From Caballeronia concitans (GTDB lineage Bacteria > Pseudomonadota > Gammaproteobacteria > Burkholderiales > Burkholderiaceae): a stretch of 64,000 nt of DNA. The notes under the pieces were generated by a model, which saw only the letters and a program-made list of their open reading frames with translations, did no database searches and was not told where the DNA came from. Below, in pieces: positions 1 through 64,000 of this stretch. The stretch lies in contig NZ_FCNV02000001.1 in assembly GCF_001544615.1 (NCBI RefSeq), positions 930,001 to 994,000 on the forward strand, given 5' to 3'. A program made the position numbers and the translations under genes. Numbering within the stretch: the stretch's first letter is position 1; every line of letters starts with the position of its first letter.

Positions 1-255
1 CGCGACTATCGCGCGGACGAATGGATCGCGATGCTCGACGCCGCCGGCTTCGACGCGCACGTGACCGAGCGGTGGCGCCTTCCGCTGGAGTTCGAAGCGT
101 GGGTATCGCGGATGCGCACGCCGCCCGAGCGCGTGACGGCCATCCGCTCGATGTGGACGAGCGCGCCCGACGAAGTGCGCCAGTACTTCGCCGTGAAGGA
201 CGACTGCTCCTTCGAACTCGACGCGCTGATGATCGAGGCGAAGCGCCGGGACTGA
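1..255 (+). CDS. C-terminal end of a class I SAM methyltransferase-like protein (partial)
   Basis: The frame is open from the window edge to the stop and gives 84 residues, so the start lies outside the window. The fragment begins RDYRADEWIAMLDAAGFDAH and ends LDALMIEAKRRD. This arrangement (W-x-x-M-L-x-x-A-G-F followed by an R/W-rich segment and a short acidic tail) resembles the C-terminus of small UbiE/Methyltransf_11-type enzymes. The SAM-binding motifs would lie upstream and cannot be checked. It converges on ppc with a 21-base gap. The family call is by resemblance only. Confidence 0.55.
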   Translation, partial: RDYRADEWIAMLDAAGFDAHVTERWRLPLEFEAWVSRMRTPPERVTAIRSMWTSAPDEVRQYFAVKDDCSFELDALMIEAKRRD

Positions 256-276
256 AGCTTGCCCCAAGCGGGATCG

Positions 277-3200
277 TCAGCCGGTGTTGCGCAAGCCCGC
301 CGCGATCCCGTTGATCGTCAGGTGAATGCCGCGCCGCAGCCGCACGTTCTGATCTCCCGCGCGATGGCGCTTGAGCAACTCCACTTGCAGGTGGTTCAGC
401 GGATCGAGATACGGGAAGCGGTTCTTGATCGAACGCGCGAGCAGCGGGTTGTCGGACAGGCGCTCGTGCCGGCCGGTGATCTCGCCGAGCACGCGGCACG
501 TGCGCTCGTGCTCCGCGACGATGCGGTCGAACACGAGCTTGCGCAGCTTCTTGTCGCTGACGAGCTGCGCATAGCGCGACGCCACCGCGAGATCGGTCTT
601 GGCGAGCACCATGTCCATGTTCGACAGCAGATTCTGGAAGAACGGCCAGGTCTTGTGCATCTTGCGCAGCGTGTTGAGGCGCTTGGCGCGATCGGCGTCG
701 GAGCCGCCCGCCTCGAGAAACGCCGTGACCGCGCTGCCGAAGCCGTACCAGCCCGTGAGCAGCAGGCGGCATTGGCCCCACGAGAAGCCCCACGGAATCG
801 CGCGCAAGTCTTCAATCTTCCGATGCTTCGGGTCTTGCAGCTTGCGCGACGCTGGCCGGCTGCCGATGTTCAGCTCCGCGATTTCCGCGATCGGCGTCGA
901 CGAGAAGAAGTAGTCGGTGAAGCCGGGCGTCTCGTAGACGAGCGCGCGATACGCGGCCATCGCGGCGTCCGAAAGCGTCTGCATCGTCGCTTCGAATTGC
1001 GGCAGTTGCGCGGGCGCGTTCTCGTGCGGCAGCAGCGATGCCTCCAGCGTCGCGGCCACGACCGTTTCCAGATTGCGCCGCCCGATCTCGGGATTGCCGA
1101 ACTTGCTCGCGATGACTTCCCCTTGCTCGGTCAGGCGGATTTGACCGTCGACGGTGCCGGGCGGCTGCGAAAGAATGGCCTGATACGTCGGGCCGCCGCC
1201 GCGTCCGACCGTGCCGCCGCGCCCGTGGAAAAGCCTGAGCGTCGTGCCGCGTTCCTTGAAGAGCGCGACGAGCGCCAGTTCCGCGCGATACAGCTCCCAG
1301 TTCGACGTGAGGAAACCGCCGTCCTTGTTGCTGTCCGAATAGCCGAGCATGACTTCCTGCTCGCCGCCCTGATTGGCGATGAGCGCATCGACGCCCGGCA
1401 GCGCGAACAGATCGCCCATGATGACGGGCGCATTGCGCAAGTCCGCGATCGTCTCGAAGAGCGGAATGACCATCAGGCCGTCGCGCGCGGGATCGTTCTT
1501 CGCGCCAAGACAGCCTTGCAGCACGCCGGTTTCCTTCTGCAGCAGCATGACTTCCAGCAGATCGCTGACGGTCTCCGTGTGCGAAATGATGTAGTTGCGC
1601 ACCGCGCGCGCGCCGAAGTTCTCGCGGATCACGCGCGCCGCTTCGAGCACGCCGAGTTCGCTTCTCGCGAGATCGGAATACTCGGCGTAAGGCAGGCGCA
1701 GCGGGCGCGGCTGTCCGAGTTCCTTCAGCAGCACGCGTTGCTTCTCTTCCTCGGAAAGCGCCGCGTAATCCTGCTCGACGCCGCCGCGCGCCAGCAATTC
1801 GGCGATGACCGCTTCGTGGATGTCCGAGCTTTGCCGCAAATCGATGCTCGCCAGATGGAAGCCGAAGACTTCCGATGCCCGCGCGAGCGGCGACAGGCGC
1901 GCGGCCGACAGCGACGCGCCGTGATGCTCGGCGAGCGAATCGATCAGCACGTGCAGATCGCGCGTGAACTCGGCGGCGTCGGCGTAGGGCGTCGCGCGGA
2001 TCGGGGCCGCGCCGCGTCCGGCGCTGCGCACCGCCACGACGCCTTCGCCGAGCCGCACGCGCGCGCTCGCGGCAAGCCGCGTGTAGATGCCGATCAGCGC
2101 GCGCCGATACGGCTCGTCCGTGCGATGCGGCGAGCGGTCCGGCGAGGCTTCCGCCAGCGCCTGCAACGCTTCGCTCGATCCCGAGAGCAGCTCCGACACC
2201 GACAGCTCCGCGCCGAGCTTGTGCACCTCTTCGAGATAGTGCTCGAAGATGACCGTCGCTTGCCGCGTGATGGCGTTTTCGAGCGTCGCGGCGGTGACGT
2301 TCGGATTGCCGTCGCGGTCGCCGCCGATCCAGCTTCCCATCTGGAAGAACGGCGGAAGCCGCGCGGGCAGGCCGTGCTCGGCGAGCGCGGCTTCGATATC
2401 GGCGTACAGCGCGGGAATTTCATCGAGGAAAGTCGCGCGATAGTAGGACAGCGCGTTCTCGATTTCGTCGGCGACGGTGAGGCGCGAGTCGCGCAGCATC
2501 CGCGTCTGCCACAGCGACGTGACGCGGGCGCGCAGCACCGCTTCGTTCTGCGCGCGCTCGCGGGCGGTCAATTCCTGATCGCGCTCGGCGAGCAGGCGCG
2601 CGATGTCGTGCTGCGCATCGAGAATGCTCTTGCGCTGCACTTCGGTCGGATGCGCGGTGAGGACGGGCACGATCAGCGCGTCGTCGAAGAATTTCTGCAG
2701 CATCTTGCGCGTGGCGCTGACGTTCTTCTGCTCGCGCATGCGCTCGATCGCATACGCGATGGTGCCGGGCCTCGGCGCGCTGCCCGCGAGCGCGTGAATG
2801 CGCCGCCGGCGGTTGTGATGCCGGTCTTCCGCGATATTCGCCAGATGCGAGAAATAGCTGAACGCGCGCACGACGCTCACCGTCTGCTCCGGCGACAGCG
2901 CGCGCAGGCGTTTTTCGAGCGCCTGTGAGGCGTCGACATCGTCCTCGCGGCGGAATTTCACGGCGGTCTGACGAATGGTCTCGACCATGTCGAACACGGC
3001 GTCGCCTTCCTGCTCGCGCAGCACTTCGCCGAGCAGCCGGCCGAGAAAGCGGATGTCCTCGAAAAGCGGGCGATCCTTGTCGTCGCGGGCGCGGCCTGCT
3101 GTCGCGGGCTTCGCGCGTTCGGCGGATGCGTCGCCGATGACGGCATCGGCCTTCGCCTTCTTGCGCGGCTTGGCCATGTCCGCTTTCTTCGAAGGCTTCG

Positions 3201-3327
3201 CCTTCAGCGCGACGGCGGAAGGCGGCGGCGTCACGTGCGGCATGGGCGACGTGGCGGACGCGATGGAGGATGAGTCGGGCGATGCGCCGTTACTGCGAGC
3301 CTGGCGGGCCGATGCGGAAGACGTCAC
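277..3327 (-). CDS. ppc: Phosphoenolpyruvate carboxylase
   Basis: Carboxylates PEP with bicarbonate to oxaloacetate, the anaplerotic feed of the TCA cycle. The protein is 1016 residues from a GTG start at 3325-3327, chosen because AGAGGA lies about eight bases upstream; longer in-frame starts reach back to 3474 but have no such site. The first 110 residues are a low-complexity Lys/Ala/Pro extension that is probably not catalytic. The catalytic His motif [12 protein letters not shown] lies near residue 224, and the Arg/Gly-rich active-site loop [14 protein letters not shown] near residue 705. The C-terminus ends AAGLRNTG, close to the QNTG end typical of the family. Length fits a proteobacterial PEPC plus its N-terminal extension. 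It is divergent from hemC. Confidence 0.97.
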
Positions 3328-3602
3328 GTTGAATTCCTCTCTGATGCAAGCCAAAGACCATCGACAGGCGCTTAAGGCGAGAGCCGGCGCCCGGGTGTCA
3401 TGCGGACCATCGAAAGCGAACGCGCGTAAAGCGCCGAGTGCGCGCACGTGTCTCCCCGTGCTGCGCCCACGCACGTCGCCGCCCTCGCGGACGCCCGGAA
3501 GGCGCGCCGGACAAGGCTCCGGCGTGCCGCCCGCGCCAAATGGACCCTGGCGTGCGTGCTACCATTGTTCGTTATTTCATCCCGTCATCCGATCGAGCAT
3601 CA

Positions 3603-4637
3603 ATGAATTCCGAGACGCATTCAACGACACCGCCCGCAAGCCTCGTCATCGCTTCGCGGGAAAGCCGGCTCGCGATGTGGCAAGCCGAGCACGTGCGGTG
3701 TGCGCTGCACAAATTATATCCATCTTGCGACGTCAAAATTCTCGGAATGACGACGCGCGGCGATCAGATTCTGGATCGCACGCTTTCCAAAGTCGGCGGC
3801 AAGGGACTCTTCGTCAAGGAACTCGAAGCAGCGCTCGCCGAAGGCCGCGCCGATCTCGCCGTCCATTCGCTCAAGGACGTGCCGATGCAGCTTCCCGAAG
3901 GCTTCACGCTCGGCGCGATTCTCGAACGCGAAGATCCGCGCGATGCCTTCGTGTCGCCGCATTACGCGTCGCTGGCGGAATTGCCGGCGGGAAGCGTCGT
4001 CGGTACGTCGAGCCTGCGCCGCGAATCCATGATCCGCGCACGCTTTCCGCATCTCGATGTCCGGCCGTTGCGCGGCAATCTCGATACGCGCCTCGCCAAG
4101 CTGGATCGCGGCGACTACGCGGCCATCATTCTCGCGGCCGCCGGACTGAAGCGCCTCGGCATGGAAGCGCGCATCCGCGCCTTGCTCGACGCCTCCGACA
4201 GCCTGCCCGCGGCGGGCCAGGGCGCGCTCGGCATCGAGATTCGCGCGGATCGCGCCGATCTTGCCGCGTGGCTCGCGCCGCTGCACGACGAGGCGACCGC
4301 GCTCGCCGTCGAAGCGGAACGCGCGGTGTCGCGCGCGCTCGGCGGAAGCTGCGAAGTGCCGCTCGCCGCGTACGCGCAGTGGCAGGGCGACGCGCTGCAT
4401 TTGCGCGGCGCCGTATCGATGCCGGACGGCAAGCGCGTGCTGCGCGCCGAGGAACACGTGCGCGCGCCCGATCTCGCGGCGGCGCTCGCGCTCGGCCAGC
4501 GCGTGTCGGCGGATTTGGAAGCGCAAGGCGCGATGGACATCGTCAACGCGCTTTCCACGATGAGCCGCGCCGACGCGCCCAATGCCGCGCCCGCGAAGCA
4601 GGACGAACTTCCGCCGTCCGCGGCGAATCCGTCCTGA
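3603..4637 (+). CDS. hemC: Porphobilinogen deaminase (hydroxymethylbilane synthase)
   Basis: Polymerises four porphobilinogens to hydroxymethylbilane in haem synthesis. The 344-residue protein starts at ATG 3603, after which the family N-terminus ([12 protein letters not shown]) begins within 20 residues; the frame is open further upstream but that part has no family similarity. Visible motifs are [21 protein letters not shown], the substrate-binding Arg-rich [16 protein letters not shown], and [12 protein letters not shown], whose Cys carries the dipyrromethane cofactor. A Pro/Ala-rich tail of about 20 residues follows the core. Its stop overlaps the hemD start as TGATG, so hemC, hemDX and hemY form one operon. 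Confidence 0.97.
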
Positions 4638-6664
4638 TGGCGAGCGCGCGCCGCGCCACCGTCGTCATCACGCGGCCGGGCGGCCAGTCGTCCGGGCTGA
4701 TCGCGCGGCTTACCCGCGCCGGTTTCGACGCGTTCGAATTCCCGCTCATCGACATCGCCCCCGTTTCCGACGATGCCCTGCTGCGCGCCGCCCTCGACGA
4801 GCTGTACGGGCCCGAGCGTTACGCGCTCGTCGTGTTCGTCTCGCCGAATGCGGTCGATCACGCGTTCGGCCGCCTTTTCGCGCCGTGGCCTGCCGACGTG
4901 CCGGTGGCGGCGGTCGGGCCGGGCAGCGTCGCGGCGCTGGCGCGGCAAGGCGTGAGCGCGCCGGGGCATCGCGTGATCAGTCCGTCGGCGGAACATGCCG
5001 ATCCGCGCTTCGACTCCGAGGCGCTGTACACGGCGATCGAATCGCACTTCGGCGCGAACGGGCTGGAAGGCAAGCGCGTGCTGATCGTGCGCGGCGACGG
5101 CGGGCGCGAATGGCTCGCCGAACGTCTCGCGGAAGCGGGCGCGCGCGTCGAAAAGGCGGCGGCGTACCGGCGTCTGTTGCCCGAACCGTCGATGCAAAAG
5201 TGGGAGCGCATCCACACGCTGCTCGCGGGCGCGCCGCATGCGTGGCTGCTGACGAGTTCCGAAGGCGTGCGCAATCTCGACGAACTCGCGCGCGAGCATC
5301 TCACCGCCGACGAAATCGTGCGCATCAAGCGGGCGCCGGTGGTCTGCCCGCACCCGCGCATCGCTGAAGCCGCGCGCCAGGCGGGTTTTGATAGGATTAC
5401 GGTGTCCGGCGCCGGCGATGAGCGCATCGTGCAGTCGCTCGAAACGCTGTTTCCAGGCGATGAATCATCGGCGGCCGTATCGACGGACCACTCACCGGCC
5501 AGTTCGGCGGACAACTCACCGGCTCATCAACCGGCTCAATCACGCATGACTGATTCGAACGATTCCAAGAAAGCTTCACCTCAGCCGAACGTGACACCGC
5601 CCCTGCCGCCCAACACGCCGTATGCGCCCTACGAGCAGCAGAAGCGGCGCGGCGGCGCGGGCAACGTATTGCTGTGGTTCGTCATCGCCATTCTGGCCAT
5701 CGCGGCGGGTGCGGGCGGCTATGCGCTGAACCGCAAGCTCGACCGCAAGGAACAGGAACTGACGCAGCGCGTCGCGCAGGCCGATGCGCAAAACGCCGAA
5801 CTGCGCGCGAAGGCCGATCAGGCCGCGAGCGCGACCGGCGCGCTCAACACGCAGATCATCCAGTTGCAAGGCAAGCTCGCCGATGCCGAAGCGCACAGCC
5901 AGGCGTTGCAGCAGCAGTATCAGGATCTCGCGAGCAATCGCGACGACTGGACCATCGCGGAAGTCGAGCAAATTCTCTCGAGCGCGAGCCAGCAACTGCA
6001 ATTGACCGGCAACGTGCAACTGGCGCTCTTCGCGCTCGAAAGCGCCGACACGCGCTTGGCCGCGACGACCGGCCCGCAGGTCGTGACCATCCGCAAGGCC
6101 ATCGCGCAGGACATGGACAAGCTGAAGGCCGCGCCGACCACGGACCTGACCGGCCTCGCCATCAAGCTCGATACCGCCATCGAACAGATCGACACGTTGC
6201 CGCTCGCGGGCGAAGCGCCGATCGAGCGCGCGCGCGCGCAAGCCGCCGCGCCGGCCGATAGCGCGTCGATCGCGGCGGCGACCGGCGAGCCGCGCTGGAA
6301 GGTGCTGTGGCGGCAGATCACGACGGGCATCGGCCAGCAACTGGCGAGTCTCGTGTCCGTGCGGCGCATCGACAACGCGGACGCCATGCTCACGGCGCCC
6401 GATCAGGGCTACTTCGTGCGCGAGAACGTGAAGCTGCGGCTGTTGTCCGCGCGTCTGTCGCTGCTCTCGCGCAGCGAAGCCACGCTCAAGTCCGATCTTC
6501 AGGCCGCCGACGCATCGCTGGGCCGCTACTTCGATCCGTCGTCGAAGAAAGTGGAGGCCGTGCGCGGTCTCGTGAAGCAGGTCGATCAGGCATCGGTCGC
6601 GGTCGCCGTGCCGAACCTGAACGCGAGCCTCGCCGCCGTGCATCAGTTCAAGCGAGGCGGATGA
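4637..6664 (+). CDS. hemDX: Fused uroporphyrinogen-III synthase / HemX membrane protein
   Basis: A single 675-residue frame. Residues 1 to about 275 match HemD, which cyclises hydroxymethylbilane to uroporphyrinogen III (N-terminal VVITRPGGQSSGLIARL, then LLTSSEGVRNLDEL and VVCPHPRIAEAARQAGF). A linker of about 45 residues rich in Ser, Pro and Ala follows. From the internal Met at 5546 comes a HemX-like part: a Pro-rich cytosolic segment, one transmembrane helix (NVLLWFVIAILAIAAGAGGY) and a long periplasmic coiled coil (EQELTQRVAQADAQNAELRAK). HemX function is not settled. No stop or frameshift separates the halves. The end overlaps the hemY start by four bases. Confidence 0.93.
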   Translation: MASARRATVVITRPGGQSSGLIARLTRAGFDAFEFPLIDIAPVSDDALLRAALDELYGPERYALVVFVSPNAVDHAFGRLFAPWPADVPVAAVGPGSVAALARQGVSAPGHRVISPSAEHADPRFDSEALYTAIESHFGANGLEGKRVLIVRGDGGREWLAERLAEAGARVEKAAAYRRLLPEPSMQKWERIHTLLAGAPHAWLLTSSEGVRNLDELAREHLTADEIVRIKRAPVVCPHPRIAEAARQAGFDRITVSGAGDERIVQSLETLFPGDESSAAVSTDHSPASSADNSPAHQPAQSRMTDSNDSKKASPQPNVTPPLPPNTPYAPYEQQKRRGGAGNVLLWFVIAILAIAAGAGGYALNRKLDRKEQELTQRVAQADAQNAELRAKADQAASATGALNTQIIQLQGKLADAEAHSQALQQQYQDLASNRDDWTIAEVEQILSSASQQLQLTGNVQLALFALESADTRLAATTGPQVVTIRKAIAQDMDKLKAAPTTDLTGLAIKLDTAIEQIDTLPLAGEAPIERARAQAAAPADSASIAAATGEPRWKVLWRQITTGIGQQLASLVSVRRIDNADAMLTAPDQGYFVRENVKLRLLSARLSLLSRSEATLKSDLQAADASLGRYFDPSSKKVEAVRGLVKQVDQASVAVAVPNLNASLAAVHQFKRGG

Positions 6665-7857
6665 TGACGATTCGTGGACTCATCTGGCTCGCGCTGCTGT
6701 TCGCGGTCGCGGTGATCGTCGCGACGGTCGGCGGCTTCGACGGCGGGCAGGTTCTGATCGTGGTGCCGCCGTATCGCGTGGACGTGTCGCTGAATCTGTT
6801 CGTGGTGGCGCTCGTCGTGCTCTTCATCGTGCTCTATGCGCTGATTCGCGCGGCGCGCGGCGTGTGGAAGATGCCCGAGCGCGTGGCCGCGTATCGCGCG
6901 CGCAGCCGGCTCGCGAAGGCGAACGCGGCGTTGCGCGACGCCATCGGCCATTTGTATGCGGGCCGCTTCTCGAAGGCGGAGAAGGCTTCGCGCGATGCGC
7001 TTTCCGTCGATGCGAACAAGGGCGCGGCCAGCCTGATCGGCGCGCAGGCGGCGCATCGGCTGCACGAGTACGCGCGCCGCGACGAATGGCTCGCGCAGAT
7101 CAGCGGCGCGGACTGGCAGGACGCGCGTCTCATGGCCACCGCCGACATGCGCGCCGATGGCCGCGACGCGGACGGCGCACTCATCGCGCTGACGGAAATG
7201 CAGGCGCAGGGCGGACGGCGCATCCACGCGCAGCAGATCGCGCTGCGCGCCCAGCAGCAATTGAAGAACTGGGGCGAAGTGCTGAAGCTCGTGCGGATGC
7301 TGGAAAAGCGCGAGGCGCTGCATCCGGCGGTCGCGGTGCGTTTGCGTCAGGTCGCGGCGGAAAACTTGCTGCGCGATCGCCGGCATAATCCCGACGCGTT
7401 GCTCGAGCTCTGGCAATCGCTCTCGGTGACGGAGCGCCAGTCGCCGCGTCTCGCCGATCTCGCGGCGGAACTGCTGATCGCGCTCGATCGTCGCGCGGAA
7501 GCGAGGAAGATCGTCGAGGATGCGCTCGCGCATAACTGGGACGCGCGGCTGTTGCGGCGCTATCCGGATTGCGTCGTCGGCGGCGACGCGTTCCCGCTTA
7601 TCCAGCGCGCCGAAGCGTGGCAGAAGGAGCGCACCGAAGACGCGGACCTTCTCTTCACGCTCGGGCGGCTCTGCCTGCATCAGCAGTTGTGGGGCAAGGC
7701 GCAGGCGTTCCTCGAATCGGCGCTGAAGCTCGCCGACAACGAGCCGCTGAAGATTCGCACGCATCGCGCGCTGGCGCGTCTGCACGAACAGCTCGGCGAT
7801 GCCGACAAAGCCGCCGAGCACTATCGCGCGAGCGCGCTGGCGATGAACGTCGTTTAA
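6661..7857 (+). CDS. hemY: HemY-type membrane TPR protein
   Basis: A 398-residue inner-membrane protein of the proteobacterial hemY_coli family, named from its place in the haem operon and not the protoporphyrinogen oxidase of Gram-positives. It has two N-terminal membrane segments (about residues 5-25 and 42-62) separated by a short loop with the family signature VVPPYRVDVSLNLF. Then come amphipathic helical repeats of TPR type, such as LYAGRFSKAEKASRDAL and the last one near the C-terminus (LARLHEQLGDADKAAEHYRA). The start ATG at 6661 overlaps the hemDX stop; an ATG directly after it at 6664 is equally possible. A hairpin terminator follows. Confidence 0.9.
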   Translation: MMTIRGLIWLALLFAVAVIVATVGGFDGGQVLIVVPPYRVDVSLNLFVVALVVLFIVLYALIRAARGVWKMPERVAAYRARSRLAKANAALRDAIGHLYAGRFSKAEKASRDALSVDANKGAASLIGAQAAHRLHEYARRDEWLAQISGADWQDARLMATADMRADGRDADGALIALTEMQAQGGRRIHAQQIALRAQQQLKNWGEVLKLVRMLEKREALHPAVAVRLRQVAAENLLRDRRHNPDALLELWQSLSVTERQSPRLADLAAELLIALDRRAEARKIVEDALAHNWDARLLRRYPDCVVGGDAFPLIQRAEAWQKERTEDADLLFTLGRLCLHQQLWGKAQAFLESALKLADNEPLKIRTHRALARLHEQLGDADKAAEHYRASALAMNVV

Positions 7858-7883
7858 GCCGGTTCATCGTCCGATTCATTCGA

Positions 7884-7916
7884 AGCCGCATGCCTGCAAA
7901 GGCGTGCGGCTTTTTC
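7884..7916 (+). terminator. Rho-independent terminator of the hemC-hemDX-hemY operon
   Basis: An 11-bp stem (AGCCGCATGCC with GGCGTGCGGCT, one G-T pair) closes a six-base loop and is followed directly by a T run. It lies 27 bases after the hemY stop. Confidence 0.85.
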
Positions 7917-8015
7917 ATTTCTTCGTCCGCGTCTGTTCGTTAGCGCACGGCCACGAACCGGCGTAGCGTGATCTATTCTCGTTCAGCCATCGCGCGAGCC
8001 ATGAAAGGAGACGAA

Positions 8016-9605
8016 GTGGACACTGCGAACCGACTTCGGAGGCTCGTCGCGCCGGCATTTTGCGCGCTGCTTTCTTGCGTGGAAGCGTCGCCGGCACACG
8101 CGCAGACCGGCGCGCCGCTGTGGACGGGCACGTGGTCCGCCGCGCCCGCCATCACGAGCGATCCCGGTTTCGACAACCAGACGATTCGCCAGATCGTGCA
8201 TACGAGCATCGGCGGGACGGCCGTGCGGCTGCGCTTCTCCAATCTCTTCGGCAGCCAGCCCGTCACGCTCGGCAACGTGCATGTCGCACAGCGGGCGAGC
8301 GGCGCGCAGACCGTCGCCGCGACGGATCGCGCCGCCACGTTCAACGGGCAAGCGTACGTGACGATTCCGGCAGGCGGCTCCGTCGTCAGCGATACCGTCG
8401 CGTTCCAGGCGCCCGTGCTCGGCGACGTGGCGGTGAGCTTCCACGTGCCGTCGAAGACGCCGCCGAATTCGACCGGCCATCCCGCCGGCTTGCAGGACGT
8501 CTATATCGCGCCCGGCGATGTGAGCGGCGATGCGTCGTTCGCGGGCGGCGTCGCCAACGCGGCGGGCGGGCCGTCGTACTATTTCCTCGCCAATCTCGAT
8601 GTCGTCAACGCGGGCGCGACGGGCGCGGTCGTCGCGTTCGGGGCATCGATCACGGACGGCCTCGCGTCCACGCCGAACATGAACCGGCGATGGCCGAACC
8701 GGCTGGCCGAGCGGCTGATCGCCGCGGGCATGAACGTCGGCGTGCTGAATCAGGGCATCAGCGGCAACAACTTCTTTTCCGACGGCGATTCGTCCGGGCA
8801 GGCGGGCCTCACGCGCTTTCAGCGCGACGTGCTGCAACAGGCCAACGTGAAGTGGGTGATCGTGTCCGACGACGCCGTGAACAATCTCATCGGCGGCAAT
8901 CCGCCGACCGCGCAGCGGCTGTCCGGCGCGTTCGAACAGCTGATTTCGCAGGCGCATGCGGCGCACGTCAAGGTGATCTGCTCGACGCTCACGCCGTTCG
9001 AAGGCATTGCGCGATGGACGCCCGCCATCGAGGACACGCGGCAGGCGGTGAACGCGTTTCTGCGCGATCCATCGAACGGATGCGACGGCGTGCTCGATCA
9101 GGCCGCCGCGCTCGGCGGTCCCGGCGACGCGTCCATCGCGTACGCGAGCGCGTTCAATAGCGGCGACGACCTGCATCCGAACGATGCGGGCCTGCTGGCC
9201 ATCGCCGATGCGGCCAATCTCGACTGGTTCGCCGGGCTGCCCGCCGTACGCGCGCCGTCGGGCTGCGGACGGCTCGCGCAGGGCGAGGGCTTGTCGATCG
9301 GGCAGACGCTCGCGTCCTGCGACGGGCGTTTCACGCTGACGCTGGGCCGCGACGGATTTCTCGCGATCGTGTACGAAGGCGCGGCAATCTGGTCGACGAG
9401 CGATGCGGGCGCGCCGGGCGTGGAGATGCGTTTCGAGGAAGACGGCACGCTCTCACTATTCGATTCGAACGGCGCGCGCGTGTGGCAAAGCGGGAAGACG
9501 GACATGGCGGTCGGCTACGCCTACATGCAGCGCGACGGCAACCTCGTCGTCTATTCGACGGCCGGCAAGCCGGTCTGGGCGACCGGCACGGTAGTCAATA
9601 AGTAG
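8016..9605 (+). CDS. Secreted SGNH/GDSL hydrolase with C-terminal bulb-type lectin domain
   Basis: A probable exported esterase or carbohydrate deacetylase of 529 residues. GTG at 8016 is preferred because AAAGGAG lies six bases before it; an ATG 15 bases upstream would include that site. Residues 1-29 form a signal peptide ending SPAHA. An N-terminal beta-rich region resembles XynE-like hydrolases. The SGNH core has the nucleophile Ser211 in FGASITDG, the block II Gly in NQGISGNN, a modified block III AVNN in place of GxND, and D384/H387 in GDDLHPND. The last 110 residues carry a B-lectin repeat with the mannose-binding pattern MQRDGNLVVYS. The substrate is unknown. Its end overlaps the convergent rhodanese gene by 11 bases. 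Confidence 0.85.
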   Translation: MDTANRLRRLVAPAFCALLSCVEASPAHAQTGAPLWTGTWSAAPAITSDPGFDNQTIRQIVHTSIGGTAVRLRFSNLFGSQPVTLGNVHVAQRASGAQTVAATDRAATFNGQAYVTIPAGGSVVSDTVAFQAPVLGDVAVSFHVPSKTPPNSTGHPAGLQDVYIAPGDVSGDASFAGGVANAAGGPSYYFLANLDVVNAGATGAVVAFGASITDGLASTPNMNRRWPNRLAERLIAAGMNVGVLNQGISGNNFFSDGDSSGQAGLTRFQRDVLQQANVKWVIVSDDAVNNLIGGNPPTAQRLSGAFEQLISQAHAAHVKVICSTLTPFEGIARWTPAIEDTRQAVNAFLRDPSNGCDGVLDQAAALGGPGDASIAYASAFNSGDDLHPNDAGLLAIADAANLDWFAGLPAVRAPSGCGRLAQGEGLSIGQTLASCDGRFTLTLGRDGFLAIVYEGAAIWSTSDAGAPGVEMRFEEDGTLSLFDSNGARVWQSGKTDMAVGYAYMQRDGNLVVYSTAGKPVWATGTVVNK

Positions 9606-9918
9606 GAACGGACGGATCGACCTGACGCGACCACGCGTCGATGCCGCCGTACAGATTGAAGATGTTCGTGAAGCCGCGCGATTCCAGGAACATGCCGACC
9701 GAGGCGCTGCGCGCGCCGTGATGGCAGATGCAGACGATCTGCGCGTCGTCGTCGAGTTCCTCGCTGCGCGCGGGAATGTCGCGCATCGGGATCGACACGA
9801 CGTTGTCCATCTTCGCCGTCTGAAGCTCCCACGGTTCGCGCACGTCGAGCAGCACGGGGGCAGGGCGGGACGAATCGGCGAGCCACGCGGCGAGTTCGGG
9901 TGCGGTGAGATTCTGCAT
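9595..9918 (-). CDS. Single-domain rhodanese-like sulfurtransferase
   Basis: A 107-residue cytosolic rhodanese domain with no signal peptide. The family hallmarks are LLDVREPWE near residues 23-31, an IPM substrate-entry segment, and the active-site loop CHHGARS with the persulfide-carrying Cys65. The C-terminal LYGGIDAWSRQVDP is also typical (GGxxAW). The sulfur donor and acceptor cannot be inferred. It lies 69 bases downstream of the Pcm-like gene on the same strand, so the two are probably co-transcribed. Confidence 0.9.
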   Translation of the reverse strand: MQNLTAPELAAWLADSSRPAPVLLDVREPWELQTAKMDNVVSIPMRDIPARSEELDDDAQIVCICHHGARSASVGMFLESRGFTNIFNLYGGIDAWSRQVDPSVPTY

Positions 9919-9987
9919 GGGATCGAAATCGGAACGGACGATGAGGGCCCGCGGCGGCGTTAAGTCCGCGCCGCGGTGCGATTGAGT

Positions 9988-10641
9988 TCAGAACCTGAAC
10001 GGCGAAGGATGCAGCGCGTTCTTCAGCGGCGCGACGAGCGTTTCGAAGATATCCGACACGCGGAACTGCTTTTCGTCGACGCGCGTGATGATCTGCGCCT
10101 TCATGACGGGCGCCGCGCCGACGAACGCCGCAATGCGCCCGCCGATGCTGAGCTGCTCCAGAAACTCCTGCGGCATGATCGGCAGGCCGCCGGACACGCA
10201 GATGACGTCGTACGGTGCGCCCTGGTCCCAGCCGCGCGCGCCGTCGCCCTGCGCGACTTGCGCGTTCGTCACGCCGTTCGCGGCGAGATTCTGCTTCGCG
10301 AAATCGGCGAGTTCCGGCGAGATTTCGACGGTCGTCACGCTGCGGCCGCGATGCGCGAGCAGCGCCGCCATGTAGCCCGAGCCCGCGCCGATTTCCAGCA
10401 CCGTTTCGGTCTTCTTCACCGCGAGTTCCTGCAGGATGCGCGCTTCGATCTTCGGCGCGAGCATGCGTTCGCCGCCGGGCAGCGGAATTTCGAGGTCCGC
10501 GAAAGCGATGTTGCGATAGGCGGCGGGAACGAAGTTCTCACGCTTGACGATCGACAGCAGGTTCAGTACGTCCTGGTCCAGCACATCCCACGGACGAATC
10601 TGTTGCTCGATCATGTTGAAACGCGCTTGCTCGATGTTCAT
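9988..10641 (-). CDS. Protein-L-isoaspartate O-methyltransferase family protein
   Basis: A 217-residue SAM-dependent methyltransferase of the PCMT fold. SAM motif I reads VLEIGAGSGYMAALLA, followed by the acidic loop VTTVEIS and the post-motif VSGGLPIMPQEFLEQL. The N-terminus (MNIEQARFNMIEQQIRPWDV) is that of the shorter beta-proteobacterial group, which differs from canonical Pcm. Isoaspartate repair is therefore the family assignment and not proven for this member. The start has only a weak ribosome site. Confidence 0.85.
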   Translation of the reverse strand: MNIEQARFNMIEQQIRPWDVLDQDVLNLLSIVKRENFVPAAYRNIAFADLEIPLPGGERMLAPKIEARILQELAVKKTETVLEIGAGSGYMAALLAHRGRSVTTVEISPELADFAKQNLAANGVTNAQVAQGDGARGWDQGAPYDVICVSGGLPIMPQEFLEQLSIGGRIAAFVGAAPVMKAQIITRVDEKQFRVSDIFETLVAPLKNALHPSPFRF

Positions 10642-10764
10642 TTTCTGTGTGCGTGTTGACGACCGGAGACTGACGCCCCGATGCCCCGGCGCGTGCGCCG
10701 GAGGAGGGCGGATTGACTTCGCGATTGTAGCAAACGGGGGCGTTTTTCCGTCTGTATCGCGGGT

Positions 10765-11385
10765 TCAGCGCGGCAGGCGGATATCGAATTTGAAGGTGAT
10801 GAGCCGCGCGACGAGGATGAACGCCGTCGACATCAGCACATTGTAGATCGGCTCGACGGCGAACTGCTCCAGCCCGATGTACATCCAGCAGCCCGCGAAC
10901 GCGCACACCGCGTAAGGCCGCGAATCGCGCAGGATCAGCGGGACTTCGTTGCACAGCACGTCGCGGATGATGCCGCCGAACACGCCGGTGGTGACGCCCA
11001 TCATCGTCGCGGTGAAGATGGGCATTTGCGCGTCGAGCGCGATGGAGGTGCCCGACACGCTGAAGAGGCCCAGCCCGATGGCGTCGGTGACGAGCAGCGC
11101 GCGCTGGTCGAAGAGGCGCGTCGTGAGGCGAAGAAAGAGCGGCGCGAAGATCGACATCGCGAAGATCGCGAGCACGTATTCCTGATGCTCCACCCAGTAA
11201 AACGGGCGGCGCGAGAGCAGCACGTCGCGCACGGTGCCGCCGCCGAACGCGGTCGCGAGCGCGACGAGAAACGCGCCGACCGCGTCGAGCCGGCGCTTCC
11301 TCGCTTCGATGAGGCCGGAGAGCGCATACGCGAAGATCGCGAACGCCTCCATGATGGAAATGGCGAGGGTGAGTCTGGGATGCAC
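10765..11385 (-). CDS. TRIC/UPF0126-family trimeric cation channel
   Basis: A 206-residue integral membrane protein with about seven hydrophobic helices and an internal duplication. Each half carries a GG-x-x-RDVL signature (FGGGTVRDVLLSRRP and GGIIRDVLCNEVPLIL), which marks bacterial TRIC channels. These form trimers that conduct monovalent cations; the physiological role here is unknown. The GTG at 11385 gives the usual family length. An ATG 36 bases downstream (MEAFAIFAY) is the main alternative, and no strong ribosome site decides between them. Confidence 0.85.
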   Translation of the reverse strand: MHPRLTLAISIMEAFAIFAYALSGLIEARKRRLDAVGAFLVALATAFGGGTVRDVLLSRRPFYWVEHQEYVLAIFAMSIFAPLFLRLTTRLFDQRALLVTDAIGLGLFSVSGTSIALDAQMPIFTATMMGVTTGVFGGIIRDVLCNEVPLILRDSRPYAVCAFAGCWMYIGLEQFAVEPIYNVLMSTAFILVARLITFKFDIRLPR

Positions 11386-11399
11386 GTGCGTTCCGTCGT

Positions 11400-12188
11400 T
11401 CAGCGGGTCTTGTCTTGAGGATGATTGTGGTGACGCGGCGTCCCGCCCGGCTGCAGCAGCACGAGCACGGCGCCCGCGCCGCCGTCGTGCGGACGCGCCT
11501 GACAGAACGCGATCACTTCCGCCTTCTGCACGAGCCACGCGCGCACCTTGCCCTTGAGCACCGGATGCTTGCCGATGGAGCCGAGCCCCTTGCCGTGAAT
11601 CACGCGCAGGCAGCGCAGCCCGCGCTTCACCGATTCGCGGATGAATTCGGCGAGCGCCTCGCGCGCTTCCTCGCGCCGCATGCCGTGCAGATCGAGCTGC
11701 GCCTGCACGATCCACGCGCCGCGCCGCAGCTTCTTCACCACTTCCTGGCTGACGCCGGGCCGGAGATACGAAAGCGTCTCGTCGATGTCGAGCAGGCTTT
11801 CGGGATCGTATTCGTCGGAAAGCGCTTCCTGGAGCACCGCTTCTTCGTCGCGCAGGCTTTGCAGCGGCAGCGGGGAAGGCGGCACGCGCACGACGGTCGT
11901 GCGCGGCGGCGTCTTGAGCGGCTCGATCTCGCCGATCGCGCGGCGAAACTCGTCGGCATCCGCGACGGCTTCACGCTCGGCCCGCGCCGCCGCGACGCGT
12001 TCGGCTTGCCGCTTGTCGGCGTCGGCCTTGAGCGCGGTCTTGAGCGACGCGAGACCCGAGAGCCCGTCGCGCTTGACCGCCGCCGATACGTCGCGCGGAT
12101 CCGCAGGCTTTTCGGCGGGCGCAGCCGGGCGCGGCGCTTGTGGCCGGCGGGCTTTCGGTTCGTTCGGGTGAGGATGATTTTTCGGCAT
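11400..12188 (-). CDS. Smr (MutS2 C-terminal type) domain protein
   Basis: A 262-residue protein. The first 130 residues are charged and Pro/Ala-rich, with no predicted fold. The last 100 or so form an Smr domain with the diagnostic LDLHGMRREEA, VIHGKGLGS and DGGAGAVLVLL motifs. Stand-alone Smr proteins are nicking nucleases acting on nucleic acid, and some act in ribosome rescue; which applies here is open. It ends 14 bases before the channel gene start, so the two are likely co-transcribed. Confidence 0.9.
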   Translation of the reverse strand: MPKNHPHPNEPKARRPQAPRPAAPAEKPADPRDVSAAVKRDGLSGLASLKTALKADADKRQAERVAAARAEREAVADADEFRRAIGEIEPLKTPPRTTVVRVPPSPLPLQSLRDEEAVLQEALSDEYDPESLLDIDETLSYLRPGVSQEVVKKLRRGAWIVQAQLDLHGMRREEAREALAEFIRESVKRGLRCLRVIHGKGLGSIGKHPVLKGKVRAWLVQKAEVIAFCQARPHDGGAGAVLVLLQPGGTPRHHNHPQDKTR

Positions 12189-12303
12189 CGTTCGGCCAGA
12201 AGAGTCGGCTGCAAGTCAGCGACGCGCGGCGCGCCGATTTTGCCATGCGCGCGGCGGCTGTCGAATGGGCGAAGGTGAAATGCGCGTACCGACGGAAAGA
12301 AAC

Positions 12304-12325
12304 AAAAAAACGGGCCGTGGCCCGT
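12304..12325 (-). terminator. Rho-independent terminator downstream of trxB
   Basis: Read on the minus strand, the palindrome ACGGGCC-AC-GGCCCGT is followed by seven T. It lies about 100 bases after the trxB stop and just before the Smr gene start region. Confidence 0.75.
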
Positions 12326-12425
12326 TTCGTTCCGCCTACGCGCCACGACGCGCCCGAGCGCCCACACGCCGAAACCGCGCGCCGGCCTTCATTCTAATGG
12401 CCGGGCGCGCGGCATCGCTTGCCGC

Positions 12426-13792
<1,367 letters not shown>

Positions 13793-16117
13793 ATGGCAAA
13801 AGCATCCTATTCCGCGAGCCCGCAGGCGTTGCCGCACCGCATGTCGCGGCTCTTCACCGAGATTCGCTGGATTCTCCAGGTCGCGCTCGGACTTTTCCTC
13901 GTGATGGCGCTGATTTCCTACAGCCGCAAGGATCCGAGCTGGACGCACGCGGTGAGCGTCGATCACATTTCGAACTGGGCGGGACGCGTCGGCGCGTACG
14001 CGTCGGACATCCTGCTGCTCGTGTTCGGGCTGTCGTCGTACTGGCTCGTCGTGCTGCTCGGGCGGCGCATCGTCGCGAATTACCGGCGCATCAGCGAACC
14101 GGCCGCGCAGTCGTCCGCCAGCGATGAAAACGCCCCGCGCGACCGCACCTGGCTCGCCGAAGCATTCGCGTTCGTGCTCGTGCTGCTCGCGAGCGACGGC
14201 ATCGAGGCGCTGCGCATGTGGTCGCTCAAGGTGCCGCTGCCGCGCGCGCCGGGCGGCGTCGTCGGCGATATCGTGGCGCGGCATGTGTCGCATGCGCTCG
14301 GCTTCACGGGCGCGACGCTCTTTCTGCTGATCGCGCTCGCGATCGGGCTGTCGCTCTATTTCCGCTTCTCCTGGCTTTCCGTCTGCGAGAAAGCCGGCGA
14401 AGGCATTCTCAACGCGATCACCGGCGCGCAACTGCGGCGCGAAGCGGGGCGCGATCGCAAGCTGGGCGAGGAAGCCGCGTCGAAGCGCGAAGGCAAGGTC
14501 GTGCGCTCGCGCGTGAAGCATGAAGATCACGAGCCCGTGGTGATCGTGCCGCCGGTCGCGACGCCGCCGCGCTCCGAACGCGTCGAGAAGGAAAAACAGG
14601 TGCCGCTCTTCACGGACCTGCCGGGCGATTCCACTTTGCCGCCCATCTCGCTGCTCGATCCGCCGCCGAAGACGCAGGAGACCATCGCCGCCGATACGCT
14701 CGAGTACACGTCGCGTCTCATCGAGAAGAAGCTGAAGGATTTCGGCGTCGAGGTGAGCGTGGTCGCGGCGTATCCGGGGCCGGTCGTCACGCGCTATGAA
14801 ATCGAGCCGGCGACGGGCGTGAAGGGCAGCCAGATCGTCGGGCTGGCGAAGGATCTGGCGCGGTCGCTGTCGCTCGTGTCGATTCGCGTCGTCGAGACGA
14901 TTCCGGGCAAGAACTACATGGCGCTCGAATTGCCGAACCAGCGCCGGCAGACCGTCAAGCTCTCCGAGATTCTCGGCTCCGAGGTCTATGCGAACGGCGC
15001 GTCGCCGCTCACGATGGGTCTCGGCAAGGACATCGGCGGCAATCCGGTCTGCGCCGATCTCGCCAAGATGCCGCACTTGCTGGTCGCGGGCACGACGGGT
15101 TCGGGCAAGTCCGTCGGCATCAACGCGATGATCCTTTCGCTGCTCTACAAGGCGAGCGCGGATCAGGTGCGGCTCATTCTGATCGACCCGAAGATGCTCG
15201 AAATGAGCGTCTACGAAGGCATCCCGCATCTCTTGTGTCCGGTCGTGACCGACATGCGGCAGGCGGGGCACGCGCTCAACTGGGCGGTCGCGGAGATGGA
15301 GCGCCGCTACAAGCTGATGAGCAAGATGGGCGTGCGCAATCTCGCGAGCTTCAATACGAAGATCGACGAAGCGAAGAAGCGCGACGAGAAGATTCCGAAT
15401 CCGTTCAGCCTCACGCCCGACGATCCCGAGCCGCTCACGCGCCTGCCGAACATCGTCGTGGTGATCGACGAACTCGCCGACCTGATGATGGTCGTCGGCA
15501 AGAAGGTCGAAGAGCTGATCGCGCGGATCGCGCAGAAGGCGCGCGCGGCGGGCATTCACCTGATTCTCGCGACGCAGCGGCCTTCGGTCGACGTCATCAC
15601 CGGTCTCATCAAGGCGAACGTGCCGACGCGCATGGCGTTCCAGGTGTCGTCGAAGATCGATTCGCGCACGATTCTCGACCAGCAAGGCGCCGAGTCGCTG
15701 CTCGGCATGGGCGACATGCTTTATCTGCCGCCGGGCAGCGGATTGCCGGTGCGGGTGCACGGCGCGTTCGTGTCGGACGAAGAAGTGCATCGCGTCGTCG
15801 ACAAGCTGAAGGAGCACGGCGAGCCGAATTACATCGAAGGCATTCTGGAAGGCGGCCTCGCGGGCGATGGCGACGAGGGCGCGGCCGGTGCGGGCGCGGG
15901 ATCGACCGACGGCGAAGCCGATCCTCTGTACGACCAGGCGGTCGAAGTCGTCATCAAGAACCGGCGGGCGTCGATTTCGCTGGTGCAGCGGCACTTGCGC
16001 ATCGGCTATAACCGGGCGGCGCGGCTTCTGGAACAAATGGAGAACTCGGGCCTCGTTTCGGCGATGTCGTCGAACGGCAACCGCGAGATTCTCGCGCCGG
16101 CGCGTGAAGCGGAATAA
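13793..16117 (+). CDS. ftsK: DNA translocase FtsK
   Basis: A 774-residue septal DNA pump that clears and resolves chromosome termini at division. Four N-terminal transmembrane helices lie within the first 180 residues, followed by a relatively short charged linker (about 190-300). The motor has Walker [13 protein letters not shown] near residue 432 and Walker [13 protein letters not shown]. The winged-helix gamma domain that reads KOPS sites covers about residues 705-765 ([20 protein letters not shown]). The short linker matches the smaller FtsK type rather than the 1300-residue E. coli form. lolA follows directly. Confidence 0.96.
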
Positions 16118-16159
16118 CGTCGCGCGCTGGACGGCACTATCTGGATGGAGAACGAGACT

Positions 16160-16828
16160 ATGAAGCAACGAACGGGGAAGATTTTCGGCGCGGCGATTCT
16201 GTCGGCTTCGATGCTCTTCGCAACGCAGGCATTCGCGAGCGGCACCGAGCAACTGAAGCTCTTCGTGTCGCAGGTGCACGCGGCGCGCGGCGACTTCACG
16301 CAGCAGGAAGTCAAGGCGCCGGGCAAGGCGAACAACGGCGCGACGGCCACGCCGACGGCATCGAAGGGCGCGAACTCCAGCGGCACGTTCATGTTCGCGC
16401 GACCGGGCAAGTTCATCTGGTCCTACGAGAAGCCGTATTCGCAGGTCCTGCAGGCGGACGGCGACAAGCTGTACGTCTATGACAAAGACCTGAATCAAGT
16501 GACGGTGCGCAGCCTTGGTGGCGCGCTCGGCGCAAGTCCGGCAGCGATTCTTTTCGGCAGCAACGATCTCGACAAGAACTTCACGTTGCGCGATGCGGGC
16601 GTGAAGGGCGGCATCGACTGGCTGGAACTCACGCCGAAGGCGAAGGACACGCAGTTCGAGACGGTGGGCATCGGCTTCAAGGACGGCAATCTTCAGGCGA
16701 TGGAGTTGCACGACGTCTTCGGCAACGTCACGCTGCTGACGTTCTCGAACATCCAGAAGAACCCGCCGATCAAGGGCGATACCTTCAAGTTCAACGTGCC
16801 GAAGGGCGCGGACGTGATCAACGGGTAA
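16160..16828 (+). CDS. lolA: Outer-membrane lipoprotein carrier protein LolA
   Basis: A periplasmic chaperone that ferries lipoproteins from LolCDE to the outer membrane. The 222-residue protein starts at ATG 16160, with GGAG nine bases before it; an in-frame ATG 15 bases upstream would bury that site. The signal peptide ends TQAFA. The mature part shows the LolA pattern: [10 protein letters not shown], then a family-atypical Ala/Thr/Asn insertion near residues 53-70, then [17 protein letters not shown] and [11 protein letters not shown]. It lies 42 bases after ftsK, probably in the same transcript. Confidence 0.93.
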
Positions 16829-16832
16829 TAAA

Positions 16833-16862
16833 AAACGCGGCTCCCCGGAGCCGCGTTTCGTT
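16833..16862. terminator. Bidirectional terminator after lolA
   Basis: A 12-bp perfect stem (AAACGCGGCTCC with GGAGCCGCGTTT) closes a two-base gap. It is flanked by A on the left and T on the right, so it can serve lolA (+) and the exported protein gene (-). Confidence 0.85.
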
Positions 16863-16876
16863 TGTGACGTCTACTT

Positions 16877-17335
16877 TTAGTGATAGTTCGTGACGAGCGT
16901 CACGCGTTTCGCGGACGCGTCCTTGCCCTGCATCGACAGCACGCCGCCCGATGCGCCCACATGAAATGCACCGCCGCTGTTCGGCGCGATACGCCGGCCT
17001 TTGCCGTCCGCGAAGCTCGCGTTCAGCGCGCCGGGCGTCGCGCGATGATTGTCGATAGACAACGAAACATCCGCGCTCGGCGCACTGTTCGGCTCGGGCG
17101 TGAACGTCACCGATGCCGCGTTCCCGCTTTGGTCTCCTCGCGCGGAAAATCCGGGGCCGTCCGCTGACGTTCGCGCATTGGTCGAGAGTCCGAACGGCGG
17201 CGCGACCAGTGCTCCCAGGAAGGTGATCGTGCCTCCCGGAACAGTCACCGCGCCGGCGGAAACGGCGAAGCAGGCGGCCGCGCCTGCAATGGCGATTCGT
17301 CCGAGCCGGATGGCGTGCATCGTCGTGTTGCGCAT
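16877..17335 (-). CDS. Exported hypothetical protein, fimbrial-like N-terminus
   Basis: A 152-residue protein with a clear signal peptide (hydrophobic IAIAGAAACFAVSAGA, then cleavage near AVTVPG). The mature start GGTITFLGALVAPPFG resembles the first strand of type-1 fimbrial subunits (GGTIxFxGxIVxPPC), but the usual Cys pair is absent, so a pilin role is doubtful. AAAGGAG before the ATG supports the start. Small, exported and beta-rich is all that can be said. Confidence 0.7.
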   Translation of the reverse strand: MRNTTMHAIRLGRIAIAGAAACFAVSAGAVTVPGGTITFLGALVAPPFGLSTNARTSADGPGFSARGDQSGNAASVTFTPEPNSAPSADVSLSIDNHRATPGALNASFADGKGRRIAPNSGGAFHVGASGGVLSMQGKDASAKRVTLVTNYH

Positions 17336-17526
17336 CTCGTTCTCCTTTCTTAGTCGTTTTGTTTCGCCCGCTTAAGCGGATCGTTCTGATCCGATTCGTC
17401 GAAGCGTAAGACGATAATAAGAGGAGTCCGATTCGATTGCCAAGAGGAATCGCGCGGTCATCTCAAAATAAATGCGATGCGCGTAGAGAAGGCATCGATT
17501 GGTTCGTTTTGACTGCTTACTAGCCG

Positions 17527-18468
17527 CTAAACTCGTTTCGTCATTTCGATGCGATGCGCCCGCGCCATGTCCTCGATAAAGGCATCGACGATATCGTTTT
17601 TCGCGCTGTGCGCGCCGCGTCCGCCGCCTCTGCGATCGGCGCGCGTGACCATGTGGAACGCGACGCGATAACGCATCGTCGATTCGTTGAGCGGCGCGAG
17701 CAGGCCGTCGTTCACGTAGGACGCCGCGAAGTGCTCCGGCAGATAGCCGAGGTGTCGCCCGGAGAGGACGAGCATCGCGACCGCTTCCATGTTGTCCGCG
17801 ACGGCGCTGATGGAGCGCGGCGCGAGCGCGCCCGCCTCGGGCAGCGGATAACTGCGCCACGCCCAGTCGTGCTCGGCCGCTTCGACGAGCGTCACGTGGC
17901 CCGCACGGTCGAAAAGCGGATGCGTCCGCGTGCAATACGCAAGCTGGTCCTCCGCGAAGATCTCCGTGTAGTCGAGCGACGGCACGCGATGCCAGAAATA
18001 GCCGATCGCCACGTGAATGCGGCCGGCAAGCAGCATTTCTTCGAGTTCGCCCGGCGAGCGCACGAGCACCGAAAAGCGCACGGATTCGTCGCGTTCCCGG
18101 AAGCGCGCGATGGCTTCGCTGATCCGCGCGTTCGCGCTGACCGGTGTGTTGCCGATCATCCCGAGCGTCAGCGTGCCGACGAGCTTCCTGCCGACGTTGC
18201 GCGCCGTCGAATCGAACGTTTCGACGGCGGCAAAGAGCGCGCGGCAGGCATCGACGAACTGTTCGCCGCGCGGCGTCAGCGCGAAACCGCCGCGCCCGCG
18301 CTCGCAAAGCCGATAGCCGAGCCGCGTTTCGAGCGTCGCGAGCTGCGTGCTGATGGTCGACTGGCCGACGTTGAGCGTCGCTTGCGCGGACGAAACGCCG
18401 CCCGCATCGACGATGGCGAGGAACACGCGGATGAGCCGCAGATCCAGATCGGAAAGGTGAGTGAACAT
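17527..18468 (-). CDS. LysR-type transcriptional regulator, probably of the adjacent ureohydrolase gene
   Basis: A 313-residue LTTR. The helix-turn-helix lies in about residues 8-65 (LRLIRVFLAIVDAGGVSSAQ then GQSTISTQLATLETRLG) and an effector domain follows, with LVGTLTLGMIG. It is divergent from the ureohydrolase gene across 125 bases holding a perfect palindrome, the usual layout for an LTTR controlling its neighbour. In Pseudomonas a LysR regulator (gbuR) sits beside guanidinobutyrase gbuA; this could be the counterpart, but the effector is inferred only from context. Confidence 0.9.
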   Translation of the reverse strand: MFTHLSDLDLRLIRVFLAIVDAGGVSSAQATLNVGQSTISTQLATLETRLGYRLCERGRGGFALTPRGEQFVDACRALFAAVETFDSTARNVGRKLVGTLTLGMIGNTPVSANARISEAIARFRERDESVRFSVLVRSPGELEEMLLAGRIHVAIGYFWHRVPSLDYTEIFAEDQLAYCTRTHPLFDRAGHVTLVEAAEHDWAWRSYPLPEAGALAPRSISAVADNMEAVAMLVLSGRHLGYLPEHFAASYVNDGLLAPLNESTMRYRVAFHMVTRADRRGGGRGAHSAKNDIVDAFIEDMARAHRIEMTKRV

Positions 18469-18490
18469 TGGCGCCGCCGTTTGTACGGAT

Positions 18491-18510
18491 ACATCGATCG
18501 GAATCGATGT
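18491..18510. promoter_or_regulatory. Perfect palindrome, candidate LysR operator
   Basis: ACATCGAT-CGGA-ATCGATGT has 8-bp arms around four bases. It sits 23 bases from the LysR start and 83 from the ureohydrolase start, where a shared operator would be expected. Its spacing is not an exact T-N11-A box. Confidence 0.5.
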
Positions 18511-18593
18511 GAAGTTGATTTCGGCTGCATTTTAACTCGGCGCGAAAGGCGGTATTTCTAGCGAATGCCAGTCACTCGCTCACATTCGACATC

Positions 18594-19604
18594 ATGAATA
18601 CGTCCTCGCTATTCGCGCCCGCCGAACACTTCGATTCCCATTTCCGCGATCATCGCGCCGAGCGGCCGCAGCCGTTGTCGGGCAACCAGATGCCGCGCTG
18701 CGGCGGCATCACGACGATGATGCGTCTGCCGCATGTTCCGTCCGCCGCCGGGCTGGACGCGTGTTTCGTCGGCGTGCCGTTCGATCTCGGCACGTCGAAC
18801 CGCACCGGCGCGCGTTTCGGCCCGCGTCAGGTGCGCAGCGAATCGGTGCTGCTGCGCCCGTACAACATGGCGACGCGCGCCGCGCCGTTCGATTCGTTGC
18901 GCGTCGCGGATATCGGCGACGTGGCGATCAATCCGTACAACCTGCTCGATTCCATCGACCGGATCGAGCGCGCGTACCGCGAAATCCTCGAGCACGACTG
19001 CAAGCCGATCACGCTCGGCGGCGATCACACCATCGCGCTGCCGATCCTGCGCGCCATTCACGCGAAGCACGGCAAGGTCGGGCTGATTCACGTCGATGCC
19101 CACGCCGACGTCAACGACTCGATGTTCGGCGAGAAGATCGCGCACGGCACGCCGTTTCGCCGCGCGGTGGAGGAGGGCTTGCTGGATTGCGAGCGCGTGG
19201 TGCAGATCGGTCTGCGCGGAACCGGCTACGAAGCGGGCGACTTCGACTGGTGCCGCGAGCAAGGCTTTCGCGTCGTGCAGACGGAAGAGTGCTGGAACAA
19301 GTCGCTCGCGCCGTTGATGGAGGAAGTCCGCGCGCAGATGGGCGACGGGCCGGTGTACATCACGTTCGATATCGACGGCATCGATCCGGCGTTCGCGCCC
19401 GGCACCGGCACGCCGGAGATTGCCGGGCTGACAGTGCCGCAGGCGCTGGAGATCGTGCGGGGCGCGTGGGGGCTGAATATCGTCGGCGCGGATCTCGTGG
19501 AGGTCGCGCCGCCCTACGATCCGTTCGGAACGACGGCGCTGCTCGCCGCGAACATCGCGTTCGAGTTGTTGTGCGTGCTGCCGGGCGTGCAGCGGCGGGT
19601 GTGA
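18594..19604 (+). CDS. gbuA: Guanidinobutyrase/agmatinase-family ureohydrolase
   Basis: A binuclear Mn ureohydrolase of 336 residues that cleaves a guanidino compound to urea and an amine. Metal motifs are intact: GGDHT (142-146), DAHAD (168-172) and DIDGIDPAFAPGTGTPE from 259. The N-terminal QPLSGNQMPRCGGITTMMRLP and the YNMATRAAPFDSL segment resemble Pseudomonas guanidinobutyrase GbuA more than E. coli SpeB, so 4-guanidinobutyrate is the more likely substrate. Agmatine or guanidinopropionate remain possible. It is divergent from the LysR gene and convergent (four-base gap) with an NCS1 permease gene. No ribosome site is obvious. Confidence 0.88.
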   Translation: MNTSSLFAPAEHFDSHFRDHRAERPQPLSGNQMPRCGGITTMMRLPHVPSAAGLDACFVGVPFDLGTSNRTGARFGPRQVRSESVLLRPYNMATRAAPFDSLRVADIGDVAINPYNLLDSIDRIERAYREILEHDCKPITLGGDHTIALPILRAIHAKHGKVGLIHVDAHADVNDSMFGEKIAHGTPFRRAVEEGLLDCERVVQIGLRGTGYEAGDFDWCREQGFRVVQTEECWNKSLAPLMEEVRAQMGDGPVYITFDIDGIDPAFAPGTGTPEIAGLTVPQALEIVRGAWGLNIVGADLVEVAPPYDPFGTTALLAANIAFELLCVLPGVQRRV

Positions 19605-19608
19605 CGAG

Positions 19609-20913
19609 TTACGAAGCCAACGCCGCGCGCCGCGTCGAAACCAGCAGCAGATAACACACGGCGCCGAGCGCGAGCGAGGGCAGCGTCGCGCCCAAATCCG
19701 GCAGCCATTGATTGATGGCGTGATAAGCCGCAATGCCGATCGCCCACGCGATGAACGCGCTCACGTGCCAGCCGCCCGAGTAACCGTAGCGGCCGTCGGT
19801 GCGGCCGAGCGCGGCCGTATCGATCCGGCGTTTCCTCACGATGAAGTGATCCGCCAGCACCACGCCGAAGAGCGGCGCGAAGACCGAGCCGATCAGCAGC
19901 AGGAAGTTCTGATACTTGCCCATCGCGACGACGAGCGCGACCAGCGTACACAACGCGCCGTAGCCGGCCGACAGCATCGGCACGCTCGTGCGCGCCCAGA
20001 ACGTGCCGGTGGAAACGGCCGCCGAGTGGATGTCGGCGAAGGCGTTGTCGATTTCATCGATCAGAATGAGGAGCAGCGCAATGCCGCCGCCCGCTTGCGC
20101 GAACGCGACCGTGAGCAGCGCATCGCCGCCGCCCGCCGCGAGTCCGTACACCGCGCCGAGCGCATAGAACCAGAGATTCGCGATGCCATAGCCGAGCAGC
20201 GTGCCGCGGAACGTGCCGCCCGCGCTGCGCCCGAAGCGCGTGTAATCGGCGATGAGCGGCAGCCACGAAAGCGGCATTGCCACGACGAGATCGATGCCCG
20301 CGCCGAACGCCATCTCGCCGGTGCCGGGACGCGCCATCAGCGAGGCGAGATCGTGCTTCGAGAGCAGATTCCACGTGAGCCAGCCCGCGCCGCCCAGCAG
20401 CAGCCAGATGCCCCACGTGCGCAGAAAGCGCCGCACGAAAGACAGCGGACCGCTGATGGCGAGCAGCGTTGCAAGCGCGCCGAACGCGAGCGTCCAGACG
20501 AGCGGCATCGACAAATGGAAGGATTGCTTCGCGAGCGCGTCGGCGGAATCGCGCATGACGATGATCTCGAACGAGCCCCAGCCGACCAGTTGCACCGCGT
20601 TCAGCACGGCCGGCACCGATGCGCCGCGCACGCCGAGCGTCGGACGCAGCGACGACATGGCCGCGAGCCCCGTGTCCGTGCCGATCACGCCCGCGAGCGC
20701 GAGCAGCACGACGCCGATCACGGTGCCGATGACGATGGCCACCAGCGCGTGCGGCAGCGACAGTCCCGGCACCAGCAGCGCGCCCGCCTGCGCGACCAGA
20801 AGGCCGATGCCGAGCGAAAACCACAGCGCGAAGGCGTCGCTGATGCCGAAGGCGCGCCGCTCGGCGGGTACGGGCACGAGCGGCGCGTAAGTGGACGTGT
20901 TCTCTTGCTGCAT
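19609..20913 (-). CDS. NCS1-family permease (cytosine / hydroxymethylpyrimidine type, CytX-like)
   Basis: A 434-residue inner-membrane transporter with about twelve helices. Family features are the N-terminal RAFGISDAFALWFSLGIGLL, a SWLPLIADYTRFGRS motif in the middle, and the conserved LIGSVFAPLFGVVLADHFIV. The ATG at 20913 follows GGGGA; an ATG ten codons upstream (20943) lacks a ribosome site. Relatives carry cytosine or the thiamin precursor HMP. I see no TPP riboswitch upstream, so an HMP role is not supported. Its place next to the ureohydrolase allows a guanidino-compound substrate, which is inference. Confidence 0.82.
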   Translation of the reverse strand: MQQENTSTYAPLVPVPAERRAFGISDAFALWFSLGIGLLVAQAGALLVPGLSLPHALVAIVIGTVIGVVLLALAGVIGTDTGLAAMSSLRPTLGVRGASVPAVLNAVQLVGWGSFEIIVMRDSADALAKQSFHLSMPLVWTLAFGALATLLAISGPLSFVRRFLRTWGIWLLLGGAGWLTWNLLSKHDLASLMARPGTGEMAFGAGIDLVVAMPLSWLPLIADYTRFGRSAGGTFRGTLLGYGIANLWFYALGAVYGLAAGGGDALLTVAFAQAGGGIALLLILIDEIDNAFADIHSAAVSTGTFWARTSVPMLSAGYGALCTLVALVVAMGKYQNFLLLIGSVFAPLFGVVLADHFIVRKRRIDTAALGRTDGRYGYSGGWHVSAFIAWAIGIAAYHAINQWLPDLGATLPSLALGAVCYLLLVSTRRAALAS

Positions 20914-21145
20914 CGGATTCGATCCCCAAATAGTGTCGGTCATGAATGACGCCGCGCTTCCGTCTGCGCGAATCGTCTTCGGCGCGCGGCTGTCATAATC
21001 ACCCGATTCGCGACCTATTTTGCGCCGCGCCACGCCGCGCGGAAACCTGGCCGAATGGCCGATGCACCGCGCTCCAGGAAAAGCGCAAGATTATCGCCGC
21101 GTGCGACAACCGCGCCAACCCGCATTCACTCGCGTTCACAGCACC

Positions 21146-22462
21146 ATGTTCGAAGAAAACCGTGGCAACGTTCCGCTCGCGGAGCGCCTGCGCCCCCGCA
21201 CCATCGACGATGTGATCGGCCAGAAGCATCTGCTCGGGCCCAACAAGCCGTTGCGCGTCGCGTTCGAGTCGGGCGAGGCGCATTCGATGATTCTCTGGGG
21301 GCCGCCGGGCGTCGGCAAGACGACGCTCGCGCGCCTCATGGCCGCCGCCTTCCACGCGGAGTTCATCTCGCTGTCGGCGGTGCTCTCGGGTGTGAAGGAT
21401 ATCCGCGAGGCCGTCGAGACCGCGCAGATTCATCGCGCGAACGGGCGGCAGACGCTCGTGTTCGTCGACGAAGTGCATCGCTTCAACAAAAGCCAGCAGG
21501 ACGCCTTCCTGCCGCACGTCGAATCCGGCTTGTTCGTGTTCGTCGGCGCGACCACCGAGAATCCGTCATTCGAAGTGAATAGCGCGCTGCTCTCGCGCGC
21601 GGCGGTGTACGTGCTGAAAAGCCTCGACGCCGACGAACTGAAGGAGCTGCTCGAACGCGCGACGGTGGAACTGGGCGGCCTCACGTTCACGGACGAGGCG
21701 CGCGACGCGCTCATCGGCTCGGCGGACGGCGACGGGCGCAAGCTCCTGAACAATCTGGAGATCGTCGCGCGGGCGGCCGCGCAGCAGAAGACAACCGAGG
21801 TGGATGGCGCATTGCTCGGCAGCGCGCTCGCCGAAAACCTGCGTCGTTTCGACAAGGGCGGCGACGCGTTCTACGATCAGATCAGCGCGCTGCACAAGTC
21901 GGTGCGCGGCAGCAATCCGGACGCGGCGCTGTACTGGTTCTGCCGCATGATCGACGGCGGCGCGGACGCGCGTTATCTGGCGCGGCGCATCGTGCGGATG
22001 GCGTGGGAAGACATCGGGCTGGCGGACCCGCGCGGCGCGCGCATCGCGCTCGACGCCGCCGAAACGTACGAGCGGCTCGGCTCGCCGGAAGGCGAACTCG
22101 CGCTCGCGCAGGCGCTTTTGTATCTCGCGGTCGCGCCGAAATCGAACGCGGGCTACAACGCGTACAACGAGGCGCGGCGGTTCGTCGGCAAGGACCAGTC
22201 GCGCGGCGTGCCGGTGCATCTGCGCAACGCGCCGACGAAGCTGATGAAAGAACTCGGCTACGGCCACGAGTACCGCTACGCGCACGACGAACCCGACGCC
22301 TACGCCGCCGGCGAAACCTATCTCCCCGACGGCATGCGCGACCCGCATTGGTATCAGCCGACGCCGCGCGGACTCGAAGGCAAGATCGGCGAGAAACTGT
22401 CGCGGCTCGCGGAACTGGACGATGCGTGGCGGCGCGAGCATCGCGAGGACAAGAAGCGGTAG
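21146..22462 (+). CDS. rarA: Replication-associated recombination protein A (MgsA/RarA AAA+ ATPase)
   Basis: A 438-residue clamp-loader-like ATPase acting at stalled forks. Walker A is WGPPGVGKTTLAR near residues 52-64 and Walker B is LVFVDEVHRFNK. The sensor segment GATTENPSFEVNSALLSR and the C-terminal tetramerisation region (SVRGSNPDAALYW, MAWEDIGLADPRG) are typical. ATG 21146 fits the family N-terminus PLAERLRPRTIDDVIGQ, while the frame upstream shows no similarity. serS follows after 120 bases. Confidence 0.96.
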   Translation: MFEENRGNVPLAERLRPRTIDDVIGQKHLLGPNKPLRVAFESGEAHSMILWGPPGVGKTTLARLMAAAFHAEFISLSAVLSGVKDIREAVETAQIHRANGRQTLVFVDEVHRFNKSQQDAFLPHVESGLFVFVGATTENPSFEVNSALLSRAAVYVLKSLDADELKELLERATVELGGLTFTDEARDALIGSADGDGRKLLNNLEIVARAAAQQKTTEVDGALLGSALAENLRRFDKGGDAFYDQISALHKSVRGSNPDAALYWFCRMIDGGADARYLARRIVRMAWEDIGLADPRGARIALDAAETYERLGSPEGELALAQALLYLAVAPKSNAGYNAYNEARRFVGKDQSRGVPVHLRNAPTKLMKELGYGHEYRYAHDEPDAYAAGETYLPDGMRDPHWYQPTPRGLEGKIGEKLSRLAELDDAWRREHREDKKR

Positions 22463-23881
<1,419 letters not shown>

Positions 23882-23902
23882 TGTTTATTTGCAAAAAGGT
23901 GC

Positions 23903-23930
23903 TTGAAAAGTTTCGCGTCTCCGATATACT
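23903..23930 (+). promoter_or_regulatory. Sigma-70 promoter for tRNA-Ser(CGA)
   Basis: TTGAAA and TATACT are separated by 16 bases. The predicted transcription start near 23937 leaves a leader of about 54 bases before the mature tRNA. Confidence 0.7.
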
Positions 23931-23990
23931 TTCATTCTTCGTTGAGCAACGACCCGTTTTGCGAAGGCCGGCGGAAGCAAGCTGGTAGAC

Positions 23991-24081
23991 GGAAAGGTGG
24001 CAGAGTGGTCGAATGTACCTGACTCGAAATCAGGCGTACGGTTTCCCCGTACCGTGGGTTCGAATCCCACCCTTTCCGCCA
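23991..24081 (+). tRNA. tRNA-Ser(CGA)
   Basis: A 91-base class II tRNA with acceptor stem GGAAAGG/CCTTTCC, discriminator G and encoded CCA. The anticodon loop CTCGAAA gives anticodon CGA (reads UCG). A long variable arm (TACGG-TTTC-CCCGTA region) and the TTCGAAT T-loop fit tRNA-Ser. Confidence 0.96.
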
Positions 24082-24090
24082 AGACATATA

Positions 24091-24124
24091 AACCCCGCAA
24101 GTCGCAAGGCTTGCGGGGTTTTCG
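24091..24124 (+). terminator. Terminator of tRNA-Ser(CGA)
   Basis: An 11-bp stem (AACCCCGCAAG with CTTGCGGGGTT) and short loop are followed by TTTTCG, ten bases after the tRNA end. Confidence 0.85.
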
Positions 24125-24185
24125 TTTTGGGCTCGGAATTTCGAGCGCTTCGCGTCCCCGCGCCGTCGCGGCGCGGTCGCTGAAA

Positions 24186-24536
24186 TCAGACGGTGCACCG
24201 CGCCACGTCGAATCTCAGTTGCGGCTCGGGCACGCCGCCGTCATCGCTCGTAGACTGCTGCACCTTCACGATCGACCCATATCCCGACGGCGTCAGCGTG
24301 ACGAGCCACGCATTCGATCCCAGCATCAGCTCTGTCGATCCCTGATCGCGCGTCACTTGCACCGAGGGCAACATGCGCTGCAAACACGTCGATATATCCG
24401 ACGCAGCGCGCGCCGACGACACGTAAATCACCGGCTTCGACGCCCGCAGTTCGGGACCGCTGGTCGATCCGCACGCGGCGAGCGCGCCGGCCGCGCCTAC
24501 ACAAGCGACAACGAGAGAAAGGCGATGCAAGGTCAT
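24186..24536 (-). CDS. Small putative lipoprotein
   Basis: A 116-residue protein starting at ATG 24536, where GAGGAG lies four bases upstream; the frame extends 28 codons further without a ribosome site. The signal is SLVVACVGAAGALAAC with lipobox LAAC, so the mature protein would be lipid-anchored at Cys21. The mature part is about 95 residues with two further Cys (DISTCLQRML and the terminal ARCTV) that could form a disulfide. No family is recognised. It is divergent from map. Confidence 0.75.
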   Translation of the reverse strand: MTLHRLSLVVACVGAAGALAACGSTSGPELRASKPVIYVSSARAASDISTCLQRMLPSVQVTRDQGSTELMLGSNAWLVTLTPSGYGSIVKVQQSTSDDGGVPEPQLRFDVARCTV

Positions 24537-24772
24537 AACGCTCCTCGAGAAAACGCAATGCAGCCGACGGCCATGAGATTCACTCATGAGGCTGCCAAAA
24601 AGCAGCGCAACGGGCGGCAAGCACGCGTCCGTCGTCCGGCGGGAAGAGCGGCAATGCTATCATCGGCCCAATTGTCCTCGTGCGCGGTCCTCGTGCGCGG
24701 CGCACGTCCGGCACTCGCCGACGGCGGCCCGACGCCCGCGTCGAGGCGGCACGAATCCATCCGCATCGCTCA

Positions 24773-25555
24773 ATGGCCATCACCCTCAAGACTCCCGCCG
24801 ACATCGAGAAATTGCGCATCTCAGGCCGCATGGCCGCCGAAGTCCTCGCGATGATCGGCGAACACGTGCGCCCCGGCGTCACCACCGACGAACTCGACGC
24901 CATCTGCAATCGCTTCATCGTCGATGAACTGAAGGCCGTTCCGGCGAACGTCGGCTACATGGGCTTTCCGAAGACCGTCTGCACGTCGGTGAATCACGTG
25001 GTCTGCCACGGCATCCCCGGCCCGAAAGAACTGAAGGACGGCGACATCATCAACATCGACGTCGCGATCATCAAGGACGGCTACTTCGGCGACACGAGCC
25101 GCATGTACTACGCCGGCACGCCGGGCAAGGAAGCGCGGCGTCTCACCGAGACCACCTACGAAGCGATGGTCGCGGGCATCCGCGCGGTGCGTCCGGGCGC
25201 GACGCTCGGCGATATCGGCTTCGCGATTCAATCGATCGCGCATCGCGAAGGCTTCTCGGTGGTGCGCGAGTACTGCGGGCACGGCATCGGCCGGGTGTAT
25301 CACGAAGATCCGCAAGTGCTGCATTACGGCCAGCGCGGCGCGGGCCTGCGCCTGAAGCCGGGCCTCGTCTTCACCATCGAGCCGATGATCAACGCGGGCC
25401 GCGCGGCCACGCAGCAATCGCGCGATGGCTGGACGGTCACGACCAAGGATCGCTCGCTGTCCGCGCAGTGGGAGCACATGGTCGCGGTCACCGAAGACGG
25501 CTTCGAACTGCTCACGCCCTGGCCGGACGGCACGGGCGACTATGCGCAACCGTGA
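24773..25555 (+). CDS. map: Methionine aminopeptidase, type I
   Basis: Removes the initiator Met from nascent proteins; 260 residues, typical of short type I enzymes. All five metal ligands are visible: Asp in IINIDVAIIKDG, Asp in YFGDTSRM, His in YCGHGIGRVYHEDP, Glu in FTIEPMIN and Glu in SAQWEHMVAV. ATG 24773 gives the standard N-terminus MAITLKTPADIEKLRISGRM. The frame is open upstream but unrelated. It is a single-gene unit here and not beside rpsB in this window; other copies outside cannot be excluded. Confidence 0.96.
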   Translation: MAITLKTPADIEKLRISGRMAAEVLAMIGEHVRPGVTTDELDAICNRFIVDELKAVPANVGYMGFPKTVCTSVNHVVCHGIPGPKELKDGDIINIDVAIIKDGYFGDTSRMYYAGTPGKEARRLTETTYEAMVAGIRAVRPGATLGDIGFAIQSIAHREGFSVVREYCGHGIGRVYHEDPQVLHYGQRGAGLRLKPGLVFTIEPMINAGRAATQQSRDGWTVTTKDRSLSAQWEHMVAVTEDGFELLTPWPDGTGDYAQP

Positions 25556-25567
25556 GCGGCACAGCAG

Positions 25568-25630
25568 CCTGGAAAGTCGCGAAAAACCACAGAAAGCCAC
25601 GAAAGGGTGCGCTGTGAAGCACTTTCCAGG
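25568..25630. repeat. Nested inverted repeat after map
   Basis: Outer arms CCTGGAAAGT and ACTTTCCAGG (25568-25577, 25621-25630) enclose inner arms CACAG and CTGTG (25588-25592, 25612-25616). The loop holds two related nine-base units (CACAGAAAG, CCACGAAAG). There is no T run, so a simple intrinsic terminator is unlikely. Confidence 0.45.
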
Positions 25631-25744
25631 ATTTAGGAATTGACGGGTTCGCCCGTTCGGATGAAGCTACGCGAATGGGCCTGCGCCCGCGCCGTCGCGA
25701 GGCGCCTTTAGCAGAGCCAGAAAGCCAGAGAGATAATCGCCCGC

Positions 25745-26269
25745 ATGAGTCCCTCACTGACCGTCAGCCGCATCGGCGCGCAACAAGGTTCGGTTTTGCG
25801 CGAGCTTCGCACGGCATCGCTGCGCGAAGCGCCGTACGCATTCGGCGAAACGCTGGAAGACGCGCTGCTCGTCGATCCCGCTTCGTTCGACGACACCGCC
25901 ACGCTGCACGCGAACTCGCCCCGGCTCGCCACCTTTTTGCTGTACACCGAAGGTCATCCGGCCGGGCTCGTGCATGCGTATATCGAAGAAGCCGACGGCG
26001 CGCGCGCATTCGTCAGCGCGTTATGGGTCGCGCCCGCGGTGCGTCATCTGCGCGGCGGCGAGCTGCTCGTGAACTTCGCGTCGCAGTGGCTCGCGGAGCA
26101 GGGCGCATCGCAGGTGCATGCATGGATCGCCGATGAAAACCGCAACGCCATGCGCTTCTACGAACGTCTCGGCTTCGGCCCGACCGGCGATCGCCGCGCG
26201 ATGCCGTCGCACGAGCAGGAAGCCGAATCGCTCTACGTGCGGCACATGCAGCCGGACCGCGACGTCTGA
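25745..26269 (+). CDS. GNAT-family N-acetyltransferase
   Basis: A 174-residue acetyl-CoA-dependent acetyltransferase. The GNAT core shows beta4 (ARAFVSALWVAPAVR), the position of the acetyl-CoA pyrophosphate loop (HLRGGELLVNFASQW, a loose version of Q/R-x-x-G-x-G/A), and the C-terminal signature NAMRFYERLGFGPTGDRR. The substrate cannot be told. The start is the first Met of a frame whose N-terminus fits the fold. Confidence 0.85.
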   Translation: MSPSLTVSRIGAQQGSVLRELRTASLREAPYAFGETLEDALLVDPASFDDTATLHANSPRLATFLLYTEGHPAGLVHAYIEEADGARAFVSALWVAPAVRHLRGGELLVNFASQWLAEQGASQVHAWIADENRNAMRFYERLGFGPTGDRRAMPSHEQEAESLYVRHMQPDRDV

Positions 26270-26385
26270 GACTTTCTCCGCGCACCCGCTGCGCACTCAT
26301 GCTTTCATCGCCAGAAAATCGGCCTTAAAAACTATGGCCGCGAGCGTGTACGCCTGTAAAATACGCAAAATTTTTGGCCGTTCCT

Positions 26386-27165
26386 ATGTCGCTCAACAAA
26401 ACGCCCTTCTTCGAACTGCGCAGCGGCTCCGTCGACACGCTTCTCTTCGTCGTCAAGACTCCCGACCTCGATGCCCTGCGCACCGAACTCACGCGGCGCT
26501 TCGAAGCGACTCCCGAATTCTTCGCTAACGATGTCGTCGCCATCGACGTGCGGCGTCTCGCCGCTACGGACGGCGGCGAAGGCGAGCGCGTGTCGCTTGC
26601 GGTGCTGGAGACGCTCCTGAAGAGCGTGCGCATGCGTCCCGTGGGCATCGTGGCGCTGCCTTCGCAAGCGTGGGCGATTCAATGGGCGAACGCGGGCGGC
26701 TTGCCGATTCTCGAAGCGCGCGACCGGCGCGGCGCGCCGAAGCCTTCGGTCGACGAAGCGAAGCCGAACACCGAAGCCGCCGCCGTCATCGAAGCGGCCG
26801 TCGCGAAAGAGCCGCCGCCCGCGCTGCCGCAACCGGCGACGATCATCGACCGGCCGCTGCGCTCGGGGCAGCAGGTGTACGCGAAGGGCGATCTCATCGT
26901 GCTCGGGCTGGTGTCGTATGGCGCCGAGGTCATCGCGGAAGGCAACATCCACGTGTATGCCCCGTTGCGCGGCCGCGCGCTCGCGGGCGTGCACGGCAAT
27001 CTCGACGCACGGATCTTCTGCACGTGTCTCGAACCGGAACTGATCTCGATCGCGGGAATCTACCGGACGACCGAGAACCCGCTTTCCGCCGACGTGCAGA
27101 GCAAGCCCGTGCAGATCTGGCTGGACGAAGAAAAACTCATGATCGAACCGCTGCGGCTGACCTGA
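26386..27165 (+). CDS. minC: Septum site-determining protein MinC
   Basis: A 259-residue FtsZ assembly inhibitor. The N-terminal half is the FtsZ-binding domain ([16 protein letters not shown]). A linker of about 50 residues rich in Ala, Pro and Glu follows. The C-terminal beta-helix binds Min[39 protein letters not shown] and [19 protein letters not shown]. The ATG at 26386 is preferred over a TTG four codons upstream. It heads minCDE. Confidence 0.96.
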
Positions 27166-27243
27166 AGCCGCGCGCCCGATGCGTTTGGCGCGCGCCGATG
27201 TGCCACGCGCGAGCGGACCTATTGACGAACACAAGGTACTTGT

Positions 27244-28059
27244 ATGGCAAAAATCATTGTGGTGACTTCGGGGAAGGGCGGCGTCGGCAAGACGACCACG
27301 AGCGCGAGCTTCGCATCGGCGCTCGCGATTCGCGGCCACAAGACGGCCGTGATCGACTTCGACGTCGGTCTGCGCAACCTCGACCTCATCATGGGCTGCG
27401 AACGCCGCGTGGTGTACGACCTGATCAACGTCATTCAGGGCGAAGCGAACCTGCATCAGGCGCTCATCAAGGACAAGAAGTGCGAGAACCTTTATATCCT
27501 TCCGGCGTCTCAGACGCGTGACAAGGACGCATTGACGCTCGAAGGCGTCGAGAAGGTCATCGACGAGCTGATCAAGATGGACTTCGAGTACATCGTCTGC
27601 GATTCGCCCGCGGGCATCGAATCGGGCGCGCTCATGGCCATGCACTTCGCCGACGAAGCGCTCATCGTGACGAATCCGGAAGTGTCGTCGGTGCGGGACT
27701 CGGACCGCATTCTCGGCATCCTCGCATCGAAGACGAAGCGCGCGATGGAAGGCAAGGAGCCCGTCAAGGAGCACCTGCTGATCACGCGCTACAACCCGAA
27801 GCGCGTGTCCGAGGGCGAGATGCTGTCGCTCAACGACATCCAGGAGATCCTGCGCATCGACCTGATCGGCGTGATTCCGGAATCCGAAGCGGTGCTGCAC
27901 GCGTCGAACCAGGGTTTGCCGGCCGTGCATCTGGACGGCACCGATGTCGCGGAATCCTACAAGGACGTGGTGTCGCGTTTCCTCGGCGAGGAAAAGACGC
28001 TGCGTTTCACCGACTACCAGAAGCCTGGCCTGCTGCAACGCATCTTCGGCACCAAGTAA
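27244..28059 (+). CDS. minD: Septum site-determining ATPase MinD
   Basis: A 271-residue membrane-cycling ATPase that recruits MinC to the poles. The deviant Walker A KGGVGKTTT (residues 11-19) has the signature Lys11. The Asp switch FDVGLRNLDL and CDSPAGIESGA follow, and the C-terminal amphipathic membrane helix is PGLLQRIFGTK. It lies 78 bases after minC and nine before minE. Confidence 0.98.
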   Translation: MAKIIVVTSGKGGVGKTTTSASFASALAIRGHKTAVIDFDVGLRNLDLIMGCERRVVYDLINVIQGEANLHQALIKDKKCENLYILPASQTRDKDALTLEGVEKVIDELIKMDFEYIVCDSPAGIESGALMAMHFADEALIVTNPEVSSVRDSDRILGILASKTKRAMEGKEPVKEHLLITRYNPKRVSEGEMLSLNDIQEILRIDLIGVIPESEAVLHASNQGLPAVHLDGTDVAESYKDVVSRFLGEEKTLRFTDYQKPGLLQRIFGTK

Positions 28060-28068
28060 GGGGACGCA

Positions 28069-28323
28069 ATGTCGATTCTTTCGTTTTTGCTGGGCGAGAA
28101 AAAGAAGTCCGCTACGGTCGCGAAGGAACGCTTGCAGTTGATCATTGCGCACGAGCGCGCGGGTGGCAAAGCCGCCGCCGATTATCTGCCGGCGTTACAA
28201 CGGGAACTCGTTGCCGTGATTTCGAAGTACGTGAAGATTTCCGACGACGATATTCGAGTGAGCCTCGAACGTCAGGACGATCTGGAAGTGCTGGAAGTGA
28301 AGATCGAAATTCCGCAGGCGTAA
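28069..28323 (+). CDS. minE: Cell division topological specificity factor MinE
   Basis: An 84-residue partner that stimulates MinD ATPase and drives pole-to-pole oscillation. It has the N-terminal amphipathic [20 protein letters not shown], the MinD-contact region ([12 protein letters not shown]) and the C-terminal dimer domain ending [22 protein letters not shown] precedes the ATG. Confidence 0.97.
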
Positions 28324-28383
28324 GTCGCAAGACGCCAGGCGTAGTGCATGGCGTCGTCCGCTTCGCGCGGCGGCGTCGAAACG

Positions 28384-28414
28384 AAAAAGCCAGGATCGCG
28401 TGTCCTGGCTTTTT
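28384..28414. terminator. Bidirectional terminator between minE and the CLC gene
   Basis: A 12-bp stem (AAAAAGCCAGGA with TCCTGGCTTTTT) and a seven-base loop. T runs on both strands suit the convergent minCDE and clc transcripts. Confidence 0.9.
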
Positions 28415-28457
28415 GCTTTTGCGCGCTATCGTTTGCGCGGGGCTTGGGCGCGGCGTT

Positions 28458-29831
28458 TCACGCCTGTTTTTCGATGCGTTCTTCTTCCTCAGGGTTCGGC
28501 ACTTCCGGCGACGGCGCCTCGGGCGCCACGGCCACCGGCGTCATATACCGCACCGCCAGCGCCTCGTACAGCGGCGGCGCGAACACGCGCGACACGCGGC
28601 TCGATATGAGCGCGGTGCCCATCAGCGAGATGACGAGCGCGTGCCCGTTGATCATCTCCATCACGATGACGAACGCCGTGATCGGCGATTGCGTCACGGC
28701 GGCGAGGTAGCCGACCATCGCGAGCGCGATGAGCATCGGCAACTGCATGTCGGAGAAGAGCATGTGGAGCACGTTGCCGAAGCCCGCGCCGATCGACAGC
28801 GACGGCGCGAAGATGCCGCCGGGAATGCCGGGCAGATACGAGCCGATCATCGACACCATCTTGAAGAGCGGATAGAGCACCGACAGTTGTTCACGTCCCT
28901 CGAGCAGGCCGCGCGCTTCGGCATAGCCGCTGCCGAACGTCGTGCCGCCCGACACGAACCCGACCGCCGCGATGATGAGCCCGCACAGCGCCGCGAACGC
29001 GACCGGCTGCGACGTATGCAGCGCGCGCAGCGGCGCGGGAATCCACTTCGCCGTGTTGAGCAGGAGCCAGCAGAAGAGGCCGCCCGCGATGCCCGTGACG
29101 ACCGCCGTGACGACGACCGCCACCGCGAGCAGCTTCGGAAAATGCGCGCCGACGTCGATGGTGCCGAAGTACGTGTAGTTGCCGTTCAGCCCCAGCGCGA
29201 CGATACCCGCGACGATGATCCCGGTGATCAGCACGCCGCTTGCGCGCGTCGAGAAGCTGCGCGTCAGCTCCTCGATGGCGAACACGATGCCCGCGAGCGG
29301 CGTGTTGAATGCGGCCGACAATCCCGCCGCCGCGCCCGCCAGCACGAGCTGCCGTTCGATCAGCGAATTCGAGCGCGGGTAAAAGCGCCGCATGTTGAAC
29401 ATGAGCGCCGCGCCGACCTGCACGGTCGGACCTTCGCGGCCGATGGTAAAGCCGCCGAGAATCGCGATGAACGAGACGGCGATCTTGCTCGCGAGAATCC
29501 TGAGCGTGAGGAGCCGCCCGCCTGACGCCGACGTCGGACCATGCAGCACCGCGATCACCTGCGGAATGCCGCTGCCTTCCGATCCGCGAAAAAAGCGTCG
29601 CGTGAGAAAGACGCACAGCGCCGCGACAGCCGGCGTCACGATGAGCGGCAGCCACGGATGCTCCGCGCGCTGATGCATGAAGAGGCCGTATCCCCAGTCG
29701 ATGAGCCGGGCGTAATACACCGCGACGACACCGACGAGAATCGCACCCAGCCAGAAGATGCCGTAACGCCGCCAGAGGCTGCGCGTGCGGCGCGTGGTGA
29801 TGGTCGAGAGGGAGCGGAGCGCTCGGAGCAT
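28458..29831 (-). CDS. CLC-family chloride channel/transporter
   Basis: A 457-residue inner-membrane CLC protein. The selectivity motifs are all present: GSGIPQV, GREGPTVQ and GIFAPSL. The gating Glu (in GREGP) and the proton Glu region (FAIEELTRSF) are both kept, so a 2 Cl-/H+ exchanger is more likely than a pure channel. About ten to eleven hydrophobic helices are seen. The C-terminal tail is short and Pro/Glu-rich with no CBS domains, as in ClcA/ClcB. The choice between those names is not made here. Confidence 0.93.
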   Translation of the reverse strand: MLRALRSLSTITTRRTRSLWRRYGIFWLGAILVGVVAVYYARLIDWGYGLFMHQRAEHPWLPLIVTPAVAALCVFLTRRFFRGSEGSGIPQVIAVLHGPTSASGGRLLTLRILASKIAVSFIAILGGFTIGREGPTVQVGAALMFNMRRFYPRSNSLIERQLVLAGAAAGLSAAFNTPLAGIVFAIEELTRSFSTRASGVLITGIIVAGIVALGLNGNYTYFGTIDVGAHFPKLLAVAVVVTAVVTGIAGGLFCWLLLNTAKWIPAPLRALHTSQPVAFAALCGLIIAAVGFVSGGTTFGSGYAEARGLLEGREQLSVLYPLFKMVSMIGSYLPGIPGGIFAPSLSIGAGFGNVLHMLFSDMQLPMLIALAMVGYLAAVTQSPITAFVIVMEMINGHALVISLMGTALISSRVSRVFAPPLYEALAVRYMTPVAVAPEAPSPEVPNPEEEERIEKQA

Positions 29832-30100
29832 GCTGTGGCCGTCGCTTTTGTCGAAGCGCCGATTATATCGGCCATCTCAAAAACGACGCGGCGCTTGTTT
29901 CGTTCAGAAACGGCGGCACAAAAAAGAACAGGCGCGAGGCTTTCGCCGGGCGCCCAGGAAACGCTCCCGTGAAGCAGGAGCGGAGAGGAGAAGAGCGCCG
30001 CGCGCGCCGGAGTCGTTCATTGGCATGCGCGGCATTACCCGTTCCGACTGTGCGGTCCGGCGGAAGTTCAATCGAATTGAAAGTCGTTTTGCGACGGCGC

Positions 30101-30280
30101 TCAGGCGGTAAGCACTTCGAAAGCAACGACGGCGGCGATTGCGCTCAAGTTCGCGATGATCGCTTCGCACACGACACCACGCCATGTCGCGGGCCGGAAC
30201 CGGATGGCGAGCAGCAGGGCGACGGACAGCGCTATCGCGATCATCGCGACGAGATGTGAACCTTGCAGATACACGCGCAT
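30101..30280 (-). CDS. Small two-helix membrane protein
   Basis: A 59-residue protein from ATG 30280, which is preceded by GGAGAACGTC. Two hydrophobic stretches (HLVAMIAIALSVALLLAI and VVCEAIIANLSAIAAVVAFE) flank a short basic turn (RFRPATWRG). No family is recognised. The ribosome site and membrane-like composition support a real gene. Confidence 0.6.
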   Translation of the reverse strand: MRVYLQGSHLVAMIAIALSVALLLAIRFRPATWRGVVCEAIIANLSAIAAVVAFEVLTA

Positions 30281-30504
30281 GACGTTCTCCGTTGGACGCC
30301 TGACTCCTTCGAGTATAAGCAGCCTGCCGCGCGCCGAAAACCGACAAAACCGCCATGCTCCCGCCACCTTGCGGACGGTGATCCGGTGTTACTTTTCATG
30401 CACGCATTTCAGGGAATCTTCTCGCCGGCCTGCATACCAACCCGTATGCGCGCCGCCTGTTTTCGAGAAGCGCGCCCGACCGCAGTCCGTGGAGCATTTG
30501 CCCG

Positions 30505-31707
30505 ATGACTTCCCCGACGACACGTTCTCTCGAAGTCGATTTCTTTCGAGGAATCGTGCTGCTGATTATCGCGGTGGACCATATATCGGGAAGCGTGCTG
30601 TCGCACTTCACGCTGCATCAGTTCGCGTTCTGCGACTCCGCGGAAGTGTTCGTGTTTCTTGGCGGTTATGCGTCGGCGGCGGCTTATACGGCGCTCGCGA
30701 CTCGCCGTAGTCATTCGGCCGCTCGCCGACGCTTTTTCAAGCGAAGCTGGGAGATTTACCGTGCGTATCTGCTGACGGCGGTGCTGATGCTCGTCTGCGG
30801 CGCGCTGCTGATGCTCCTCAAAATCGATTCCCCGATGCTGCAGTACACCGAATGGCCGGCGTTGCTCGCGCGTCCGTTCGGCCTCGTGTTCGATATCGCG
30901 ACGTTCCGTCAGCAACCGTATCTGTCGTCCGTGCTGCCGATGTATTCGCTCTTCGCGCTCGCCGTGCCGATGGCCGCGCCGCTCGCGCAACGCAAGCCCG
31001 TCATCGTGATGTTCGGCAGCCTGCTCCTGTGGCTCGCCGCCGCGCCGATCGCGCACGCGCTGCCGTCGTCGTACGGACAGGCGTGGTCGTTCAATCCGTT
31101 CGCCTGGCAGCTCATGTTCGTGACGGGCGTGCTCGCGCGCGTGCAGCCGGTCAGCGACACGTTCCACGCGAGCCGGACCGCGCGCTGGCTCACGTGTGCC
31201 GCAATCGCGTTCGCGCTGACGTTCGCGTTCGCCAAGCTGTTTCTCGAAACGCAGGCGCCGCCGGGATACATGAAGCAGAATCTCGCGACGCTGCGCATCG
31301 TGAGCTTTGCCGCCGTTGCGTGGATCGTCGCGCGGGCGGTCTATGCGGGATGGATCGGCGATCTCGCGCGCAAGCTGCCGAGCGTGGTGACGGTCGGGCA
31401 GCAGGGGCTCGTGTGCTTCATCGCGGGAACGTGCGTGTCGCTCGTGCTGGATTCGGCGTTGCGTGCGATGGGCGTCGAGAACCTGGGGCGCTCGCCGTCG
31501 CACTGGCTCGCGGGCCTCGCCGCCGATGCCATCGCCATCGGCGCGCTGCTCGCGCTCGCGCGCTTCTGGGCGGATCGCAAGGCTAAGGCGGCCCGGGCGA
31601 AGGACGCGGCGCGCGTGACATCGTCCAAACCGACGCCGCGGCGCCTGCCTGTCATCGAGCGGCGGCCCGTGCCCGCGCACGCCGGCAACCGGCGGCGCGA
31701 GCGCTGA
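30505..31707 (+). CDS. opgC: OpgC-family membrane acyltransferase-like protein
   Basis: A 400-residue integral membrane protein of the OpgC family, which succinylates or otherwise decorates periplasmic glucans. The N-terminal signature RSLEVDFFRGIVLLIIAVDH and the SAEVFVFLGGYASAAAY segment are characteristic, followed by about ten hydrophobic helices and a basic, Arg/Lys-rich tail of 40 residues. No opgGH genes are in the window, so the acceptor is by family only. The start fits the family N-terminus. Confidence 0.85.
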   Translation: MTSPTTRSLEVDFFRGIVLLIIAVDHISGSVLSHFTLHQFAFCDSAEVFVFLGGYASAAAYTALATRRSHSAARRRFFKRSWEIYRAYLLTAVLMLVCGALLMLLKIDSPMLQYTEWPALLARPFGLVFDIATFRQQPYLSSVLPMYSLFALAVPMAAPLAQRKPVIVMFGSLLLWLAAAPIAHALPSSYGQAWSFNPFAWQLMFVTGVLARVQPVSDTFHASRTARWLTCAAIAFALTFAFAKLFLETQAPPGYMKQNLATLRIVSFAAVAWIVARAVYAGWIGDLARKLPSVVTVGQQGLVCFIAGTCVSLVLDSALRAMGVENLGRSPSHWLAGLAADAIAIGALLALARFWADRKAKAARAKDAARVTSSKPTPRRLPVIERRPVPAHAGNRRRER

Positions 31708-31731
31708 GCGGATCGCTCGAATCCGCTGCGA

Positions 31732-33036
31732 TCAGTCGAGCGCGATATCGCGTGTCTCGCGCATCGCGAGCACCGCCAGAAGGCTCACCGCCGCCGCCAC
31801 CGACACATATCCGCCGACCCACGCCAGCCCGCCGCGATTGGCGAGCAGCTGCGCGATATACGGCGCCACCGACGCGCCCAGAATCCCGCCCAGGTTGTAC
31901 GCGACGCCCGCGCCCGTGTAGCGCACGTTCGTCGGGAAAAGCTCGGGCAGGAGCGCGCCCATCGGGGCGAAGGTGACGCCCATCAGGAACAGTTCGATGA
32001 TCAGGAACAGCGCGACGTAAGCGGTGTTGCCGCTACCGAGCAACGGAGCCATCGCGAAGCCGGAAAGAATCGCCGCGATGCAGCCGACGATCAGCACCGG
32101 CTTGCGGCCGAAGCGGTCGCTGGCGATGGCGGAGATCGGCGTGGCGATCGCCATGAACACGACGGCGAGGCACAAGAGGCCGAGGAATTTTTCGCGCGAG
32201 AAGTGCAGCGTCGCGACGCCGTACGACAGCGAAAAGACCGTCGAGATATAGAACAGCGTGTAGCAGACGACCATCGCGAACGCGCCGAGCAGCGTCGGGC
32301 CGAGATAGCGGCTGAGCAATTCCGCGATAGGCACGCGCACGCGCTCGTGGCGTTCGAGCGCCGCGCGGAACGCGGGCGTTTCCGCGATTTTCAGGCGCAC
32401 GTAGAGCCCGAGCGCGACCAGCACCGCGCTCACGATGAACGGCACGCGCCAGCCCCAACTGCGGAACTGCTCGTCGGAGAGCGAGAGCGCGAGACCGAAG
32501 AACAAGCCGTTCGACGCCAGGAAGCCGACCGACGGCCCGAGTTGCGGGAACATCCCGAAGAGACCGCGCTTGCCCTTCGGCGCGTATTCGGTCGCGAGCA
32601 GCGCCGCGCCGCCCCATTCCCCGCCGAGCCCGATGCCTTGCCCGAAGCGCAGCACGCACAGCAACACGGGCGCGAGACTGCCGATGGAATCGTAGCCTGG
32701 CACGAGGCCGATGAGCGTCGTGGAGACGCCCATCACGAGAAGCGAGGCGACGAGCGTCGATTTGCGGCCGACGCGATCGCCGAAATGTCCGAACAGGAAC
32801 GAGCCGACCGGTCGCGCAAGAAACGCGATGCCGAACGTGACGAATGCGGAGAGCGCCTGCGCGGCCGGCGATCCGTGCGGAAAGAACACGGGGCCGATGA
32901 CGAGCGCGGCGGCGGTCGCGTAGACGTAGAAGTCGTAGAACTCGATCGCGGTGCCGATGAAGCTCGCGAAGATCACGCGCGAGGTGCTTTGGGCTTTGTC
33001 GCCGGGATTGGCGGCGGAAAGCGAGGGTGAGGCCAT
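31732..33036 (-). CDS. MFS metabolite:H+ symporter (MHS family)
   Basis: A 434-residue, twelve-helix transporter of the ProP/ShiA/KgtP group. Signatures are SFIGTAIEFYDFYVYATAAAL, the loop 2-3 motif GHFGDRVGRKSTL, GQGIGLGGEWGGAALLATEY, and SDRFGRKPVLIVGC in the second half. ATG 33036 follows GGAGACATC; the open frame upstream to 33417 is unsupported. A perfect TATAAT on the minus strand (33271-33276) may be its -10. The substrate (organic acid, betaine or similar) cannot be told. Confidence 0.9.
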   Translation of the reverse strand: MASPSLSAANPGDKAQSTSRVIFASFIGTAIEFYDFYVYATAAALVIGPVFFPHGSPAAQALSAFVTFGIAFLARPVGSFLFGHFGDRVGRKSTLVASLLVMGVSTTLIGLVPGYDSIGSLAPVLLCVLRFGQGIGLGGEWGGAALLATEYAPKGKRGLFGMFPQLGPSVGFLASNGLFFGLALSLSDEQFRSWGWRVPFIVSAVLVALGLYVRLKIAETPAFRAALERHERVRVPIAELLSRYLGPTLLGAFAMVVCYTLFYISTVFSLSYGVATLHFSREKFLGLLCLAVVFMAIATPISAIASDRFGRKPVLIVGCIAAILSGFAMAPLLGSGNTAYVALFLIIELFLMGVTFAPMGALLPELFPTNVRYTGAGVAYNLGGILGASVAPYIAQLLANRGGLAWVGGYVSVAAAVSLLAVLAMRETRDIALD

Positions 33037-33319
33037 GATGTCTCCGTCTGTCGTGCTTTGTGATGCTGTTATGTGGAGCAGTGCCGCGCGCATCGGCAAC
33101 CGATGAGCGATGGCGCTGGTCATGCTTCTATGCTTCTTCGGGATCGCATGCCTCGAGCTGCGCGGGAGTGTGCGCGAGGCGAAGGCGGCGTGGCCGCCTG
33201 GGCGCTTCGCACGGCGCGCGGGGTGGGCGCGCGGCGAAGGCGTGCGCCGGGCGGAGCCGGCAGGGGTGCCAAAAATTATAGCGACGGGGCGCGGCGAGCG
33301 CCATTCGGATGCACGCCGG

Positions 33320-33811
33320 CTATTCGATGCTCGTTGCTTGCGGCGAGTGCGACGTCTGCAACTGGAACTGGCCGTTGTCGTTGAACATCCATCCTTCGAA
33401 GAGTTCGATCTGCCCACTGCCGTTTAGAAGCCGCGCGGGCGGCGCGGGCAGCGGCGCGGCGCGGCGCAACGAGGCGAGCGCGGTGGCTTCGGCTTCGTCG
33501 TCGCCGTTGGTGCGATACACCGACGATTGCACGAGCCGCCCGCCGCGATCGACGGTGAATGCGACGAGGACGAACGAGCGCAGCATCGCTTGCGGCGTGC
33601 CACGCAGCACGAGCGACGGATTGCGCTCGAAGATGCGCTGCGCGATGCGCGACTTGTAGTCGTCGAGCGTCGGGCTGGGCGCGGGCGTGGATGGCGCGGC
33701 GGCGCGCGCGCTGACGACGCTCGGCGGCGGCGTGATCGTGCAGGCCGTGGTTGCGAGAAGGATGATCGACGCCAGGAAGGTACCGGACCGTCGTATGAAT
33801 AGAGTCGTCAT
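33320..33811 (-). CDS. Putative lipoprotein with a TonB C-terminal-like domain
   Basis: A 163-residue protein. The N-terminus has a signal (TFLASIILLATTAC) with an imperfect lipobox, so lipidation at Cys24 is possible. After a Pro/Ala linker, residues 70-140 match the TonB_C pattern: FVLVAFTVDRGGRLVQSSVY, an ALASLRRAAPLPAPP stretch, and an aromatic-rich end. There is no N-terminal TM anchor or Pro/Lys spacer of a true TonB, and no exbBD nearby. Energy transduction is therefore unlikely to be its job. Confidence 0.7.
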   Translation of the reverse strand: MTTLFIRRSGTFLASIILLATTACTITPPPSVVSARAAAPSTPAPSPTLDDYKSRIAQRIFERNPSLVLRGTPQAMLRSFVLVAFTVDRGGRLVQSSVYRTNGDDEAEATALASLRRAAPLPAPPARLLNGSGQIELFEGWMFNDNGQFQLQTSHSPQATSIE

Positions 33812-33931
33812 GGAACCGGCACCGAGGAAACGATACTTCAATAGTAGTCCGTGATCGCGGCGGGTGCATAACTTGCTAACCATGCTCATACGTATCCGAA
33901 CATCGAACATCGAACATGAACGGAGGAAGAC

Positions 33932-34090
33932 ATGAGCAGCGAACAGAATCGCCCTGAGGATGTGCAGCCGGCGGAACACAGCGACAACGAGAAGAGCAAG
34001 CTGCCGGAGCGTAACGATGAAGGCCGCAAGCAGGCGCCGCACGATCATCCCGGCAAGCAGCCGGGCGAGGGCGAAACGCCGGTGGGTTGA
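33932..34090 (+). CDS. Small acidic disordered protein (52 aa)
   Basis: ATG 33932 is preceded by GGAGGAAGAC, an excellent ribosome site. The product (MSSEQNRPEDVQPAEHSD... ending GEGETPVG) is almost entirely Glu, Asp, Lys, Pro, Gln and Asn, with no hydrophobic core, so it is probably disordered. No family is recognised. A similar tiny gene follows 61 bases later. Confidence 0.6.
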   Translation: MSSEQNRPEDVQPAEHSDNEKSKLPERNDEGRKQAPHDHPGKQPGEGETPVG

Positions 34091-34151
34091 GCGCACGGAC
34101 GGTGCGGTGCTAAGGTAGGAGAAGGCCGTTCCACGCCTTTGGGAGGATGTC

Positions 34152-34295
34152 ATGTCGACCGCCAATGATCCCGCTTCCGCCGCCCCGTCCGAGCAACAGC
34201 CGCCATCCCCGAACGAAGCCGGCGCCGCCCCCGATGCCGACAAGGCGGAGCCCGCGCCGCACGAACGTCCGCCCGTCAGGACGGACGACAACTGA
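34152..34295 (+). CDS. Small Pro/Ala-rich disordered protein (47 aa)
   Basis: ATG 34152 follows GGGAGGATGTC, a strong ribosome site. The product begins MSTANDPASAAPSEQQPP and ends RPPVRTDDN: low complexity, acidic and lacking hydrophobic segments. It is similar in style to the 52-residue protein upstream and may be a paralogue or partner. Function is unknown. Confidence 0.55.
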   Translation: MSTANDPASAAPSEQQPPSPNEAGAAPDADKAEPAPHERPPVRTDDN

Positions 34296-34313
34296 CGGCG
34301 GCGTTCGCGTTGT

Positions 34314-34637
34314 TCAGTCGCGGTACGGCTGGACGAGTTCGGCGCAGCGCAGCGGCGTGCTGGACCGCGCCGCGGCGGATTCCGTCGCGCGCGTTTCGAC
34401 GCAGCGGTACACGCTGTTCGTCTTCTGCAGCATGTAGACGTCGCCCGGCAGCCCGGAAGTGCGCGCGGCGACGCTCGTCGTGCCGACGATGGCGTAGCCG
34501 TTCTGGATCAGATCGAACATCGACATTTCTGCGGCGCGCCATTGCGCGTTGGGCAATGCGTCGGCGTGCGCAGATGCCACGGCACAGCCGGAAGCGAGCG
34601 CCACGAGGATCGTCAGGATGCCGCTTGGCGTTTTCAT
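34314..34637 (-). CDS. Exported hypothetical protein
   Basis: A 107-residue protein with a signal peptide ending ASAHA. The mature part of about 80 residues has two Cys (VYRCVETRA and PLRCAELVQP), likely a disulfide, and a hydrophobic strand NGYAIVGTTSVAA. GGAGACCTCCGC precedes the ATG. No family is recognised. It is convergent with the tiny gene pair. Confidence 0.7.
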   Translation of the reverse strand: MKTPSGILTILVALASGCAVASAHADALPNAQWRAAEMSMFDLIQNGYAIVGTTSVAARTSGLPGDVYMLQKTNSVYRCVETRATESAAARSSTPLRCAELVQPYRD

Positions 34638-34833
34638 GCGGAGGTCTCCGTGTGAAGGCGGTGAGCGGGGTTAGATGGGGCGGGCGCGTTCATGATTCCA
34701 TGCGAAGGCGCATGCGAGGAACGGCATCGGATATTGAATGTGAATGAACCGCCACGCGGAAAGAGCGAAGAACCGTACGGCGTTTCGGGAATACGATGTT
34801 TCCGGACGGAAACGAAGAGGCGGGGAAGGAAGC

Positions 34834-34923
34834 TGGCGGAGGCGGTGAGATTCGAACTCACGGAAGGATCGCTCCTTCGCCGGTTTTCAAGACCGGTGCC
34901 TTAAACCGCTCGGCCACACCTCC
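34834..34923 (-). tRNA. tRNA-Ser(TGA)
   Basis: A 90-base class II tRNA: acceptor GGAGGTG/CGCCTCC (one G-C/U variation), encoded CCA, and anticodon loop CTTGAAA giving TGA (reads UCA). It has a long variable arm and a TTCGAAT T-loop. A minus-strand TACAAT at 34936-34941 is a likely -10. Confidence 0.95.
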
Positions 34924-34968
34924 AGCAAGCCGCGTATTGTAGCGCAAGTCGTCGGCGGCGAGGAGCGC

Positions 34969-36192
34969 TCAGCCTTCCAGCGTGCGCGTCGCCTTCAGCG
35001 CGGGGAACAGCCGCATCCACAGAAACGCGACTGCGATCGTTCCGATGCCGCCGATCAGTACCGCCGGCACCGCGCCGAACAGTCCCGCCGTCATCCCCGA
35101 TTCGAATTCGCCGAGCTGATTCGACGTCCCGATGAAAAGCGAATTGATCGCGCCGACGCGTCCGCGCATGTCATCGGGCGTCTGCAACTGCACGAGCGAC
35201 ATCCGCACGACGACGCTGATCACATCCGATGCGCCCAGCGCCGCCAGCGCGATCAGCGAGACATAGAGATTGCGCGACAGCCCGAACACGATCGTCGCGA
35301 TGCCGAACGCAATCACGCCGCCGAAGAGCGCCGTGCCCGCGCGTCGGCGCAGCGGAAAATGCGCGAGCCAGATGGATCCGGCCAGCGCGCCCGCCGCCGG
35401 CGCCGCGCGCAACACGCCGAGGCCCCACGGACCCGTGTGCAAAATGTCCCGCGCGAACACGGGCAACAGCGCGGTCGCGCCGCCGAGCAGCACCGCGAAA
35501 AGATCGAGCGACAACGCGCCGAGAATCACCGGCTTGCTGCGAATGAAGCCGATGCCGCTGAACAGCGCCTCGAACGACAACGGCGCGCGCATGCGCACGG
35601 CTTCGTCGATATGGATCGCCGCCACCGCGCACGCCGCGACGAGAAACGCGGCCGTCACCGCGCCGTACACCGTCAACGCGCCGAGGCTGTAGAGCAGGCC
35701 GCCCATCGCGGGACCGAGAATCTGCGCGGTCTGATTGGCCGATGTCGACCACGCGCTCGCGTGCTGCAACTGATTGCGCGCGACGAGATTCGGCAAGAGC
35801 GCCGCCATCGACGGCGATTCGAACGCGCGCGCCGCACCCGTGATGGTCGCGATCGCGTAGATCGGGCCGACGTGATTCCAGCCGCGCCACGCGCCGAAGC
35901 ACAGCATGAGCGCCGCGATGCCCTCGATTGTCTGACAGACGTACGCGATCGTGCGCCGGTCGTATCGATCCGCGACGTGACCGACGACCAGCGTCAGCAC
36001 GAACATCGGCACGAACTGCGCGAGCCCGACGAGACCGAGCGCGAACGCGCTGTGCGTGATCGAATAGACCTGCCATCCGATCGCGACCGACATTATCTGA
36101 AACGCCACCGACGACATCACCCGCGCGCTCCAGAAAAGCGCGAACGGACGATGCCGCATCACCGAGCCGGGCGCCATCGTCGGCGCGCTCAA
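34969..36192 (-). CDS. MFS transporter, EntS/MFS_3-like
   Basis: A 407-residue, twelve-helix exporter-type permease. It has RPFALFWSARVMSSVAFQIM at the N-terminus, GHVADRYDRRTIAYVCQ (motif A) and ARAFESPSMAALLPNLV, all of which resemble EntS-like exporters. The TTG at 36192 overlaps the hemW stop as TTGA and has AAGGA upstream; an ATG five codons in is the alternative but lacks a ribosome site. It is the last gene of the rph-rdgB-hemW run. The cargo is unknown. Confidence 0.88.
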   Translation of the reverse strand: MSAPTMAPGSVMRHRPFALFWSARVMSSVAFQIMSVAIGWQVYSITHSAFALGLVGLAQFVPMFVLTLVVGHVADRYDRRTIAYVCQTIEGIAALMLCFGAWRGWNHVGPIYAIATITGAARAFESPSMAALLPNLVARNQLQHASAWSTSANQTAQILGPAMGGLLYSLGALTVYGAVTAAFLVAACAVAAIHIDEAVRMRAPLSFEALFSGIGFIRSKPVILGALSLDLFAVLLGGATALLPVFARDILHTGPWGLGVLRAAPAAGALAGSIWLAHFPLRRRAGTALFGGVIAFGIATIVFGLSRNLYVSLIALAALGASDVISVVVRMSLVQLQTPDDMRGRVGAINSLFIGTSNQLGEFESGMTAGLFGAVPAVLIGGIGTIAVAFLWMRLFPALKATRTLEG

Positions 36193-37412
36193 CGTTGCGG
36201 ATCCTTCAAGAACAATTCCTGCAGATCGTTCAGAAAGCGCTGACCGAGTTCCGTCGGCGCGATGCGTTCGAAGTTGCGCGTGATGAGTCCGCGCTTCTCG
36301 GCTTCGACGAGCGCGGGTTCGATCGCGGACATCGCGAGTCCCGTGCGCTCGATGAACGCGTGCACCGGAAAGCCCTCGACGAGCCGCAGTGTGTTCAGCA
36401 TGAATTCGAACGGCAGATCGCGCGGGCCGACTTCGCGTTCTTCCTGGATCGCGCTTTCGGTCGGCGACAACGCCTGATCCATATACGTCGACGGATGCTT
36501 GAAGCGCGCCTGCCGCAGAATCTTCGACGGAAACGACAGCTTCGTATGCGCGCCCGCGCCGATGCCGAGATAGTCGCCGAAGCGCCAGTAGTTCAGGTTG
36601 TGCCGGCTCTGCCGATGCGGCTTCGCATACGCCGACACCTCATACCGCTCGTAGCCCGCATCGCGCGTGCGTTCGTGTATCCAGTCCTGCATGTCGGCGG
36701 AGGCGTCGTCGTCGGGGAGCACGGGCGGATACTTCGCGAAGAGCGTGTTCGGCTCCATCGTCAGGTGATACAGCGACAGATGCGGCGGCGCGAACGCAAT
36801 CGCCGTCTCGATGTCCTGTCGGCATTCGTCGAGCGTCTGCTGCGGCAACGCGAACATCAGGTCTAGATTGAAGTTGTCGAAGTGCTTCGCGGCGATTTCG
36901 ACGGCTTTCCTCGCTTGCGATGCATCGTGGATGCGCCCGAGCGCCTTCAGATGCGCCTCGTTGAAACTCTGAATGCCGATCGACAGTCGATTCACGCCGC
37001 TCGCGTGGAACGACGCGAACTTCGCGGCTTCGAACGTGCCGGGATTTGCTTCGAGCGTGATTTCGGCGTCGGCGTCGATCGGGAGCAGCGCGCGTGCATC
37101 GGAAAGCAGTCGGTCCAGCCCCTTCGCCGACAGCAACGAAGGCGTGCCGCCGCCGATGAAGATCGTATGCACCTGACGTCCCCACACGAGCGGCAATGCG
37201 CTTTCGAGATCGGCGCGCAATGCATCGAGATAACGCTCTTCGGGGAACGTATCGTCCTTCGATTCGTGCGAGTTGAAGTCGCAGTACGGGCACTTGCGCA
37301 CGCACCACGGAAAATGCACGTACAGCGAAAGCGGCGGCAGCGACGTCAGCCGGATGCTTCCCGGCGACGTGAACGCCTGCACGACGTTGATGGTTTTCGG
37401 TCCGGCGCTCAC
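36189..37412 (-). CDS. hemW: Radical SAM haem chaperone HemW
   Basis: A 407-residue radical SAM protein long annotated as coproporphyrinogen oxidase-like; family members that were tested bind and deliver haem. The cluster-binding CVRKCPYC has Cys37, Cys41 and Cys44. The SAM-contact GGGTPSLL and EANPGTFE segments and the C-terminal HemN_C region (EFMLNTLRLVEGFP) follow. The GTG start overlaps the rdgB stop as GTGA. The fourth Cys of true HemN is absent. Confidence 0.94.
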   Translation of the reverse strand: MSAGPKTINVVQAFTSPGSIRLTSLPPLSLYVHFPWCVRKCPYCDFNSHESKDDTFPEERYLDALRADLESALPLVWGRQVHTIFIGGGTPSLLSAKGLDRLLSDARALLPIDADAEITLEANPGTFEAAKFASFHASGVNRLSIGIQSFNEAHLKALGRIHDASQARKAVEIAAKHFDNFNLDLMFALPQQTLDECRQDIETAIAFAPPHLSLYHLTMEPNTLFAKYPPVLPDDDASADMQDWIHERTRDAGYERYEVSAYAKPHRQSRHNLNYWRFGDYLGIGAGAHTKLSFPSKILRQARFKHPSTYMDQALSPTESAIQEEREVGPRDLPFEFMLNTLRLVEGFPVHAFIERTGLAMSAIEPALVEAEKRGLITRNFERIAPTELGQRFLNDLQELFLKDPQR

Positions 37413-38026
37413 GCGAGTTCCTTCAGCCGTTGCAGCAAGTCAGCGAGCGCGAGCGCGCGATGACTCAGCGCGTTCTTGCGCGCGGGATCGAGTTCGGCGG
37501 CGGTCGCGTTCAGCGCCGGCAGAAAGAAGTGTGGGTCGTAGCCGAAGCCGTTCGCGCCGTGCGGCGCGTCGATCACTTCGCCATGCCAGCGGCCTTCCGC
37601 GATGAGCGGTTCCGGATCGTTCGCATGCCGCACGAGCACGAGCACGCAGAAGTAATACGCGCGACGGTCCGCTTCGTTCGCGAGATCCGCGACGAGACGC
37701 GCGTTGTTGGCCGCATCGCTCTTTTCGCCGCCGTTCATCATCGCGTAGCGCGCCGAATAGACGCCGGGCGCGCCGTTCAGCGCGCGCACGCAGAGGCCGG
37801 AATCGTCGGCGATCGCGGGCAGGCCCGTCAGCGCCGACGCATGCCGCGCCTTTGCCAGCGCGTTTTCGACGAACGTCGCGTGCGGCTCCTCCGCTTCCGG
37901 CACGCCGAGTTCGCCCTGTGCGATCAATTCGATGCCCGCGGCTTCCAGCAGCGATGCGAATTCGCGCAGCTTGCCCGCGTTGTTCGACGCGAGCACCACG
38001 CGCTTCATGCCATTCAGGTCAGACAC
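37409..38026 (-). CDS. rdgB: dITP/XTP pyrophosphatase (RdgB/HAM1)
   Basis: A 205-residue housekeeping enzyme that hydrolyses ITP, dITP and XTP. Signatures are [26 protein letters not shown] with [13 protein letters not shown], and the base-recognition segment [14 protein letters not shown], followed by [15 protein letters not shown] at 38026, inside the rph end and preceded by GGAG, is preferred; ATG 38008 is the alternative. Confidence 0.96.
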
Positions 38027-38777
38027 CTTCGATCTCCAGCGCCGCCTTTTGCTTCGCGATCAGCGCCTTGATGCCGCTGTCCGCAAGGGCCAGCAGCGCA
38101 TTCATTTCCTCACGCGAAAACGGCGCGCCTTCCGCCGTGCCCTGCACTTCGACGAAACCGCCCGCGCCCGTCATCACGACGTTCATGTCGGTATCGCATT
38201 GCGAGTCTTCTTCGTAGTCGAGATCGAGCACCGGCGATCCATCGAAGATGCCGACCGAAATCGCCGCGACGAAGTCCTTCACCGGCGATTTCGCGATGCG
38301 TCCGGCAGCGAGCAGCTTGCCCACCGCGTCGTGCGCGGCGACGAACGCGCCGGTGATGCTCGCCGTGCGCGTGCCGCCGTCGGCCTGGATCACGTCGCAA
38401 TCGATATGCAGCGTGCGCGGGCCGAGCGCGTTCAGGTCGAAGACCGAGCGCAGCGCGCGGCCGATCAGGCGCTGAATCTCCTGCGTGCGGCCCGTCTGCT
38501 TGCCGCGCGCGGCTTCGCGGTCGCTGCGCGTGTGCGTCGCGCGCGGCAGCATGCCGTATTCCGCGGTGAGCCAGCCTTGATCGCGCCCGGTGAGGAACGC
38601 GGGCACACGCTCGGCGATGCTCGCCGTGCAGATCACCTTGGTATCGCCGAACTCCACGAGCACCGATCCTTCCGCGTGCTTCGTGTAATGCCGCGTGATG
38701 CGGACATCGCGCAACTGATTGTCGCGGCGGCCGCTCGGACGCGGGATGGAAGGCTTGAGCAGGGGAGAGTCGGTCAT
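38019..38777 (-). CDS. rph: Ribonuclease PH
   Basis: A 252-residue phosphorolytic 3' exonuclease for tRNA trimming. Features are [19 protein letters not shown], the phosphate site [20 protein letters not shown] and the metal-binding [20 protein letters not shown]. Length is standard. It heads the four-gene minus-strand run and is divergent from yicC. Confidence 0.97.
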
Positions 38778-39046
38778 GGCGAGGAAGAGTAGAGGAGGTC
38801 AGGCGCGCATTCGAATTGCCGATGATCGCGCCGCGTGCAGCGATTTTATCGTCAAACAACCGCCGGCGTTGCGCGCGCGGCGTGCGCCGGAACGCCCCGT
38901 GCGGGCGGGCTGCGCGGCAAAAATGGGATAATGCCGATTCATCGCCCGGCGGCACACATGCGTGCTCATCCCAATGCACCTTCCCACGCGCCGGGCGTTT
39001 CGTTGAACCGGCCTTCGCAACGAAGGCTCACATCGCGAGACGTACC

Positions 39047-39991
39047 ATGATCTACAGCATGACAGGCTATGCCAGCGCGACGCGCGAAGTCGTCGCGGAT
39101 GGCGCCGGACCCAATGGCGCGGGCGGTTCGGGCGTCGGTGTATCGGTGGAATTGCGCACGGTGAATTCGCGCTTTCTCGACCTGAATTTCCGCATGCCCG
39201 AAGACGTGCGCGCGACCGAACCGCAATTGCGCGAAATGCTGATGACGAAGCTCTCGCGCGGCAAGGTCGATATCCGCATCAACCTGAATCGCGTCGAGCA
39301 GACGGCCAACGCTGGCGCGCTGAACCGCGACGCGCTCACGCAGCTCGCCACGCTGGAGCGCGCCGTGCTGGACACTTTCCCCGACGCGGAACGCATGCGC
39401 ACCGGTGAAATCCTGCGCTGGCCGGGCGTGCTCGCGGAAAGCTCGGTGTCGGCGGAAACGCTGCGCGAAGCCGTGCTCGCATGCGGCAAGCAGGCCATTG
39501 CCGATCTCATCGAAGTGCGCGCGCGTGAAGGCGCGGCGCTCGGCAACGTGCTCATCAACAACGTGACGGAGATGGAAGCGATCGTCGCGCGCATCACGCC
39601 GCTCGTGCCGGAGCTCATCGCGAAGCATCAGCAGAAGATCGTCGAGCGTTTGCAGGACGCGCTCGGCATCGCGACGGCCGACAACGCCGCGAGCACCAGC
39701 GTGCCGCGCGAGGAGATCGCCGAGCGCATCCGCCAGGAAGTGACGATGTACGGCATTCGCATCGACATCGCCGAGGAATTGCAGCGCCTGACCGCGCATC
39801 TCGCCGAAACGCGCCACGTCTTGCAGAAGGGCGGCAAGGTCGGCAAGCGGCTCGACTTCATGATGCAGGAGCTTAATCGCGAAGCGAACACGCTCGGCTC
39901 GAAGGCGGCGGCGAAGGAACTCGCGGATGCATCGATGACGCTGAAGCTGCTCATCGAACAGATGCGCGAACAAGTACAGAATCTGGAGTAA
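39047..39991 (+). CDS. yicC: YicC-family endoribonuclease
   Basis: A 314-residue member of the YicC/YloC family, RNases shown to act on RNA in a few species. The N-terminus MIYSMTGYASATRE, the central VELRTVNSRFLDLNFRMPED and the C-terminal DUF1732 region (GKRLDFMMQELNREANTLGSK) are all conserved. ATG 39047 is set by the MTGYA start. It lies nine bases before gmk, in the common yicC-gmk-rpoZ-spoT order. Confidence 0.93.
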   Translation: MIYSMTGYASATREVVADGAGPNGAGGSGVGVSVELRTVNSRFLDLNFRMPEDVRATEPQLREMLMTKLSRGKVDIRINLNRVEQTANAGALNRDALTQLATLERAVLDTFPDAERMRTGEILRWPGVLAESSVSAETLREAVLACGKQAIADLIEVRAREGAALGNVLINNVTEMEAIVARITPLVPELIAKHQQKIVERLQDALGIATADNAASTSVPREEIAERIRQEVTMYGIRIDIAEELQRLTAHLAETRHVLQKGGKVGKRLDFMMQELNREANTLGSKAAAKELADASMTLKLLIEQMREQVQNLE

Positions 39992-40000
39992 CGCTCGATC

Positions 40001-40675
40001 ATGCCGCATACCACGCATCGCTCGCATAGCAACTATACGGGCGTCTATCCCGGCAACCTGTTCATGGTGGTCGCGCCGTCGGGCGCGGGCAAGTCCACGC
40101 TCGTGAACGCGCTGCTCGCACAGGACCCGGCCATTCGCCTGTCCGTGTCGTACACGACGCGCGATCCGCGTCCGGCGGAAACCGACGGCGTGCAGTATCA
40201 CTTCGTTTCCGTCGATGACTTCATGGAGCGCCACAGCAAGGGCGAATTCCTTGAAAGCGCCGAAGTGCACGGCAACTACTACGCGACGTCGCGCCTCTGG
40301 ATTGAAGACCAGATGAAGATGGGCCACGACGTGCTGCTCGAAATCGACTGGCAGGGCGCGCAGCAGGTGAAGAAGCAATTCCGCAACGCGGTGGAGATTT
40401 TCATTCTGCCGCCGTCGCTGGATGCGCTCGAAGATCGGCTCAAGAAGCGCGGACAGGATTCCGAGAAAGTCATCGTGCGACGCCTGCTCGCGGCCGGCAG
40501 CGAGATGGCGCATGCATCGGAAGCGGAGTATGTGGTGATCAACGAGAACTTCGATCGCGCGCTCGCCGAACTGCAATGCCTCGTCATGGCGACGCGCCTG
40601 CGCTTCACGTCGCAATACGCGCGTCATACGCAGCTCTTCGTCGACCTCGGCATTCATCCGTCGCACCCGCAATGA
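40001..40675 (+). CDS. gmk: Guanylate kinase
   Basis: A 224-residue kinase converting GMP to GDP. The P-loop is [17 protein letters not shown]; the GMP-binding segments are [22 protein letters not shown] and [16 protein letters not shown]. An N-terminal extension of about 18 residues precedes the family core. An alternative start would be the internal ATG before VVAPSG, but that would remove the first strand. Confidence 0.97.
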
Positions 40676-40744
40676 GGCGAGGGGTGGCCGAGCCGTATCG
40701 GTCACATAAGGTAGAATAAAACCCATATTGAGAAGGAAACAAAC

Positions 40745-40948
40745 ATGGCCCGCATCACCGTTGAAGACTGCCTGAAACAAATTCCGAATCGCTTCGAGCT
40801 CGCGCTCGCAGCAACGTATCGCGCGCGTCAACTCGCGCAAGGTCACACGCCGAAAATCGAAAGCCGCGACAAGCCGACCGTCGTCGCACTGCGCGAAATC
40901 GCAGCGGGACAGGTGGGCGTCGAAATGCTGAAGAAGGTGCCCGTCTAA
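40745..40948 (+). CDS. rpoZ: RNA polymerase omega subunit
   Basis: A 67-residue subunit that clamps beta-prime and forms part of the ppGpp site. It shows [29 protein letters not shown] and [28 protein letters not shown] precedes the ATG. Its place just before spoT links the ppGpp target and its maker. Confidence 0.97.
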
Positions 40949-41025
40949 GGGCTTCACCCGTTTCATTTCCTGCAACCGGCGCAACCGATGCTCGAGCGGC
41001 GCGTCACACGAACACGGAGGCGAAC

Positions 41026-43422
41026 ATGAGTCAGACACCGTTGCCCGTCTCCGCGTCCGTGGAGCCCGACACCGAGATCGACCAGGACGCGCTTCTCGAC
41101 GCCGACAAGCCGCACGCCGCGCGCAAGTACATCGATGCGGTCCTCGAACAGTCGTTCCGCCATCTGTTCGGACCGACCGCCACGCCGGAGCAGCCGCGCA
41201 AGCATGACGTCGTTTCCATTGCGAATCTGACGAACGCGCTCGCGAGCTACATCACTCCGGAAGAGATCAAGGAAGTCAAGGCGGCGTTCCACTTCAGCGA
41301 CGAAGCGCATCTCGGGCAGTATCGCCAGAGCGGCGAGCCGTACATCACGCATCCGGTCGCCGTCGCGGAAATCTGCGCGGGATGGAAGCTGGACGCGCAG
41401 TCGATCATGGCGGCGCTCCTGCACGACGTGATCGAAGATCAGGGCGTGACCAAGACCGAGATCGCGGAGCGCTTCGGCGCGAAGGTCGCGGAACTGGTCG
41501 ATGGCTTGTCGAAACTCGACAAGATGGAGTTTCGCAATCGCGAGGAAGCGCAGGCGGAAAACTTCCGCAAGATGCTGCTTGCAATGGCGCGCGACGTGCG
41601 CGTCATTCTCGTCAAGCTCGCGGACCGGCTGCACAACATGCGCACGCTCGGCGCGGTGCCGCCTGAAAAGCGGCGTCGCGTGGCGCGCGAAACGCTGGAC
41701 ATCTACGCGCCGATCGCGCATCGGCTCGGCCTGAACAACACGTATCGCGAGCTGCAAGATCTCTCCTTCGCGAACTTCAATCCGAACCGCTACGCCACGC
41801 TCGAAAAAGCGGTGAAGGCCGCGCGCGGCAACCGGCGGGAAGTCGTCGGCAAGATTCTGGAAGCGGTGCAGCGCACTATTGCAGATGCGAAGATTTGCGC
41901 CGAAGTCACCGGCCGCGAAAAGACCATCTACAGCATCTACAAGAAGATGCGCGACAAGCAGTTGTCGTTCTCGCAGGTGCTGGACGTGTACGGCTTTCGC
42001 GTGGTCGTCGAGAGCGCGCTGGAATGCTATACCTGCATCGGCGCGCTGCACGCGCTCTACAAGCCGGTGCCGGGCAAGTTCAAGGACTACATCGCGATTC
42101 CGAAGGTCAACGGCTATCAGTCGTTGCACACCACGCTCGTCGGCCCGTTCGGCGCGCCGATCGAGTTCCAGATTCGTACGCGCAAGATGCATGAGATCGC
42201 CGAGGCGGGCGTCGCCGCGCACTGGCTCTACAAGAACGGCGGCGCGGATCTCAACGATGTGCAGAAGCGCGCGCACCAGTGGTTGAAATCGCTGCTCGAC
42301 ATACAAAGCGAAGCCGGCGATTCGAGCGAATTCCTCGAGCACGTCAAGATCGATCTGTTCCCGGACGCGGTCTACGTGTTCACGCCGAAGTCGAAGATCA
42401 TGCCGCTGCCGCGCGGCGCGACGGCGCTCGACTTCGCGTATTCGATCCACAGCGACCTCGGCAACCAGTGCGTCGCGGTGAAGATCAACAACGAGCTTCT
42501 GCCGCTGCGCACGGAGCTGAAGAGCGGCGATATCGTCGAAGTGATCACCGCGCCGTATTCGAAGCCGAATCCTGCGTGGCTCGGCTTCGTGCGCACCGGC
42601 AAGGCGCGCTCGGCCATCCGTCACTATCTGAAGACGATGCGCCTGAACGAATCCGTCCAGCTCGGCGAGCGGCTCGTCGATCAAAGTCTCAAGGGCTACG
42701 GCCTCGCGCTGTCCGAAGTCACGCCGGAAGTGTGGGAAAAGCTCGTGCAGTGGACGGGCAACAAGACGCGCCAGGAAATTTTCGCGGATATCGGCCTCGG
42801 CCGTCGCGTGGCGGCGGTCATGGCGAAGCGCATCGAAGTGTTGATGAACGGCATCGCCGATGACGAGGATCATCCGCATCGCGAGCATCACAGCACGAAT
42901 ACCGCGCCGCCGGTGGTCATCACGGGCACGGAAGGCATGTCGGTGCAACTGTCGCCGTGCTGCCGCCCGATTCCCGGCGACGACATCATGGGCTACATCG
43001 GCATCGGCCTCGGCATGGCGATTCACACCACCGAGTGCCGCGTCGCGCAACGCATTCATCGGCGCGATCCGGGCCGCTGGATCGACGTCGCGTGGGCGCC
43101 GCAGCCGGGCCGTCTCTTCGACGTCGCCGTGAAGGTGCTCGTGAGAAACACCAAGGGCGTGTTCGCGCGCGTCGCGGCGGACATCACGTCGGCGGACGCG
43201 AATATCGTGCATATCGCGATGGACGAGGACGTGTCGCAGGAAGCCAAGCTCCTGCGCTTCGTGATCCAGGTCAGCGACCGCGTGCATCTCGCCAACGTGA
43301 TGCGCCGCGTGCGCACCAATCCGGACGTGATGCGCATCGCGCGCGAGCGTCCGAGCGACGAGCCGCATCATCGCAATCAGGACGGCGGCATGCGCATCGA
43401 ACGGGAACGCGCCGACTACTGA
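41026..43422 (+). CDS. spoT: Bifunctional (p)ppGpp synthetase/hydrolase SpoT
   Basis: A 798-residue long RSH enzyme. The HD hydrolase domain has HDVIED near residue 132, so hydrolysis should be active. The synthetase domain follows (KTIYSIYKKMRDK near 305, then VYGFRVVVES). The TGS domain starts near residue 450 (VYVFTPKSKIMPLPRGATALDFAY) and an ACT domain ends the protein. Its N-terminal 60 residues are acidic and variable. GGAGGCGAAC precedes the ATG. Confidence 0.96.
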   Translation: MSQTPLPVSASVEPDTEIDQDALLDADKPHAARKYIDAVLEQSFRHLFGPTATPEQPRKHDVVSIANLTNALASYITPEEIKEVKAAFHFSDEAHLGQYRQSGEPYITHPVAVAEICAGWKLDAQSIMAALLHDVIEDQGVTKTEIAERFGAKVAELVDGLSKLDKMEFRNREEAQAENFRKMLLAMARDVRVILVKLADRLHNMRTLGAVPPEKRRRVARETLDIYAPIAHRLGLNNTYRELQDLSFANFNPNRYATLEKAVKAARGNRREVVGKILEAVQRTIADAKICAEVTGREKTIYSIYKKMRDKQLSFSQVLDVYGFRVVVESALECYTCIGALHALYKPVPGKFKDYIAIPKVNGYQSLHTTLVGPFGAPIEFQIRTRKMHEIAEAGVAAHWLYKNGGADLNDVQKRAHQWLKSLLDIQSEAGDSSEFLEHVKIDLFPDAVYVFTPKSKIMPLPRGATALDFAYSIHSDLGNQCVAVKINNELLPLRTELKSGDIVEVITAPYSKPNPAWLGFVRTGKARSAIRHYLKTMRLNESVQLGERLVDQSLKGYGLALSEVTPEVWEKLVQWTGNKTRQEIFADIGLGRRVAAVMAKRIEVLMNGIADDEDHPHREHHSTNTAPPVVITGTEGMSVQLSPCCRPIPGDDIMGYIGIGLGMAIHTTECRVAQRIHRRDPGRWIDVAWAPQPGRLFDVAVKVLVRNTKGVFARVAADITSADANIVHIAMDEDVSQEAKLLRFVIQVSDRVHLANVMRRVRTNPDVMRIARERPSDEPHHRNQDGGMRIERERADY

Positions 43423-43486
43423 GCGGCGCGGGAACGCGGCGTGCATGCTTTTCGTCAATAGACCGAAAGCATCGGAGAGCGCCGCA

Positions 43487-43978
43487 ATGAACACATCGAA
43501 TCTGGAAGGCGCCACGCTCGACTACTGGGTCGCGCGCGGGCTCCACGACTTCATCAGGGAAATCCACTTCACCGACAGCGGAGAGACGCTCTCCATTCGC
43601 GGCAACGACCGCGGCAAGGCCTGGGACGGGCGCTTTTTGCCGTCGACGTCATGGGAGGCGGCGTCCGTCGTGCTGGAACGCGCGTGCCGGCTGGAAATGA
43701 CGGATCTTGGCCGTGGCGAAGTGCGATGCACGGCGGTCTTCGGCAAGGACGGACAAGCGGTGGAAGGGCGCGGGCCGTCGCTGCGGATCGCGTTGCTGCG
43801 CGCGTTCGTGCGGCATTCGTTCGGCGAGACGGTGGATGACGTCTATCTGCGGCATCCGCAGACGCTGCTCGGAACGCGATCTGAATCGATTTCGGAGCAA
43901 ACCGCTGTTTCCGCGACGGGCGATGTTCCGGTACCGGAAGGGCGCATCGGCGATGTGAGGTCGCCGCCGCGTCCGTGA
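43487..43978 (+). CDS. NinX/DUF2591-like protein
   Basis: A 163-residue protein from ATG 43487, with GGAG upstream; an in-frame start 14 codons earlier is less likely. The opening NLEGATLDYWVARGLHDFI and the later FLPSTSWEAASVVLERA and SLRIALLRAFVRHSFGETV resemble phage NinX-type proteins (DUF2591). These occur both in phages and as stand-alone chromosomal genes in this family. No other phage gene is nearby. Function is unknown. Confidence 0.65.
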   Translation: MNTSNLEGATLDYWVARGLHDFIREIHFTDSGETLSIRGNDRGKAWDGRFLPSTSWEAASVVLERACRLEMTDLGRGEVRCTAVFGKDGQAVEGRGPSLRIALLRAFVRHSFGETVDDVYLRHPQTLLGTRSESISEQTAVSATGDVPVPEGRIGDVRSPPRP

Positions 43979-44013
43979 TGCCGAATCGCACGCAATGCGT
44001 AGGTAGAAACAAA

Positions 44014-44039
44014 AAGGGCCTTCCGTATGGAAGGCCCTT
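44014..44039 (-). terminator. Terminator of the tRNA-Arg array
   Basis: An 11-bp stem (AAGGGCCTTCC with GGAAGGCCCTT) and four-base loop are followed on the minus strand by TTTTTG. It lies just past the last tRNA in the direction of transcription. Confidence 0.85.
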
Positions 44040-44046
44040 CGAAAGA

Positions 44047-44123
44047 TGGCGCGGCTGGCAGGATTCGAACCCACGACCCCTTGGTTCGTAGCCAAGTACT
44101 CTATCCAACTGAGCTACAGCCGC
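44047..44123 (-). tRNA. tRNA-Arg(ACG), copy 3 in transcription order
   Basis: A 77-base tRNA with encoded CCA, acceptor GCGGCTG/CAGCCGC, anticodon loop CTACGAA (anticodon ACG, wobble A likely to become inosine) and T-loop TTCGAAT. It is identical to the two copies at higher coordinates. Confidence 0.97.
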
Positions 44124-44210
44124 ACGCAAAACGGTACTGCTATGTTACTTCAATGCGCTTTTGGTTAAGCGCTCGATGCTTTCGCTTGAAAGTGAAAACA
44201 CCGGAATAAG

Positions 44211-44287
44211 TGGCGCGGCTGGCAGGATTCGAACCCACGACCCCTTGGTTCGTAGCCAAGTACTCTATCCAACTGAGCTACAGCCGC
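44211..44287 (-). tRNA. tRNA-Arg(ACG), copy 2
   Basis: Identical in all 77 bases to its neighbours. It is separated from each by the same 87-base spacer. Confidence 0.97.
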
Positions 44288-44374
44288 ACGCAAAACGGTA
44301 CTGCTATGTTACTTCAATGCGCTTTTGGTTAAGCGCTCGATGCTTTCGCTTGAAAGTGAAAACACCGGAATAAG

Positions 44375-44451
44375 TGGCGCGGCTGGCAGGATTCGAACCC
44401 ACGACCCCTTGGTTCGTAGCCAAGTACTCTATCCAACTGAGCTACAGCCGC
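44375..44451 (-). tRNA. tRNA-Arg(ACG), copy 1 (promoter-proximal)
   Basis: The same tRNA as copies 2 and 3. The upstream flank differs from the repeated spacer after a few bases and holds the array promoter. Confidence 0.97.
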
Positions 44452-44464
44452 ACGCAGAAGCGGA

Positions 44465-44470
44465 ATTATA
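44465..44470 (-). promoter_or_regulatory. -10 element of the tRNA-Arg array
   Basis: A perfect TATAAT on the minus strand, 13 bases before the first tRNA. The hexamer 17 bases further up (TTCCTT) is only a weak -35. Confidence 0.6.
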
Positions 44471-44612
44471 GCGAAGCTATTTTCAAAAAGGAAGGGTTTT
44501 TCGCCGAAAAATCGCTGACGCCCCCGAAGTAGCTGCGACGCCGCGGTTCGCGCGGCGTGGTAACTTGATGGTCTGAAACCAACAGCGGACACCGGAAAAA
44601 GCGGTTTGCACC

Positions 44613-45164
44613 ATGAACAAGGCATTTGTCAAAGAATCCGACGAGAGCGACGACGACCTCGAACTGAGCCACCCGGACGTTCCGGCGGGCACGAAGAACT
44701 ACATCACGCCTGCGGGCCATCAGAGGTTGCGGGACGAGTTGCTGCAACTCCTCGATACCGAGCGTCCCGAAGTGGTCAAGCTCGTCTCCTGGGCGGCGTC
44801 CAACGGCGATCGCTCCGAGAATGGCGACTACATTTACGGCAAGCGTCGTCTGCGCGAAATCGACCGGCGCATCCGCTTTCTGACCAAGCGGCTCGATCTG
44901 GCGGAGGTGGTGGACGCGAGGAAGCAGGAGAACGTCGATCAGGTGTTCTTCGGTGCGACCGTCGATTATTCCGGCGACGATGGCATCGTGCATACGGTGA
45001 CCATCGTGGGCGTCGATGAAGTGGATCTCGATCGCGGCCACGTGAGCTGGATCTCGCCGGTCGCGCGTGCGCTCCTGAAGGCGCGCATCGGCGATACGGT
45101 GCCGCTGCACACGCCTGCCGGCATCCAGCAGATCGATATTCTCGACGTGCGCTATCCGCGCTGA
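44613..45164 (+). CDS. greB: Transcription elongation factor GreB
   Basis: A 183-residue factor that rescues backtracked RNA polymerase. The N-terminal coiled coil (about residues 30-100) carries NYITPAGHQRLRDELLQLL and SNGDRSENGDYIYGKRRLREID, in which the D/E tip residues and the YIYGK of GreB rather than GreA are visible. The C-terminal FKBP-like domain has VTIVGVDEVD and GHVSWISPVARALLKA. The first 25 residues are an acidic extension. Confidence 0.95.
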   Translation: MNKAFVKESDESDDDLELSHPDVPAGTKNYITPAGHQRLRDELLQLLDTERPEVVKLVSWAASNGDRSENGDYIYGKRRLREIDRRIRFLTKRLDLAEVVDARKQENVDQVFFGATVDYSGDDGIVHTVTIVGVDEVDLDRGHVSWISPVARALLKARIGDTVPLHTPAGIQQIDILDVRYPR

Positions 45165-45189
45165 CCGAGAGAGAAGGGCGGAGACGAAA

Positions 45190-45217
45190 AAAAGCCGCTC
45201 CGAAGAGCGGCTTTTCT
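45190..45217. terminator. Bidirectional terminator between greB and the porin gene
   Basis: An 11-bp stem (AAAAGCCGCTC with GAGCGGCTTTT) closes a CGAA tetraloop. T runs on both strands fit the convergent genes. Confidence 0.9.
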
Positions 45218-45239
45218 ACAACTGTGCTGCAGCCAAGGC

Positions 45240-46391
45240 TTAGAAGCGGTGACGAACGCCAACCGTTGCCGAAACCTGGTTTTCCGTCGACGACACGCCA
45301 ACGCCGTTGATCGTCGCGCCCAGGCCCGAATCGCCCGTGCCCGAAACGTGCTGGTACTCGCCTTGCAGGTACACGTCGGTACGCTTCGACAGCGCGTACG
45401 CCGTTTGCAGGTCGACCTGGTGGAACTTCGGCTTCTGGCCGAGGATGCGAGCATCCGTGAACGTATAGTTCGCAGCGAGCGACAGAGCCGGCGTGAGGTT
45501 GTAGCGGCCGTTCACTTCGTAGTTCTGGAAGCGCGCGCTGTTGCCGAGGCCGACCGCGCCCTGACCTTGCGTGCCGACGTTCGTCAGACCGACGCCGCTG
45601 TCGAGCATGGTCTGCGTGAACACGAAGCCAACCGTCGCCGGGCCGAACGCGTAGTTCAAGCCGCCGCCGAAGATACGCTGACGGCCCGATGCGAACGGCG
45701 TCTGGTCGTTCGTGATCGCGCCAGCGGTCTGGACGCCAGTAAGCGGGTTAACCGAGCCGGCGTTGTTCGATTGGAAGTACGCACCAGCGACGTTCAACGG
45801 ACCGTAGTTATACGACACGCCTGCGCTGTACGCACGGTTGTTGGCGAAGCCGCCGGACTGGTTCGAGAAGCCGTACATGGCACCGAACTTCAGGCCAGCA
45901 TAGTTCGCGCTCGTGTACTTGACCGAGTTGTCGACGCGGAACGTGTTGTCGAGGTTGTCGTTGTCGAACGGGTGGGCGAACTGCGTGCCGCCGTATTGCG
46001 TGCCCGTCAGAGCCAGAGGCCCGAGGAAGTCGACCACGGAGTCGTATTGACGGCCGAGGGTCACCGCGCCGAACTGGTTGCTCGACAGACCGACGAATGC
46101 CTGACGGCCGAACTCACGACCGCCTTGGCCGTTCGTGCCGTTCATGATGTTGAAGCCGTTCTCCAACGTGAAGATCGCCTTCAGGCCGCCGCCGAGGTCT
46201 TCAGCGCCGCGCAGGCCCCAACGGCTGCCGTTGACCGAGCCGCTCGTCGCCTTCCAGTTGCTGTGACCGTTCTGGTTGTTCGTGTAGGTGATGCCCGCGT
46301 CGATCAGGCCGTACAGCGTGACGCTGCTTTGTGCTTGAGCGGCGGTAGCGAAGACGCCCGTGAGGGCTGCGACGATGAGAGTCTTTTTCAT
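45240..46391 (-). CDS. Trimeric outer-membrane porin
   Basis: A 383-residue general diffusion porin of the beta-proteobacterial OmpC/Omp38 type. ATG 46391 follows GGAG; the frame is open for 60 codons upstream without support. The signal MKKTLIVAALTGVFATAAQA is followed by the first strand SSVTLYGLIDAGITYTNN. GSRWGLRGAEDLGGGLKAIF and the constriction-loop region SNQFGAVTLGRQYDSV are typical. It ends in the aromatic outer-membrane sorting signal VGVRHRF. Codon use is that of a highly expressed gene. Confidence 0.95.
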   Translation of the reverse strand: MKKTLIVAALTGVFATAAQAQSSVTLYGLIDAGITYTNNQNGHSNWKATSGSVNGSRWGLRGAEDLGGGLKAIFTLENGFNIMNGTNGQGGREFGRQAFVGLSSNQFGAVTLGRQYDSVVDFLGPLALTGTQYGGTQFAHPFDNDNLDNTFRVDNSVKYTSANYAGLKFGAMYGFSNQSGGFANNRAYSAGVSYNYGPLNVAGAYFQSNNAGSVNPLTGVQTAGAITNDQTPFASGRQRIFGGGLNYAFGPATVGFVFTQTMLDSGVGLTNVGTQGQGAVGLGNSARFQNYEVNGRYNLTPALSLAANYTFTDARILGQKPKFHQVDLQTAYALSKRTDVYLQGEYQHVSGTGDSGLGATINGVGVSSTENQVSATVGVRHRF

Positions 46392-46799
46392 CTTTGTAAC
46401 TCCGAGAGCAGATTGGGCGTTAGGGACCCAGGCTTTGAGGAAACCTCCGTGCGACGCGCTGCGAGAGGCGCAGTCGAAGGGAGCAATGCGTCCGAAGGTG
46501 CGACACATTTGTTTCCGGACCAGACGAAGTGTAAAGACGGTGTTACAGACAGGGCATTCCACTTTCCGCAATAAATCATTCTCCGATCCGCAATGATCGG
46601 AAGACGGCTATTTTCCCTTTAAACACAATGATTTATCGGCGAATAAAGACGTAAGCGCGGGAGTGTCAACCAAGAGACGTTGCAGAAGTGCGACAGGAAT
46701 TTCCGGCGTTTTTCAGTGGAGAAAGCTCGGAATCGATTGTTGAGATTATTGGAACAGCAGTTTGCGATATTTGAGAGTAATCGCGCTGGGCGGTGTCGC
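46392..46799. other. AT-richer region upstream of the porin gene
   Basis: No gene is recognised in these 408 bases, which are visibly less GC-rich than the flanks. An inverted repeat CCGATC-CGCAAT-GATCGG (46583-46600) lies about 190 bases before the porin start and could be a regulatory or leader structure. Confidence 0.35.
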
Positions 46800-46811
46800 T
46801 ATACTGTCGAT

Positions 46812-46894
46812 TCTGCTTTCCGAAGCAGACTTTTTCGTTGACGGAAAAGATCTCCAAACTTTGTCAGCGCGACTTCCCGGTCGCGCTTTTTTTT
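46812..46894 (+). ncRNA. Candidate small RNA with three hairpins
   Basis: Directly after a TATACT (46800-46805) come three consecutive hairpins: TCTGCTT/AAGCAGA with a TCCG loop (46812-46829); an 8-bp stem with a TTGA loop (46830-46849); and AGCGCGAC/GTCGCGCT (46866-46887) ending in eight T. The last is a strong intrinsic terminator with no coding gene ahead of it on this strand. The -35 is poor: TTGAGA is 23 bases away. The single-stranded ATCTCCAAACTTTGTC between hairpins 2 and 3 could pair with a target. Confidence 0.45.
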
Positions 46895-46918
46895 CGCGCG
46901 TGCTCGTCGCGTGGCCTA

Positions 46919-47158
46919 TTAGAGCGCCTCGGCCCTTGCTGGCTCTAGGTTTGCGGGGACCAGGTCGTCATCCAGCGGGCTTGCCCAGTCTTCCATTACA
47001 TAATGGCGCGCATCCATCGGCGACGACAGCAAGTTCTGCCAGTGGCCACCGTGCCATGAGGAATCTATTTCCGCCGACTGACCGTCTTCGCTTGCACAGA
47101 TAATCGATGTTGCGAACATCGACTTCAGCCACGAGGCGAGGCGTTGGATCGACTTCAT
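46919..47158 (-). CDS. Hypothetical 79-residue protein
   Basis: ATG 47158 (or the ATG just before it at 47161) follows GGGAGG, a strong ribosome site. The product starts MKSIQRLASWLKSMFATSII, an amphipathic basic stretch, and continues acidic (SPLDDDLVPANLEPARAEAL). It has one Cys and several Trp/His and no known family. Gene status rests on the ribosome site and balanced composition. Confidence 0.45.
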   Translation of the reverse strand: MKSIQRLASWLKSMFATSIICASEDGQSAEIDSSWHGGHWQNLLSSPMDARHYVMEDWASPLDDDLVPANLEPARAEAL

Positions 47159-47161
47159 CAT

Positions 47162-47803
47162 CGGTCCTCCCGATTACATTCACGCACTAACGAAGCTCCA
47201 TCTTGCTTAATGTTGGAGAATCGGGCAAGACGAGGAAAACACTTACGTTCGTTACTAAAATCGAATGCGTTTTTTTTGCGATCACGAATTGACTCGCAAT
47301 ATCCCGTATTAATGAGATACAGAAAAACCATAATCACGGGACAAAGCGAGTTAATGAAATGCACTGATTCGTTCGATAAGGCTCCAGTTGCGGCCATTGT
47401 CGATTGCTCCGAAGGCCTCAGCCGCTGTCCCTGCCGGCCGCGACGGGTGTAGCTGTCAGCCTTGCAAGCGGGCGAGCCGGAGCTGCTCGCGTCCTAGCAT
47501 GCCGAAATCTGCGTCAATAAAGAATAGGGTATTGCCGTTGCATTCAAGACAATCGGGTTATCCGCAGTAGCCTGCCCGGTGCAAATACTGTTTGCAGGCA
47601 AAGGCGGTGGAAGTGTTGTAACTCCATTTTCCGTAAATCAGTGAAACTACTAACGCCGACTTTCCAAATTTGCGCGTCCGTAAGATTTGCCGCGCGAAAG
47701 CCATCCCATTCCGCTGACCAATGGGCAAACATGTCGTACGTTAGAATGGGCAATTCTGATCGCCTTTCGCGATGCTCAAAACCTCCGACCCCGCCGCTCA
47801 AAG
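47162..47803. other. Intergenic stretch without recognisable gene
   Basis: About 640 bases of relatively AT-rich DNA. A nested inverted repeat lies at 47292-47351: ACTCGC ... GCGAGT enclosing CCCGT ... ACGGG with equal five-base offsets. No open frame here has a credible ribosome site or composition. Confidence 0.4.
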
Positions 47804-48958
47804 ATGCACCTCGATCCGCTCCCCGATTTCGCCCTGCCTTCCGAACCGCTCGTCTTCGTCGATCTTGAAACGACCGGCGGAACGCTGGGCGTCGATCGGA
47901 TCACGGAGATCGGCATCGTGGAAGCGGGGCCGCAGGGCGTGTCGCAATGGACATCGCTCGTGAATCCTGGCAAGCCGATTCCGGCGTTCATCCAGCAGTT
48001 GACCGGCATCGACGATTCCATGGTCCGCCACGCGCCGACCTTCGAGGAACTTGCGTCCGGCCTGCTCGAGCGGATGAACGGACGCCTGTTCGTCGCGCAT
48101 AACGCGCACTTCGACCACGGATTCCTGAAGGGCGAATTCAGGCGCATCGGCATGCGCTTTTCGCCGGACGTGCTTTGCACCGTTCAGCTTTCGCGCGCCA
48201 TTTATCCATCGGAAACACGGCACGGCCTCGATGCGCTCGTCGGCCGTCATGCGCTCGTGCCATCGGCGCGGCATCGTGCGCTCGCGGATGCCGATCTGCT
48301 CTGGCAGTTCTGGCAGCACCTGCATCGCGCGCACGCGCCGGAGGTTCTGCGCGCGCACGTCGAACGCGTCACGCGCCGGTTTCAGCTTGCCGCTCAGATC
48401 GATGAAGACACAATCGAGCGCATCCCCGCCGGCTGCGGCGTCTATATGTTCTATGGCGATGACGACGCGCCGCTCTACGTCGGCCGCAGCGTGCGGCTGC
48501 GTCAGCGGGTGCGGTCGCATCTGACGGGGCCGCGCCGGTCGGCGAAGGATCTGCGGCTCGCCGCGCTCGTGCGGCGTGTCGAATGGAAGGCGACGGGCGG
48601 TGAAATCGGCGCGATGCTTGCCGAAGCGCAGCTGATCGCGACGCTGCGTCCGACGCTCAACCGCGCCCCGAAGTCGCGGCCCGGCGATGCGCGCGGTGCG
48701 CCGTGGCTGCACCCCGGCGCGATTGCGATCGAGGAGCGCGATTCGGCGACGGGCGAACGTGCGTGGCACGTCGTCGATAGGTGGCAGTATCTGGGCACGA
48801 CGGGGTCGCTCGCCGAAGCGCGCGCGCTCCGAGCGCCTGGCAACGCGCAGGCATTCGACCTCGCGATCTATCGGATTCTCGGCGAGCGTCTCAAGCGTGG
48901 GTTGCCGATCACGCTGCTCACGCTCGATCCGCTCGATGCCCTCACGAACGCAATCTGA
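47804..48958 (+). CDS. DEDDh 3'-5' exonuclease fused to a GIY-YIG nuclease domain
   Basis: A 384-residue protein. Residues 15-170 form a DnaQ-type exonuclease with all catalytic residues: D20 and E22 in VFVDLETTGG, D104 in HNAHFDHGFL, and H157 with D162 in RHRALADAD. Residues 205-285 form a GIY-YIG domain (AGCGVYMFYGDDDAPLYVGRS with a later EAQLIATLRPTLNR holding the catalytic Glu), like the UvrC N-terminus or Cho. The last 100 residues are unassigned. ATG 47804 is preferred; an upstream in-frame region lacks homology. A role in DNA repair is likely but untested. Confidence 0.88.
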   Translation: MHLDPLPDFALPSEPLVFVDLETTGGTLGVDRITEIGIVEAGPQGVSQWTSLVNPGKPIPAFIQQLTGIDDSMVRHAPTFEELASGLLERMNGRLFVAHNAHFDHGFLKGEFRRIGMRFSPDVLCTVQLSRAIYPSETRHGLDALVGRHALVPSARHRALADADLLWQFWQHLHRAHAPEVLRAHVERVTRRFQLAAQIDEDTIERIPAGCGVYMFYGDDDAPLYVGRSVRLRQRVRSHLTGPRRSAKDLRLAALVRRVEWKATGGEIGAMLAEAQLIATLRPTLNRAPKSRPGDARGAPWLHPGAIAIEERDSATGERAWHVVDRWQYLGTTGSLAEARALRAPGNAQAFDLAIYRILGERLKRGLPITLLTLDPLDALTNAI

Positions 48959-48968
48959 CGCGCCCGTC

Positions 48969-49577
48969 TCAGCCCACGGCGCCCACGCCGCCCGCCGCGC
49001 AGACATGCGATAGCGCGCGCGAAAGCGGCGCGTTCATCGACGAGTTATAGCGCGTCAGATGTTTCCATCGCGCGACGCTGTCGGCGAGGCGAGAAGGGCA
49101 GTCGTCGGCATGGCGGATCGGCTCGACGCGCGCCAGTGCCGTCAACAGCGACCGCGTGAGCTGATCCAGTTTCGGACGCGTGTCGTTGGCGAGATCGGGC
49201 GGCGTGCCTTCCGGCGCGGCCCTCAACGCGCGCCAGTTCGCGAACAGCGCGTTTTGCACGTCCTTGCTCGCGTCGATCTGATCGCGGAAAAACTGTTGCG
49301 CGAAGTCCGGATCGACCTCCGCGGACCGCGCCCGCTCACCGACTTGCTTCAGGAGCGCGGCCTCGCGCGGTTCGTCGGTGATCGGCTCGTGATTCGCCCA
49401 TTTCCAGCGGGCGACGGGTTCGGCCAGCGCGAGCCGTTGCGAAACGAGGGCGATGAGATTGGTGAACGCGGTGTCGTCGCCGTCCGCGTGCGCGGGGGCC
49501 GGAGTGGCGACGGCGAGAAAGAGCGCCGAAGCGGCGGCTATCGCGCGGAAGGAACGAAGAGTGGGGAATCGGCGCAT
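48969..49577 (-). CDS. Exported chorismate mutase (AroQ-gamma type)
   Basis: A 202-residue protein with a signal peptide ending APAHA, then an all-helical AroQ fold: LVSQRLALAEPVARWKWAN carries the Arg and Lys that bind chorismate, and EAALLKQVGERARSAEVDPDFAQQFFRDQIDASKDVQ fits helices 2 and 3 (family identification by these spaced residues). Periplasmic members convert chorismate to prephenate outside the cytosol. Two Cys near the C-terminus (DDCPSRLAD and SHVCAAGG) suggest a disulfide. It is convergent with the nuclease gene. Confidence 0.85.
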   Translation of the reverse strand: MRRFPTLRSFRAIAAASALFLAVATPAPAHADGDDTAFTNLIALVSQRLALAEPVARWKWANHEPITDEPREAALLKQVGERARSAEVDPDFAQQFFRDQIDASKDVQNALFANWRALRAAPEGTPPDLANDTRPKLDQLTRSLLTALARVEPIRHADDCPSRLADSVARWKHLTRYNSSMNAPLSRALSHVCAAGGVGAVG

Positions 49578-49626
49578 CGGTCGGTTGGCGGAAAACTGGC
49601 GGAAGCGCCAGCATAGCGCAGCGACG

Positions 49627-49755
49627 TCAGCAGGCGAGGCGAAGCCCCGCCGGGCAAAACCGGTCGAGCATGTCGATGCGCGCGACTCGTCCTGGCGTGA
49701 GCCATACGCGGACCGTGCAGTCCGGGTGCGCCGCGCGCACGGGCGTCGCGATCAC
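49627..49755 (-). CDS. Possible 42-residue protein
   Basis: A GTG-started frame that follows the stop of the 49-residue gene in the same frame. The product has a protein-like look (AHPDCTVRVWLTPGRVARID then FCPAGLRLAC) with three Cys, but the ribosome site is poor. It may be a separate small gene or chance. Confidence 0.25.
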   Translation of the reverse strand: MIATPVRAAHPDCTVRVWLTPGRVARIDMLDRFCPAGLRLAC

Positions 49756-49782
49756 GACGGCGAAGTATGAAATCCGCCGACG

Positions 49783-49932
49783 TTACTTGGACGAAGCCAT
49801 CCTGCGCTGTTCATCGAAGAACGCGCGCACGTGCTCGGGCAGTTCGGTCGCGAGAAATTCGACCGCCACCGGTTCCGGATCCGGGGAAAACACTTTGTCG
49901 GGCGTCGGGATCTTCGTCGGTTTCGCGTCCAT
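49783..49932 (-). CDS. Small acidic protein (49 aa)
   Basis: ATG 49932 has GAGGAGAGAATC upstream, a strong ribosome site. The product MDAKPTKIPTPDKVFSPDPE... ends EHVRAFFDEQRRMASSK: a Pro-rich N-terminus and an amphipathic helix. No family is recognised. Confidence 0.55.
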   Translation of the reverse strand: MDAKPTKIPTPDKVFSPDPEPVAVEFLATELPEHVRAFFDEQRRMASSK

Positions 49933-50493
49933 GATTCTCTCCTCGGGTGACATCAACAATTTCGACTGCGTGCGGATGCGGCCCTTTTACGCCGACCGCA
50001 TCCTTGCTAATCCAATACTGCTTACGCTGTTGATGCGTTATCGGATGCTCGCTGCTTCGACTTGAGCCGAAAGCGGCGCGCTAAATCCACGCATGATCGT
50101 TCGTGAGTCCTTCGGTAAATTTCGCTTAATGCATTCACGGCGACTGGCATTTATCAGCAATATCTTCGTGATCGCGCGCCGAAGGGCAACTGCCCGCAAA
50201 GCCGCGTGGCGCTTGGCTCCGCGCCTCTCCACAGCATCGACTCTAACGTCGTCTCTATAGGTATAACGATACCGGGAAACGATCGTTGACGCCTCATGCT
50301 GCGGGGCGGAAAATGGCTCGTTGTTGTATGAAAGCGCACATAACAAGCGAATTCGCGAAGCGGCCGGTGGGGAACGTGAAACGCATGGGCCGGAATTCGC
50401 CGAATTGCGCGCGAAGCTGAATCAATGCTGTGTGCGTTGCAGAAATGCAAACGCCGAAGCAGGGGCGGGCGGAGATCTCGGACAGCCCAAAAG
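49933..50493. other. Non-coding region upstream of the 49-residue gene
   Basis: No gene is recognised in about 560 bases. GGTATAACGATACC (50260-50273) is a 5-bp-arm palindrome of operator size. Open frames here have improbable composition. Confidence 0.35.
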
Positions 50494-50530
50494 CAAAAAC
50501 CCGCGTCACTTGCGTGAACGCGGGTTTTTG
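50494..50530 (-). terminator. Terminator of tRNA-Thr(CGT)
   Basis: A 13-bp perfect stem (CAAAAACCCGCGT with ACGCGGGTTTTTG), with a short inner CAC/GTG extension. It lies 19 bases past the tRNA end, and T runs occur on either strand. Confidence 0.85.
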
Positions 50531-50548
50531 TTTGCTGCTGAATCTTGA

Positions 50549-50624
50549 TGGTGCCGGAAAGAGGAATCGAACCCCCGACCTTCGCATTACGAATGCGCTG
50601 CTCTACCGTCTGAGCTATTCCGGC
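50549..50624 (-). tRNA. tRNA-Thr(CGT)
   Basis: A 76-base tRNA with encoded CCA, acceptor GCCGGAA/TTCCGGC, and anticodon arm GCGCATTCGTAATGCG giving CGT (reads ACG). It closely matches the E. coli thrW arrangement. Confidence 0.95.
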
Positions 50625-50638
50625 ATCAGAGAAACAAG

Positions 50639-50668
50639 ATTATAGCGACCACATTCTCGTTTTGGCAA
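50639..50668 (-). promoter_or_regulatory. Sigma-70 promoter of tRNA-Thr(CGT)
   Basis: On the minus strand TTGCCA (50663-50668) and TATAAT (50639-50644) are 18 bases apart. The predicted start is about eight bases before the tRNA. Confidence 0.75.
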
Positions 50669-50677
50669 TAGCCTGAA

Positions 50678-51697
50678 TCAAATTTTCTTTTCGAGATGGT
50701 AGCGGGTCACGCGCTCGACCTCGTTCTTCGAGCCGAGGAACACCGGCACGCGCTGATGCAGGCTCGTCGGCACGATATCGAGGATACGTTGCTCGCCGTT
50801 CGTGGCCGCGCCGCCCGCTTGCTCGACGATGAACGCCATCGGGTTCGCTTCGTACATCAGGCGCAGCTTGCCGGGCTTCGACGGGTCGCGGCGATCGGCG
50901 GGGTACATGAAGATGCCGCCGCGGGTCAGGATGCGATGCACGTCCGCCACCATCGACGCGATCCATCGCATGTTGAAGTCTTCCCCGCGCGGGCCGTCCT
51001 TGCCCTCGTTCAGTTCGCCGATGTAGCGTTGCACCGGCTCGTACCAGTGGCGGCTGTTCGACGCGTTGATCGCGTATTCGTGCGTGTCGGCCGGCACTTG
51101 CATGTCGCGCTGCGTGAGCACCCACGATCCGAGTTCGCGGTCGAGCGTGAAGCAGTTCACGCCGTTGCCGGTGGTCAGCACGAGCACCGTCTGCGGGCCG
51201 TAGACCGCGTAGCCCGCGGCCACTTGCGCCGAGCCGGGCTGCATGAACGCTTCTTCGGAAGGCTCCGCGCCGTCGGGGCAGCGCAACACCGAGAAGATCG
51301 TGCCGATGGACACGTTGACGTCGATGTTCGACGAGCCATCGAGCGGATCGAACGTCAGCAGATAGTTGCCCTTCGGATAGCGATTCGGAATCGGGAAGAT
51401 CTTTTCCATTTCTTCCGATGCCATCGCGGCCAGGTTGCCGCCCCATTCGTTGGCTTCGAGCAGGATTTCGTTCGACAGCACATCGAGTTTCTTCTGGACT
51501 TCGCCCTGGACGTTCTCGCTGCCGGCGGAGCCGAGCGCGTCGCCGAGCGCGCCCTTGCTCACCTGATAGCCGATTTGCTTGCAGGCGCGCGCGACGACTT
51601 CGATCAACAGGCGCAGGTCGGCCGGCAGGTTCTGATGCTGGCGCTGCTGCTCGATCAGGTACTTGGTGAGCGTGGTACGGCTGGAAATGGAGGACAT
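50678..51697 (-). CDS. fbp: Fructose-1,6-bisphosphatase class 1
   Basis: A 339-residue gluconeogenic enzyme. The metal site [20 protein letters not shown] and the substrate segment [30 protein letters not shown] are visible; the protein ends [16 protein letters not shown] precedes the ATG. It lies 100 bases after the pepN hairpin on the same strand. Confidence 0.97.
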
Positions 51698-51796
51698 GCT
51701 GGGCTCCGTGAGCGTTTAGACGAATGTTCACGATTCTAACCGCTCGATTCGGTCATTCCTTATGACAGCCTCCGGCATCGCCCGCCATAAGCGAGA

Positions 51797-51834
51797 ACGG
51801 CCGCCGCACGAATCGTCGTGCGGCGGCCGTTCAA
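51797..51834. terminator. 17-bp perfect hairpin after pepN
   Basis: GAACGGCCGCCGCACGA pairs perfectly with its complement around an ATCG tetraloop. There is no T run on the minus strand, so it may stop the pepN transcript inefficiently or stabilise the mRNA end. Confidence 0.55.
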
Positions 51835-51862
51835 ACTGCAAAATATCGTGACAAATCAGGCG

Positions 51863-54586
51863 TCAGCCGGCGAGCGCCTTTTCGACCACTTCACGCACAT
51901 CGCGCGATTTCACCTTCGACGCAACCTCGGTCAGCGCGGCGTGCATCTTCTCGCGAAGCTGCGGGGTGAAGCGTCGCCACATTTCGAGGCCACGCGCGAG
52001 GCGGGCGGCGACTTGCGGATTGAGCGCGTCCAGCGCGATCACCTGTTCGGCCCAGAACGCGTAGCCCGAGCCGTCGACCGCGTGGAACTGCGCCGGATTG
52101 CCGCTGCAGAAGCTGAAAATGAGCGAGCGCGCGCGATTCGGGTTCTTGATGTTGAACGCCGGATGCTGCATCAGCTTGCGCACGATATCGATCACCTTGC
52201 GATCCGCGCCGCCGCGCTGCGTGGCCTGCAGCGCGAACCACTTGTCGATGACGAGCGGCTCGGTCTCGAACCGGCGATAGAAGTCCGCGAGCGCCGCGTC
52301 GGCGACGCTTGCATCCGCGCCCGCCGTCGAACTCGCGAGCAGCAGCGACGCGAGCGCAGCCGACCGGTCGGTCATGTTGTCGGCGGCGTCGTATTGCTTC
52401 TGCGCGAGCTGCACGGCTTCTCGCGCATCGTCGAGCTGGCTCAGATAGGCGAGCGCGAGATTCTTCAGACCGCGCTTGCCCGCATCTTCCGGCGTCGGCC
52501 GATATTCGCCCGGCGTGCGGTTCGCCTCGTAAAGCGCGAGCCACTTGTCGCGCAACTGCGAAGCCAGCCGCCGGCTCATGAACACGCGCGCCGCGTGAAC
52601 GGCCGCCGGATCGGACACGCTCATCTGTTCGGCGAGATAGCTTTCGGACGGCAGCATCAGCGCGAGTTCGCGGAACGCGGGCGTGAGCGTCGTATCGTCG
52701 AGCACGCGGGCGAACGCGGCGATCGTTGCATCGTCGATGGAAAGCGCCTCGCCCTTCGACGCGCGGTCCGCGAGCGCGAGCAGTTCGCGCGTGGCAAGGC
52801 GCTGGCCCGCTTCCCAGCGGTTGAACGGATCGCTGTCGTGGGCGAGCAGGAACGCGAGCTGTTCGTTCGTATAGTCGAAATCGACGATGACCGGCGCCGA
52901 GAAATTGCGCAGCAGCGAGGGCAGCGGCGGCTCGTCGACATCGACGAACACGAACGACTGCTCGCGCTCCGTGAATTCGAGCACGCGCGTGGTGCCGCCC
53001 GGCTCCTGCTCGCCTTCGAGGCGCAGCGGCAAGTCCGCGCCGTTCGCGCCGATCAGGCCGACGGAGAACGGTATGAGCAGCGGCCCCTTCTGCGTGGCGC
53101 GCGAGGCCTCCGAGCCTTCGCCGTAGCCCTGCGTGAGCGTCAGCGTGTAGCGCTTCGCGGCGGCATTGTAGGAAGCACGCACCGTCACGCGCGGCGTGCC
53201 CGCCTGGCTGTACCAGCGCTCGTACTGCGTGAGATCGCGGTTGTTGGCGTCGGCCATGGCGCGACGGAAGTCGTCGCAGGTCACGGCCTGGCCGTCGTGG
53301 CGCTGGAAGTAGAGGTCCATGCCGCGCCGGAAGCCGTCGCGGCCGAAGAGCGTCTGATACATCCGCACGACTTCCGAGCCTTTCTCGTAGACGGTCATCG
53401 TGTAGAAATTGTTGATCTCGACGTAGCTTTCCGGGCGCACCGGATGCGCCATCGGGCCGGCGTCCTCGGCGAACTGCATCTGGCGCAGCACGCGCACGTC
53501 TTCGATGCGTTTCGTCGCCCGCGCGGCGGCGCTCGCCGCGCCTTCCACGTCGCCGGCGGCCATGTCGGCGGAGAACTCCTGATCGCGGAACACGGTCAGG
53601 CCTTCCTTCAGGCTCAACTGGAACCAGTCGCGGCACGTGACGCGATTGCCCGTCCAGTTATGGAAGTACTCGTGGCCGACCACCGCTTCGATATTCGAGA
53701 AATCGATGTCGGTCGCCGTCTCCGGATTCGCCAGCACGTACTTCGTGTTGAAGATATTGAGGCCCTTGTTCTCCATCGCGCCCATGTTGAAGTCGCTCAC
53801 CGCGACGATCATGAAACGGTCCAGATCCAGTTCCAGCCCGAAGCGCTTTTCGTCCCAGCGGATGGAATGAATGAGCGAGTCCATCGCGTGACGCGTCTTG
53901 TCGAGATCCTGCGGCTCGACCCAGACTTGCAGCAGCTTTTCCTTGCCCGAACTCGACTGGATGCGCTCCTCGAGACACACGAGCTTGCCCGCGACGAGCG
54001 CGAACAGATAGCTCGGCTTCTTGAACGGGTCTTCCCATTTGGCGAAGTGACGGCCATCGGGCAAATCGCCTTCTTCGAGCAGATTGCCGTTCGACAGCAG
54101 CACCGGATACGCCGCCTTGTCGGCGCGCAGCGTGACCGTGTACGTCGACATCACGTCCGGCCGGTCCAGGAAATAGGTGATGCGCCGGAAGCCTTCCGCT
54201 TCGCATTGCGTGAAGAAGTTGCCGCTCGACACGTAAAGGCCGGAGAGCGTCGTGTTCTCGGCCGGATTGCAGACGCTTTCGATGACGAGTTCGAAGGCGT
54301 CGCCGGGAATATTGCCGATCGACAGTCCGTTCTCTTTCACCTGGACATCGGCGTGCGGCGCGCCGTCGATCATCGCGCTCACGAATTCGAGCTGCTCGCC
54401 CATTAGTTCGAGGCGGGGCGCAGGGCCGGCGGCGTCGGGATTGCGGCGCAGGCGCATGGTGTTCTTCACGACCGTGCGCGACGGCACGAGATCGAACTCG
54501 AGCGCGACCGAATCGATCAGGAACGCGGGCGGCGTGTAGTCCTCGCGGCGGATAACAGCGGATGCAGTCTGTTCGGTGTTGGACAT
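51863..54586 (-). CDS. pepN: Aminopeptidase N (M1 family)
   Basis: A 907-residue zinc aminopeptidase for peptide turnover. The exopeptidase motif GAMEN lies near residue 269. The zinc site is H305-E306...H309 (HEYFHNWTGNR), with the third ligand E328 in LSLKEGLTVF. The C-terminal half holds the beta-sandwich and all-helical DUF3458 domain of the E. coli PepN type. ATG 54586 gives the family N-terminus; the frame is open 42 codons further without support. Confidence 0.97.
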   Translation of the reverse strand: MSNTEQTASAVIRREDYTPPAFLIDSVALEFDLVPSRTVVKNTMRLRRNPDAAGPAPRLELMGEQLEFVSAMIDGAPHADVQVKENGLSIGNIPGDAFELVIESVCNPAENTTLSGLYVSSGNFFTQCEAEGFRRITYFLDRPDVMSTYTVTLRADKAAYPVLLSNGNLLEEGDLPDGRHFAKWEDPFKKPSYLFALVAGKLVCLEERIQSSSGKEKLLQVWVEPQDLDKTRHAMDSLIHSIRWDEKRFGLELDLDRFMIVAVSDFNMGAMENKGLNIFNTKYVLANPETATDIDFSNIEAVVGHEYFHNWTGNRVTCRDWFQLSLKEGLTVFRDQEFSADMAAGDVEGAASAAARATKRIEDVRVLRQMQFAEDAGPMAHPVRPESYVEINNFYTMTVYEKGSEVVRMYQTLFGRDGFRRGMDLYFQRHDGQAVTCDDFRRAMADANNRDLTQYERWYSQAGTPRVTVRASYNAAAKRYTLTLTQGYGEGSEASRATQKGPLLIPFSVGLIGANGADLPLRLEGEQEPGGTTRVLEFTEREQSFVFVDVDEPPLPSLLRNFSAPVIVDFDYTNEQLAFLLAHDSDPFNRWEAGQRLATRELLALADRASKGEALSIDDATIAAFARVLDDTTLTPAFRELALMLPSESYLAEQMSVSDPAAVHAARVFMSRRLASQLRDKWLALYEANRTPGEYRPTPEDAGKRGLKNLALAYLSQLDDAREAVQLAQKQYDAADNMTDRSAALASLLLASSTAGADASVADAALADFYRRFETEPLVIDKWFALQATQRGGADRKVIDIVRKLMQHPAFNIKNPNRARSLIFSFCSGNPAQFHAVDGSGYAFWAEQVIALDALNPQVAARLARGLEMWRRFTPQLREKMHAALTEVASKVKSRDVREVVEKALAG

Positions 54587-54790
54587 GGCAGGATCGTGTA
54601 GGTGAGATGAGCGCGGCCGCATGGCGCATGCCGGATGCGGCGCCGCTACGGCACGAATGCACGCGCGGCAGGTCGAACCATTGTACAAAACGCCCGGCCG
54701 ACGTGAGTCCACGGCGGATCGAGCACGTTCGGCAAGCCTGGTATCGGCTGTCTATAACTGAGAAAGGCAGTAGACGAAGTGAGGAAGACC

Positions 54791-55495
54791 ATGAATCTCC
54801 CGATCCCGGCGACGCTCCTCCGCGCCGTCTGCGCGCTGGCCGCGCTGTGGCTCGCCGGCTGCACGAGCTACGTTCAGACGCGCGTGACCGCGTTCTCCGA
54901 CTGGTCCGGCAGCGACGCCACCCGCACTTGCGCATTCACGCGCACGCCGGAGCAGCAGAACAGCATCGAACAGGCGACGTACGAGGTGCTCGTCGCGAAC
55001 GAGTTGGCGCGGAATGCGTTCAAGCAGGCGCCGGAAGCGAGCGCGCATTACGAAGTGGCGCTCGCGTATTCCGTTCGCGGCGACATGATGACCGTGCGCC
55101 AGCCCGTCTATTACGATCCCTGGCCGATGTACGGCTACTACGGCCGCCCGTACTGGGGTCCGTGGGGCGGCTTCGGGCCGTATGGTCCGTGGGGTCCGAC
55201 GGGTTACGTCGATCAGAGCTATCCGGTCTTCATCCATGCGCTGCAGATTCGCATGACGGACCGCGCGACGGGCCGCGAGGTCTACAAGGTGAGCGCGGTC
55301 AATTCGACCGGCGACGCATCGCTTTTCAACGCGATGCCGTACCTGGCCCGCAGCGCGCTCGCCGATTTCCCGCTCGGCAACGGCACGGTCCGCACGGTGA
55401 CGCTGCCGTTGAACGCGAACGGCGGTGTCCCGAACGAGACGGCCGCATCGGTCGGTTCCGGGACCGGCGACCCGGCGGCGAAACACGTCGAATGA
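54791..55495 (+). CDS. DUF4136-like lipoprotein
   Basis: A 234-residue lipoprotein: signal LLRAVCALAALWLAGC with lipobox LAGC. The mature start TSYVQTRVTAFSDWSG matches the DUF4136 pattern (short beta strand then Y/F-D-F). A Gly/Pro/Tyr/Trp-rich central run (near residues 108-140) looks unstructured. ATG 54791 has GAGGAAGACC upstream; a GTG four codons earlier would hide it. Relation to the downstream phosphonate operon is uncertain (146-base gap). Confidence 0.8.
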   Translation: MNLPIPATLLRAVCALAALWLAGCTSYVQTRVTAFSDWSGSDATRTCAFTRTPEQQNSIEQATYEVLVANELARNAFKQAPEASAHYEVALAYSVRGDMMTVRQPVYYDPWPMYGYYGRPYWGPWGGFGPYGPWGPTGYVDQSYPVFIHALQIRMTDRATGREVYKVSAVNSTGDASLFNAMPYLARSALADFPLGNGTVRTVTLPLNANGGVPNETAASVGSGTGDPAAKHVE

Positions 55496-55641
55496 AGCGG
55501 GCGGCGCAATCCTTCCGCGCTTGTTCCGCGCGACGGATCGCCTCATGATCGCCCGCTAGCCTTGATGGAACGGGCGTTCGCCGGCGATGAACCGGGCGCC
55601 TGACCATGCAGTACGGCCCGATTAGCGATATATTCGCGGTC

Positions 55642-56364
55642 ATGACAAAACCGTGTCCGCCCGATCCCACAGCCGTTCCGAAGCCCTCCACATGGGATGC
55701 GCGGCTCGCCCGCCGACTCGTCACTCCGCTCGTCGGCACCCCCGTCACGCCGAATCATTTGACGACATTGCGCCTGGCCATCGGCCTCGCGGGCGCTTAC
55801 TACCTTTCGCTCGGCGATTTCTGGCTTTGCACGCTCGGCGCGCTGCTGATCGCGCTGTCGAATTTCGTCGATCATACCGATGGCGAACTGGCGCGCATCA
55901 GCGGTCAGTCGAGTAAAATCGGGCATTTTTACGACCTCGCGTCCGATGCGCTCATCACCGTGCTGCTGTTTCTCGGCATCGGTTTTTATGTGGCGGCGCA
56001 TCATCCGTCCGTGGCGACGGCGGCGCAATGGCTCGGCGGCATCGCGGGCGTGGCGGTCGCGATCATTTTCTTCCTGCGCATGCGCATCGAGTCGATGGTC
56101 GGCAAGTCCGGCACGAAGCAGGCTTCGATGGGCGGTTTCGAAACCGAAGACGTGCTGTATCTGCTGCCCGTCGTCACGATTCTGAACGGCATGACGCCTT
56201 TTCTGATCGCCGCGTGCATCGGCGCGCCGCTGTTCGCAGTCTATGTCGCAGTGGATTATCGGCGAGTCGTGCGGCGCGTGCAGTCGGAAGCGGCGACGGG
56301 CGCGAACGTCACGACCAAAGCCACGCGCGGCAAGGACGGCAACGATTTTCAGGCGGTGAGATGA
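55642..56364 (+). CDS. CDP-alcohol phosphotransferase, phosphonate operon
   Basis: A 240-residue membrane enzyme that displaces CMP from a CDP-alcohol. The full motif D-G-x2-A-R-x8-G-x3-D-x3-D is intact (D80, G81, A84, R85, G94, D98, D102). Five to six hydrophobic helices are seen. The N-terminal WDARLARRLVTPLVGTPVTPN resembles inositol-phosphate-type members. By context the donor may be CMP-aminoethylphosphonate and the acceptor a membrane lipid or sugar; this is inference. The start is uncertain: ATG 55606 is the alternative and neither has a clear ribosome site. It heads the operon and overlaps the next gene by four bases. Confidence 0.88.
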   Translation: MTKPCPPDPTAVPKPSTWDARLARRLVTPLVGTPVTPNHLTTLRLAIGLAGAYYLSLGDFWLCTLGALLIALSNFVDHTDGELARISGQSSKIGHFYDLASDALITVLLFLGIGFYVAAHHPSVATAAQWLGGIAGVAVAIIFFLRMRIESMVGKSGTKQASMGGFETEDVLYLLPVVTILNGMTPFLIAACIGAPLFAVYVAVDYRRVVRRVQSEAATGANVTTKATRGKDGNDFQAVR

Positions 56365-57173
56365 GCGATACGGTAATCCCGGTCAACAATGTCCAATACG
56401 AGCGCAAATCGACGCAGGCCGGGCGTCCGACGCCAGGCGAAATCGACGCAACGCTTTCCGCCCGTCTCGCGGCGCTGCCTGCGCCGAAGCTGCATTCGGA
56501 CTACGAGAAACAGGGTTCCTTTCTTTATCTCGAAGATTTCCTGCCGCGCGAATACACCGAACGCCTGATCGCCGCCGTGCATGACGTGACGCCGGCCGTG
56601 AACCGCAACTATCTGCCGGGACACAAGGCGGGCGGCAGCGTGAGCCGCCATACGCTCGACAAGCTTGCGCCGTTCATCGCGGACCTGTACCGGTCCGAGG
56701 CGCTCATCAAGTGGCTCGAAGCGGTCAGCGGCGACAAGCTGCAACTGTCGCCGGAAGACGATCCGCACGCGTACGCGCTGTACTTCTATACGCGACCGGG
56801 CGACCACATCGGCTGGCACTACGACACGTCGTACTACAACGGCCGCCGCTACACGATGCTGCTCGGCGTCATCGATAATTCGTCCTGCCGGCTCGACTAC
56901 GAGCTGCACACGCGCACGCCGAACGCGACGCCCGAGCCGGGCTCGGTGCAGTATCCGCCGGGCGCGTTCGTGTTTTTCGACGGCGACAAGCTGCGTCACC
57001 GCGTGACGCCGCTCGGCGAGAACGAAATGCGCGTGTCGCTCACCTTCGAATACGTGACGAACCCGCACATGCGGCCGTTCCAGCGCTTCATTTCGAACAT
57101 GAAGGATTCGATCGCGTACTTCGGCTTCAAACAGGTCTTTCGCCGCAAAGGCGGCAAGAACGGACAGGCATGA
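56361..57173 (+). CDS. 2-oxoglutarate/Fe(II)-dependent oxygenase
   Basis: A 270-residue oxygenase with an intact facial triad: H153 and D155 in HIGWHYDTSYY, H213 in LRHRVTP and the 2OG-binding R224 in EMRVSLTFEY. The fold is of the prolyl-4-hydroxylase/2OG-FeII_Oxy type, different from the PhyH-like PhnY of AEP degradation. The first 45 residues are a probable flexible leader. Translational coupling by ATGA overlaps on both sides ties it to the phosphotransferase and flippase. Hydroxylation of AEP or of its lipid conjugate is plausible but untested. Confidence 0.85.
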   Translation: MSDTVIPVNNVQYERKSTQAGRPTPGEIDATLSARLAALPAPKLHSDYEKQGSFLYLEDFLPREYTERLIAAVHDVTPAVNRNYLPGHKAGGSVSRHTLDKLAPFIADLYRSEALIKWLEAVSGDKLQLSPEDDPHAYALYFYTRPGDHIGWHYDTSYYNGRRYTMLLGVIDNSSCRLDYELHTRTPNATPEPGSVQYPPGAFVFFDGDKLRHRVTPLGENEMRVSLTFEYVTNPHMRPFQRFISNMKDSIAYFGFKQVFRRKGGKNGQA

Positions 57174-58186
57174 GCCGCGCCGGAACATTCATGCTGTCGG
57201 TCGGCGTGGTGTTGTTCATCGCGCTGCTCGGCTGGCAGGGTTTCGGCTCCGTCGCCTCGACGCTGGCCGCTGCGGGCTGGGGGCTCGTCGCGGTCGCCGC
57301 GTTTCACTTCGCGCCGCTTCTGCTCGACGCCGGCGCAATCAGCGTGCTTTTTTCCCGCAGACAGCGCGACGTTTCCCTGCGCGATGCGCTGCTCGCGCGC
57401 TGGGCCGGCGAATCGGTCAACAGCCTGATGCCCGCGGGCCAGATCGGCGGGCCGATGCTGATGGTCCGCCATCTCTCGCAGCGCGGCATGCGCGCACGCG
57501 ACGCCGCCGCCGTCATCACCATCAGCACGACGATGCAGACCGTCGGGCAATTGATCTTCGCGCTCGTCGGCGTCGTGCTGCTCACCGATTACGCGGCGGG
57601 CGGATCGTCGGGAGCCGTGTCGATTGCGGTGCTCGCGGTCGTCGGCGTGATCGGCGCGCTGATCTTCGGCTTCTATCTCGCGCAGCGGCGCGGTCTCTTC
57701 GGCCGCTCCATGCGCTTTGTCTCCGGCATCGCCACGCGGTTCTCGAAGAAGCGCGACTGGTCGTCGCTCGTCTCGCGCGCCGAAGCCGTCGATGTCGCCG
57801 TCCACGATCTCTATCGCGAACGGCGCAAGGTCGCGGCGAGCTTCGGCTTGAGCCTTGTCGGCTGGATTGTCGGCACCGGGGAAGTGTGGCTCGCGCTTAG
57901 CGTGCTGGGCCATCCGGTCGGCTGGACCGAAGCGCTGCTGCTCGAAAGCCTCGGCCAGGCGATTCGCGGTGCGGCGTTCATGATTCCCGGCTCGCTCGGC
58001 GTGCAGGAGGGCGGCTACCTGCTGCTCGCGCGCCTCGTCGGCCTGCCGCCGGAAGCGGCGCTCGCGCTGTCGCTCGCCAAGCGCGCGCGCGAACTGCTGC
58101 TCGGCGTGCCGGGCATCGTCTATCTGCATTTCGTTGAGAAAGGCTGGCAGCGCCGCCGTCTTGCGCGCGTGCCGGAAATCGACTGA
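57170..58186 (+). CDS. LPG-synthase-TM / flippase-like membrane protein
   Basis: A 338-residue protein with about eight hydrophobic helices. The pattern LLARWAGESVNSLMPAGQIGGPMLMVRHL, then FMIPGSLGVQEGGYLLLARLVGLPPEAAL, is that of the UPF0104/HpnL-like flippase group related to the membrane part of MprF. No soluble aminoacyl domain is attached, so this is the translocase half. In this operon it could move the phosphonate conjugate across the membrane. The start overlaps the oxygenase stop. Confidence 0.85.
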   Translation: MSRAGTFMLSVGVVLFIALLGWQGFGSVASTLAAAGWGLVAVAAFHFAPLLLDAGAISVLFSRRQRDVSLRDALLARWAGESVNSLMPAGQIGGPMLMVRHLSQRGMRARDAAAVITISTTMQTVGQLIFALVGVVLLTDYAAGGSSGAVSIAVLAVVGVIGALIFGFYLAQRRGLFGRSMRFVSGIATRFSKKRDWSSLVSRAEAVDVAVHDLYRERRKVAASFGLSLVGWIVGTGEVWLALSVLGHPVGWTEALLLESLGQAIRGAAFMIPGSLGVQEGGYLLLARLVGLPPEAALALSLAKRARELLLGVPGIVYLHFVEKGWQRRRLARVPEID

Positions 58187-58209
58187 CTACCCTCGAAGGG
58201 AAAACAACC

Positions 58210-58998
58210 ATGCGCGCAATCATTCTTGCGGCCGGGATGGGTTTGCGTCTCGTTCAGCCCGAAGGCCAGCAGAAACCGAAGTGCCTGCTGCGCTTCGGAG
58301 ACACATCGGCGGGCTCGGCCGCCGATGCATCGCTCCTCGAACGCCATCTGCATTATCTGAAGACCGCGGGCGTCGATGAAATCGTCTTCGTGACGGGCTT
58401 CAAACACGAGCAGATCGAAGCGGAACTCGCGGCGATCGACTGGAAGCCGACGACCTCGACCGTCGTCAACGAAGAATTCACGCTCGGCAGCGTGCTGTCC
58501 GTGCACACCGCGCGCGAAGCGATGACGCGCGGCGGCGACGTGCTGCTGATGGACGCCGACGTGCTCTACGACGAGCGCATCATCGAACCGCTGGTGGCGG
58601 GCGGCTCCGTGAATCGCCTGCTGATCGACCGCGACTTCGAAGCCGGCGACGAGCCGGTGAAGCTGTGCATCGAAAACGGTGTGCCGGTCGAACTGCGCAA
58701 GCAGGTGGCGGCGGGACTGAAGTACGACACCATCGGCGAATCGGTCGGCTTCTTCCGTTTCGACGAAAAGACGGCTGCGCGTCTCGCCGATATCGTCGCG
58801 GATTACGTGAACACGGGCCGCGCGAAGATGCCGCACGAAGAAGCGGTGCGCGATCTTCTGCTGGAAAAGCGCCACGTGTTCGATATCGCCGATGTGACCG
58901 GCGCACCGTGGATCGAAATCGACTTTCCGAACGACGTGACGCGCGCCGCTGACGAAGTCTTGCCGCAACTGCGCCCGCTGCGTCAGTTCGCGGCGTAA
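58210..58998 (+). CDS. Nucleotidyltransferase, candidate CTP:AEP cytidylyltransferase
   Basis: A 262-residue NTP transferase. The nucleotide loop AAGMGLRL (residues 7-14) is intact and is followed by KPKCLLRF. The metal-binding LLMDADVLYD has D115 and D117, and the C-terminal EIDFPNDVTRA matches sugar-phosphate and choline-phosphate cytidylyltransferases (LicC/PntC-like). In phosphonate clusters such enzymes activate AEP as CMP-AEP. AAGGGA precedes the ATG. The substrate is inferred from neighbours. Confidence 0.85.
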   Translation: MRAIILAAGMGLRLVQPEGQQKPKCLLRFGDTSAGSAADASLLERHLHYLKTAGVDEIVFVTGFKHEQIEAELAAIDWKPTTSTVVNEEFTLGSVLSVHTAREAMTRGGDVLLMDADVLYDERIIEPLVAGGSVNRLLIDRDFEAGDEPVKLCIENGVPVELRKQVAAGLKYDTIGESVGFFRFDEKTAARLADIVADYVNTGRAKMPHEEAVRDLLLEKRHVFDIADVTGAPWIEIDFPNDVTRAADEVLPQLRPLRQFAA

Positions 58999-59020
58999 GA
59001 GATAAGAGGACAATTCGACA

Positions 59021-60718
59021 ATGAACGCACCCAGCAACATTCCGGTCGGCTATTCGCGCACGCTGCGCCTGCGCGAGATGCTGACGAGCAACCGCCTCGA
59101 ATTCCTGATGGAAGCGCACAACGGCATTTCCGCGCGCATCGCGAAGGAAGCGGGCTTCAAGGCGATCTGGGGCTCGGGCCTCTCGATTTCCGCGCAGTTC
59201 GGCGTGCGCGACAACAACGAGGCGAGCTGGACGCAGGTCGTCGACAACCTCGAATTCATGGCCGACGCGAGCGATCTGCCCATTCTGCTCGACGGCGACA
59301 CAGGCTACGGCAACTTCAACAACGTGCGCCGTCTCGTGAAGAAGCTGGAGCAGCGCGGCATCGCGGGCGTGTGCATCGAGGACAAGCAGTTCCCGAAGAC
59401 CAACAGCTTCATCAATGGCGAAGCACAGCCGCTCGCCGACATCGACGAATTCTGCGGCAAGATCAAGGCCGGCAAGGATTCGCAGAGCGATCCGAATTTC
59501 TCGATCGTCGCGCGCGTGGAAGCGCTGATCGCCGGCTGGGGCATGGAAGAGGCGCTCAAGCGCGCCGAAGCGTATCGCCAGGCGGGCGCGGACGCCATTC
59601 TCATTCACAGCAAGCTCTCGAAGCCCGACGAGATTCTGACGTTCGCCCGCGAATGGGCGGGGCGCGGTCCGCTCGTGATCGTGCCGACGAAGTACTACAG
59701 CACGCCGACCGACGTGTTCCGTCAGGCGGGCATCAGCACGGTGATCTGGGCGAACCATCTGATTCGCGGCGCGGTTTCGGCGATGCAGGCGATCGCGAAG
59801 GAAATCCACGACAGCGAGACGCTCGTCAACGTGGAAGACCGCATCGCGTCGGTGAACGAAATTTTCCGCCTGCAGGACGCCGACGAATATTCCGCCGCCG
59901 AGAATCTCTATCTGACCGCCGCGAACGAGAAGCGCGGCGCGGTCGTGCTGGCGGCGAGCCGCGGCGCGGGCCTCGAAGCGGTCACGGCGGATCGTCCGAA
60001 GGTGATGCTGCCGGTCGCGGGCAAGCCGCTTTTGCGCCATCTGGCCGAAGCGTTCAAGAAGGAAGGCATCAACGACATCACCGTCGTCGGCGGTTATCGC
60101 GCGGACGCGATCGATGCGTCGGGCATCCGCCTGGTCGTCAACGCGAAGCATGAAACGACGGGCGAACTCGCGTCGCTCGCGTGCGCGGCGAAGCACATCA
60201 CCGGCGATACTGTGATTTCCTACGGCGATCTGCTGTTCCGCAGCTATATCCTGCGCGATTTGGTGGAATCGGAAAGCGACTTCTGCGTCGTCGTGGATTC
60301 GTCGCAGACGCCGCAAGCGGGCGCATCCGCGACGGACTTCGCCTATTGCTCGACCGCCGACGATCGCGCGCTCTTCGGCCAGAAAGTGTGGCTGGAAAGC
60401 GTCGTCGGCGCGGGACAAAGCCTGACCGAAGGCCGCGCGCCGCAAGGCCGCTGGATGGGCCTCATCAACGTGCGCGGCGGCGCGCGCGAGCGTTTCATCG
60501 ACACGCTGACGCAGCTTCAGCAGCGCGCGGACTTCGACACGCTCGACATGGCCGCGCTGCTCAACGCGCTGATCGCGGCGGGGCAAAAAATCGAAGTGCA
60601 ATACGTGCACGGCCACTGGCGCGGCGTGAACGATCTCGACGACTTCCGGCGCGCGGGCGATTTCGCGCATGGTCAGACGCCTATCGGTTCGGAAGGCATG
60701 GAGAACGCGCGTGATTGA
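59021..60718 (+). CDS. aepX: PEP mutase fused to a degenerate nucleotidyltransferase domain
   Basis: A 565-residue protein. Residues 1 to about 290 are phosphoenolpyruvate mutase, which converts PEP to phosphonopyruvate, the entry to nearly all C-P bonds. The diagnostic [10 protein letters not shown] starts at E120. [14 protein letters not shown] and IPTK-like [11 protein letters not shown] agree with the isocitrate-lyase fold. Residues 303-560 are NTP-transferase-like, but the loop reads [18 protein letters not shown] instead of the usual AAGxGxRL. The two catalytic halves are continuous without a frameshift. GAGGA precedes the ATG. Confidence 0.93.
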
Positions 60719-61868
60719 AGCCGCCGAGTTCGTCGAAGCGGCGCGCGCGCGCGGCTTCGACTGGTATGCGGGCGTGCCGTGCTCGTTTCTCACGCCGTTC
60801 ATCAACTACGTGCTGCAGGACGAATCGCTGCATTACGTGTCGGCGGCGAATGAGGGCGATGCCGTCGCGTTGATCGCGGGCGTCGCGCTCGGAGGCGGGG
60901 CGAAGCGTCGCGGCATCGCGATGATGCAGAACTCCGGCCTCGGCAACGCAGTGAGTCCGCTGACGTCGCTCACGTGGACGTTTCGCCTGCCGCAGCTTTT
61001 GATCGTCACGTGGCGCGGGCAGCCGGGCGTCGCCGACGAGCCGCAGCACGCGCTGATGGGCCCCATCACGCCGCAGATGCTCGACACGATGGAAATTCCG
61101 TGGGAGCTGTTCCCGACGGAGAGCGATGCCATCGGCCCGGCGCTCGATCGCGCGACCGAGTACATGGATCGCACCGGCCGTCCGTATGCGCTCGTGATGC
61201 AGAAGGGCAGCGTCGCGCCGTATCAGCTCAAGAAGACCGGCTTGTCGGGCGTGCGCGTTGCCGCGCAACCGGCGGCGGTCGCGCGCTTCGAAGGCGAGCG
61301 CGTGTCGCGGCACGAAGCGCTCGAACGCGTGATCGCAGGAACGCCGAAGGATTCGACCGTCGTGCTCGCATCGACGGGCTTTTGCGGCCGCGAACTCTAC
61401 GCAATCGACGATCGCGAGAACCAGCTCTATCTCGTCGGCTCCATGGGCTGCGTCACGCCGATGGCGCTCGGTCTCGCGCTGTCGCGCCCGGACCTGACGG
61501 TCGTCGCGCTCGACGGCGACGGCGCCGCGCTCATGCGCATGGGCGCGTTTGCGACGCTCGGCGCATACGGTCCGTCGAACCTGCTGCATTTGTTGCTCGA
61601 CAACGGCGCGCACGAATCGACCGGCGGACAGGCGACCGTCTCGCGCGGCGTCGATTTCGCGTCGATCGCGTCGGCGTGCGGCTACGCGCTCGCGCTCGAT
61701 GGCGACGACATCGGCGTGATCGATCGCCTGTTCGAAGCGAAAGCGCCCGAAGGCGCGCGCTTCGCGCGGCTGTCGATCAATACCGGCACGCCCGCCGACC
61801 TGCCGCGCCCGAAGATCACGCCCGAGGACGTGCGCGCGCGCCTGCAACGACACATCGGAGAACGCTGA
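60711..61868 (+). CDS. aepY: Phosphonopyruvate decarboxylase
   Basis: A 385-residue TPP enzyme that pulls the unfavourable mutase reaction forward by making phosphonoacetaldehyde. The N-terminal pyrimidine-domain pattern [20 protein letters not shown] and [16 protein letters not shown] is that of the family; the TPP/Mg motif starts GDGAALM at residue 270 and ends in [16 protein letters not shown] 60711, inside the aepX end, has GGAG upstream. The longer reading to 60669 is unsupported. Confidence 0.94.
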
Positions 61869-62932
61869 TGCTGCTGCTCAATCCTGGCCCCGTCACGCTG
61901 ACCGAGCGCGTGCGCAACAGCCTTCTGCAAACGGACTTGTGCCATCGAGAGCCCGAGTTCTTCGATCTTCAGGATGAAGCGCGCAAACGTCTCGTCGCCG
62001 CTTACGAGCTGGATCCCGCCAAATGGACGGCGGTGCTGATGACCGGCTCCGGCACGGCGGCCGTCGAAAGCATGGTGGCGGGCATCGTGCCGGAAGGCGG
62101 GCGTCTGCTCGTCGTCGAGAACGGCGTGTACGGCGACCGTATCGCGCAGATCGCGAAACAGTACGGCATCGAGCATGAAGTCGTGAAGTACGAGTGGATG
62201 CAGGCGCCCGACATCGACGCGATCGTCGCCATGATCGACGCGAAGGCGTTCACGCATGTCGCGATCATCCATCACGAAACGACGACCGGCCGCCTGAACG
62301 CCATCGATGCGCTCTCGCGCGCGTGCGGCGAGCGCGGCGTGGGCTTGCTCGTCGATGGCGTCAGCAGCTTCGGCGCCGAAGCGATCGATTTCGACGGCGG
62401 CGGCATCGTCGCGGTCGCGGCGACGGCGAACAAGTGCCTGCACGGCGTGCCGGGCGCGGCGTTCGTGATCGTCCGGCGCGATGCGTTGACGAAGGCCGCG
62501 AGCCGCACGTATTACCTCGGCATCGCGCGGCTCGCGAAGCTGCAGGACGAGCGCAACACGCCGTTCACGCCGTCGGTGCATGCGTATTACGCGCTCGTCG
62601 AAGCGCTGCGCGAGTTCGAGGACGAAGGCGGCTGGCGCGCGCGCCACGCTCGCTATGCGGCGCTGGCCGAGCAGGTTCGCGCGGGGCTGGCTGCGCTGGG
62701 CATCGAGAGTGCGTTGCCGCCGGATGAATCGTCGGTGGTGTTGCGCGCGTATCGGCTGCCCGCGGGCGTCACGTACGAAACGCTGCACGACGCGCTGAAG
62801 GCCAAAGGCTTCGTGATCTATGCCGGGCAGGGCGGTTTGTCGAAGAGCCTGTTCCGCATCTCGACGATGGGCGCACTCGACGCAAGCGACATGGACCGGC
62901 TGATCGCATCGGTCGCCGAACTGGTGCGCTGA
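61868..62932 (+). CDS. phnW: 2-Aminoethylphosphonate transaminase
   Basis: A 354-residue PLP aminotransferase that interconverts phosphonoacetaldehyde and AEP. The N-terminus LLLNPGPVTLTERVRNSLL and the TGSGTAAVESMV site are typical. The PLP Lys is K189 in TANKCLHGVPG. The C-terminal FRISTMGALDASDMDRL fits. The ATG overlaps the aepY stop by one base. Next to mutase and decarboxylase it must run towards AEP (biosynthesis); no phnX phosphonatase is present. Confidence 0.94.
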   Translation: MLLLNPGPVTLTERVRNSLLQTDLCHREPEFFDLQDEARKRLVAAYELDPAKWTAVLMTGSGTAAVESMVAGIVPEGGRLLVVENGVYGDRIAQIAKQYGIEHEVVKYEWMQAPDIDAIVAMIDAKAFTHVAIIHHETTTGRLNAIDALSRACGERGVGLLVDGVSSFGAEAIDFDGGGIVAVAATANKCLHGVPGAAFVIVRRDALTKAASRTYYLGIARLAKLQDERNTPFTPSVHAYYALVEALREFEDEGGWRARHARYAALAEQVRAGLAALGIESALPPDESSVVLRAYRLPAGVTYETLHDALKAKGFVIYAGQGGLSKSLFRISTMGALDASDMDRLIASVAELVR

Positions 62933-63376
62933 TCAGGGCTTGCAGAAGATCGCGGTGACGAAGGGCGCGACGTGGTGCACCACCGCGTCGCTGCCCGCCG
63001 CGCGCACCCGCTGTTCCACTTCGTCGTCCCCGCCCCACACGACGGCGCCGTACGCCGCATCGCCGATCGGTTCGCCCTTGCCTTGCCTGAAGAGCGGATC
63101 GTCTTTCTGATACGCCACGAGCGCGTACACCTTGAAGCCATAAGCCGTCAGCGTCGATCCCTTCGTCGGCCTGAACGCATTGACCGAATTCGGTTCGACG
63201 CGCATCGGTTTCTTTTCGAGCAAGCCGTCGTCCTGCAATGGCGCGATGAAGTCGTGCGGCGTGGACTTGCAATCGAGTTGCGATTCGAGCGCCTTGGTGC
63301 CGGCGTGCGCGAACGTAGCCCACGCGGTCAGCGCGAACGGCAAGGCGAGGCGGATGATTGGGCGGGCGAGCGTCAT
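62933..63376 (-). CDS. Exported hypothetical protein
   Basis: A 147-residue protein with a signal peptide (LALPFALTAWATFAHA). The mature part has two Cys (QLDCKSTPHDFI and the end AIFCKP), probably a disulfide, and the strand-rich segment TAYGFKVYALVAY. No family is recognised. It is convergent with phnW with no gap, and no link to phosphonate metabolism is evident. Confidence 0.7.
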   Translation of the reverse strand: MTLARPIIRLALPFALTAWATFAHAGTKALESQLDCKSTPHDFIAPLQDDGLLEKKPMRVEPNSVNAFRPTKGSTLTAYGFKVYALVAYQKDDPLFRQGKGEPIGDAAYGAVVWGGDDEVEQRVRAAGSDAVVHHVAPFVTAIFCKP

Positions 63377-63469
63377 GTCTAAGCGACGTAAATGGCATCG
63401 GGCATGCTAACCACAATGCAAAAAACATGCATGAGCCGCGCCGCGCAGATTCCCCCGCGCGAATCTCGC

Positions 63470-64000
63470 TCAGGCCGCCAGTTCCAGCTTCGCGGTCTTG
63501 CGGTTGTCGCGCGCATGCACGCGCTTGCCCGCCGCGTAAGTCTCGTACACCGCGCGATCGTCGCCGAGCAGCGCGAACGCAAAGAGCAATTCTTCGAGCG
63601 ATTCCGTTCGCGCCGTGCGACGCGCAAGCAGCGGCGTCGCGGCCGGATCGAGCACGACGAAATCCGCTTCGCTGCCCGCCGCCAGCGTGCCGATCTTGTC
63701 GTCGAGATCGAGCACGCGCGCCGCGCCCGTCGTCGCGAGCCAGAACATGCGCGTCGCGGTCAGATGATGACCCGTCAGGCGCGCGACCTTGTGCGCTTCG
63801 TTCATCGTTTGCAGCATCGAGAACGACGTTCCGCCGCCCACGTCCGTCGCCAGCGCGACCGGCATGTTTGACGCGCCAGCTTTCTCAAAATCAAACAAAC
63901 CGCTGCCGAGAAAAAGATTCGATGTCGGACAGTGCGAAGCCACCGCGCCGGTTTCGGCCATGCGCTGGCGGTCGGCATCGTCGAGATAGATGCAGTGGCC
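63470..64000 (-). CDS. guaD: Guanine deaminase, C-terminal part (runs off window)
   Basis: The frame is open to the right edge, so the first part including the HxH metal site is missing. The visible 176 residues begin GHCIYLDDADRQRMAETGA and include CPTSNLFLGSGLFD, ALATDVGGGTSFSMLQTMNEA (metal Asp) and the C-terminal amidohydrolase segment DKIGTLAAGSEADFVVLDP. It converts guanine to xanthine in purine catabolism; xdh genes would be expected beyond the window. The truncation is only the window edge. Confidence 0.93.
   Translation of the reverse strand, partial: GHCIYLDDADRQRMAETGAVASHCPTSNLFLGSGLFDFEKAGASNMPVALATDVGGGTSFSMLQTMNEAHKVARLTGHHLTATRMFWLATTGAARVLDLDDKIGTLAAGSEADFVVLDPAATPLLARRTARTESLEELLFAFALLGDDRAVYETYAAGKRVHARDNRKTAKLELAA

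What the first reader, a model, noticed from the sequence alone, without database searches (positions are those of the whole stretch)
55642..62932. Seven-gene operon that appears to make, activate and export a phosphonate conjugate
PEP mutase, phosphonopyruvate decarboxylase and AEP transaminase are joined by overlapping starts to two nucleotidyltransferase domains, a CDP-alcohol phosphotransferase with a complete motif, a 2OG/Fe(II) oxygenase and a flippase-like protein. Spacing is -4, -4, +23, +22, -8 and -1 bases. Known families predict PEP to phosphonopyruvate to phosphonoacetaldehyde to AEP to CMP-AEP, then transfer to an alcohol. The inferred product is a phosphonolipid or phosphonate-modified membrane glycan, possibly hydroxylated. 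I do not know a characterised system with exactly this gene set.
Basis: partly seen in the sequence, partly recalled or inferred. Interest (0 to 1): 0.85.

Follow-up and report, generated by a model that had tools for sequence, protein, structure and literature searches.

The report
Phosphonate membrane-lipid operon linked to hopanoids
Seven adjacent genes in a Caballeronia-like bacterium look like a complete route for making a carbon-phosphorus head group and putting it on a membrane lipid, and in some related bacteria the same genes sit beside those for hopanoids (bacterial sterol-like lipids), which suggests a possible new kind of hopanoid lipid.

Summary
In detail: seven genes, their order, spacings and families are as stated. 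The gene set is not new in print: PMC5987646 (Fig. 7 legend) names the same families in lichen Nostoc, with a Burkholderia homologue, as a predicted phosphonolipid cluster. No product is characterised in any source I saw.

New here: (1) In 249 family genomes, 140 hold the CDP-alcohol transferase, oxygenase and PEP mutase together, 6 some, 103 none. In genus g44 the operon is split into a synthesis and an attachment module that are mostly co-retained. (2) The stand-alone nucleotidyltransferase carries the catalytic residues of the AEP cytidylyltransferase PntC; the domain fused to PEP mutase lacks the catalytic arginine in 105 of 105 sequences. (3) The flippase-like protein is HpnL (TIGR03476), a hopanoid-associated family. 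In 34 of 146 cluster-bearing genomes, from 5 of 11 genera, hopanoid genes lie beside the operon, on either side; on a Roseomonas plasmid it adjoins hopanoid genes too.

My reading: (hydroxy)AEP is transferred to a membrane alcohol, most likely an extended hopanoid. The acceptor is inferred, without chemistry, and the loci are unlinked in the window's own genome.

The parts
55642..56364 (+). CDP-alcohol phosphotransferase (CAP), 240 aa (or 252 aa from 55606); predicted to transfer the (hydroxy)AEP-phosphonyl group from CMP to a lipid alcohol
56361..57173 (+). 2OG/Fe(II) oxygenase, predicted hydroxylase of AEP
57170..58186 (+). HpnL-family membrane protein (LPG_synthase_TM fold), predicted flippase for the head-group-bearing lipid
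   Evidence: TIGR03476 HpnL 341.3 bits, cut-off 195.65; PF03706 116 bits; a paralogue in the same genome lies 0.7 kb after HpnI-HpnJ
58210..58998 (+). Stand-alone PntC-like cytidylyltransferase, predicted AEP or hydroxy-AEP activator
   Evidence: PF12804; best PDB match Tde-PntC 6pd1, E 7.4e-6, aligned over 2-254; equivalents of catalytic R15/K25/K153 kept in 73/71/73 of 73
59021..60718 (+). PEP mutase fused to a nucleotidyltransferase-like domain
   Evidence: TIGR02320 403.5 bits; E, D, K, N and S of EDKxxxxxNS in 105 of 105
59930..60718 (+). C-terminal nucleotidyltransferase-like domain of the PEP mutase, catalytic Arg missing; role unknown (regulatory or altered). Start of the domain is approximate
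   Evidence: PF12804 52.2 bits from residue 307; LAASRGxGL in place of LAAGxGxRL, position of the Arg is G in 103 and N in 2 of 105, while PK and GD of YGD are kept in 105 of 105
60711..61868 (+). Phosphonopyruvate decarboxylase (GTG start)
   Evidence: TIGR03297 443.3 bits, cut-off 312.5
61868..62932 (+). 2-aminoethylphosphonate aminotransferase
   Evidence: TIGR03301 393.1 bits, cut-off 360.8; candidate PLP Lys189 in 92 of 92 (its assignment is recalled)

Best explanation
The operon makes and exports a phosphonate-headed membrane lipid, most likely a hopanoid. PEP mutase, decarboxylase and transaminase make 2-aminoethylphosphonate (AEP). The BesD/hydroxylase-like 2OG oxygenase probably hydroxylates free AEP. 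The stand-alone PntC-like enzyme charges it as CMP-(hydroxy)AEP. The CDP-alcohol phosphotransferase moves the phosphonyl group onto a hydroxyl of an extended hopanoid such as bacteriohopanetetrol, and the HpnL protein flips the product. Shown here: the families, catalytic residues, operon, co-retention, and synteny with hopanoid genes in relatives. Inferred: every reaction, the order of hydroxylation and activation, the acceptor, and the flipping.
For: Families and motifs. Unit: 140 of 249 family genomes hold all three markers, 6 some, 103 none; in genus g44 the PEP mutase lies away from the oxygenase in all 22 genomes that have both, and 22 of 26 genomes with the oxygenase have it. Hopanoid acceptor: the transporter is HpnL, and the genome's other strong HpnL lies 0.7 kb after HpnI-HpnJ, genes of a hopanoid head group. 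The operon lies beside or within about 16 kb of hopanoid genes in 34 of 146 cluster genomes: g34 25 of 26, g40 3 of 3, g32 2 of 4, g31 1 of 1, g39 3 of 3. On the AEPT side: AEPT-dxs-HpnN-HpnM-like-ispH-HpnH-HpnA-HpnB-HpnG-SHC in g32, g34 and g40 (for G111), without dxs in G090 and in g31. On the CAP side in g39: an HpnM-like gene about 0.2 kb upstream of CAP and HpnN beyond it. Named examples: Mycetohabitans rhizoxinica HKI 454 plasmid and a Roseomonas marmotae plasmid (Alphaproteobacteria), where CAP follows hpnH and ispH in another order and the flippase is again HpnL. 145 of 146 cluster genomes have HpnH and 145 of 146 have SHC.
Against: No chemistry. In the window's own genome the operon (C18) is not linked to SHC/HpnH (C22) or HpnI-HpnJ (C12), and in 6 of 11 cluster-bearing genera no hopanoid gene was seen beside the loci examined (113 of 121 loci had no hopanoid hit, with flanks of at most 10 kb). 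HpnH/SHC co-occurrence is confounded: 29 genomes have HpnH without the cluster, small genomes tend to lack both, and Fisher values ignore phylogeny. The linked genera fall in an unresolved part of the PEP mutase tree, so few origins are possible, and the two AEPT-side forms may be one. PEP mutase loci outside the family showed no hopanoid island. HpnM-like genes score below their cut-off. The nearest CAP structures are of enzymes that, as I recall, use inositol phosphates or CDP-DAG. I recall no phosphonate hopanoid from published hopanoid analyses of Burkholderia.
Confidence: 0.48

Rival explanations
1. Glycerophosphonolipid: CAP transfers (hydroxy)AEP from CMP to diacylglycerol, a Kennedy-type route, giving a C-P analogue of phosphatidylethanolamine; HpnL flips it and the hopanoid neighbourhood only reflects shared membrane physiology.
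Against: Does not explain why the flippase is HpnL rather than another LPG_synthase_TM family, why hopanoid genes are adjacent on either side in five genera and again in Roseomonas, or why all but one of 146 cluster genomes have HpnH, though the last is confounded.
Confidence: 0.3
2. A phosphonoglycan or other surface polymer: CMP-AEP is used to decorate a glycan, as proposed for Pnt pathways of oral anaerobes and Bacteroides.
For: PntC enzymes were characterised in such pathways (PMC6697681).
Against: No glycosyltransferase or LicD-like transferase among the seven genes; the transferase is a CDP-alcohol phosphotransferase and the transporter an HpnL.
Confidence: 0.1
3. The attachment module (CAP-oxygenase-HpnL-PntC) is not specific for AEP made in the cell: its cytidylyltransferase acts on phosphoethanolamine, phosphocholine or scavenged AEP, and the PEP mutase module is only one source.
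For: G123, G268 and G287 keep the attachment module, all four genes matched along most of their length, without any PEP mutase above the family cut-off; the PntC-like pocket has Asp where Tde-PntC has Glu104, as in LicC (PMC6697681 read).
Against: PEP mutase, CAP and oxygenase occur together in 140 of the 146 genomes that have any of the three.
Confidence: 0.09

Closest known systems
Predicted phosphonolipid cluster of lichen Nostoc with its Burkholderia homologue (PMC5987646 Fig. 7; passages and legend read, figure and supplement not seen)
   Same: Same families named: CDP-alcohol phosphatidyltransferase, OG-Fe(II), NTPT, pepM, ppd, AEPT, hpnL; hydroxy-AEP among the abbreviations
   Different: Prediction only; the legend also lists unknown proteins and higBA; gene order and sequences not compared; the main text has no occurrence of hopan or squalene
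Roseomonas SHC-PEP mutase hybrid clusters (PMC8776678; passages read)
   Same: PEP mutase genes linked to squalene-hopene cyclase; authors suggest an undiscovered terpene-phosphonate
   Different: Acetobacteraceae only; on the one Roseomonas plasmid examined here no 2OG oxygenase was found and gene order differs; no transfer enzyme is named in the passages seen
Pnt (phosphonyl tailoring) pathways, PntC of Treponema denticola and Atopobium rimae (PMC6697681; parts 1-4 of 8 read)
   Same: PEP mutase-fused NTase plus separate PntC in some clusters, Ppd, AEPT; CMP-AEP logic
   Different: There the later transfer step is unknown, with LicD-like or glycosyltransferase genes nearby; here a CDP-alcohol phosphotransferase, an oxygenase and HpnL are present
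Archaeal IPCT-DIPPS (4mnd) and AF2299
   Different: Domains fused there (for AF2299 recalled); inositol substrates; 18-20% identity in the structural alignments
BesD/HalD halogenases and the lysine hydroxylases beside them
   Same: Closest solved relatives of the oxygenase by sequence profile and fold
   Different: Here Asp of HxD is kept, so hydroxylase-type, and the genetic context is phosphonate

Membership tests
Pnt (phosphonyl tailoring) pathway | PEP mutase with EDKxxxxxNS | tested here: met
   window and 105 of 105 orthologues; TIGR02320 403.5 bits
Pnt (phosphonyl tailoring) pathway | Ppd and AEPT making AEP | tested here: met
   TIGR03297 and TIGR03301 over cut-off; family level only, activity not tested
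Pnt (phosphonyl tailoring) pathway | PntC with GXG(T/S)RX4-8PK and the catalytic Arg/Lys/Lys | tested here: inconclusive
   Arg13, Lys24, Lys164 align with R15, K25, K153 of Tde-PntC and are kept in 73/71/73 of 73, but the window has Leu at the T/S position and a spacer of 9
Pnt (phosphonyl tailoring) pathway | formation of CMP-AEP | not testable with these tools
   needs enzyme assay
CDP-alcohol phosphotransferases (PF01066) | DxxDGxxARx8GxxxDxxxD motif and six-helix fold | tested here: met
HpnL (TIGR03476) | score above the curated cut-off | tested here: met
   341.3 against 195.65 bits
Hopanoid (hpn) gene island | physical linkage to shc/hpnH/hpnN in the window's own genome | tested here: not met
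   operon on C18; SHC and HpnH on C22; HpnI-HpnJ-HpnL on C12; no hopanoid hit in 19 kb around the operon
Hopanoid (hpn) gene island | physical linkage in relatives | tested here: met
   34 of 146 cluster genomes, 5 of 11 genera; named:
BesD/HalD amino-acid halogenases | Asp of HxD replaced by a small residue (recalled) | tested here: not met
   HYD in the window and in 67 of 69 orthologues, 2 gapped: hydroxylase-type
Predicted Nostoc/Burkholderia phosphonolipid cluster | same seven families in one cluster | tested here: met
   families compared with the Fig. 7 legend; sequences and order of that cluster not compared

The most novel reading that the evidence does not exclude
The operon makes phosphonohopanoids: (hydroxy)aminoethylphosphonate esters of bacteriohopanetetrol, a lipid class not found reported in my searches, with HpnL-family proteins as flippases for head-group-modified hopanoids.
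Probability: 0.45. Interest if true: 0.85.

Novelty: new variant of a known kind. Interest (0 to 1): 0.62.

Why it matters
Phosphonate lipids and glycans are predicted in many bacteria, but PMC6697681 calls the steps after AEP unknown or enigmatic. This operon names a candidate transferase, oxygenase and flippase in organisms that can be cultured. If the acceptor is a hopanoid, it would be a new class of hopanoid with a C-P bonded zwitterionic head group, would give HpnL, whose function PMC12583986 calls not established, a testable role, and would add a C-P bearing candidate to the hopanoids used as biomarkers.

Tried and rejected
Novel gene set: rejected, since the same families are in a published figure legend. 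Glycan acceptor: kept only as a low rival, no glycosyltransferase or LicD among the genes. Halogenase: HalD/BesD relatives, but HxD is kept. A promoter or RNA element: one weak sigma-70-like match, on the other strand near 63.4 kb, against 1.1 expected; 12 terminator-like sites against 7.2 expected; no Rfam match at gathering score. The PEP mutase tree as a count of independent hopanoid linkages: inconclusive, 4 changes with open forks (39 rows chosen from the loci, partial genes left out). PEP mutase in a phylum sample: 15 of 398 genomes at E 1e-80, 5 of them family members; in the 12 loci fetched from the other 10 genomes I saw only HpnJ-like (23-29%) and one HpnL-like (28%) hit and no hopanoid island, some contigs being short, so linkage is not general to PEP mutases. 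A chemical report of a phosphonate hopanoid: none found in the listings (open-licence papers, 20 listed per search at most); subscription papers could not be searched.

Not followed: whether G027, G010, G032 and similar AEPT-less genomes have a true PhnW (only L195, L197, L199, L203 were tested); whether the Nostoc cluster is near hopanoid genes (no access to those genomes); HpnK in the window's genome.
Full report
Observation. The first gene may start at 55606 or 55642. Family models confirm every assignment: CDP-alcohol phosphotransferase (CAP); a 2OG/Fe(II) oxygenase nearest to HalD; a protein of the LPG_synthase_TM fold that scores 341 bits against the hopanoid-associated family HpnL (TIGR03476, cut-off 196); a MobA-like nucleotidyltransferase; PEP mutase fused to a second such domain; phosphonopyruvate decarboxylase; and AEP aminotransferase. 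The genome is Caballeronia-like: the PEP mutase fusion is 91-94% identical to the first 17 named loci (L039-L055, named Caballeronia, Burkholderia or Candidatus Paraburkholderia, best 80 of 453 relatives kept). The window is G000:C18:930001-994000.

Is it a unit? Of 36 named loci from Caballeronia and close relatives (L039-L074), 26 match all seven genes (three of them, L055, L058 and L059, with a partial HpnL or oxygenase match), 9 lack a local AEPT, and one is cut by its contig end. Across 249 genomes of the family the oxygenase is found in 145 (E 1e-8), the PEP mutase fusion in 141 (1e-120) and CAP in 145 (1e-25). Comparing the lists, 140 hold all three, 6 hold some (G036, G123, G268, G287, G198, G259) and 103 hold none. 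In the 40 regions fetched, gene order is kept wherever the genes are present, apart from the split in g44. In genus g44 the oxygenase and the PEP mutase lie on different contigs or far apart in all 22 genomes that have both, and in the regions fetched CAP-oxygenase-HpnL-PntC form one group and PEP mutase-Ppd-AEPT another (in G142 ppd is in two pieces and no AEPT follows). 22 of 26 g44 genomes with an oxygenase hit have the PEP mutase fusion, and no listed g44 genome showed the reverse. Of 43 named loci around PEP mutase from Paraburkholderia and relatives (L075-L118 without the B. dolosa locus L107, which has all seven genes), none has CAP, oxygenase or HpnL nearby, though 5 have under 4 kb upstream; 4 (L094, L096, L100, L113) have the PntC-like gene beside PEP mutase. 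G123, G268 and G287 keep the attachment module without a PEP mutase above the family cut-off.

Two nucleotidyltransferase domains, two fates. The stand-alone enzyme's best solved relative is Tde-PntC, the characterised AEP cytidylyltransferase (6pd1). Residues aligned with its catalytic R15, K25 and K153 are kept in 73, 71 and 73 of 73 orthologues; Ala at each of these left under 10% activity in Tde-PntC (PMC6697681, read). At the amine-binding Glu104 it has Asp in 73 of 73, as LicC does, so the pocket may take a larger substrate such as hydroxy-AEP (inference). The domain fused to PEP mutase has LAASRGxGL where the NTP loop should be: the catalytic Arg position is Gly in 103 and Asn in 2 of 105, although PK and GD of YGD are kept in 105 of 105. 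On the Roseomonas plasmid the fused domain is also altered, beginning LAASAGD. It is conserved but unlikely to be an ordinary transferase; a sensor or scaffold role is possible. These counts come from 120 loci; matches covering under 75% of a query were dropped, and some species occur both as named and unnamed records, so rows are not independent.

The hopanoid link. HpnL is described as hopanoid-associated with function not established; in a survey of Alphaproteobacteria it was absent from the genomes without hpnH, and from 13 of 48 with it (PMC12583986, passages). The window's genome has a second HpnL over the cut-off, 0.7 kb after HpnI and HpnJ. A plasmid search led to Roseomonas marmotae, where CAP, AEPT, an HpnL (259.6 bits), Ppd, PEP mutase and a PntC-like gene sit beside hpnC, hpnD, hpnE, shc, a hopanoid-associated phosphorylase, hpnH and ispH, with one small hypothetical gene between ispH and CAP. 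In Burkholderiaceae, G111 of genus g40 has the operon followed by dxs, HpnN, an HpnM-like gene (72 bits, cut-off 160), ispH, HpnH, HpnA, HpnB, HpnG, SHC and HpnD. A like island is annotated in Mycetohabitans rhizoxinica HKI 454, CAP to hpnD within about 23 kb. Counted over the family sample: genus g34 25 of 26 genomes linked (19 by HpnH coordinates, 9-14 kb from PEP mutase; 2 by SHC; 4 by regions fetched and read; the remaining one, G202, is in 1120 contigs); g40 3 of 3; g32 2 of 4 (the other two contigs end inside dxs); g31 1 of 1, with HpnN and an HpnM-like gene after AEPT; g39 3 of 3, with an HpnM-like gene about 0.2 kb upstream of CAP (same strand shown for L166 and L167) and HpnN beyond it. 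That is 34 of 146 genomes and 5 of 11 genera. G090 of g34 lacks dxs between AEPT and HpnN, so the g31 form may be the same arrangement. In the remaining genera, the window's included, no hopanoid gene was seen beside the loci examined (113 of 121 loci without a hit, flanks of at most 10 kb). A Cupriavidus plasmid likewise has the cluster without hopanoid genes in about 40 kb.

Co-occurrence. Of 146 genomes with any of the three cluster genes, 145 have HpnH (the exception, G259, has a broken cluster) and 145 have SHC (the exception is G210). 29 genomes have HpnH and 31 have SHC without the cluster. Fisher tests are extreme (6e-38 and 2e-36) but ignore phylogeny and genome size, so nesting alone is weak evidence. 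The adjacency on either side of the operon and the HpnL family membership carry the argument. The PEP mutase tree does not resolve how many times linkage arose.

Literature. The gene families are already named together, with a Burkholderia homologue, as a predicted phosphonolipid cluster (PMC5987646, passages); that main text has no occurrence of hopan or squalene. PMC8776678 (passages) noted PEP mutase linked to hopene cyclase in some Roseomonas and suggested an undiscovered terpene-phosphonate. PMC6697681 (parts 1-4 of 8) gives the PntC biochemistry and notes clusters with both a fused and a separate nucleotidyltransferase. PMC8154272 (passages) cites hydroxy-AEP in Bdellovibrio stolpii phospholipids. 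PMC12871164 (outline and abstract) describes a different Burkholderia phosphonate. Yu et al. 2013 was not held. I found no report of a phosphonate hopanoid in the listings.

Verdict. The new content is the modular split with co-retention, the altered fused domain, and a reasoned case that the acceptor is a hopanoid. I give the generic reading (AEP-headed membrane lipid through CMP-AEP) about 0.75 to 0.8, and the hopanoid acceptor about 0.45 to 0.5; no step has been shown biochemically here.

Noticed in passing
window 44047-44451 (-): Three tRNA-Arg(acg) genes in tandem, starting 164 bp apart.
   Followed up: no
L056, L061, L063, L067, L069-L073 (Caballeronia; L072 is named Burkholderia sp.): No AEPT match in these loci, and ppd seems to be the last gene. 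In the two AEPT-less genomes tested, G034 and G002, a PhnW-type AEP:pyruvate transaminase (about 500 bits to NF010006) lies elsewhere and may substitute.
   Followed up: partly
L159, L160, L161 (G123, G268, G287): CAP-oxygenase-HpnL-PntC matched along most of each gene, without any PEP mutase above the family cut-off: possible AEP scavengers.
   Followed up: partly
L163, L164, L185, L186, L187 (small genomes of 2.8-4.2 Mb in the same genus): Copies of the operon with genes missing or matched in separate pieces, so the pathway seems dispensable in reduced genomes.
   Followed up: partly
window 59930-60718: The nucleotidyltransferase-like domain fused to PEP mutase is conserved but lacks the catalytic Arg in 105 of 105 sequences; it may be a sensor or scaffold.
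   Followed up: yes
L213 5116-9654 (own genome C12): HpnI-HpnJ with a second HpnL paralogue 0.7 kb on, 28% identical to the operon's HpnL: suggests one HpnL per hopanoid head-group pathway.
   Followed up: partly
window 62933-63376 (-): Convergent 147-aa ORF whose stop abuts that of AEPT, with no Pfam or NCBIfam match at E 0.001.
   Followed up: no
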